Below, one piece after another: positions 1-25,991 of a stretch of DNA of 25,991 bases. The notes under the pieces are model-generated. The model had not been told where the DNA came from. It was given only the letters and a program-made list of their open reading frames with translations, and ran no database searches. This DNA is from a virus: positions 1 to 25,991 of IMG/VR virus record IMGVR_UViG_3300018083_000435. The stretch is one strand, 5' to 3'. The position numbers and the translations under genes are program-made. Numbering within the stretch: position 1 is the first letter of the stretch; every line of letters begins with the position of its first letter.

Positions 1-185
1 ATGCGGAACTTCGATATAAGATATTCCACCTTCCTATCTATGGTAATCGTTCGTTTTCCCACCGAAATTCTTACATCGTCAGGAAGAATTCGGCCCAACG
101 AGCGCGCGATTGGACAATTGCTTGAACTTCTTACGAAGCCGTGCTTAATATCTTCTTGGGTAACTTCACCTTTAATAATCATCAT
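1..185 (-). CDS. Unknown small phage protein, C-terminus cut by window edge
   Basis: The frame opens at an ATG ending at 185 and stays open to base 1, so only the first 61 codons are visible. The product begins MMIIKGEVTQEDIKHGF and continues with SSSNCPIARSLGRILPDDVRISV. The pattern 'VTQEDI...CPIA.SL......V.V' resembles a family of roughly 100-aa phage proteins of unknown function that I recall from environmental phage genomes; that is memory, not a search. The start overlaps the stop codon of the upstream gene by 14 nt, which suggests translational coupling. The second ATG at 182 is an equally possible start. No function is proposed. Confidence 0.6.
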   Translation of the reverse strand, partial: MMIIKGEVTQEDIKHGFVRSSSNCPIARSLGRILPDDVRISVGKRTITIDRKVEYLISKFR

Positions 186-636
186 TTTCCTCAACTGGCA
201 CTGGCTTTTCTTCCTCCTTCGGATTAAGTCCAAAGTAATCGACTTCGTGAAGTTCCTGCATCAACGTTTTCTTATTCTTTCGATGGTTCTTACAACGTGA
301 GCAGGTTTTACGAGTTTCAAATGGAGTTCTGTTCTGTAAATGTCCGTTGATTGTATTACAACGTCTGTTAACATGAAGCTGGTAGAAATCACATCTCCAT
401 GCGTTAGTTGCAATAAATTCCCGATACCTGGGTTCAGCCTGTTTAATTAGTTCCTGAAGTTGGGAAAAGAACTCGGGATAATTGAAGCTCTCTAAGGGTT
501 TGGCCGGTGATATAGGATCCGTTTTGCCATTAAGGGGCAATTGAAATGGGAGCAGGATTGAATCTGGTAGGTCATCGGTCGGGAACCCTAACCCCTGCTC
601 TGTCAACACTTTGAAGCGATTCGCCGCATCACTCAT
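172..636 (-). CDS. Unknown 154-aa protein with four-cysteine cluster
   Basis: The start at 636 (MSDAANRFKV) was chosen over an in-frame start at 675 because a purine-rich Shine-Dalgarno stretch (GGGGGAGGGGGG) lies just upstream of it and overlaps the longer version. The N-terminal half is Pro-rich without a recognised domain. The C-terminal half has Cys82, Cys93, Cys112 and Cys115 (CSRC) within a very basic stretch, so a small zinc site that binds nucleic acid is plausible. The tail is acidic (EEEKPVPVEENDDY). It is followed by the overlapping partial gene at 1-185. I do not recognise the family. Confidence 0.65.
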   Translation of the reverse strand: MSDAANRFKVLTEQGLGFPTDDLPDSILLPFQLPLNGKTDPISPAKPLESFNYPEFFSQLQELIKQAEPRYREFIATNAWRCDFYQLHVNRRCNTINGHLQNRTPFETRKTCSRCKNHRKNKKTLMQELHEVDYFGLNPKEEEKPVPVEENDDY

Positions 637-666
637 GATACCCCCCTCCCCCTCAGTATACCATGA

Positions 667-840
667 ACCCCACACCCTGTCAACCCCCCTCTTGGGGTGG
701 TGTCCTCTCTGGGTGACACTATTTGTTGGTGGGTTTGTTATATATTCTTATATATATATATTATATATAAAGAGATACAAACAACCCCACACAGGGTGTC
801 CTCTGGAGGTGACAGGAGGGGGGCAGAGTGTGGGGGTCGA
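667..840. repeat. Large imperfect inverted repeat with AT-rich core (control region or origin candidate)
   Basis: The outer arms share CCCCACAC[C/T]CTG and CCCCCCTC in inverted orientation (about 668-692 against 817-838). Inside them, GGTGTCCTCT...GGTGACA occurs twice as a direct repeat (699-718 and 795-814); each copy has its own TGTC/GACA dyad. The centre, about 738-775, is nearly pure A/T (TATATA runs). The GTGGGTTTGTT-type sequence at 727-739 is answered by ACAAACAACCCCAC at 778-790. The stretch 676-1100 has no credible gene. G-rich and C-rich arms around an easily melted core are typical of replication origins or of a divergent regulatory region. The sequence alone does not decide. Confidence 0.6.
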
Positions 841-917
841 AGCATAGGGGAGGGATACCCCCCTTGTGAAATCTGCGAAATTCCTAGCAAATTCCCTGAA
901 ATCCGCTATATTCTTAC

Positions 918-991
918 TCCAATCTGATTCCGACCGGGTTCCTACCCGATACCGATACGGTTCCTTCCTGATGGGCTGATTTCAGATTGGA
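918..991. other. Structured element: 10-bp closing stem with internal hairpins
   Basis: TCCAATCTGA (918-927) and TCAGATTGGA (982-991) are perfect inverted copies enclosing 54 nt. Inside are CGGGT-TCCT-ACCCG (936-949 region) and ACCG-ATA-CGGT (951-961), so the RNA could fold as a multi-branched structure on either strand. It lies downstream of the minus-strand gene ending at 1101, in its 3' untranslated region. There is no adjacent U-run, so it is not a standard terminator. A single 10-bp repeat with a long loop can arise by chance. Confidence 0.35.
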
Positions 992-1019
992 CTAACAATA
1001 TAACGCAAGAAAGGCCTAA

Positions 1020-1082
1020 TTGGGAGGTTTAATCCCAACTAGACCCTTCTCTTATCCCTTGCTTACTCGATGAAGTCCGAGT
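1020..1082. other. Two short hairpins downstream of the 156-aa gene
   Basis: TTGGGA (1020-1025) pairs with TCCCAA (1033-1038). ACTCG (1065-1069) pairs with CGAGT (1078-1082). Both lie just beyond the stop of the minus-strand gene ending at 1101 and may act in transcript ending or RNA protection. Stems are only 5-6 bp, so support is weak. Confidence 0.25.
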
Positions 1083-1100
1083 TAAGCGAGTGTAACGAGC

Positions 1101-1571
1101 TTACTTCTTAGCGCCAGCAAGCAACGCTCGGACGGAAACTTCATCCATCCCGGTTGACTTAACGAGATCCTTAACAGCCCGCTCGAATGCCTTGGTCTTA
1201 TCTTCCTCAGTAACAGGCTTATACTGATTACGGATGGACTGGGACTTAGCGGAATAAGCGAGAGTCTCCTTCTTATCGTTGTAGAGTTCGATAAGAGAAG
1301 CGATAACCTTTCCCGCTGCCTCGCCCGGAAAAACTTCTCCGAGGAAGTTAATCTGGTCATCCGACAACGGATGCCCTTCAGCAGCAAAGAGTTCTGCGAA
1401 GTTGGAAATCTTATACCACTCGTAAGGAATATCCCGACCCTCGTAGAGAGGATTACCGTTTTCATCCTTAACATTCAGGATGCCGATTTTGCCCACTACG
1501 AGCGTGCCAACAGGCGTGGCTTCCGGGGTGGACGTTTCGACGGTGGTGGGGATTTCGATTGCTTCGTTCAT
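1101..1571 (-). CDS. Unknown acidic 156-aa protein, single-gene transcript
   Basis: The start at 1571 (MNEAIEIPTT) is preferred to one at 1625 because AGAAGGA sits 9 nt before it. The N-terminus is a flexible Thr/Pro/Glu-rich segment. Next comes VGKIGILNVKDENGNPLYEGRDIPYEWYKI, probably beta-structured. The C-terminal half is helical and charged (TEEDKTKAFERAVKDLVKSTGMDEVSVRALLAGAKK). It has its own consensus sigma-70 promoter at 1642-1670, suggesting strong monocistronic expression. That would fit a small phage structural or DNA-binding accessory protein, but I do not recognise the family and propose no function. Confidence 0.75.
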   Translation of the reverse strand: MNEAIEIPTTVETSTPEATPVGTLVVGKIGILNVKDENGNPLYEGRDIPYEWYKISNFAELFAAEGHPLSDDQINFLGEVFPGEAAGKVIASLIELYNDKKETLAYSAKSQSIRNQYKPVTEEDKTKAFERAVKDLVKSTGMDEVSVRALLAGAKK

Positions 1572-1641
1572 TGTTCTGTGTCCTTCTAAGATGCCGGGGT
1601 GTCCGGCTTTGTAAAGGGGCGTCATTGCCCCACTGAAAAGA

Positions 1642-1670
1642 TTCTATCATGACCGGTTCATCCTGTCAAG
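1642..1670 (-). promoter_or_regulatory. Strong sigma-70-type promoter
   Basis: On the minus strand TTGACA (1670-1665) is separated by exactly 17 bp from TAGAAT (1647-1642). That is a full -35 match and 5 of 6 at -10 with ideal spacing. The predicted start near 1635 gives a leader of about 64 nt containing a GCCGG/CCGGC hairpin at 1593-1607, before the AGAAGGA ribosome site of the 1101-1571 gene. Confidence 0.8.
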
Positions 1671-1736
1671 TAGAATCCGACTAAGAGGGTTCGATTTTTC
1701 CGTTTTGACGTGCCGACTGAGTTAAACCCTCCATTG

Positions 1737-1802
1737 ATTATTCTGTCCTCTTTCGTGGACGCTATTGTTTCCTCGTCCGATAAAGTTAGAGGACAGAATA
1801 AT
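1737..1802. repeat. Perfect 15-bp inverted repeat, 36-nt loop, at the operon end
   Basis: ATTATTCTGTCCTCT (1737-1751) is an exact reverse complement of AGAGGACAGAATAAT (1788-1802). Partial pairing (TTT...GGAC with GTCC...AAA) could extend the stem into the loop. It starts 11 nt past the stop of the 14-gene minus-strand operon (stop at 1814), so it can act as an end-of-operon structure or RNase III site. No U-run follows on either strand, so it is not a classical terminator. A 15-bp perfect repeat this close is very unlikely by chance. Confidence 0.75.
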
Positions 1803-1813
1803 GTATGCAAGGT

Positions 1814-2020
1814 TTACTTAACTTTGTGCTTCTCAGCAAGTTCCTTAATTGCTAGTTCTGCAATATCCCCTAATCCAACTCTAACAGGTAATCCCTCAGG
1901 AGTTACGATGTTCTTGTTGTTAAAGTAGTTTACTATCCTAGCAAGTAGCTGGTAAGTGGGAAGTCGTAATCCTACGCTTTTTACAGTTTTCAGTTCTGTG
2001 CCTGTTCCTTTAGCTGGCAT
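1814..2020 (-). CDS. Probable ribbon-helix-helix-like DNA-binding protein (68 aa)
   Basis: The ATG at 2020 follows AAGGA at 9-nt spacing. The layout is a short basic N-terminus, a strand SVGLRLP, helix TYQLLARIVNYFNNK, a turn with a Gly/Pro-rich insert, and a second helix GLGDIAELAIKELAEKHK. This strand-helix-helix pattern is typical of ribbon-helix-helix regulators, with the strand residues reading the major groove. It is the last gene of the early operon, 4 nt after its neighbour, and could be an autoregulator. The insert between helices is longer than in Arc/MetJ-type proteins, so the fold is an inference. Confidence 0.6.
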   Translation of the reverse strand: MPAKGTGTELKTVKSVGLRLPTYQLLARIVNYFNNKNIVTPEGLPVRVGLGDIAELAIKELAEKHKVK

Positions 2021-2024
2021 TCTT

Positions 2025-2309
2025 CTATTTCCTTACTCTTGTCAGAACACGTTTCGGTTTCTTCCCGGTTCCCTGACAAACTTGACAGGGAGAATCAGAG
2101 AATCCCGCTTCAGGTTCATTTCCTGATCCCTTGCAGTGTGAGCAATCGTAACGAGAGTGTCGGACTGAAGAAGGGAAATGAACTGCCTGTTGAGCGCGCC
2201 ATTTAACCCCTGGCAGATTTGTATTCAGAAGACGGAGAACTTCCTGCATCGCATCATCTTCATCCGATGCTGCAACGATGCAATCAACAATCACTATGAA
2301 CTTAGGCAT
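2025..2309 (-). CDS. Small protein with DnaJ-like CxxCxGxG zinc motif
   Basis: This is a 94-aa product. The N-terminal half is a predicted alpha/beta segment (KFIVIVDCIVAASDEDDAMQEVLRLLN). The C-terminal half contains CSHCKGSG (Cys56, Cys59) and CQVCQGTG (Cys75, Cys78), two copies of the DnaJ-type zinc-binding repeat, which together bind one zinc ion. The tail is basic (KKPKRVLTRVRK). Similar truncated zinc repeats occur in small phage proteins; no J-domain is present, so it is not a DnaJ co-chaperone. Its start overlaps the stop of the upstream gene by 8 nt, so the two are probably translated together. Confidence 0.75.
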   Translation of the reverse strand: MPKFIVIVDCIVAASDEDDAMQEVLRLLNTNLPGVKWRAQQAVHFPSSVRHSRYDCSHCKGSGNEPEAGFSDSPCQVCQGTGKKPKRVLTRVRK

Positions 2310-2634
2310 CTTCTGGAATCCTTCTGATATTTTCTACGAGTCTTTTCTGAATCTCTTCGAAAGTTTTCAGGAAGTCTACACCTCCGTGCAGTTCAATGAA
2401 TTCGTTCACGACTTCAAGGGGAACCCAACCGAAAATACTTGAGTCTATTTCTCCGGTGTCGGAATATTCCAGCCAGGATTCAGGAGGCTCCGCTGTGGGA
2501 AATCCCACTTCAACATGAGTATACGGTCCCTCATTATCTCTAGGCGTTGAATAATGAGTTTTACTTGCTTGGACGGAAAGATGAGTTCCATCCTTGCAAT
2601 AGAAACGTGGGCAATGTGACTTGAATTCAAACAT
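2302..2634 (-). CDS. Unknown 110-aa early phage protein
   Basis: The product begins MFEFKSHCPRFYCKDGTHLSVQASKTHYSTPRDNEGPYTHVEVGFPTAEPP and ends in a helical, charged segment. The N-terminal part looks like a conserved small phage protein of unknown function that I have seen in environmental phages. I cannot name the family. Its ATG at 2634 directly abuts the stop of the upstream gene at 2635, and its 3' end overlaps the next gene by 8 nt. It is firmly within the operon and no catalytic motif is visible. Confidence 0.7.
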   Translation of the reverse strand: MFEFKSHCPRFYCKDGTHLSVQASKTHYSTPRDNEGPYTHVEVGFPTAEPPESWLEYSDTGEIDSSIFGWVPLEVVNEFIELHGGVDFLKTFEEIQKRLVENIRRIPEDA

Positions 2635-2847
2635 TTAATCCTCATCTTTCTTCATAGTCCAATCACGGACGAAATCGGTAAACTTCACGTTGGAGGGTTT
2701 AATCTCAAATGTATCCTTCTTCCTGTGAAGTTGGACCTTTCCAACCACTGGACACTTCTTATTGGTGCAGACGAATGTCTCGTAACTGGAATGGAAGTAT
2801 TCGATGTTAACTAGTTTCTCTTCGCATTCCGAGCAGTATTCTCCCAT
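2635..2847 (-). CDS. Small zinc-ribbon-like protein (70 aa)
   Basis: The ATG at 2847 (MGEYCSECEEKL) was chosen over an in-frame TTG at 2862 because GGAAGGA lies 6-7 nt upstream of it and would be inside the longer version. CSEC near the N-terminus and CTNKKC about 25 residues later form a four-cysteine ribbon. The rest is basic (KVQLHRKKDTFEIKPSNVKF) followed by an acidic end (KKDED). The product may contact nucleic acid or protein through the zinc ribbon; the function is unknown. It sits 1 nt from the upstream micro-gene and abuts the downstream gene. Confidence 0.65.
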   Translation of the reverse strand: MGEYCSECEEKLVNIEYFHSSYETFVCTNKKCPVVGKVQLHRKKDTFEIKPSNVKFTDFVRDWTMKKDED

Positions 2848-2848
2848 C

Positions 2849-2965
2849 CTATTTCCTTCCAACGTATTCTGACCAGAAGAACAAGGTCATTCCAAAGACA
2901 AAGACGAGTCCTCCCAACATGAGGACGAAGCGAATGTTTTCAGGGCTGAAAAGTTGATCAATCAT
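2849..2965 (-). CDS. 38-aa single-span membrane peptide
   Basis: This small gene encodes MIDQLFSPENIRFVLMLGGL then VFVFGMTLFFWSEYVGRK. Residues about 13-30 are continuously hydrophobic, enough for one membrane helix, flanked by a short acidic/polar N-terminus and a basic C-terminus (GRK). GGGAG lies 7 nt before the ATG. The ATG directly follows the TAA of the kinase-like gene, and its TAG is 1 nt from the next ATG. This gap-free fit in the operon supports a real gene. Small single-span phage proteins can alter the host membrane, act in lysis control or in superinfection exclusion; the sequence does not choose. Confidence 0.65.
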   Translation of the reverse strand: MIDQLFSPENIRFVLMLGGLVFVFGMTLFFWSEYVGRK

Positions 2966-3343
2966 TTATTTCTCCCAAGATTCCTGCATTCGATCGATAA
3001 CTTCGCCAGGAACATCGTGAATGTTGTCGAAGAGTTGTCCCGTCATTGTGATTTCGGTAATCCTGTAACCGTATTGAATAGCAAGCTGGTAATACGGTTC
3101 GAGTTCCCAACGTTTGACGAAGGTGTTAGCAACTGCGATTTTGCTCATTCCATAGTTCATCGCATGTTGCACATTCTTCTTGCAATATGCGTGAGCATCA
3201 CCAATTAAACTCTTGTCGTATTCGTAACCAGTTCCCTCCTTGTAGAAGAACTGGTCAGCCTCAAATACGATTGTGGAAAGTTCAGCAGCAAGGGTTGACT
3301 TTCCTGAACCGGGTAATCCCCGAATTAAATAGAGTCGTTTCAT
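2966..3343 (-). CDS. P-loop polynucleotide-kinase-like protein (NEDD4BP2-like)
   Basis: This 125-aa protein starts MKRLYLIRGLPGSGKSTLAAEL. GLPGSGKST (residues 9-17) is a Walker A motif that binds the phosphates of ATP. The following ADQFF...GYEYD segment, the VANTFVKRWELEPYYQLAIQYGY block and the VPGEVIDRMQESWEK end match the short 'NEDD4-binding-protein-2-like' branch of AAA_33/PNK-type kinases common in phages. Family knowledge suggests phosphoryl transfer to a nucleic acid 5'-OH or a small molecule; the exact substrate is unknown. It overlaps the previous gene by 4 nt (ATGA) and is the only gene in the operon with a clear enzymatic motif. Confidence 0.88.
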   Translation of the reverse strand: MKRLYLIRGLPGSGKSTLAAELSTIVFEADQFFYKEGTGYEYDKSLIGDAHAYCKKNVQHAMNYGMSKIAVANTFVKRWELEPYYQLAIQYGYRITEITMTGQLFDNIHDVPGEVIDRMQESWEK

Positions 3344-3540
3344 TCCTCAATCTCCTCGTAATGTTCAATTCCGATGAAAATGGGATACCAATGGATACCC
3401 CAAACCTTTTCTATTCGGCCCAGTTCGTAATCCGAATAACGGGAACCGAAATAGAATGTGAGTTTTCCGATGTAAGCAGTTCCGTATTCCCACGAGAAGA
3501 AACAACGGTGTTGCCAGAAGTTCTTAATCTTTCCTGTCAA
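3340..3540 (-). CDS. Unknown aromatic-rich 66-aa protein, TTG start
   Basis: The TTG at 3540 is the chosen start because a perfect GGAGG lies 6 nt upstream and there is no ATG nearby. The product contains NFWQHRCFFSWEYGTAYIGKLTFYFGSRYSDYELGRIEKVWGIHWYPIFIGIEHYEE. It is notably rich in Trp, Tyr and Phe and probably beta-structured, with no zinc motif and no clear membrane helix. It overlaps the kinase-like gene by 4 nt. A 10-bp stem-loop sits just before its ribosome site. I do not recognise a family. Confidence 0.65.
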   Translation of the reverse strand: MTGKIKNFWQHRCFFSWEYGTAYIGKLTFYFGSRYSDYELGRIEKVWGIHWYPIFIGIEHYEEIEE

Positions 3541-3553
3541 GTTAATCCTCCGC

Positions 3554-3583
3554 TTAGTTCCTTCCCTTTCGACAAGGAACTAA
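3554..3583. other. 10-bp perfect stem-loop upstream of a ribosome binding site
   Basis: TTAGTTCCTT (3554-3563) pairs perfectly with AAGGAACTAA (3574-3583) around a 10-nt loop. On the transcribed minus strand it lies between the stop of the gene at 3591 and the GGAGG of the TTG-started gene at 3540, ending about 5 nt before that GGAGG. It may be a processing site or may tune translation of the next gene. There is no U-run, so it is not a terminator. Confidence 0.5.
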
Positions 3584-3590
3584 CGCAAGA

Positions 3591-3764
3591 TTAATTCTCC
3601 GGAAGAATTTCGATTTTGTTCTGAGTGATCTGAAGAACGTTAATCTCAGAACAGTCGTTGAAGATAGCCCCTGTGATTTCCACAATGGCTTCACCGACTG
3701 TAATGGCTTCGTCGTTCTCGACTTCGGCCATTACAGTGAAAGTTAGAAGAATTGTTCTGGGCAC
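3591..3764 (-). CDS. Unknown 57-aa acidic beta-type protein, GTG start
   Basis: The GTG at 3764 (MPRTILLTFTVMAEVENDEA) was chosen because AGGAAAGGA lies just upstream. The longer in-frame version starting at 3824 would overlap the preceding gene by 47 nt. The product alternates strands and acidic turns (TILLTFTVMAEVENDEAITVGEAIVEITGAIFNDCSEINVLQITQ). No known motif is visible. It follows the 61-aa gene by 13 nt in the operon. Confidence 0.55.
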   Translation of the reverse strand: MPRTILLTFTVMAEVENDEAITVGEAIVEITGAIFNDCSEINVLQITQNKIEILPEN

Positions 3765-3777
3765 GAGTTTTCCTTTC

Positions 3778-3963
3778 CTAACCTTTGGAATTGAAAGTTC
3801 CGTCGATATCAATGACAACGACATTTTTGTTGTCGTTTGTCCAGTTGAATTCCTGATAGACCTGAAACGGTCTCAGCATCCTATCAGAGTTAAACGTGTG
3901 AGTGATGATAGGAGCATCATCGTTACACGCGTCCAGAATTTCTTTCAGTTCTTTAACGGTCAT
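3778..3963 (-). CDS. Unknown 61-aa protein, MTVKEL-type phage family
   Basis: A strong AGGAGG is placed 5 nt before the ATG. The N-terminus MTVKELKEILDACNDDAPIITH matches a pattern seen in many small phage proteins ('MTV.EL...L...D.DA.V'), whose role is not known. The C-terminal part (NKNVVVIDIDGTFNSK) is probably a beta-hairpin. It is cotranscribed, 8 nt after the stop of the Cys-rich micro-gene at 3972. Confidence 0.65.
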   Translation of the reverse strand: MTVKELKEILDACNDDAPIITHTFNSDRMLRPFQVYQEFNWTNDNKNVVVIDIDGTFNSKG

Positions 3964-3971
3964 TATTCCTC

Positions 3972-4136
3972 CTAGAGACAGTAAGGCTCAGAATCTTTGC
4001 AAACGCCCGGATTCTTTTCGTGGCAGTCCGAGTCCGTTGTGCAGGGGACTATCCTTTCTACCTTTTGGTTAAAGTAGACGGAGAGACTGAGATAGAGCAA
4101 GGCAGTAAGGAGAAGGAGAGAGAAAACGAGTTTCAT
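3972..4136 (-). CDS. 54-aa exported or membrane-anchored Cys-rich peptide
   Basis: The product is a short positively charged start (MK), a hydrophobic stretch over residues 3-21 (LVFSLLLLTALLYLSLSVY), then a polar tail with Cys32, Cys38, Cys46 and Cys53. This looks like a signal peptide or signal anchor followed by a small domain with two possible disulfides outside the cytoplasm. The ATG overlaps the preceding stop in an ATGA junction, with AAGGA upstream (GAAGGAAAAGAA). Its tail resembles small cysteine-knot-like modules, but length and spacing do not identify one. Confidence 0.65.
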   Translation of the reverse strand: MKLVFSLLLLTALLYLSLSVYFNQKVERIVPCTTDSDCHEKNPGVCKDSEPYCL

Positions 4137-4324
4137 TTCTTTTCCTTCTTCACGTCGTTAATGAAGTCGATGGAGCGCCAGTAAAGTTGGTCGTAGTTGT
4201 AAGGTGGTTCCCCACGTTCACGCGCGACTCTGTTGCAATTCCAGATGTAATCTGTTGCTTCGTCAGCAGTGTCGAAAGCAAAGACGGGATTCTTCTCCAA
4301 GAAAACGATGTAAACGTATCTCAC
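4133..4324 (-). CDS. Unknown 63-aa early phage protein, GTG start
   Basis: The GTG at 4324 overlaps the TGA of the upstream gene (GTGA junction) and is preceded by AAGGAAG. The product RYVYIVFLEKNPVFAFDTADEATDYIWNCNRVARERGEPPYNYDQLYWRSIDF combines a beta-strand with a helix starting at DTADEA. It resembles small phage proteins of unknown function that convey a 'VFAFDT..EA' pattern. The end is basic (NDVKKEKK). Confidence 0.65.
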   Translation of the reverse strand: MRYVYIVFLEKNPVFAFDTADEATDYIWNCNRVARERGEPPYNYDQLYWRSIDFINDVKKEKK

Positions 4325-4494
4325 GAGTTTTTCTTCCTTTCTTCTTCGCAGTATGGGCAGATAGCAGTAGTTTTGCTATCGTGCGTGATGGAATAGCAGT
4401 GAATACCGCAATCACTGCAAATGAATGCACCACACGTTATGCATTCCCTCCAAGAGAATCCATTGCTCTGTGTTCTGATGATGGTGCAAGCCAC
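4321..4494 (-). CDS. 57-aa double zinc-ribbon peptide, GTG start
   Basis: This gene starts at a GTG (4494) with AAAGGAG 8 nt upstream. The product has CITCGAFICSDCGIHCYSITHDS then AICPYCEEERKK. That is nine cysteines and two histidines in 57 residues, enough for two zinc sites. The pattern C-x2-C...C-x2-C...C-x2-C suggests a treble-clef or ribbon fold. Its stop overlaps the next start by 4 nt (GTGA). The coding DNA includes two 7-bp perfect hairpins (4360-4380 and 4396-4418). Function unknown; a nucleic-acid or protein-binding role is inferred only from the zinc motifs. Confidence 0.7.
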   Translation of the reverse strand: MACTIIRTQSNGFSWRECITCGAFICSDCGIHCYSITHDSKTTAICPYCEEERKKNS

Positions 4495-4498
4495 GAAT

Positions 4499-4654
4499 TT
4501 ATCTCCTTTCCCAAGTAACGGTCGTTACGTTGTTGCGGTCGGTAAATCTTGCGACCGAGTAGCCCTGAGCGAGCAGATTGTTAATCGTCTGCTCAACAAC
4601 TTCCTTGTTAGAAGTTGTGAGACCGAGCGACGGGAAATACCACGTCTGTTGCAT
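4499..4654 (-). CDS. 51-aa unknown protein in hairpin-dense coding DNA
   Basis: GGAGG lies 5 nt before the ATG at 4654. The product is MQQTWYFPSLGLTTSNKEVV, then EQTINNLLAQGYSVARFTDR, then NNVTTVTWERR: a strand, a helix and two strands, a compact alpha/beta layout. The stop lies 4 nt from the next start. Four consecutive perfect inverted repeats (6, 6, 7 and 8 bp arms) fill 4515-4618 of the coding sequence, so the mRNA should be strongly folded. I do not recognise the family. Confidence 0.65.
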   Translation of the reverse strand: MQQTWYFPSLGLTTSNKEVVEQTINNLLAQGYSVARFTDRNNVTTVTWERR

Positions 4655-4666
4655 TACTTCCTCCGG

Positions 4667-4765
4667 TTATTCCTCTTTGCAGGAACACGGTTTGGGGAAC
4701 GACTTGTCGATGGGCTTGTCACACGCACCACACATCCACGTCATGAGCAGAACATTGAACCACAT
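4667..4765 (-). CDS. 32-aa zinc-knuckle micro-protein
   Basis: GGGAGG lies 5 nt before the ATG at 4765. The product is MWFNVLLMTWMCGACDKPID then KSFPKPCSCKEE, with CGAC and CSC forming a likely four-cysteine rubredoxin-type or knuckle zinc site. An internal ATG (MTWMCGACDKP) could give a 25-aa form. It is the first gene of the early operon, 12 nt from the next. At this length the ribosome site, the paired cysteines and the operon position are the only support. Confidence 0.55.
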   Translation of the reverse strand: MWFNVLLMTWMCGACDKPIDKSFPKPCSCKEE

Positions 4766-4822
4766 ACTTCCTCCCGGTTAAAGTTCCGGTTCGAAAAAAG
4801 AAAAAACGAAATTGAGAAAGGC

Positions 4823-4836
4823 CAGGTTTTTACCTG
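4823..4836. promoter_or_regulatory. Palindrome in the leader of the early operon
   Basis: CAGGT-TTTT-ACCTG is a perfect 5-bp dyad in the 95-bp gap between the terminator at 4861 and the first early gene at 4765. A second dyad CCGG...CCGG sits at 4774-4789. This gap must contain the promoter of the 14-gene operon, or read-through must supply it, but I see no convincing -35/-10 pair. The palindrome could be an operator or part of a phage-specific promoter. Confidence 0.3.
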
Positions 4837-4860
4837 AATTCGGTTCTCAAAAACAGGGAC

Positions 4861-4896
4861 AAAAAAAAATGCCCCCTCCCAATTAAGGGAGGGGGC
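4861..4896 (-). terminator. Strong rho-independent terminator
   Basis: GCCCCCTCCC (4871-4880) pairs perfectly with GGGAGGGGGC (4887-4896) around a 6-nt AATTAA loop. On the minus strand the stem is followed by A and nine T residues (4869-4861). This is a textbook intrinsic terminator 22 nt beyond the stop of the gene at 4919. It closes the two-gene cassette and separates it from the early operon. On the plus strand there is no T-run. Confidence 0.93.
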
Positions 4897-4918
4897 GACT
4901 AGGAGGGACAGGGAGGGA

Positions 4919-5314
4919 TTACTGCACCGTTTCGGGATATTCGAAATCGGGCAGGATGGTATCCAGAGCAGGGCAGAACTTTGAATAGAACCCTGCCTGA
5001 TGAAACTGATTGTTGTTGTCCTGAATTGTCTTTGCGCGAAAATCACGCTCAACGCGGTAAGGCGTTGTGACAACAACGTGAACACGGCCGCCGACACCCG
5101 GTGCAGGAAACAACGACGCGATAGCTTCGCGCACGTCAGAAACTTCTACGCCAAAGTTCTGCAGGTGCTCGATAATCCTATCGAGAGCGATATTCTGCGC
5201 TCCACGCGGGACACGGTTACGGTCTGCGTAAATCCGCAGCCTGCCCGTTTTGCCGTCTTTGTCGGCGGTGTTCTCAGCGAGGGACGTCAGCCAGCGAGCA
5301 ATATTTTCAATCAT
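4919..5314 (-). CDS. Unknown 131-aa protein of the independent cassette
   Basis: The start at 5314 (MIENIARWLTSLAENTADKD) has GAGG 6 nt upstream; the longer version from 5401 would overlap the upstream gene by 95 nt. The N-terminal part is helical and polar. GRLRIYADRNRVPRGAQNIALDRIIEHLQNFGVEVSDVREAIASLF looks like an alpha/beta unit. Residues after GGRVHVVVTTPYRVERDF are probably beta strands. Base use is visibly richer in G+C than in the operon to its left (many GCG, CGC, GGC codons), which hints at a different origin. The gene ends at the strong terminator. No family recognised. Confidence 0.72.
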   Translation of the reverse strand: MIENIARWLTSLAENTADKDGKTGRLRIYADRNRVPRGAQNIALDRIIEHLQNFGVEVSDVREAIASLFPAPGVGGRVHVVVTTPYRVERDFRAKTIQDNNNQFHQAGFYSKFCPALDTILPDFEYPETVQ

Positions 5315-5558
5315 TGGAAACCTCAGAATTGTTGGTGAAAATCGGCAAAACGGCAGATTCCGTTTCCCGAATGTGAGTGTCGTGAACGATGTCGAGTGCA
5401 AGTAGCGGGCCAGTATTTTTTAGCTTACCCCAACAAATAAATGCCTCCGTGCCATTGTGGCCGTCGTATTGCATACCGGCCGCACGCACGGCGCTGGCAT
5501 ACGCCTTGCATTCTTTGTTGAGCCTTGCGATTTTACCTGCCCGTCGTCGAATAAACAC
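5307..5558 (-). CDS. Unknown 83-aa protein, first gene of the cassette, GTG start
   Basis: The GTG at 5558 has AGGAGG 5 nt upstream, a near-ideal ribosome site. The N-terminus is strongly basic (MFIRRRAGKIARLNKECKAY), followed by AYASAVRAAGMQYDGHNGTEAFICWGKL and LLALDIVHDTHIRETESA. It overlaps the next gene by 8 nt, so the two are probably coupled. Its leader begins about 37 nt downstream of a sigma-54-like element (5606-5622). Composition is GC-rich compared with the early operon. I do not recognise it. Confidence 0.68.
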   Translation of the reverse strand: MFIRRRAGKIARLNKECKAYASAVRAAGMQYDGHNGTEAFICWGKLKNTGPLLALDIVHDTHIRETESAVLPIFTNNSEVSND

Positions 5559-5605
5559 ACGTCCCTCCTAGTCTTAGTGGCGAACCGTCAGCCAACCTGA
5601 TAGAA

Positions 5606-5622
5606 AGCATGGGCTGTGCCAA
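5606..5622 (-). promoter_or_regulatory. Sigma-54-like promoter element for the two-gene cassette
   Basis: On the minus strand the sequence is TTGGCAC-AGCCC-ATGCT. The RpoN consensus is TTGGCAC-N5-TTGCW, with the key GG and GC doublets 10 nt apart, as here; only one position differs. The expected start near 5595 gives a 37-nt leader to the GTG at 5558. Recognition by sigma-54 is an inference. Confidence 0.5.
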
Positions 5623-5734
5623 CAAATGCCAGGCTGCACCACTACATATGGTATGAGTCAACTACGCTCAACACTATATAGAGTGGATGGTCCGGCACTC
5701 AGGTCAATTTCTTGTCTCGATCGGCCAACATATT

Positions 5735-5769
5735 AGCCTGGCTTTAAGTCCTTTGTTTTCAACAACTTA
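5735..5769 (+). repeat. Upstream repeat element, copy 1
   Basis: This copy contains AGCCTGGCT, then TT, AAGTCCTTT, four variable bases, and TCAACAACTTA. The TAAGTCCTT and AACAACTTA ends are themselves an imperfect inverted repeat. The element ends 36 nt before the sigma-54-like site at 5806. Copy 2 (5949-5981) stands in the same relation to the site at 6017. A related AGGCT-containing fragment (TGCCAGGCT) is at 5627-5635. The arrangement fits an activator-binding site. Confidence 0.55.
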
Positions 5770-5805
5770 GCCGTGAGTCTAATACACTCAGGGCAAGATG
5801 TTAGC

Positions 5806-5822
5806 TTGGCACGAATTATGCT
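5806..5822 (+). promoter_or_regulatory. Sigma-54-like element, plus strand
   Basis: TTGGCAC-GAATT-ATGCT matches the -24/-12 consensus except for one base and keeps the GG-N10-GC spacing. It is preceded by upstream repeat copy 1. No open frame of credible quality follows for 700 bp on the plus strand, so any transcript would be a non-coding or long-leader RNA. Confidence 0.42.
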
Positions 5823-5850
5823 AATGCAAGGCGCGCGCCAAATCACCCAA

Positions 5851-5868
5851 TTAAAACAGGCGTTTGAA
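5851..5868. promoter_or_regulatory. Operator-like palindrome, copy 1
   Basis: TTAAAACAGGCGTTTGAA differs at only two of 18 positions from the perfect palindrome at 5890-5907. It lies 39 bp upstream of it, close to four helical turns, so a protein could occupy both on nearly the same face. Confidence 0.55.
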
Positions 5869-5889
5869 ATCATAAACCATGCCAACTAA

Positions 5890-5907
5890 TTCAAACAGGT
5901 GTTTGAA
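5890..5907. promoter_or_regulatory. Operator-like perfect palindrome, copy 2
   Basis: TTCAAACAGGTGTTTGAA has perfect 8-bp arms around GG. The form, and the tandem copy 39 bp away, are typical of binding sites for dimeric helix-turn-helix repressors such as the TetR type. It ends 22 nt before the sigma-54-like element at 5930. No candidate repressor gene is adjacent within the window, unless the zinc-finger gene at 6147 plays that role. Confidence 0.65.
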
Positions 5908-5929
5908 ACGAACATAGGGTGAACGCGCG

Positions 5930-5946
5930 TTGGCACAACAATTGTA
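5930..5946 (+). promoter_or_regulatory. Weak sigma-54-like element, plus strand
   Basis: TTGGCAC-AACAA-TTGTA keeps the -24 part exactly but has GT instead of the usual GC at -12. It stands directly downstream of the tandem palindromes and directly upstream of repeat copy 2. It may be a decayed promoter. Confidence 0.3.
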
Positions 5947-5948
5947 TA

Positions 5949-5981
5949 AGCCAGGCTAAGTCCTTTAGAATCAACAACTTA
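5949..5981 (+). repeat. Upstream repeat element, copy 2
   Basis: AGCCAGGCT, AAGTCCTTT, four variable bases, TCAACAACTTA: the same blocks as copy 1 at 5735-5769, two bases shorter. It ends 35 nt before the element at 6017. Copies 1 and 2 are 212 bp apart and their associated sigma-54-like sites 211 bp apart, so a whole module appears duplicated. Confidence 0.6.
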
Positions 5982-6005
5982 CAGCACCCCTACCAGCGAT
6001 CATTT

Positions 6006-6123
6006 TGGGTCCCATGTTGGCACGATTTTTGCTGGCTCCTCCTCACTCGTCGGGTTCATTTTTTCTGGGTCCCCTTTTTATTTGGGTCCCCGCTCGTTAC
6101 ACTCGCGGATAAAGTTGGGTCCC
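6006..6123 (+). repeat. Four TGGGTCCC direct repeats
   Basis: TGGGTCCC starts at 6006, 6066, 6083 and 6116. GGGTCCC is nearly self-complementary, so neighbouring copies (for example 6067-6073 with 6084-6090) could also pair. The spacing is irregular (60, 17, 33), so this is not an iteron array in the strict sense. The copies lie between the last sigma-54-like site and the stop of the minus-strand zinc-finger gene and could be protein-binding sites. Confidence 0.5.
6017..6033 (+). promoter_or_regulatory. Consensus sigma-54-like promoter, plus strand
   Basis: TTGGCAC-GATTT-TTGCT is a full match to the RpoN -24/-12 consensus with correct GG-N10-GC spacing. Upstream repeat copy 2 lies 35 nt away. 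Transcription from about 6045 would run antisense through the gene at 6147-6326 and towards the late operon at 6610. Confidence 0.55.
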
Positions 6124-6146
6124 ATCTCCTCGCTACGCTCGGAGTT

Positions 6147-6326
6147 TTATTTCTCCTCCTCGGAAAAGGCACGTTCAAAATCTTTCTCCTTAATCCGAGG
6201 ATTCCTTTTCATCCAGCTGTTAACCTGGCATCTACTGCTATGATACTTCTTTAACGAATTGTTCGTCGTGAACTCTTTACCGCATCCTTCGCACTTCTTC
6301 GTTTCCGGTGTTATCAATTTAGACAT
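6147..6326 (-). CDS. 59-aa zinc-finger protein, possible regulator
   Basis: The start at 6326 (MSKLITPETKKCEGCGKEFT) has AAGGA 9 nt upstream; a longer in-frame GTG version lacks a ribosome site. CEGCGKEF...YHSSRC is a C-x2-CGK-x-F...YxSxxC zinc finger, known from many small phage and bacterial proteins. The flanks are Lys-rich with an acidic C-terminus (FERAFSEEEK). It has its own sigma-70 promoter (6416-6445) with a palindromic repeat inside it. A small zinc-finger gene with an operator-bearing promoter, divergent to the late operon, could be an autoregulated switch protein, but that is inference. Confidence 0.7.
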   Translation of the reverse strand: MSKLITPETKKCEGCGKEFTTNNSLKKYHSSRCQVNSWMKRNPRIKEKDFERAFSEEEK

Positions 6327-6356
6327 TTTTTTGCTTCCTTGTCGGGTATTATTCTC

Positions 6357-6368
6357 CCATTGCAATGG
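6357..6368. promoter_or_regulatory. Operator-like palindrome CCATTGCAATGG
   Basis: This is a perfect 12-bp palindrome in the leader of the zinc-finger gene. Ten of its bases (ATTGCAATGG) recur at 6427-6436, inside the -35/-10 spacer of the same promoter, 68 bp away. The pair looks like a repressor site plus auxiliary site. Confidence 0.55.
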
Positions 6369-6415
6369 TTCCTTTTCGAGCACGGCCTGAGACTCGTTTC
6401 GGTCCTTTCTCGTTC

Positions 6416-6445
6416 ATTGTAGCACAATTGCAATGGCTCGGTCAA
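6416..6445 (-). promoter_or_regulatory. Sigma-70-type promoter of the zinc-finger gene
   Basis: On the minus strand TTGACC (6445-6440), an 18-bp spacer and TACAAT (6421-6416) give 5 of 6 at both boxes. The spacer holds ATTGCAATGG (6427-6436), a copy of the palindrome at 6357. The start near 6409 leaves a leader of about 83 nt before the ATG at 6326. Confidence 0.7.
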
Positions 6446-6464
6446 CCTCCCCCATCCATACCGG

Positions 6465-6491
6465 TCCACCCCCCTCCACCCTGCTCCACCC
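6465..6491. repeat. Three TCCACCC repeats at 10-bp period
   Basis: TCCACCC starts at 6465, 6475 and 6485, exactly one helical turn apart, between the divergent sigma-70 promoters. Phased short repeats like this can bind a regulator cooperatively on one DNA face. The surrounding C-rich tract (6446-6493) makes some repetition expected. Confidence 0.5.
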
Positions 6492-6525
6492 CCAAGTAAG
6501 GCAAAAATACCCACCAACTTAATCC

Positions 6526-6554
6526 TTGACTTCCCTCCGCTGTTCGTCTATAAT
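6526..6554 (+). promoter_or_regulatory. Sigma-70-type promoter of the late region
   Basis: TTGACT (6526-6531), a 17-bp spacer and a perfect TATAAT (6549-6554). The start near 6561 gives a leader of about 49 nt with a small GAGT/ACTC hairpin before the ATG at 6610. It is the only clear promoter for the plus-strand block that begins there. Confidence 0.85.
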
Positions 6555-6609
6555 GCAAATATCGGGAAAATACTACCCTGAGTGCCCGAGACTCAACTAA
6601 CAAAATCTG

Positions 6610-7269
6610 ATGAATGTTCTTGTAGGGTGTGAGCATTCTGGAATAATTCGGGAAGCCTTTAAATCAAGGGGTCATACTGTCTACTCGTGTGATTTACTTC
6701 CCTCAGTTATTCCCTCAGAGTTTCATATTCAAGATGATATTCTAAAAGTTATTAAAAATCCTCCAATTAAATTCGATTTATTCATCGCACATCCTCCTTG
6801 CACTTATCTCAGCGTTGCCGGATCAGGCCACAGGACGCGCGCTAGGGATAAAAAGACGGAGGAAGCGATAGAATTCTTCAAGAAACTTTACTATTCCACC
6901 CAGTTTCGCCACATTTGCATGGAGAATCCGGTAGGATTCATTAACAAGTTTGTTCCACATCACCAGATAGTTCACCCCTTTTACTTCGCTAAGCCGGGAA
7001 GTGGGGAAAACGTGATGAAACAAACCTGCCTATGGCTCCGTAATCTCCCACTGCTCAAGTATGAGACTAATCCTAGACCAGCCCCGCGAGGAATCTTCAA
7101 GTCGGGGGCTAAAAAAGGTCAGTCCTACAACTGGTGTGACGGAGTATTCGGTCCCAAGCGCGCGATGGTGAGATCAAAAACTTTTCATGGGATCGCTAAT
7201 GCGATGGCTGAACAATGGTCGAATGCTCTGGAATGGAATGCGACGGATGTTTGGGGAAAAGCTATCTAA
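6610..7269 (+). CDS. DNA C5-cytosine methyltransferase-like protein
   Basis: This 219-aa protein begins MNVLVGCEHSGIIREAFKSRGH, a motif-I-like SAM-binding start. It has HPPCTYLS (PPC at 62-64, Cys64 the expected nucleophile of C5 methylases) and MENP (ENP at 105-107, the motif-VI Glu region). At 219 aa it is much shorter than typical C5 methylases (over 300 aa) and a separate target-recognition domain is not obvious. It matches the short phage type that carries HPPCTYLS..G and ENP. The likely role is modification of phage DNA against restriction. No Shine-Dalgarno is visible before the ATG. It is the first gene after the late promoter, 18 nt before the terminase-type gene. Confidence 0.8.
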   Translation: MNVLVGCEHSGIIREAFKSRGHTVYSCDLLPSVIPSEFHIQDDILKVIKNPPIKFDLFIAHPPCTYLSVAGSGHRTRARDKKTEEAIEFFKKLYYSTQFRHICMENPVGFINKFVPHHQIVHPFYFAKPGSGENVMKQTCLWLRNLPLLKYETNPRPAPRGIFKSGAKKGQSYNWCDGVFGPKRAMVRSKTFHGIANAMAEQWSNALEWNATDVWGKAI

Positions 7270-7287
7270 TTGTGGTAGAATAGGCTT

Positions 7288-7857
7288 ATGAAACTATTAC
7301 TTGATGATGACGACGTTATCGAAGTTCCTCTTATCCGTCGCCCCGTGCGCGAGGACGCGCCCGAAATACGAGAGGCTGAAATAGTTGTCCCTCCCAAGCT
7401 GGGAAGGCCGGGGGATAAGAAAGTTGACTCTCTGACGAAGGAACTGATAGCAGTTCAGTCAGCTGTAATGGGAGTCCCCCAAACTCAGCTAGCTAGAATT
7501 CACGGGACGAGTCAGGCAGAAGTCTCGATTAATAAGAATGGGAACGATAGGACGAACCGGGCGCAAAGGAAAGAGAACGAGAAGATTAGGGAAGTCATTA
7601 ATCATGCAAAGTATCGGATAGCAGACCGGGCTACTGCTAAGTTGATGACAAGTTTAGACTTATTCGATCCTTCTCTACTTGATCAAAAAGACTTGCCTAA
7701 CGCAGCTAAGTCAATGGCTGGAATTTTAGAAAAGGTAACGCAGGATTTCGAAGGCCAAGAACGCGCGAGCGGGCCAACCTTCCATATTTATGCGCCCCGT
7801 TCCCGTTCGGAAGAATCCTTCCAAGTTATCGACGTTAGGGATAAAGAGACGGACTAG
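7288..7857 (+). CDS. Probable small terminase subunit
   Basis: This 189-aa product has an acidic N-terminus (MKLLLDDDDVIEV), a Pro/Arg linker, then a helix-turn-helix at about 61-82 (MGVPQTQLARIHGTSQAEVS). After it comes a long charged helical region (RAQRKENEKIREVINHAKYRIADRATAKLM). DNA recognition through an N-terminal helix-turn-helix plus a helical oligomerisation region is the usual small-terminase design, and it precedes the large terminase. Three small virion-type genes lie between the two subunits, which is unusual. A transcription regulator is the main alternative. Confidence 0.6.
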   Translation: MKLLLDDDDVIEVPLIRRPVREDAPEIREAEIVVPPKLGRPGDKKVDSLTKELIAVQSAVMGVPQTQLARIHGTSQAEVSINKNGNDRTNRAQRKENEKIREVINHAKYRIADRATAKLMTSLDLFDPSLLDQKDLPNAAKSMAGILEKVTQDFEGQERASGPTFHIYAPRSRSEESFQVIDVRDKETD

Positions 7858-7888
7858 CTCGCTGATGCTCGCTAGAAAAGATTAAGCA

Positions 7889-8596
7889 ATGTTACTGAAG
7901 AAGAAAAAGATTCTCCTCGCTAAATCCCTAGCTGGAGGAGGAGTCTCTGCATACCAGTCCCTAATCATTAGTGAAGGGCCAATAGCATACTGGCCCCTTG
8001 ATGAAGTAACGGGAAGCACAGCCAAAGATAGAGTAGGAATACGGGACGGGACCATTACTAGTGGAGTCCTCTTAGACCGTGTAGGAGTTAACGGTAGCAA
8101 GGCAATGTTCTTCTCCGGCCTAGGTAAGATTTCTTTACCCGTTATAGACATTCCCTTATTCGGCGCGTTCGAGTGTTGGATTAAACATTCTCTGACGACT
8201 GAGCAATACTTCCCCATCTTCTCTAATCGGAACGGTGATTCCACCGGCACCGTAAAGTCAGTCCTCATCGGTGCAACAACTGATACCAACTTTCCCGGCT
8301 CCTTCTCCCAACATCAGACTCCCAATCTTTTTAAAGCCACTACAACAGTTGGTGGCGGCCAGTGGCATCACCTAGTCCTCTCCTTTACTGATACAACGTT
8401 GACTGCAATTATTGACGGAGTTATCGCAGGTTCCGGCTCCGCCCTACGCACTTCTTCAGTTACCCCGCCCAGAAATGGCAACATCGGCTTCGACTCTGAA
8501 GCCTCCAAGTATCTAGTAGGCGACCTACAAGATATAGCAATTTACGATCGCGCGTTGAATCAATCAACGGCCCTGGCACACTTCAACGGGAGATAA
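7889..8596 (+). CDS. LamG/concanavalin-like virion protein
   Basis: This 235-aa protein has AYWPLDEVTGSTAKDRVG near residues 33-50, FFSGLGKISLP, FGAFECWIKHS, GGGQWHHLVLSFTDTTLTAIIDGVIAG and DLQDIAIYDRALNQ...HFNGR. This is the standard beta-sandwich LamG-type series (WPLDE...D..G...F.G.G.I..P...F..E.W......W.H...........Y.DG.......G.....L.D.AIYDRAL). In phages such domains decorate capsids or fibres and bind carbohydrates. The N-terminal basic patch (LLKKKKILLAK) could anchor it. It has no signal peptide. Position between terminase subunits suggests a head-decoration role, but this is inferred. Confidence 0.8.
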   Translation: MLLKKKKILLAKSLAGGGVSAYQSLIISEGPIAYWPLDEVTGSTAKDRVGIRDGTITSGVLLDRVGVNGSKAMFFSGLGKISLPVIDIPLFGAFECWIKHSLTTEQYFPIFSNRNGDSTGTVKSVLIGATTDTNFPGSFSQHQTPNLFKATTTVGGGQWHHLVLSFTDTTLTAIIDGVIAGSGSALRTSSVTPPRNGNIGFDSEASKYLVGDLQDIAIYDRALNQSTALAHFNGR

Positions 8597-8599
8597 GTT

Positions 8600-8818
8600 A
8601 TGGCATCCTTCGCATGGTTACTTCCGGTGGGGAAAGCGGTAACTCTGAAGCAGAATGCAATATACGCTCTGCCAACCCAACTCTGCCTAGTAACTACATC
8701 CGGTGCGGCAGAAACTTCGCTTGATCAAACAACTTGGACCGCGTTTACTTCTGGAAGTATGGGTGGCGGAGCATTCCTTCGTTCTGCCGGGGCTAACACA
8801 ATCGTGCTCTGCAAGTAA
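8600..8818 (+). CDS. Small beta-rich virion-type protein (72 aa)
   Basis: GGGAG lies 7 nt upstream of the ATG. The product MASFAWLLPVGKAVTLKQNA...QLCLVTTSGAAETSLDQTTWTAFTSGSMGGGAFLRSAGANTIVLCK alternates short strands and small residues. It resembles short decoration proteins or the base of a fibre, with no catalytic motif. It follows the LamG gene by 3 nt and is likely its partner. I do not recognise a named family. Confidence 0.65.
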   Translation: MASFAWLLPVGKAVTLKQNAIYALPTQLCLVTTSGAAETSLDQTTWTAFTSGSMGGGAFLRSAGANTIVLCK

Positions 8819-8855
8819 TTTTCGCTGACAGATTCTCGCTGAAAAGGATAGAAAA

Positions 8856-9080
8856 ATGGACCTAACTAAAGTAGTTACCGTTACGATCACCGCCCCCTCT
8901 GGACCCGGCCTAACGATTACCGCCGGAGTAATCCCCAACGTCTACGAGATTGATTACAACTATGTAGAAGGGATTGTCCAACTCTATATTCTTGGCAACC
9001 CCAATCCTCTCCAGTTCTCCCTCTCAGGTGTTACCGGCATCGTTACCACTGTTGCTGCTAAGACTGTTGTTATCTCGTAA
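8856..9080 (+). CDS. Small beta-rich protein of unknown role (74 aa)
   Basis: AAGGA lies upstream with 8-nt spacing. The product VVTVTITAPSGPGLTITAGVIPNVYEIDYNYVEGIVQLYILG...GIVTTVAAKTVVIS is almost entirely beta-strand-prone with few charges, as in small virion decoration or stabilising proteins. The 37-bp gap before it has TCGCTGA...CTCGCTGAAAAG, similar to the gap at 7858-7880 before the LamG gene. It precedes the large terminase by 26 nt. Confidence 0.65.
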   Translation: MDLTKVVTVTITAPSGPGLTITAGVIPNVYEIDYNYVEGIVQLYILGNPNPLQFSLSGVTGIVTTVAAKTVVIS

Positions 9081-9106
9081 CTGAGAATTCGACAGCCTTA
9101 AATAAA

Positions 9107-10759
9107 ATGGCGAAGGAAGCGGAGCTTCTTGAGAAGGATGCAGGCTGGCGTCCTAATGTTAAGCAAGAGCCGTTCTTAGCCCTACCCTTAACTATCAAGG
9201 AGGCATTCTATGGAGGGGGCGCGGGAAGTGGAAAATCAGACGTTCTTCTGTATTATCCACTTGTTTGGAAATGGCATGAACACCCGAGATTCAAGCAAGT
9301 GTTTATGCGTCGAACATTTCCGGAGCTTAGGAATGAAATTGTCCCGCGCTCAAGAGAGATTTATCGAAGATTTGGAGCTTCATTCAATAAATCCGATATG
9401 GCTTGGACATTCCCTAGGCCAGATCAGGCAGGTGGAACAGGATTAGGAAATCAGGGGGCGATAATCTATCTTGGTCATTGTGAACATGAGGATGACGTTC
9501 ACAAGTATGACTCGATGGAAATTAATCTCTTCTCCCCAGACGAGCTGACTTCCTTCACTCGATGGATCTATGAATACCTAGCCTTTCAACGTGTTAGAAC
9601 CTCAGATAAATCCCTTCCTGCCATCGTTAGGGCAGCCGGGATGCCAGGAAATATCGGACATGGCTGGGTAAAGAAACGGTTTATCGATCCCGCGCCAAGA
9701 GGAAGTAAGATTATTATCGGTAAAGGAGGAATAAAGAGAATCTTCATCCACGCAACACAGGCAGATAATCCTCATATCGACCCGGAATACAAGAATTCCC
9801 TTTCGGCATTACCTGAGGCTGAAAAGAATGCGAAGCTATACGGGAGTTTCGACGCCTATCTAGGCCAAGTATTCGAAGAATTCAGGGATAGAAGATACCC
9901 GGATGAGCCAGAGAATGCACTGCACGTAATCGAACCGTTCACCATTCCTGATTGGTGGCCCCGCCTCATCATAGGTGACTGGGGATTCGCAGCGATGACC
10001 TACGTGTTATTCGCAGCTATCTCCCCAACCAAGCGAGTTTACGTTTACAGGGAACTAGCTTGGAGGAGGACGAAGATTGAGGAGTGGGCACCCGAAGTTA
10101 AGTATTACGTCGAGAAAGAGAAGCCCCAAAGAATAGTTTTCTGTAAGTCGGTCGCGCAGGATAGGGGACAGGAGCATACGATTCATCAACAGATTATCGA
10201 TGCCCTTGAGTGTCAGGTTGATACGGCTAATCACTCGGCAGGAAGTCGGATTGCGGGGAAACAACTACTTCATGAATACCTTAGATTCAATCAAAAGGTT
10301 ATTCCTGAGAAGGATCGAGTCGAATTCGATGAGCCGTATTCTCAATGGATCTTAAGGAATAAAGGCGAATCAGAATACAAGGCTTATCTCTCGCTATTCG
10401 AAGAAGAGGAGAAAGAGAGTAATCTTCCAAAACTTCAAATATTTAAAGAATGCGTATTACTAGTCACAGCAATTAAATCCTGCGTCTACGCTAAGCCTAA
10501 GGACGGGATTCAAGCTGAGGACGTTGCAGAATTCGAAGATGATGATCCGTATGATACCGTCCGTTATCTAGTGGACGCAGCAGATCAATACTTCGAGAAT
10601 GCAACAGTTACTCTAGACATTATCGATAAGCGAGAAGCAGTAATTCAAAACTTTCAGAAACATCAGGATATGACAACTTTCTATATGCAGATGAAGAAGA
10701 TTGAAAGTGATGTGAGACCCTTCGGAGTTTCGAGATATCATCGTCGGAGAGTAGGATGA
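9107..10759 (+). CDS. terL: Large terminase subunit (packaging ATPase-nuclease)
   Basis: This 550-aa protein fits the usual TerL size. GGGAGSGKS (36-44) is the Walker A loop. VFMRRTFPELRNEI follows, typical of terminases. INLFSPDELTSF (near 140-150) is the Walker B/catalytic Glu region. The C-terminal nuclease begins at GDWGFA (Asp291) and has DDPYDTVRYLVDA (Asp480/Asp483), the usual metal-binding acids. It cuts concatemeric DNA and drives it into the prohead through the portal. Its stop overlaps the next start (ATGA-type). No clear Shine-Dalgarno precedes the ATG. Confidence 0.95.
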   Translation: MAKEAELLEKDAGWRPNVKQEPFLALPLTIKEAFYGGGAGSGKSDVLLYYPLVWKWHEHPRFKQVFMRRTFPELRNEIVPRSREIYRRFGASFNKSDMAWTFPRPDQAGGTGLGNQGAIIYLGHCEHEDDVHKYDSMEINLFSPDELTSFTRWIYEYLAFQRVRTSDKSLPAIVRAAGMPGNIGHGWVKKRFIDPAPRGSKIIIGKGGIKRIFIHATQADNPHIDPEYKNSLSALPEAEKNAKLYGSFDAYLGQVFEEFRDRRYPDEPENALHVIEPFTIPDWWPRLIIGDWGFAAMTYVLFAAISPTKRVYVYRELAWRRTKIEEWAPEVKYYVEKEKPQRIVFCKSVAQDRGQEHTIHQQIIDALECQVDTANHSAGSRIAGKQLLHEYLRFNQKVIPEKDRVEFDEPYSQWILRNKGESEYKAYLSLFEEEEKESNLPKLQIFKECVLLVTAIKSCVYAKPKDGIQAEDVAEFEDDDPYDTVRYLVDAADQYFENATVTLDIIDKREAVIQNFQKHQDMTTFYMQMKKIESDVRPFGVSRYHRRRVG

Positions 10760-11112
10760 TGATGTGGCAATTTCTTTTTAAACTTTTCAGACTCGATTGG
10801 GAAAATCCCGAATGTCGAGAATGTAATCATTTGCGATTAATGATTGAGCAAGAGCGCGCTGAGAAAAGCCGAATACTTAATCAACTCCTGGAAATTAATC
10901 GGCCCGTCCCGAGCGCGCAGGTTGAGGAAGTTCAGCAGCAACCTCTTAGAAGTTACAAACCTTGGTCCGTCGTCCGACAAGAACTTGAGAAAAAGGACAG
11001 GATCAAGATGGAAGAAATAATCCGGGCAAAGAATTCTATAGAGAATCTTGAGAAACAAGTAGGAATTAATCAAGGAGTGGACGATGCCGGAAAAGAAGAA
11101 GCCGCTCTTTAA
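10756..11112 (+). CDS. Small coiled-coil protein between terminase and portal
   Basis: Three ATG codons in a row start this 118-aa product (MMMWQFLFKLFRL), with AGAGTAGG just upstream. It has a hydrophobic/aromatic N-terminus, ECRECNHLRL (Cys19 and Cys22), then predicted coiled coil over about 27-47 (RLMIEQERAEKSRILNQLLEIN). The second half is SYKPWSVVRQELEKKDRIKMEE. Proteins of this layout, with CxxC plus coiled coil and a 'PW..VR.ELE' block, are found beside phage terminase or portal genes; function unknown. It overlaps the following gene by 29 nt. Confidence 0.65.
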   Translation: MMMWQFLFKLFRLDWENPECRECNHLRLMIEQERAEKSRILNQLLEINRPVPSAQVEEVQQQPLRSYKPWSVVRQELEKKDRIKMEEIIRAKNSIENLEKQVGINQGVDDAGKEEAAL

Positions 11113-11359
11113 CGCTGGTCCTACTGAAAAGAAATCTACTGAGATTACCTCTATTAAAAATAGATATTATGGTAAAGATAAGCTCGATAAGAATTTAAAC
11201 ACACCTTCGGTATATGGTCGCAAGATGAGTGTTTGGGGTCCTAATTATGACACCCCTGAAGATAGGCAAAGAGAACGGAATGAGTTAGAAAAGATTGATC
11301 CCCAAGGTAAGCGTGGGGGAGATATTGAGCTAAAATCCGAAAAGAAAAAGAGACGCTGA
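11084..11359 (+). CDS. Small basic protein with KKPLFNAGPT motif
   Basis: AAGGAG lies 7 nt upstream of the ATG, which supports the 29-nt overlap with the upstream gene. The 91-aa product is highly charged and disordered, with K/R-rich ends. KKPLFNAGPT at residues 5-14 resembles the KSPFFVGPSS and KSPFQVGPSS motifs at the two ends of the 369-aa protein two genes downstream. The stop overlaps the next ATG (TGATG). Possibly a virion-internal basic protein; no family recognised. Confidence 0.65.
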   Translation: MPEKKKPLFNAGPTEKKSTEITSIKNRYYGKDKLDKNLNTPSVYGRKMSVWGPNYDTPEDRQRERNELEKIDPQGKRGGDIELKSEKKKRR

Positions 11360-11517
11360 TGCCAATTAAATCTAAGGAACAATTCAAGCTAATGCAGGCA
11401 GCTAAGAAGGGTAAGAAGGGAAACCTTCATAAGATTGGACCCTCCCCAGAGGTTGCCAAGAAATTCTTGCTTGAAACTCCTAAAGGGAAAAAGAGTCAGT
11501 TTGCTAAGGCGGACTAA
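11359..11517 (+). CDS. Small basic phage protein (52 aa)
   Basis: The gene encodes MPIKSKEQFKLMQAAKKGKK then GNLHKIGPSPEVAKKFLLET then PKGKKSQFAKAD. The pattern 'MPI.S..QF.LM.A...GK...GPS..VA..FL..TP' is familiar from phage packaging regions, where it marks a tiny protein of unknown function. It is strongly basic, so nucleic-acid contact is plausible. The ATG overlaps the previous stop. Its gap to the next gene is 17 nt. Confidence 0.75.
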   Translation: MPIKSKEQFKLMQAAKKGKKGNLHKIGPSPEVAKKFLLETPKGKKSQFAKAD

Positions 11518-11534
11518 TTCTTCCGAGGATTAAG

Positions 11535-12644
11535 GTGCCTGCTCAGAAATCTCCCTTCTTCGTCGGCCCTTCTTCTCAGCCAAAAGCTGGTCCGAAGGCA
11601 AAATCTGACGAACAGATTCGAGAAGAGCAGAGAAAGAATCTCAGTCCTTTCAAAAGAAAGTTAATCGATCTTCTTGATCGTTACGCCCTCAATCCAGCTT
11701 CAGAATTTGCCGGGGGATTCCTCAATGTTGGACCCTTCACTCCAAGAGAGGAAGGGGAAAAGTATCTTCAAAGTAAATCTGGCATAGCTGGCGCGCTAAC
11801 AGGAAACGGCTTATTCGAACTTCTCGGTCCGATGGTGGCAGCAGGGGGAGTAGCAGTCGGAGGCGGGAAGAATCTTCCGAAGCTAAGAGAAGCTTCGAGA
11901 GCAATGCTAGAAGGAATCGATTTAAGTAAGATGCCTGAATGGTTTCCTGATTGGGCAACTTATATGCTGGAACGGTATCCCAGAGTTTTTAGTCATAATA
12001 CTAAGATTGGCCCGGCAGAGGACTTTGCTGATAAGATATCTGAACGTGGTAGACCCACCAAAGGAACTAATGTAGTATCAAGACGTGGTGGACGTAGACT
12101 TTCAGAGATTAGATTAAATAATGATTTACCCGAAGGGGAAAAGATTACCCCTGAAACTGCCTTCCATGAAAATTGGCATACTGTTCAACGGCGCGAACCC
12201 AGTGAAACATTTTTAGACAGCTATAAATATGAACAAGACCGGATGGGATATGACCAGAATCCCTTCGAGGTAGATGCGAGGAATGCTGCGGCGAATCAAG
12301 CTCCTAAGTTTGAGAAGTGGCGGGATAAATACAATCCTCTTATAGTCAAGAAATTAACAAATAAACAATTAAGTCCAGATTATGGATATGTTAAACGGCC
12401 TTATAATCTCCTTCCATTAGATGTTTATAATGAAGCTACTTTTGAGCCGGGAATTCTTAAAACAAATCCAATGGATGTTCCAATTGGGGAGGGATCAAGA
12501 CGTTCTGATTGGATTGATTTAGCCCAAGAATGGAAAACATCACAAACTCCTGTTTTTAATTTAGGCCGTAAGAAGAAGCCGATTCAGTTTCCGAAAACGA
12601 AGTCGCCGTTTCAGGTAGGCCCAAGCTCAGGCAATGCCAAATAA
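11535..12644 (+). CDS. Putative zincin metalloprotease with HExxH (369 aa)
   Basis: The GTG at 11535 has GAGG 6 nt upstream and no competing ATG close by. AFHENWHTVQ (His211, Glu212, His215) is a HExxH zinc-protease motif and NPFEVDARNAAAN (Glu245) a plausible third ligand 30 residues later, as in gluzincin-type folds. The H-E-x-x-H-x-x-Q form recalls toxin-related proteases. Before it is a Gly-rich hydrophobic part (GPMVAAGGVAVGGG, 98-111). KSPFFVGPSS at 5-14 and KSPFQVGPSS at 356-365 bracket the protein. It overlaps the portal gene by 11 nt. Possible roles are prohead maturation or ejection; catalytic activity is inferred only from the motif. Confidence 0.65.
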   Translation: MPAQKSPFFVGPSSQPKAGPKAKSDEQIREEQRKNLSPFKRKLIDLLDRYALNPASEFAGGFLNVGPFTPREEGEKYLQSKSGIAGALTGNGLFELLGPMVAAGGVAVGGGKNLPKLREASRAMLEGIDLSKMPEWFPDWATYMLERYPRVFSHNTKIGPAEDFADKISERGRPTKGTNVVSRRGGRRLSEIRLNNDLPEGEKITPETAFHENWHTVQRREPSETFLDSYKYEQDRMGYDQNPFEVDARNAAANQAPKFEKWRDKYNPLIVKKLTNKQLSPDYGYVKRPYNLLPLDVYNEATFEPGILKTNPMDVPIGEGSRRSDWIDLAQEWKTSQTPVFNLGRKKKPIQFPKTKSPFQVGPSSGNAK

Positions 12645-15036
12645 TCCTATTCTACCAGACGAGATAAAAACCAGTCTAAAGACTATCTCGGACTACATCC
12701 GTGTTGAGGATACGTATGTCCGAGAGAGGCAGATTAGACAATGGAAGATGTTCAAGTATTATTGGGATGGACTCAATAACATCTGGTGGTCAGGCGTTGC
12801 TTCAAACTGGCAAGTTCTCGGACAACAGGCAGGGGATTCAGAATACGGTGATGCAGCATACTATGATAAGAGAGTTAACGTCCTAAAAGCTTATCTCGAA
12901 TCAATTATCGCAGCCCTTTCAGTTACAATTCCAACGATTAAATGCTCACCGGACGATGCGGATAACCCGGCAGATATGGCAACGGCTAAGGCAGGGGATA
13001 AAATCTCAGCCCTGTGCCGGAAGCATAACAATGCCGATCTTTTGTGGCTCCACGCTCTCTACATTCTTTGCACCGAGGGAACAATCTTCGGATACACGTA
13101 TGCAAAAGAGGATGAGAAGTATGGAACGTATGAGGAACCGGAATACAAAGATGAGAATGTTGAGGCAAGAGTTTGCCCGGAATGCGGTGGGAACGTCGAT
13201 GAACAGTTTATCGGTCGTGAAATAGATGAGTTCGACCCGGATTCGGCAGATGCAGCCCTTCATGCATTAATTTATGAGGGTGAGATAGTTTGCCCGAACT
13301 GTGCAGCAATGCTGGACCCGGAACTACAGACTTCAACATTAATCGTCCCCCGTTTAATCGGGATGAAAACAAAAGCTAAGTCGCGCGTTTGCATAGAAGT
13401 CTACGGCGGCCTCTTTGTCAAGGTTCCCTCTTACATCTGCACGCTCGCTGATTCGCCATACTTAGAGTATTCCTACGAGACTAATTATGTTAACATCAGA
13501 GAGCGATACCAGCATCTTAAAGATAAGGATGCTGAATTTCTTAAACGGATTGGACCAAGTGAGGATGGAGTTTATGATCCCTACGAAAGACAGGGACGTG
13601 TATCTACACAATATCTTGGCGAGTATCCAACTAACACAATTACAGTTAGAAACTTGTGGCTTCGACCTAGTGCCTATCACTACATTTCAGAAGAAAAAGA
13701 CGTTGCTGAACTGAAAAGGAGATTCCCTGATGGATGTAAAGTCATTAGGATTAACAACGAGATTGTTGAAGCGTTTAACGAAAGTCTAGATGATCATTGG
13801 ACTTCGACGAAGAATCCATTAGCTGACTTTATTCATACTCAGCCTCTTGCTCAGTCTCTCACTTCAGTTCAAGATATTACGAACGAGATAATCAGCCTAA
13901 CGCTTCAGACTATCGAGCATGGAATTCCTCAGACGTTTGCAGACCCCGCAGTATTAAACTTCGACCAGTATAATCAAACTGAAGTCCTCGTTGGTGGAGT
14001 CTACCCCGCTAAGGCTAAGACGGGGCAGAGAGTAGCAGACGGATTTCACGAAGTTAAGACGGCACAACTTTCTCAAGAAGTTTTACCCTTCGGACAAGAG
14101 ATTCAACAACTCGGCCAGCTAGCTTCCGGTGCCCTCCCTTCCCTTTTTGGCGGTGCTCAGCCCAATTCTTCCAAGACTGCGAGTCAATACATTACTTCCA
14201 AGAATCAAGCACAGCAAAGGTTGCAGAATACTTGGAAGATGATGTGCATTTGGTGGAAGGAAATGAATTCGAAGGTAATCCCCCTCTATATTAAAGAATC
14301 AACTGGCGATGAGAAGTTCGTTGAGAGAGATGTTAACGGTTCTTTCATCAATGCATTCATTAGAAAGTCGGAATTGCAAGGAAAGATTGGGGATATCGAG
14401 CTAGAGGCGGCGGAGAATCTACCGATTAGCCCAATGCAGAAGAAGGATACGCTTATGCAATTCCTTCAGGCTGCTAATCCTGAGATTACTAGCGCGTTAA
14501 TCGACCCGCAGAATTTACCGTTCATCGCTGAAGCTGTTGGCTTGGAAAACTTAAGCCTTCCAGGGGCAAACGATCGTCAGGTTCAGTTGGAAGAAATAGT
14601 TGATCTAGTTAATTCAACTCCTATTCCAAATATGCGCCCGATGATGGACCCTATGTCCGGAATGCCTGCTGAAGAAATGGACGAAACTGGTATGCCAATC
14701 GGTATGCCAGCGATGGAAGAATTTGAGGAACCATCAGTTCCAATCGAGCCAGATGTTGATAACGATGAAATTCATGTTCACATCTGTCGTAACTGGTTAA
14801 CCGGTGAAGTAGGAAGAACGGCCAAGATTGAGAATCCTGACGGGTATAAGAACGTTCTATTGCATATGAAGGCGCATCTGGATAGAATTCAGCAATTACA
14901 GATGCAACAACAGATGCAAATGATGCAACAGCAAGAATTGGCTGGTCCCAAGAATTCCGGCGGAAACGCTGGCAAACCTGCCAATGATAAGATGGCCGCG
15001 CCATCAAAGGATAAGATGCATGAATCGACCACTTGA
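12634..15036 (+). CDS. Portal protein, large type with zinc ribbon (800 aa)
   Basis: The dodecameric portal forms the DNA gate at the head vertex. Supporting features are position after terminase, length near 800 aa as in podovirus-type portals, and the PLAQSLTSVQDITNEIISLTLQTIEHGIPQTFADP block with FGQEIQQLGQLASGALPSLFGG, typical of these portals. An insert carries Cys181/Cys184 (CPEC) and Cys220/Cys223 (CPNC), likely a zinc ribbon in the wing domain. The C-terminus is a Met/Gln-rich helix (QQLQMQQQMQMMQQQ) and a flexible tail (GNAGKPANDKM), likely the barrel end. The gene overlaps the preceding (11 nt) and following (17 nt) genes. Confidence 0.9.
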   Translation: MPNNPILPDEIKTSLKTISDYIRVEDTYVRERQIRQWKMFKYYWDGLNNIWWSGVASNWQVLGQQAGDSEYGDAAYYDKRVNVLKAYLESIIAALSVTIPTIKCSPDDADNPADMATAKAGDKISALCRKHNNADLLWLHALYILCTEGTIFGYTYAKEDEKYGTYEEPEYKDENVEARVCPECGGNVDEQFIGREIDEFDPDSADAALHALIYEGEIVCPNCAAMLDPELQTSTLIVPRLIGMKTKAKSRVCIEVYGGLFVKVPSYICTLADSPYLEYSYETNYVNIRERYQHLKDKDAEFLKRIGPSEDGVYDPYERQGRVSTQYLGEYPTNTITVRNLWLRPSAYHYISEEKDVAELKRRFPDGCKVIRINNEIVEAFNESLDDHWTSTKNPLADFIHTQPLAQSLTSVQDITNEIISLTLQTIEHGIPQTFADPAVLNFDQYNQTEVLVGGVYPAKAKTGQRVADGFHEVKTAQLSQEVLPFGQEIQQLGQLASGALPSLFGGAQPNSSKTASQYITSKNQAQQRLQNTWKMMCIWWKEMNSKVIPLYIKESTGDEKFVERDVNGSFINAFIRKSELQGKIGDIELEAAENLPISPMQKKDTLMQFLQAANPEITSALIDPQNLPFIAEAVGLENLSLPGANDRQVQLEEIVDLVNSTPIPNMRPMMDPMSGMPAEEMDETGMPIGMPAMEEFEEPSVPIEPDVDNDEIHVHICRNWLTGEVGRTAKIENPDGYKNVLLHMKAHLDRIQQLQMQQQMQMMQQQELAGPKNSGGNAGKPANDKMAAPSKDKMHESTT

Positions 15037-16264
15037 CCGTAAATTCTTTTCTCCCGATGATTCTGCACCAGCCAGTATGGATGAAGCACTAGACGCTGCT
15101 TTATCAGACTTGGATAAAGACGATGGAAGTGATATTCCCGAAAACGCCGAGACCGACGATGGCGATGTTGACGACGACGGCGAAGAATCCGAACAAGAAG
15201 AAAAAGAGGAAGATTCGGAGGATTCAGATTCTGAGGAGGACGCAGACGTAGAGGACGAGGATCTAGTCGATATTCTCAGTCCGTTCAACAAAAAGAAATT
15301 TGAGAAGGAATTCCCTGAGGCTCTGAAAAAGTTTCCGCAGATCGAGCGCGCCCTGAATTCGGTTAGTAAATATAAGGAAGTATTCCCAACACTGAACGAC
15401 GCGCTGGAGGCTCAAACTGCGATTGAGCGATATACGGAAATCGAGGAAGATTTAAGCAAGGGAAGTTCCCTCGGATTCCTCAGTGCTTTGAGGGAGAAGG
15501 ATTCTAATAACTTCGCCAAAGTTGTTGACAATTATCTTGGAAACTTGAAGGCAGTTGATGAATCGGCATTCTACCACGTCATCAGCACCAATGTTAAATC
15601 AATGGTAGTTGCAATGGCGAAGGCCGGGCAGGAATCGAAGAACGATGATCTTGTCACAGCCGCTAAGATTCTTAACGAGTTTTCTTTCGGGACCGAGAAA
15701 TATGAACCTCCTACGCCATTCGCGCGAGGAGAAGATCCCGGTGAGAACAAGTTAAAGACGGACAGGGAAAACTTTGAAAAGACTCGGCTTGATACTCACC
15801 AGACGGAATTGTCTGAGCGAGTCGAGAATCAAATTGGGAAGAAGATTGATCAATTTATCGACACGAAGAAGCAAATGTCTCCCTATGTTAGAAGGACTGC
15901 GATTCGAGAAGCTAATGAGCTAGTCGCGCAGTATATGGGGAATGATAAAGAGTTCATTAGAATTCTTGATAAACTGTGGGAAAAGGCGAGGAAATCAGAT
16001 TATTCTCAGGAAACCCTGGGAAATATTCGTCGGGCCTATGTCAGTAAAGCGACAACCTACGTCCCTGCTGCAATAAAGAAAGTTAGAGCTGAGGCTCTTA
16101 AAAGTAGTGGCACGGTTAAAAAGGAAGATACTGATAGAAAAGGTCCGATAGCAAGAGGGGTTAATGCTGCTCCTAAAGATAAAGCAGCTGTTAACAGTGG
16201 TTCTTCCTCTGGGCCGAAGCAATTCGGCAGGGGAAAAGATCCATACATTGAGTTGTTAAAGTAG
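15020..16264 (+). CDS. Acidic scaffolding protein (414 aa)
   Basis: The start at 15020 (MNRPLDRKFFSPDDS) has AAGGA 8 nt upstream; a longer in-frame version from 14984 lacks this. Residues 34-82 are almost entirely Asp, Glu and Ser, followed by predicted helices (FNKKKFEKEFPEALKKFPQIERAL...). The C-terminus is basic (KRKDPYIELLK-like end). A disordered acidic segment plus long helices, placed between portal and capsid, is the standard layout of a prohead scaffold that directs capsid assembly and leaves before DNA entry. It follows the portal by a 17-nt overlap and precedes the capsid gene by 7 nt. Confidence 0.8.
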   Translation: MNRPLDRKFFSPDDSAPASMDEALDAALSDLDKDDGSDIPENAETDDGDVDDDGEESEQEEKEEDSEDSDSEEDADVEDEDLVDILSPFNKKKFEKEFPEALKKFPQIERALNSVSKYKEVFPTLNDALEAQTAIERYTEIEEDLSKGSSLGFLSALREKDSNNFAKVVDNYLGNLKAVDESAFYHVISTNVKSMVVAMAKAGQESKNDDLVTAAKILNEFSFGTEKYEPPTPFARGEDPGENKLKTDRENFEKTRLDTHQTELSERVENQIGKKIDQFIDTKKQMSPYVRRTAIREANELVAQYMGNDKEFIRILDKLWEKARKSDYSQETLGNIRRAYVSKATTYVPAAIKKVRAEALKSSGTVKKEDTDRKGPIARGVNAAPKDKAAVNSGSSSGPKQFGRGKDPYIELLK

Positions 16265-16271
16265 GGAAACT

Positions 16272-17519
16272 ATGGCAGCAGTATCAGCTATTCAGGTCTT
16301 GGGACTTGAACTTGAGAAGGTCAGCAAGAAGCTGACTGACGTTTTTGAATATGATGATAAATTTTTCACCAAGATTCAAAAGCGTCCAGTCGAGGTAATC
16401 TCAAATCGTTTGATGAGATTGCCGATGACTCTCCAGCCGGGAGGTAACTTCGGTTACTTCGATCCAAACGGTGGAGACATGGGTCGCGGTAGCGGGCCGA
16501 TTTACGACAAGGCCACTGTCACTTCTGTATGGATGCGCGAAGCATTTGAATACACGAAGCAGGCAGAATGGGGCACGAACAGCGATACCAAGGCGATTAC
16601 CTCATTGGTCCGAGATCTTACTTCTCGGGCGATGAAGGAAATCAAGCGTCAGATTGATGCACAGACGCAGCAGCCGGGAACCGGGCAGGTTGGTAAAATC
16701 GGTGCTATTACCACAGCCGGTGGACTTGATGTTTTGACCCTCACTCCTGAATTCGGCGCGCGTCTGGTCCGAGATCAGCAGATCGTCCAAGTCTTTGATG
16801 CAGCGATGGCAGTTAATCGTGGCTCGGGAGAAATCTCGAACTGGAATGAGGCAACGAGCCAGATTACTATTCCATCGGTGGCAGGAACTATCGTGGGTGA
16901 TGTTCTTATCACTCAGGGTATTACTGCTCCCACGACCCTCCCTGCATTGCTCGGAGTTCCTTATCAGCACTCGAATGCCAGCACTGGCGTTTGGAATGGG
17001 TTAAACCGCGCGACGAATGCAACTATTCGTTCAAACGGTATTAACGGGAACTTCAACGCGCTGTCGCTGCCGCTTCCGCGTTTAGCAATCAACGCGATAG
17101 GGAATAGAGTTGGCATCGATAACAGTTTCGACCCGACTGCTTGGATGCATCCCTGTCAGAAACAGGCTTACGAGGAAATTGGACAACTCGTAAGTATGAT
17201 TTGGAAGCAGCCATCTGAACAGTCCCTCAACATGTATTTCGACAAGATGCAGATGGCCGGCGCTCCAGTTATGGACCACTTTAACTGGAACAAGACGCGA
17301 ATTGACTTCATTGTCGATAGCGTGTGGGGCCGTGCAGAAACTCTGCCCATCGGATACTACAAGGTGGACGGCCGCTCCGTCTTTGAAGTGCGTGGGGCAT
17401 CTGGCGGTGTTCTCACTGCTGACTTGTTCTACCTGTGTGTCGGTATGCAGACATTCGTTACGAATCCTGCTGCTACCGCATACATTTACGATCTGGCTAT
17501 TCCTGACGGTTACGTCTAG
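16272..17519 (+). CDS. Major capsid protein
   Basis: This 415-aa protein is encoded between scaffold and connectors and ends in a strong terminator. The N-terminal helix (QVLGLELEKVSKKLTDVFEYDDKFFTKI), the RLPMTLQPGGNFGYFDPNGGDMGRGSGP loop and the Gly/Asn-rich middle (WNGLNRATNATIRSNGINGNFNAL) fit an HK97-fold capsid protein of podovirus type. The end (TNPAATAYIYDLAIPDGYV) is typical of capsid monomers. Codon use is more G+C-balanced than in its neighbours, as expected for a highly expressed gene. No protease domain is fused, consistent with a separate scaffold. Confidence 0.88.
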   Translation: MAAVSAIQVLGLELEKVSKKLTDVFEYDDKFFTKIQKRPVEVISNRLMRLPMTLQPGGNFGYFDPNGGDMGRGSGPIYDKATVTSVWMREAFEYTKQAEWGTNSDTKAITSLVRDLTSRAMKEIKRQIDAQTQQPGTGQVGKIGAITTAGGLDVLTLTPEFGARLVRDQQIVQVFDAAMAVNRGSGEISNWNEATSQITIPSVAGTIVGDVLITQGITAPTTLPALLGVPYQHSNASTGVWNGLNRATNATIRSNGINGNFNALSLPLPRLAINAIGNRVGIDNSFDPTAWMHPCQKQAYEEIGQLVSMIWKQPSEQSLNMYFDKMQMAGAPVMDHFNWNKTRIDFIVDSVWGRAETLPIGYYKVDGRSVFEVRGASGGVLTADLFYLCVGMQTFVTNPAATAYIYDLAIPDGYV

Positions 17520-17529
17520 AGTAGTTAGG

Positions 17530-17562
17530 GGGAAGGGATATTCTGGGAGGATATCCCTTCCC
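17530..17562 (+). terminator. Intrinsic terminator after the capsid gene
   Basis: GGGAAGGGATAT (17530-17541) pairs perfectly with ATATCCCTTCCC (17551-17562) around a 9-nt loop, then TTCTTCTT. The 12-bp stem and T-rich tail suggest partial termination that reduces expression of the genes downstream relative to capsid. Confidence 0.8.
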
Positions 17563-17580
17563 TTCTTCTTCGAGGAAAAG

Positions 17581-18123
17581 ATGGGACCATTCGAATCAGA
17601 GAAAGATTACTGTAACACTAAACTATTGGACACGTATGGCCGGACATTTGACCGCCCTACGTATCGAGTAGTTTGGGGTGACAACGAGACTGAATTTAGA
17701 AAGACGACTCATTCCAAAGAGGGTATCCTTCTAGCTAATCCGGTAATTATGGAATTTCCGAAGTATAAACAGTGGAATAGAGGGAAATACATTCTAGAAA
17801 GTATCGTTCAAGTTCCCACGGTTTCCGATTTAACTACAGCAATTAACTATGAACCCGTCTTTACGTTCATGGGACCGAAGAAAGAGATGTTGCCCCCCAA
17901 GTGGGAAGTATGCTTAATCGTTATTAACTCGTTGCACAAGGCAATGAATCAGCATTTTGGCGGGAAATACAAGCAAAGTGATGAGGAAATTGCTAGGATT
18001 GATAGGATTGAGTTAGACCGAATACATGAGATGTTATTCGGAAATGAAACTACTGTCACTGATGCACTAGCTTATGGCTCAGGCGTAAGTTTAAGTGGCA
18101 GCTATTCTAAGGATAAAGAATAA
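17581..18123 (+). CDS. Unknown 180-aa protein after the capsid
   Basis: The start at 17581 (MGPFESEKDYCNTKLLDTYG) has GAGG 6 nt upstream. A longer frame extending back to 17302 lies inside the capsid gene and the terminator and is not real. The product has FRKTTHSKEGILLANPVIMEFPKYKQWNRGKYILES and a helical end rich in Ile/Glu/Arg (DEEIARIDRIELDRIHEMLFGN). Position suggests a small head-completion or connector-associated protein. No family recognised. Its TAA overlaps the next ATG. Confidence 0.72.
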   Translation: MGPFESEKDYCNTKLLDTYGRTFDRPTYRVVWGDNETEFRKTTHSKEGILLANPVIMEFPKYKQWNRGKYILESIVQVPTVSDLTTAINYEPVFTFMGPKKEMLPPKWEVCLIVINSLHKAMNQHFGGKYKQSDEEIARIDRIELDRIHEMLFGNETTVTDALAYGSGVSLSGSYSKDKE

Positions 18124-18905
18124 TGAGTGGCAAACTTCAGAGAATTCGCCCAGCGGTTAATCCGTTGGATAAGACAACGATTGTTTCTATCTATCCCAAG
18201 AAAATCTCGTTTCGAAATTACACGGTATTCCCCGGTGTTTTCGAAATGCGAGAGGGGACGGTAGAGAAACCAGCGATTCTAGTCCTAGGAACCAGTTTTT
18301 GGACCTACAATAATTACGAAGCTAATCAGAGTATTGACATTCCATCCAGTTCTATCGAGATGGCTAACTCATTCGTTAATGATTACTGCATCGGACTACA
18401 CTGCTACACCCCGGAACATGCAATGCCGGGCCTATTCTTCATGCCGGGGGATTATACGAGGGAGACTCTGAAGCAGCATTCGGAGTGGGAACCTCGTAAA
18501 CGTATCGCTCTTGAACGACAGGAAAACTGGTATAGGAAGCTAGTTGAAGAAGCGGACGTTCTTTGGTCACGAACGGATGGTAATCCACGCGCGATACATG
18601 CGGATATGCGGCGCGCTGCGGAATACTTCCAGTTGAAAGACAAGCCGTGGATGGCGAATCAGAGCAACATGCTGAAAAAGGCGTGCCCATACTGCGGTTA
18701 CATGCGTCTGCCGACATTTCCGAAGTGCTCAAACTGCCACGAGATTATTGATATCGAGGCTTACAACAATCTTCAGGCTTTTGCTAAGCTCGGAAACTCG
18801 GCAGAAGTTGCACCAGTTCCTAGCAATTCAAATGTCGCATCGAGGAATCCGATTATCGGCCCGGTTTCAGAAAAAAAGCCTGAAGAAAATATTGGAAACA
18901 GATAA
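18123..18905 (+). CDS. Zinc-ribbon virion-region protein (260 aa)
   Basis: AAGGA is upstream, and the start overlaps the previous stop (TAATG). The first 110 residues look beta-structured (ILVLGTSFWTYNNYEANQSIDIPSSSIEMANSFVNDYC). The middle is helical (RKRIALERQENWYRKLVEEADVLW). The C-terminal CPYCGYMRLPTFPKCSNCHEI (Cys188, 191, 202, 205) is a compact zinc ribbon, with a Pro/Ser-rich tail. A gene of this type next to connector genes is known from podophages, but its role is not established. It may bind the portal or DNA. Confidence 0.7.
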   Translation: MSGKLQRIRPAVNPLDKTTIVSIYPKKISFRNYTVFPGVFEMREGTVEKPAILVLGTSFWTYNNYEANQSIDIPSSSIEMANSFVNDYCIGLHCYTPEHAMPGLFFMPGDYTRETLKQHSEWEPRKRIALERQENWYRKLVEEADVLWSRTDGNPRAIHADMRRAAEYFQLKDKPWMANQSNMLKKACPYCGYMRLPTFPKCSNCHEIIDIEAYNNLQAFAKLGNSAEVAPVPSNSNVASRNPIIGPVSEKKPEENIGNR

Positions 18906-19597
18906 TGACAACAGCCGGTTATATTATGGCCCGTTCGGCCTCCCTGCTGAACGATACGAATAGGCACATTTATACAGACGTCAATCTAGTTCCTTATCTT
19001 AATGTTGCTCTACAAGAATTAAGAGAGGAAATGGAACTGAATAATGTTGCCTATACGAATGATTCCTCAGTTGTTCTCCCCCTTAACGGAGGAATCGATA
19101 ATATCGGTGGAATCACCGGGCCAGGATTACCGACCGGACTAGTTGAAATTCAGGAACTTTGGCAAAGTGAACGTGGCTCCAACGCGCGATGGACACCAAT
19201 TGTTAGGTATGAATTCCTGCCGCACGGTTGGGAAAACTTTACGCAGATTACTTCTTCGGTTCCCTGCTGGGCGTGGCAGGGGCAAGTTGTAAAAATGATT
19301 CCAGCTAATACTCCACTGGACATTAGAATGGATTTCATTAGGAGTAATCTGGCCGATATTTCCGATGCAGGCTCAGTTATTCAATTGATCAACTGTGAAA
19401 ACGTCCTCGCGTATAGAACTGCTGGACTCGGAGCGCGCTATATCGGGGAGAATCCAACTAGGGCAGATTCTCTTGACGGGGATGCCCTGCGCGCGCGAGA
19501 TAATTTCTTGGGAATCAATACGAAGGGAAGGCAGTCAATTAGAAGTAGAAGGAGACCATTTCAGGCGGGATACAAATCTAGGAACTTTCAATACTAA
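18905..19597 (+). CDS. Head-tail connector / adaptor protein
   Basis: The 230-aa product starts MTTAGYIMARSASLLNDTNRHIYTDVNLVPYLNVALQELREEMELNNVAY, a layout of early helices followed by a 'LLND..Y...TD..L.PYLN.AL.EL' pattern seen in phage adaptor proteins that bind beneath the portal. Later parts include PLDIRMDFIRSNLADISDAGSVIQLINCENVLAYRTAGLGARYIGENPTRADSL and a basic tail (GRQSIRSRRRPF). It sits immediately before the tail module, as expected. The exact family (gp4-like or tail-tubular-A-like) cannot be set without a search. Confidence 0.75.
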   Translation: MTTAGYIMARSASLLNDTNRHIYTDVNLVPYLNVALQELREEMELNNVAYTNDSSVVLPLNGGIDNIGGITGPGLPTGLVEIQELWQSERGSNARWTPIVRYEFLPHGWENFTQITSSVPCWAWQGQVVKMIPANTPLDIRMDFIRSNLADISDAGSVIQLINCENVLAYRTAGLGARYIGENPTRADSLDGDALRARDNFLGINTKGRQSIRSRRRPFQAGYKSRNFQY

Positions 19598-19652
19598 TCT
19601 CTGACTCTATCTCAATTTCGAGAAAAAGTCGGCGGGAACGCTGGAGAATAAA

Positions 19653-20087
19653 ATGGCATTCAAGCCTCGCTACTTCAAGAATATCTGGGCTGGTCTTAAA
19701 CAGCTGACGAATGTTGGAATCTTCCCCACTATTCCGGGTGAAGGTGTTCCTGTTAACGGTCCCACCGGAACAGGGGCAAAGTTTGGTGGTAAAGGTCAGC
19801 AGTATGTTAACATCCTGACTGGAATTTACTACATCAATACTGGCACGGCTGCTTCTCCTGTGTGGTCCCCGGCTGCTGGAGCTAGCCTTGAACTTGCTGC
19901 TGATGCCGAATCTTCTAGGTTGAGGAAGCCGGAAACTCCCGTTTCACCTCCCAAAGCCGGAACTATGGAAATTAAACCGGAAACTAAACTTCCGGGATAT
20001 AAACTTCCTGAAGAAAAGCTACCGGAAGTTGACGTGAAACCTCCGGAACCTCCCAAGAGTTCTCTTTTCGGCCAAGCAAAGAAGTAA
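19653..20087 (+). CDS. Proline-rich 144-aa protein, tail region
   Basis: GGAGA lies 6 nt upstream of the ATG. The first half (FKPRYFKNIWAGLKQLTNVGIFPTIPGEGVPVNGPTGTGAKFGGKGQQYVNI) contains Gly/Pro-rich turns. The second half is Pro/Glu/Lys repeats (PPKAGTMEIKPETKLPGYKLPEEKLPEVDVKPPEPPKSSLFGQAKK), a flexible linker or tether. It may join the connector to the tail or fibre. The gene ends just before a long-stem terminator. Confidence 0.65.
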   Translation: MAFKPRYFKNIWAGLKQLTNVGIFPTIPGEGVPVNGPTGTGAKFGGKGQQYVNILTGIYYINTGTAASPVWSPAAGASLELAADAESSRLRKPETPVSPPKAGTMEIKPETKLPGYKLPEEKLPEVDVKPPEPPKSSLFGQAKK

Positions 20088-20092
20088 CAAGG

Positions 20093-20163
20093 TTAGGCCC
20101 GAATCAATCGCAATCAGGAATTGTCTCAGAACTTTCCCTAATTGGTTCGGGCCTAATATTTTT
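20093..20163 (+). terminator. Long-stem rho-independent terminator
   Basis: The 16-nt arm at 20093-20108 (TTAGGCCCGAATCAAT) pairs with 20141-20156 (ATTGGTTCGGGCCTAA). The first 11 pairs are perfect, with one G-U in the extension, around a 32-nt loop. TATTTTT follows. It is 6 nt past the Pro-rich gene, and the T-run ends at the ATG of the homing-endonuclease gene, which suggests that gene was inserted at the terminator. Confidence 0.82.
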
Positions 20164-20718
20164 ATGATTAAATCATCTGATATTTATTGGTTAGCTGGAA
20201 TCTTGGAGGGTGAAGGTTGTTTCCTTTACGATACCTCTGCTCGTATTCAATTAAAAATGACAGATGAAGATGTAATTGTAAAGTCTAGAGATTTAATGTC
20301 CCCTAATTCTAAAATTAGAATAGGGATTCAAAAAAATACAAATCATAAAACGAGTTATAGTTTTTGTATTCAAGGTAATTTAGCCATTCAATGGTTAATG
20401 ACATTATATTCTTTAATGGGAAGGCGACGAAAAGAACGTTTTCGTGAAATCTTTATTAATTGGCACAATCAGCAACGTCGAGATAAGGGTGTTGATGTTT
20501 GTTTAAAAGGACATATAATTGAACAATTAAATAATCCTCAAAATCGATGTAAAATTTGCGATACTGAGGCTAATAGGAAATATAAAGAAACTTATGATAG
20601 ACCTTCTAGAGTTTCTAATGAAACTATTATTAAAAATTTAATGTTGGGATTAAATATTTCTAAAGAAAGAGCAATTGAAATACTATTAGAAACAGGAAAA
20701 ATTAAGGAGATTCATTAA
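20164..20718 (+). CDS. LAGLIDADG-type homing endonuclease, free-standing
   Basis: The 184-aa product has DIYWLAGILEGEGCF at residues 6-20, a single LAGLIDADG motif, so it should work as a homodimer; Glu in the GEG end is the metal-binding acid. A zinc-like block is at CLKGHIIEQLNNPQNRCKICDTEANRKYKE, and a likely DNA-binding helix follows. The gene is far more AT-rich than its neighbours (ATT, TTA, AAA, AGA codons), which is typical of a mobile gene. There is no Shine-Dalgarno before the ATG, which is fused to the terminator T-run. Its end carries AAGGAG, the ribosome site of the next gene, whose ATG overlaps its stop. It should spread by cutting an endonuclease-free homologue. Confidence 0.88.
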   Translation: MIKSSDIYWLAGILEGEGCFLYDTSARIQLKMTDEDVIVKSRDLMSPNSKIRIGIQKNTNHKTSYSFCIQGNLAIQWLMTLYSLMGRRRKERFREIFINWHNQQRRDKGVDVCLKGHIIEQLNNPQNRCKICDTEANRKYKETYDRPSRVSNETIIKNLMLGLNISKERAIEILLETGKIKEIH

Positions 20719-22625
20719 TGTTACGTGACCATAAACCTATTGTCCTCGAAGCATTTAATGGGCTGTGGGCTCGTGGTGACAATGACTCGTGCCCGATAGA
20801 TCATTTTACCGAGGCTGAAAATATCTCGTATATTCAAGGAGGTTTTCGCACGCGTGACGGATTAGATACTTTCGGAGGTATCGGGAACGTAGTCCGACTC
20901 TATAATTACACGATGCAGGAAGGGCAGTCCCTGCTAATCCTCACCGAGGCCGGAGAAATCTTCCACGCGGTTAGTGAAACTCTCGTGCATGGTCCTATCC
21001 TGTCAATCTCAGGAATGATGGATTTTGGCATGGTCAGCATTGCTGGCCGCGCGTATATAACTCCTATCACGAGATCAGTTACTTCTCAAGGACAAACAAG
21101 AGAAGTCGGGATGGAAGGTGAATTCGTCTACGTTTACAAAGGTGACGGAACACAAGCAAGGAAAGCAGCAGGATTCAGCCCTGTTCAGGATGCAACCAAT
21201 CCACATTTAGTTGCTTACAATTCTACGTTAGATGGAGTTATTGAAGCAGGAATTCACATCGTCGCTGTCTCTTACAGTGACGGTGCTGGAGAATCCAATG
21301 CTACTGGCCCCTCATTTAGACCAATAGTTTATGCACCCGGCGATAAGAAGATATCCGTTCAGAATATTCCCATTGGTGGAGGTGGGACAACTGAACGCCA
21401 CATCTTCATGAGCAAGGCTATTGACCCGAAACTTTACATTCAAGGTCAAGCAGATGGATTGGCAGGGATTTATGAACTCTTCCTCGCGAAGGTCATTCCG
21501 GATAATACTACAATTTCAGATATTATTGATATTACTGATGCCGATCTTATTATTCCTTTTGCTTCTGGTGGCCTCCCGAATCCAACGGCTGGTGGGATAG
21601 TAGCCTCAAATACGGATATCGAAGGATACTGTGATATTGGCCTCCACGTTATCGGTGTAGTCTATGAAACTGATACTGGCTATCTAACTTCACCCGGTCC
21701 GGAAGTTATGGCGGTGCAATCCTTTGTTAACGAAAATCGTTCAGTTCTCGTTATGAACATTCCGACTACTGATGATCCCTCAGTTGTCAAACGTCACCTT
21801 GTTTCCTCAAAGGCTATTATTGGATATAACGGAGACGACTTAGGCTACCAACTTTACTTCATTCCAGACGCTACGCTGGATGATATGAATATTACTGAAC
21901 TTCAAATCAGTTATTACGATATTGACCTTCTAGATGATGCATCGCATTTAATCGACAATTTTGAAGAGATTCCGGCCGGTGTTACTCTTACTACCTACAA
22001 GGGTCGTATGGTTCTCTCAACGACTCATAAAGATATCAGCATCTGTTACCTCAGCGCGCCGGGTGAGCCTGAAGCAATTGATCAAGTTGATGGGATTATC
22101 ATTGTTCCTCTGGATGGTAATCCCGTTACGAACGCTCAGGAATTCAGGGACGTCCTCTATTTATTCAAACAGACTCGAACTTATGCCGTTAATGATAATG
22201 GCGACGTTCCTTCTACTTGGCAGCCGTTTGCAATTGACCAAGGTATCGGAGCTTCCGTTCACGGTATCGGCACTGTTCTAGATTCTGGTGGAGTCAACAT
22301 TGAATATCTTCTGATTGTTGATTACTCAGGATTAATGGTATTCAACGGGACTTATGCAAGGCCTGAACTAACTTGGAAGATTCAGGATGCTTGGTTGGCG
22401 ATGGACCGTGCATTCTTCGGCCTGATTCAGATTATGAACGATTCATTGAATCAGCTGATTTATATTACCCTGCCGAGCAAGAGGATGTTCCATGCGAATT
22501 ATGCAAACGGTCTCGACGCCAAGAATATCCGGTGGGCGCACTGGCGGTTCGATATTGAAACAACTTCCATCGCGCTAATTAACACTGATACATTAATTAT
22601 CGGAGCGCAGGATGAGGCTAGCTAA
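20718..22625 (+). CDS. Large tail nozzle / stabilisation-type protein (635 aa)
   Basis: AAGGAG lies 8 nt upstream within the homing-endonuclease gene. The 635-aa protein begins with VLEAFNGLWARGDNDSCPIDHFTEAENISYIQGGFRTRDGLDTFGG, a start typical of 'phage stabilisation/nozzle' proteins in which the first strand threads 'FNGLW.RG..D..P.DH...A.N...'. It contains repeated beta segments and long Ig-like strands (AGIHIVAVSYSDGAGESNATGPSFRPIVYAPG; IGLHVIGVVYETDTGYLTSPGPEVMAV, two similar units near 175-205 and 305-335). A beta-propeller-type C-terminus is likely. The role is assembly of the short tail below the connector. Confidence 0.72.
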   Translation: MLRDHKPIVLEAFNGLWARGDNDSCPIDHFTEAENISYIQGGFRTRDGLDTFGGIGNVVRLYNYTMQEGQSLLILTEAGEIFHAVSETLVHGPILSISGMMDFGMVSIAGRAYITPITRSVTSQGQTREVGMEGEFVYVYKGDGTQARKAAGFSPVQDATNPHLVAYNSTLDGVIEAGIHIVAVSYSDGAGESNATGPSFRPIVYAPGDKKISVQNIPIGGGGTTERHIFMSKAIDPKLYIQGQADGLAGIYELFLAKVIPDNTTISDIIDITDADLIIPFASGGLPNPTAGGIVASNTDIEGYCDIGLHVIGVVYETDTGYLTSPGPEVMAVQSFVNENRSVLVMNIPTTDDPSVVKRHLVSSKAIIGYNGDDLGYQLYFIPDATLDDMNITELQISYYDIDLLDDASHLIDNFEEIPAGVTLTTYKGRMVLSTTHKDISICYLSAPGEPEAIDQVDGIIIVPLDGNPVTNAQEFRDVLYLFKQTRTYAVNDNGDVPSTWQPFAIDQGIGASVHGIGTVLDSGGVNIEYLLIVDYSGLMVFNGTYARPELTWKIQDAWLAMDRAFFGLIQIMNDSLNQLIYITLPSKRMFHANYANGLDAKNIRWAHWRFDIETTSIALINTDTLIIGAQDEAS

Positions 22626-22807
22626 TGACTACTAATATTACGGTTAAATTTTTAGATAAGTCTGACTTGATAATAGCTGAAGAAACTGTTGTTGATGATC
22701 AAGATATGCCAGCGCCTCTTATACAGAAGGCAGTATTAGCAAAAATAATGAGAAAGAATGTCCATCTTGATTGGGATAAAATTTTCATTTTTATTGAAAA
22801 AGTCTAA
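22625..22807 (+). CDS. Unknown 60-aa protein
   Basis: The ATG overlaps the previous stop, with GAGG 7 nt upstream. The product TTNITVKFLDKSDLIIAEETVVDDQDMPAPLIQKAVLAKIMRKNVHLDWDKIFIFIEKV has a beta-strand, an acidic loop, a helix and a final strand. No motif is recognised. It shares the AT-rich composition of the following gene and its stop overlaps that gene's ATG, so the two probably entered or evolved together. Confidence 0.6.
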   Translation: MTTNITVKFLDKSDLIIAEETVVDDQDMPAPLIQKAVLAKIMRKNVHLDWDKIFIFIEKV

Positions 22808-24954
22808 TGGCTACTAAATTTTATACCAATTATTCACTTTCAGAATCTCTCTATAAGCCTGCGCTTCAGGGAGGTTGGACTATTCCAAAATATGAGCAAT
22901 ATGTAAGATTAGATACCGTTTCATTTGGAATTGGTAATGGATTTTGGTATCAAGATTATAATCCTGCGGGAACATCACCCCAAAAAACTATTCTACTACG
23001 TGGGATAAGTCGCCCATTACTGCCACAAACTATAGATGGAACTGTAGATTTCATAATTGCAGTAAATGAATGGTCATTGGCTCATGATGCTAAATCGAGA
23101 TTGCACATTTATGTAGCCAATGCAACTACTAATACTGTATTTGCTACGTTATTGAATCAATTCGAGGATTCTGCTGGTCCAGAATGGTATCAGGCAAGTC
23201 CATCAGGATATGAGCCTCCAGCTAAGGGAACTAAATTAAGCGCACCTCAAACTCTAACTCCTTGCACGATACCAGGTGATGGTAATGTATATCGATTGGT
23301 AATTGAATTTGGGAGCAGGACAAATCAACCCTCAGGATTTTTACGGACAGGTTGCTATGTAGGTTCGAGGGATAACAAGTATAAAACTTCAATACCCGAT
23401 TTAGCAATAGATGAGATAGTAGATACAACAGCAGCAACCCGTAAATCAGGTTATTTTTTATTTTCAGCTACTATACTATTAGAAGCTATTCCAATACCTA
23501 ATATTACTATTGATACTGCGATTACGGTTTCTGCCCCAACTAATTTTACAATTGATAACAAGGGTTATGATGCTTGGTATAGGTATACATTTACATCAAG
23601 TCAGTTATTAGGATTATTTGCATGCACTAATCCTATGGCTACTTCAGTATTATTGTATATGTTTGGAGACAATTTCCTTGACTATGCTGGACCTAATGCT
23701 GCTAGTCAAGCTGTGCAAATTTATCAAATTTCGGGATCGGTTGTATATTTTACCGTAGCTACTTATCCTCCTTACACACCTGGAGTAGCAATTCAAGTTG
23801 ATATTCAAATTGGTCCTAATGGCACTGCCCGAATAGGGGATTTACTTATTCTCGATGATTGTAGTGATAGTAAATATCCAGCAATTTGGTTGGATCCCGT
23901 TTCGGGATTAGTTCGGAGGGGAGATACCAGGTTTGTAGCTTCTGAATTAGGAGTAAGTTTAACCAATGGAAAGTGGGCAGCAGTATATGCAAACGTTGAG
24001 CCATCTGAATTAGTAATATATAATAAACCCCCTATTCTAAATGAATTAGCTCGCGCGGTGTTACCACTTCCAGATTTTGTTCAAACTCTCGGAACGGATT
24101 TCAAAGATTTTTATATAGTATACTGGGATACTCCTTTCATGCCCATGTATAAAATTAGTGAAACAGGAGTTGTAGATCCTAGAGTATGGCATGTTCCATT
24201 TATTGATATTGGTAATACATCGGGTAATGGAGGTCAGGGTTCATTTGGACTTTCAAGAGATGGACTCATAGCTTACTTTGGAAATAGCTACGATGCGGAT
24301 TTTGATGTTTCCTGTCGTAGATTTAATATGGTAACTGATGTTGAAATACTTCCAGCATTTGGGCCTCCAGCACTGCCTCATCCAACTGACTGGTATTATG
24401 CAGGAGAAGTAATTGTATTAAGTGATAATACTATTCTGTGTAATTATCATTATGACGGTGGTTCCTTTCCCGCTGACCAAAGAACAGTTCATTATGCTCC
24501 GAATGGAACTATTCTGCATGTAATAACTCACGGAGAAACAGAGCTTCATCATATAGTTCACAGTTCTGATGATGACCCTGATAAGTTTTGGGCGTGGACT
24601 CAGGCAGATATAGGTGCATTTGATGATTTGAATAAATTTCAATTAATAAGAATATCAACAGGTGAAATTCTAATTGAACATGCAAGTAGTAAGTTTTACA
24701 TGGGAGAAAGTAGTATTAAATATGTTGATAGTTGTAGTTCCGCTGGAGGCAGATTTGGTGCTACTAATAGTTGTCCCTTAATCATTATGAGGGAACCTTT
24801 TGTAGTGCCACCTAATCCCCTGTCCGGAATTTACAAAATTGTTCCTAATTCGTTTAAATCTAATGATACAGTTTTCAAAGATTTACAGGCCAATGAGAAA
24901 GAGGATAGAGCCATTCCTAGGCCAACTTGGAAAACCGGATTAATTGGAGGATAA
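22807..24954 (+). CDS. AT-rich 715-aa presumed tail or receptor-binding protein
   Basis: The N-terminal third (YTNYSLSESLYKPALQGGWTIPKYEQYVRLDTVSFG) and middle contain long beta stretches. Residues about 480-640 show repeat-like units (FGLSRDGLIAYFGNSYDAD; WYYAGEVIVLSDNTILCNYHYDGG; TVHYAPNGTILHVITHGETELHHIVHSSDDD) that look like beta-propeller blades. Asp-rich loops are frequent. The gene is visibly AT-richer than the nozzle and capsid genes. Place before the fibre suggests a tail-surface or receptor-binding part, with frequent exchange expected. No enzyme motif is identifiable, so the function is inferred from position. Confidence 0.6.
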   Translation: MATKFYTNYSLSESLYKPALQGGWTIPKYEQYVRLDTVSFGIGNGFWYQDYNPAGTSPQKTILLRGISRPLLPQTIDGTVDFIIAVNEWSLAHDAKSRLHIYVANATTNTVFATLLNQFEDSAGPEWYQASPSGYEPPAKGTKLSAPQTLTPCTIPGDGNVYRLVIEFGSRTNQPSGFLRTGCYVGSRDNKYKTSIPDLAIDEIVDTTAATRKSGYFLFSATILLEAIPIPNITIDTAITVSAPTNFTIDNKGYDAWYRYTFTSSQLLGLFACTNPMATSVLLYMFGDNFLDYAGPNAASQAVQIYQISGSVVYFTVATYPPYTPGVAIQVDIQIGPNGTARIGDLLILDDCSDSKYPAIWLDPVSGLVRRGDTRFVASELGVSLTNGKWAAVYANVEPSELVIYNKPPILNELARAVLPLPDFVQTLGTDFKDFYIVYWDTPFMPMYKISETGVVDPRVWHVPFIDIGNTSGNGGQGSFGLSRDGLIAYFGNSYDADFDVSCRRFNMVTDVEILPAFGPPALPHPTDWYYAGEVIVLSDNTILCNYHYDGGSFPADQRTVHYAPNGTILHVITHGETELHHIVHSSDDDPDKFWAWTQADIGAFDDLNKFQLIRISTGEILIEHASSKFYMGESSIKYVDSCSSAGGRFGATNSCPLIIMREPFVVPPNPLSGIYKIVPNSFKSNDTVFKDLQANEKEDRAIPRPTWKTGLIGG

Positions 24955-24957
24955 GAT

Positions 24958-25263
24958 ATGCCATTTGGAGCATCAGATACTCAATCATCCGGTGAGTTCA
25001 TATCTCACTTCAACGCGATAAGATTTCGAGTTGTTGGCAACGGGAGTCTCAAACTAACTTTCAAATCTCTTGATGAAGTGATGCAGGTTGCCCTTCCCCC
25101 AGTTGCATTATCTCCGGCGACTAATCGTGAGCCGAGAGTCCTAGCAAACTTCCAACAGCAACGCGCCATGTTGGAAGGATATACTACTGATATTAACGAA
25201 ACATTTAAAATCAATCGAGTTATTATCTTCGCTTCTTCTCTGTGGACGGAGTATCCGGGCTGA
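24958..25263 (+). CDS. Unknown 101-aa tail-region protein
   Basis: GGAGG lies 5 nt upstream of the ATG. The product [59 protein letters not shown]...[23 protein letters not shown] is probably two beta layers with a loop. It resembles small proteins that sit between tail and fibre genes ('RFRVVG.G.L...F.SLD......LP...L......EP....NF..QR'), whose role is unknown. It ends with an overlapping TGATG into the fibre gene. Confidence 0.6.
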
Positions 25264-25991
25264 TGGCTTGGAAACCTAAGGGCGGGCAAAAGCAGGTAAG
25301 CGAACTTCTAGGCGTTCTGAACAACGCCAAAGTTCAACAGGAGAATCCTGCCCTTTATCAAGTTGTTTCAGGATTAATTACCCGACTTTCTGAAGTAAAT
25401 GGAAAGGGAGAAAAAGGAGAAAAGGGAGAGGATGGAGAAGATGGGGCAGGACTTGAAATTAAAGGAACTGTTCCAACTGTTGCAGATTTACCGTTAACTG
25501 GCAAACCGGGTGATATTTGGATTACCGCAGATGACGGGCATTTGTGGGCATGGGATGAGACTACAGGAACATGGATTGATTTAGGGTTAATGCAGGGTCC
25601 ACAGGGACCGCCCGGAGAAACTGGACCTCCCGGCACAGGTTCTCCCGGCCCGCAAGGACCAGTGGGACCACAAGGACCAAAAGGGGATACAGGAAATACG
25701 GGGCCACAAGGTTCTACAGGTCCGGCAGGTTCTACCGGTCCGCAAGGAGTTCCCGGACCTACAGGAAATACTGGCGCGACTGGTCCAATCGGCCCGGCTG
25801 GTGCAACAGGGCCACAAGGAATTAAAGGGGATACAGGTAATCCCGGTCCTCAGGGTATTCAAGGTGTAAAAGGTGATAAAGGGGATACGGGAAATACCGG
25901 AGCACAAGGAATACAAGGGATACCGGGTGAACAGGGGATACAAGGAGTTCAGGGAGAACAGGGAATACCGGGGCCGATAGGACCAGAGGGA
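25263..25991 (+). CDS. Collagen-like tail fibre protein, C-terminus beyond window
   Basis: The ATG at 25263 overlaps the preceding stop and the frame is open to the end (243 codons visible). The layout is an N-terminal helical region ([21 protein letters not shown]), a short Gly-X-Y block near residues 49-62 ([15 protein letters not shown]), and a compact domain about 67-108 ([37 protein letters not shown]) that resembles small beta modules in tail fibres. From about 110 to the end there is an uninterrupted Gly-X-Y collagen-like repeat of over 40 triplets. Such repeats trimerise fibres, often next to a receptor-binding tip, which is not in the window. A head fibre or decoration protein is the alternative. 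Confidence 0.85.

Follow-up and report, generated by a model that had tools for sequence, protein, structure and literature searches.

Results

The intergenic region and its neighboring genes

The window, that is, the whole stretch of 25,991 nucleotides analyzed here, is a 26 kb virus record of IMG/VR (IMGVR_UViG_3300018083_000435). Its assignment to a phage was borne out by the methyltransferase, the terminase, and the major head protein, which match PHROGs; the nearest isolates are approximately 27–32% identical to the window in the terminase. From the gap at 5560–6140, small genes are read leftward, and those for the methyltransferase, the terminase, and structural proteins are read rightward. 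The region is gene-free as predicted, except for doubtful short ORFs, and the sigma-54-type sites described below sit between the ORF at 6383–6147 and the leftward gene starting at 5558. Neither a sigma-54 activator nor a sigma-54 DNA-binding domain was found in the window. To the right of the gap lie:

6147–6383, minus strand: small ORF with weak HNH/C2H2 zinc-finger similarity, at the right-hand edge of the array
6416–6445, minus strand: sigma-70-like promoter TTGACC-N18-TACAAT, ahead of the leftward small zinc-finger/HNH-like ORF; readable in the relative L003
6526–6554, plus strand: near-consensus sigma-70-like promoter TTGACT-N17-TATAAT, ahead of the rightward genes; kept in L003

The two sigma-70-like promoters are consensus matches, and since the scan overall did not exceed chance (2 versus 1.7 in shuffled sequences), their conservation in L003, which is about 80% identical to the window over the late genes, is the better argument. 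The methyltransferase gene that follows the rightward promoter in the window (6610–7269) is absent from L003, where the next late gene comes directly.

A cluster of sigma-54-type sites

Six sigma-54-type sites were found in the gap:

5606–5622, minus strand: TTGGCACAGCCCATGCT, about 50 bp ahead of the leftward GTG at 5558
5806–5822, plus strand: TTGGCACGAATTATGCT, left half of a face-to-face pair with a 2 bp gap
5825–5841, minus strand: TTGGCGCGCGCCTTGCA, right half of the 5806 pair; the aligned L003 site is a full match
5869–5885, minus strand: weak site TTGGCATGGTTTATGAT; the aligned L003 site (7507, minus strand) is strong and paired
5930–5946, plus strand: TTGGCACAACAATTGTA, −12 box imperfect; L003 counterpart TTGGCATAACACTTGCT
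6017–6033, plus strand: TTGGCACGATTTTTGCT, full consensus; identical in L003

The original prediction named four TTGGCAC words here, with correct positions and strands, but it understated the set, having missed the minus-strand site at 5841–5825 and the weak one at 5885–5869. Measured against TTGGCAC-N5-TTGC, the copy at 6017 is exact, as claimed, but each of the other three is one base off, where only two had been said to be. The GG-N10 spacing ascribed to all copies was found as an exact GG-N10-GC, and the sites have the TGGCAY and TGC cores of a −24/−12 element with GG and GC 10 bases apart. The consensus has been given as TGGCAC-N5-7-TTGCT (PMC12316311).

The predicted enrichment of TTGGCAC was also observed, with 6 copies in the whole window versus 2.44 in shuffles, 4 of the 6 within approximately 430 bp. 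It held when both strands of 5560–6140 were scored with a sigma-54 weight matrix, hand-made from the textbook consensus: there were 5 sites at ≥12 bits versus 0.08 per shuffle (maximum 1 in 1000 dinucleotide shuffles), and 7 sites at ≥8 bits versus 0.57 per shuffle. Two more matrix matches (5397, minus strand; 5494, plus strand), both inside coding sequence and without a counterpart site in the L003 alignment, were taken as chance. Directly past the array, about 120 bp (6007–6123) contains four copies of GGGTCCC; L003 has two.

Comparison with related phages, proposed originally, showed that L003 keeps a site cluster in the same gap, with seven sites (7301 minus, 7422 plus, 7441 minus, 7488 plus, 7507 minus, 7568 plus, and 7656 plus). 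The 6017 site is kept exactly in the alignment, other sites are weakened or strengthened, and a 22-base L003 stretch that has no window counterpart supplies one half of an extra pair. The number of sites is better kept than their position. No sigma-54 cluster was present in the DNA examined of more distant terminase relatives (L005–L014).

Palindromes among the sigma-54-type sites

Other short motifs are interspersed among the sites:

5654–5670: motif A, TGAGTCAACTACGCTCA; more copies at 5774–5790 and 6579–6595
5745–5769: TAAGTCCTTTGTTTTCAACAACTTA, a motif B palindrome lying 36 bp ahead of the 5806 site; may serve an activator or host factor
5851–5868: motif C, palindrome-like, TTAAAACAGGCGTTTGAA
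5890–5907: motif C palindrome TTCAAACAGGTGTTTGAA
5957–5981: TAAGTCCTTTAGAATCAACAACTTA, a motif B palindrome lying 35 bp ahead of the 6017 site, with an exact IHF consensus within it (5969–5981)

The motif A copy at 6579–6595 lies just downstream of the rightward sigma-70-like promoter and is kept in L003. Motif B, a 25-bp palindrome, occurs in about ten groups of loci, and most copies, including those of unrelated phages, lie 35–46 bp from the nearest sigma-54 site; activator sites of sigma-54 promoters are expected 80–200 bp upstream. Searched alone in viral contigs, the motif B pattern matched 35 stretches, none of which had a sigma-54 site cluster. It is not a common host motif, being found in 1 of 398 Pseudomonadota, 2 of 69 Planctomycetota, and 1 of 69 Verrucomicrobiota genomes, in no case with a sigma-54 site nearby.

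Face-to-face pairs in other viruses

The pair at 5806/5825 and the L003 pairs at 7422/7441 and 7488/7507 share one arrangement, in which a plus-strand and a minus-strand 17-mer stand face to face with 2 bp between them. A loose pattern of such pairs, with 0–30 bp between the halves, matched at least 120 stretches of viral contigs, and among the 80 of these loci that were examined, 93 of 114 pairs had a TGC-to-GCA distance of 3–8 bases, where an even spread of distances would give about 22. Tandem arrays of pairs occur in L057, L077, L102, L237, and L248. An RNA hairpin or terminator repeat was ruled out, the spacers being complementary in 2 of the 114 pairs only.

A strict pair pattern matched at least 120 viral stretches, whereas bacterial genomes totaling 257 Gb yielded 13 matches, 12 of them in metagenome-assembled genomes; a still stricter pattern had no match in bacterial genomes. 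The spacing control, one extra base inside each site, gave none in the viral collection; the back-to-back version of the pair matched 24 stretches of viral contigs. No full-length pair was found in plasmids by BLAST, for which the 36-base queries give weak E-values. In 28 viral records, picked for holding such sites, the single-site pattern had 2–21 matches versus 0–2 for the reversed pattern, mostly as one cluster each (e.g., 6 in 118 bp of the 46 kb of G027, and 17 of 21 in 4 kb of the 353 kb of G015). A single cluster in a divergent gap, as expected of a host-regulator array, was found in the window and in other records.

Isolates with arrays or pairs are the Vibrio phages VCPH, D260, and D419, Pseudomonas phage SYP, and the P. 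putida phage phiPMW; rpoN is present in Vibrio and Pseudomonas. In Vibrio phage D419 (L341), approximately 1.2 kb annotated as tiny hypothetical genes (2050–3215) contains two LexA-type boxes, three DnaA boxes, two exact CRP-type boxes, and several sigma-54 sites. Escherichia phage nepoznato (L340), isolated on E. coli K-12 MG1655, has 1.67 kb without annotated genes (2625–4299), in which there is a single sigma-54-type site adjoined by one or more Fur-type boxes.

Boxes for other host regulators

Boxes within 350 bp of the pairs were compared with the remaining intergenic DNA of these loci, after scaling, and with permuted half-sites; the choice of loci by the sigma-54 pattern biases them toward that motif, not toward other boxes. 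Counts, in which some copies come from related phages, were 32 versus 2 for DnaA, 7 versus 0.5 for the Fur box TGAGAAT-N-ATTCTCA, and 4 versus 0 for the LexA box CTGTAT-N4-ATACAG. The NtrC-type palindrome GCACC-N5-GGTGC was found beside arrays in 11 copies from 5 groups (0.06 expected). DnaA boxes occur beside some other arrays; neither the window nor L003 has one, and a DnaA-type replication origin was rejected for this locus.

In L226, extended palindromes around GACGTAAGTCCTTT...CAACGACTTACG lie at 2745–2840 and recur close to each sigma-54 pair, and once without a pair. T5 itself (AY543070) has no sigma-54 cluster; 16 of its 17 Fur-box-like matches fall in the injection stop signal region (9558–9709) and its terminal-repeat copy (121089–121240), and its four exact LexA-type boxes are all inside the terminal repeats.

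Orientation of the sites relative to genes

No promoter polarity was observed in the array loci. Sites 20–150 bp from a gene start pointed toward the gene in 55 cases and away in 54, and those at 150–400 bp in 210 and 208 cases, respectively. Because each pair adds one site of each orientation by construction, unpaired sites near the arrays were counted separately and had a weak bias (51 toward genes, 35 away). Of 157 pairs, 89 lay in divergent gaps; among gaps in general, 94 of 524 were divergent. These counts used codon-usage-filtered gene calls, since plain ORF calls are confounded by spurious ORFs in the arrays, and gene calling of this crude kind makes the orientation and divergent-gap figures rough. 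In the window, the 5606 minus-strand site alone faces a close start codon; this site, which had been predicted to stand properly ahead of the leftward genes, is indeed positioned like a real promoter. The 6017 plus-strand site runs antisense into the small ORF at 6383–6147.

In the control phage L062 (IMGVR_UViG_3300028888_003249), all 12 of 12 sites near gene starts pointed toward the gene. This phage has about 18 sigma-54-type sites, dispersed and all on the gene strand, those near starts mostly 41–61 nt ahead of the gene, a layout as if sigma-54-type promoters drove most of its genes; L063 is similar and weaker.

Discussion

The asymmetric 17-mer with its rigid spacing, its presence in phages that have no common sequence there, and the NtrC-type boxes alongside lead us to regard the sites as very probably sigma-54 recognition elements. 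The original prediction went further and proposed sigma-54 control of phage genes, and its two parts fared differently. Recognition by sigma-54 is well supported by the GG-N10-GC spacing, the empty wrong-spacing control, the NtrC boxes beside like arrays, and the Vibrio and Pseudomonas isolates, but that the sites are promoters driving phage genes is poorly supported in view of their orientation, all sites and unpaired sites alike, and of the sigma-70-like promoters that precede the flanking genes in either direction. The alternative then offered, a phage protein with a preference for this word, loses ground because the word recurs in phage groups that have no sequence in common around the array. 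It is quite improbable that the repeats are origin iterons or phage-protein operators resembling the −24/−12 element by chance. Repeats clustered once per genome do resemble an origin, and some arrays have DnaA boxes beside them; however, the same 17-mer with the same spacing is found in 98 locus groups without shared 18-mers near the array, NtrC boxes co-occur with it, and Fur and LexA boxes are not parts of an origin.

We favor, at about an even chance of being right, the view that the gap is a host-factor-binding array, either a sponge or a silencer with inactive E-sigma-54, over ordinary promoters, because the sites stand in both orientations, form overlapping pairs, and are located divergently, and because the genes have sigma-70-like promoters. 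The core of such an array would be a dense two-orientation cluster of host E-sigma-54 recognition sites, partly in face-to-face pairs, with palindromes presumed to serve other regulators interspersed, the whole lying between the small genes that run leftward and the late genes that run rightward. E-sigma-54 bound to such DNA starts transcription only if an activator ATPase acts on it. As the phage genome multiplied, the array could hold host E-sigma-54 and the factor that binds motif B in silent complexes, with the result that the sigma-54 regulon would be titrated and the divergent region possibly silenced. What we infer is the identity of the binder in this phage, host E-sigma-54, and the advantage gained, titration or silencing. 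In E. coli, most of the sites that E-sigma-54 binds hold it in an inactive form, and roles as decoys have been proposed (PMC4591121). Counting against an array of this kind are the slight lean of unpaired sites toward genes, the promoter-like placement of the 5606 site, and the near-fixed distance of motif B, which looks like that of an activator site and so favors real promoters. Moreover, the two sites of an overlapping pair can probably not be occupied by holoenzyme at once, an odd feature in a sponge.

Two other explanations accept sigma-54 recognition. That the sites are working sigma-54 promoters, partly bidirectional, which make phage RNA when a host activator binding motif B is active, is possible but unlikely. 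The distance of 35–46 bp between most motif B copies and the nearest site, the NtrC-type boxes near arrays of other phages, the IHF consensus within one motif B copy, the start codon some 50 bp from the 5606 site, and the precedent of L062, whose sigma-54-type sites are placed as promoters, all argue for it. Yet orientation toward genes is random in the array loci, sigma-70-like promoters already precede the genes on both sides, the 6017 site reads antisense into a small gene, and sigma-54 or activator genes were found in none of 14 array-type phage records. Somewhat more doubtful is that the array senses the state of the host, with bound E-sigma-54 or activators locally repressing or timing phage expression in the manner of CtrA in alphaproteobacterial phages. 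The LexA, Fur, CRP, and DnaA boxes nearby in other phages fit such a sensor, as does the control that sigma-54 exerts over motility, pili, and stress genes in many bacteria; however, the sigma-54 sites of the window do not overlap the sigma-70-like promoters, so a direct repressive effect is not apparent.

The nearest published parallel comes from alphaproteobacterial phages, whose divergent gaps contain CtrA arrays supported by gel-shift and reporter assays (PMC9437464). As in the window, the CtrA sites of Brevundimonas phage vB_BsubS-Delta and PhiCbK-like phages are clustered in one large divergent gap beside the terminase end, and such arrays are common to unrelated phages (PMC9437464). They differ in that CtrA is a response regulator and not a sigma factor, in lacking face-to-face pairs of an asymmetric site, and in that binding and regulation were tested there. 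According to the same source, the Spo0A boxes of Bacillus phage phi29 and phage LexA boxes likewise let phage DNA follow the host state by means of host-regulator sites, but these are tied to promoters and serve other regulators (PMC9437464). RpoN promoters with upstream activator sites share with the phage array the TGGCAY-N5-TTGC core, the 10-base GG–GC spacing, and palindromes at a near-fixed distance; the array differs in its two orientations, its overlapping pairs, and its inconsistent position before genes. The datA locus of E. coli is a nucleic-acid decoy that titrates DnaA. Decoys of this type resemble the array in having many sites in noncoding DNA and no promoter polarity, but datA is chromosomal and its function has been shown, whereas titration by the phage array is proposed. 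The injection stop signal region of T5 and the terminal regions of T5-like phages also lack genes and contain many repeats. Vibrio and Pseudomonas T5-like phages have sigma-54 sites in their terminal DNA, and T5 has Fur, LexA, and DnaA boxes there; the window, in contrast, is not T5-like. A search of the open-access literature revealed no description of sigma-54 arrays in phages.

The recurrence of the paired arrangement in at least 120 viral stretches, and its near absence from bacterial genomes, points to widespread use of such arrays by phages, which would bind or titrate a host regulator through them. More tentatively, and with less than an even chance of being correct, many unrelated phages may carry a gene-free region, often in first-entering or early DNA, that binds several host regulators at once (sigma-54 polymerase, NtrC, LexA, Fur, DnaA, and CRP) and titrates them, so that the cell would be reprogrammed by DNA alone without a phage protein. 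Because the element can readily be picked out by pattern, is almost confined to viruses, and is present in phages isolated on Pseudomonas putida and Vibrio, the sponge, sensor, and promoter models are directly testable. If the favored view of a host-factor-binding array is correct, it would extend the few known cases of host-regulator sites in phages (CtrA, Spo0A, and LexA) to a sigma-factor system, and phages would engage the sigma-54 system, and with it nitrogen, motility, pili, and the phage-shock response, through DNA arrays that are invisible to gene-centered annotation.
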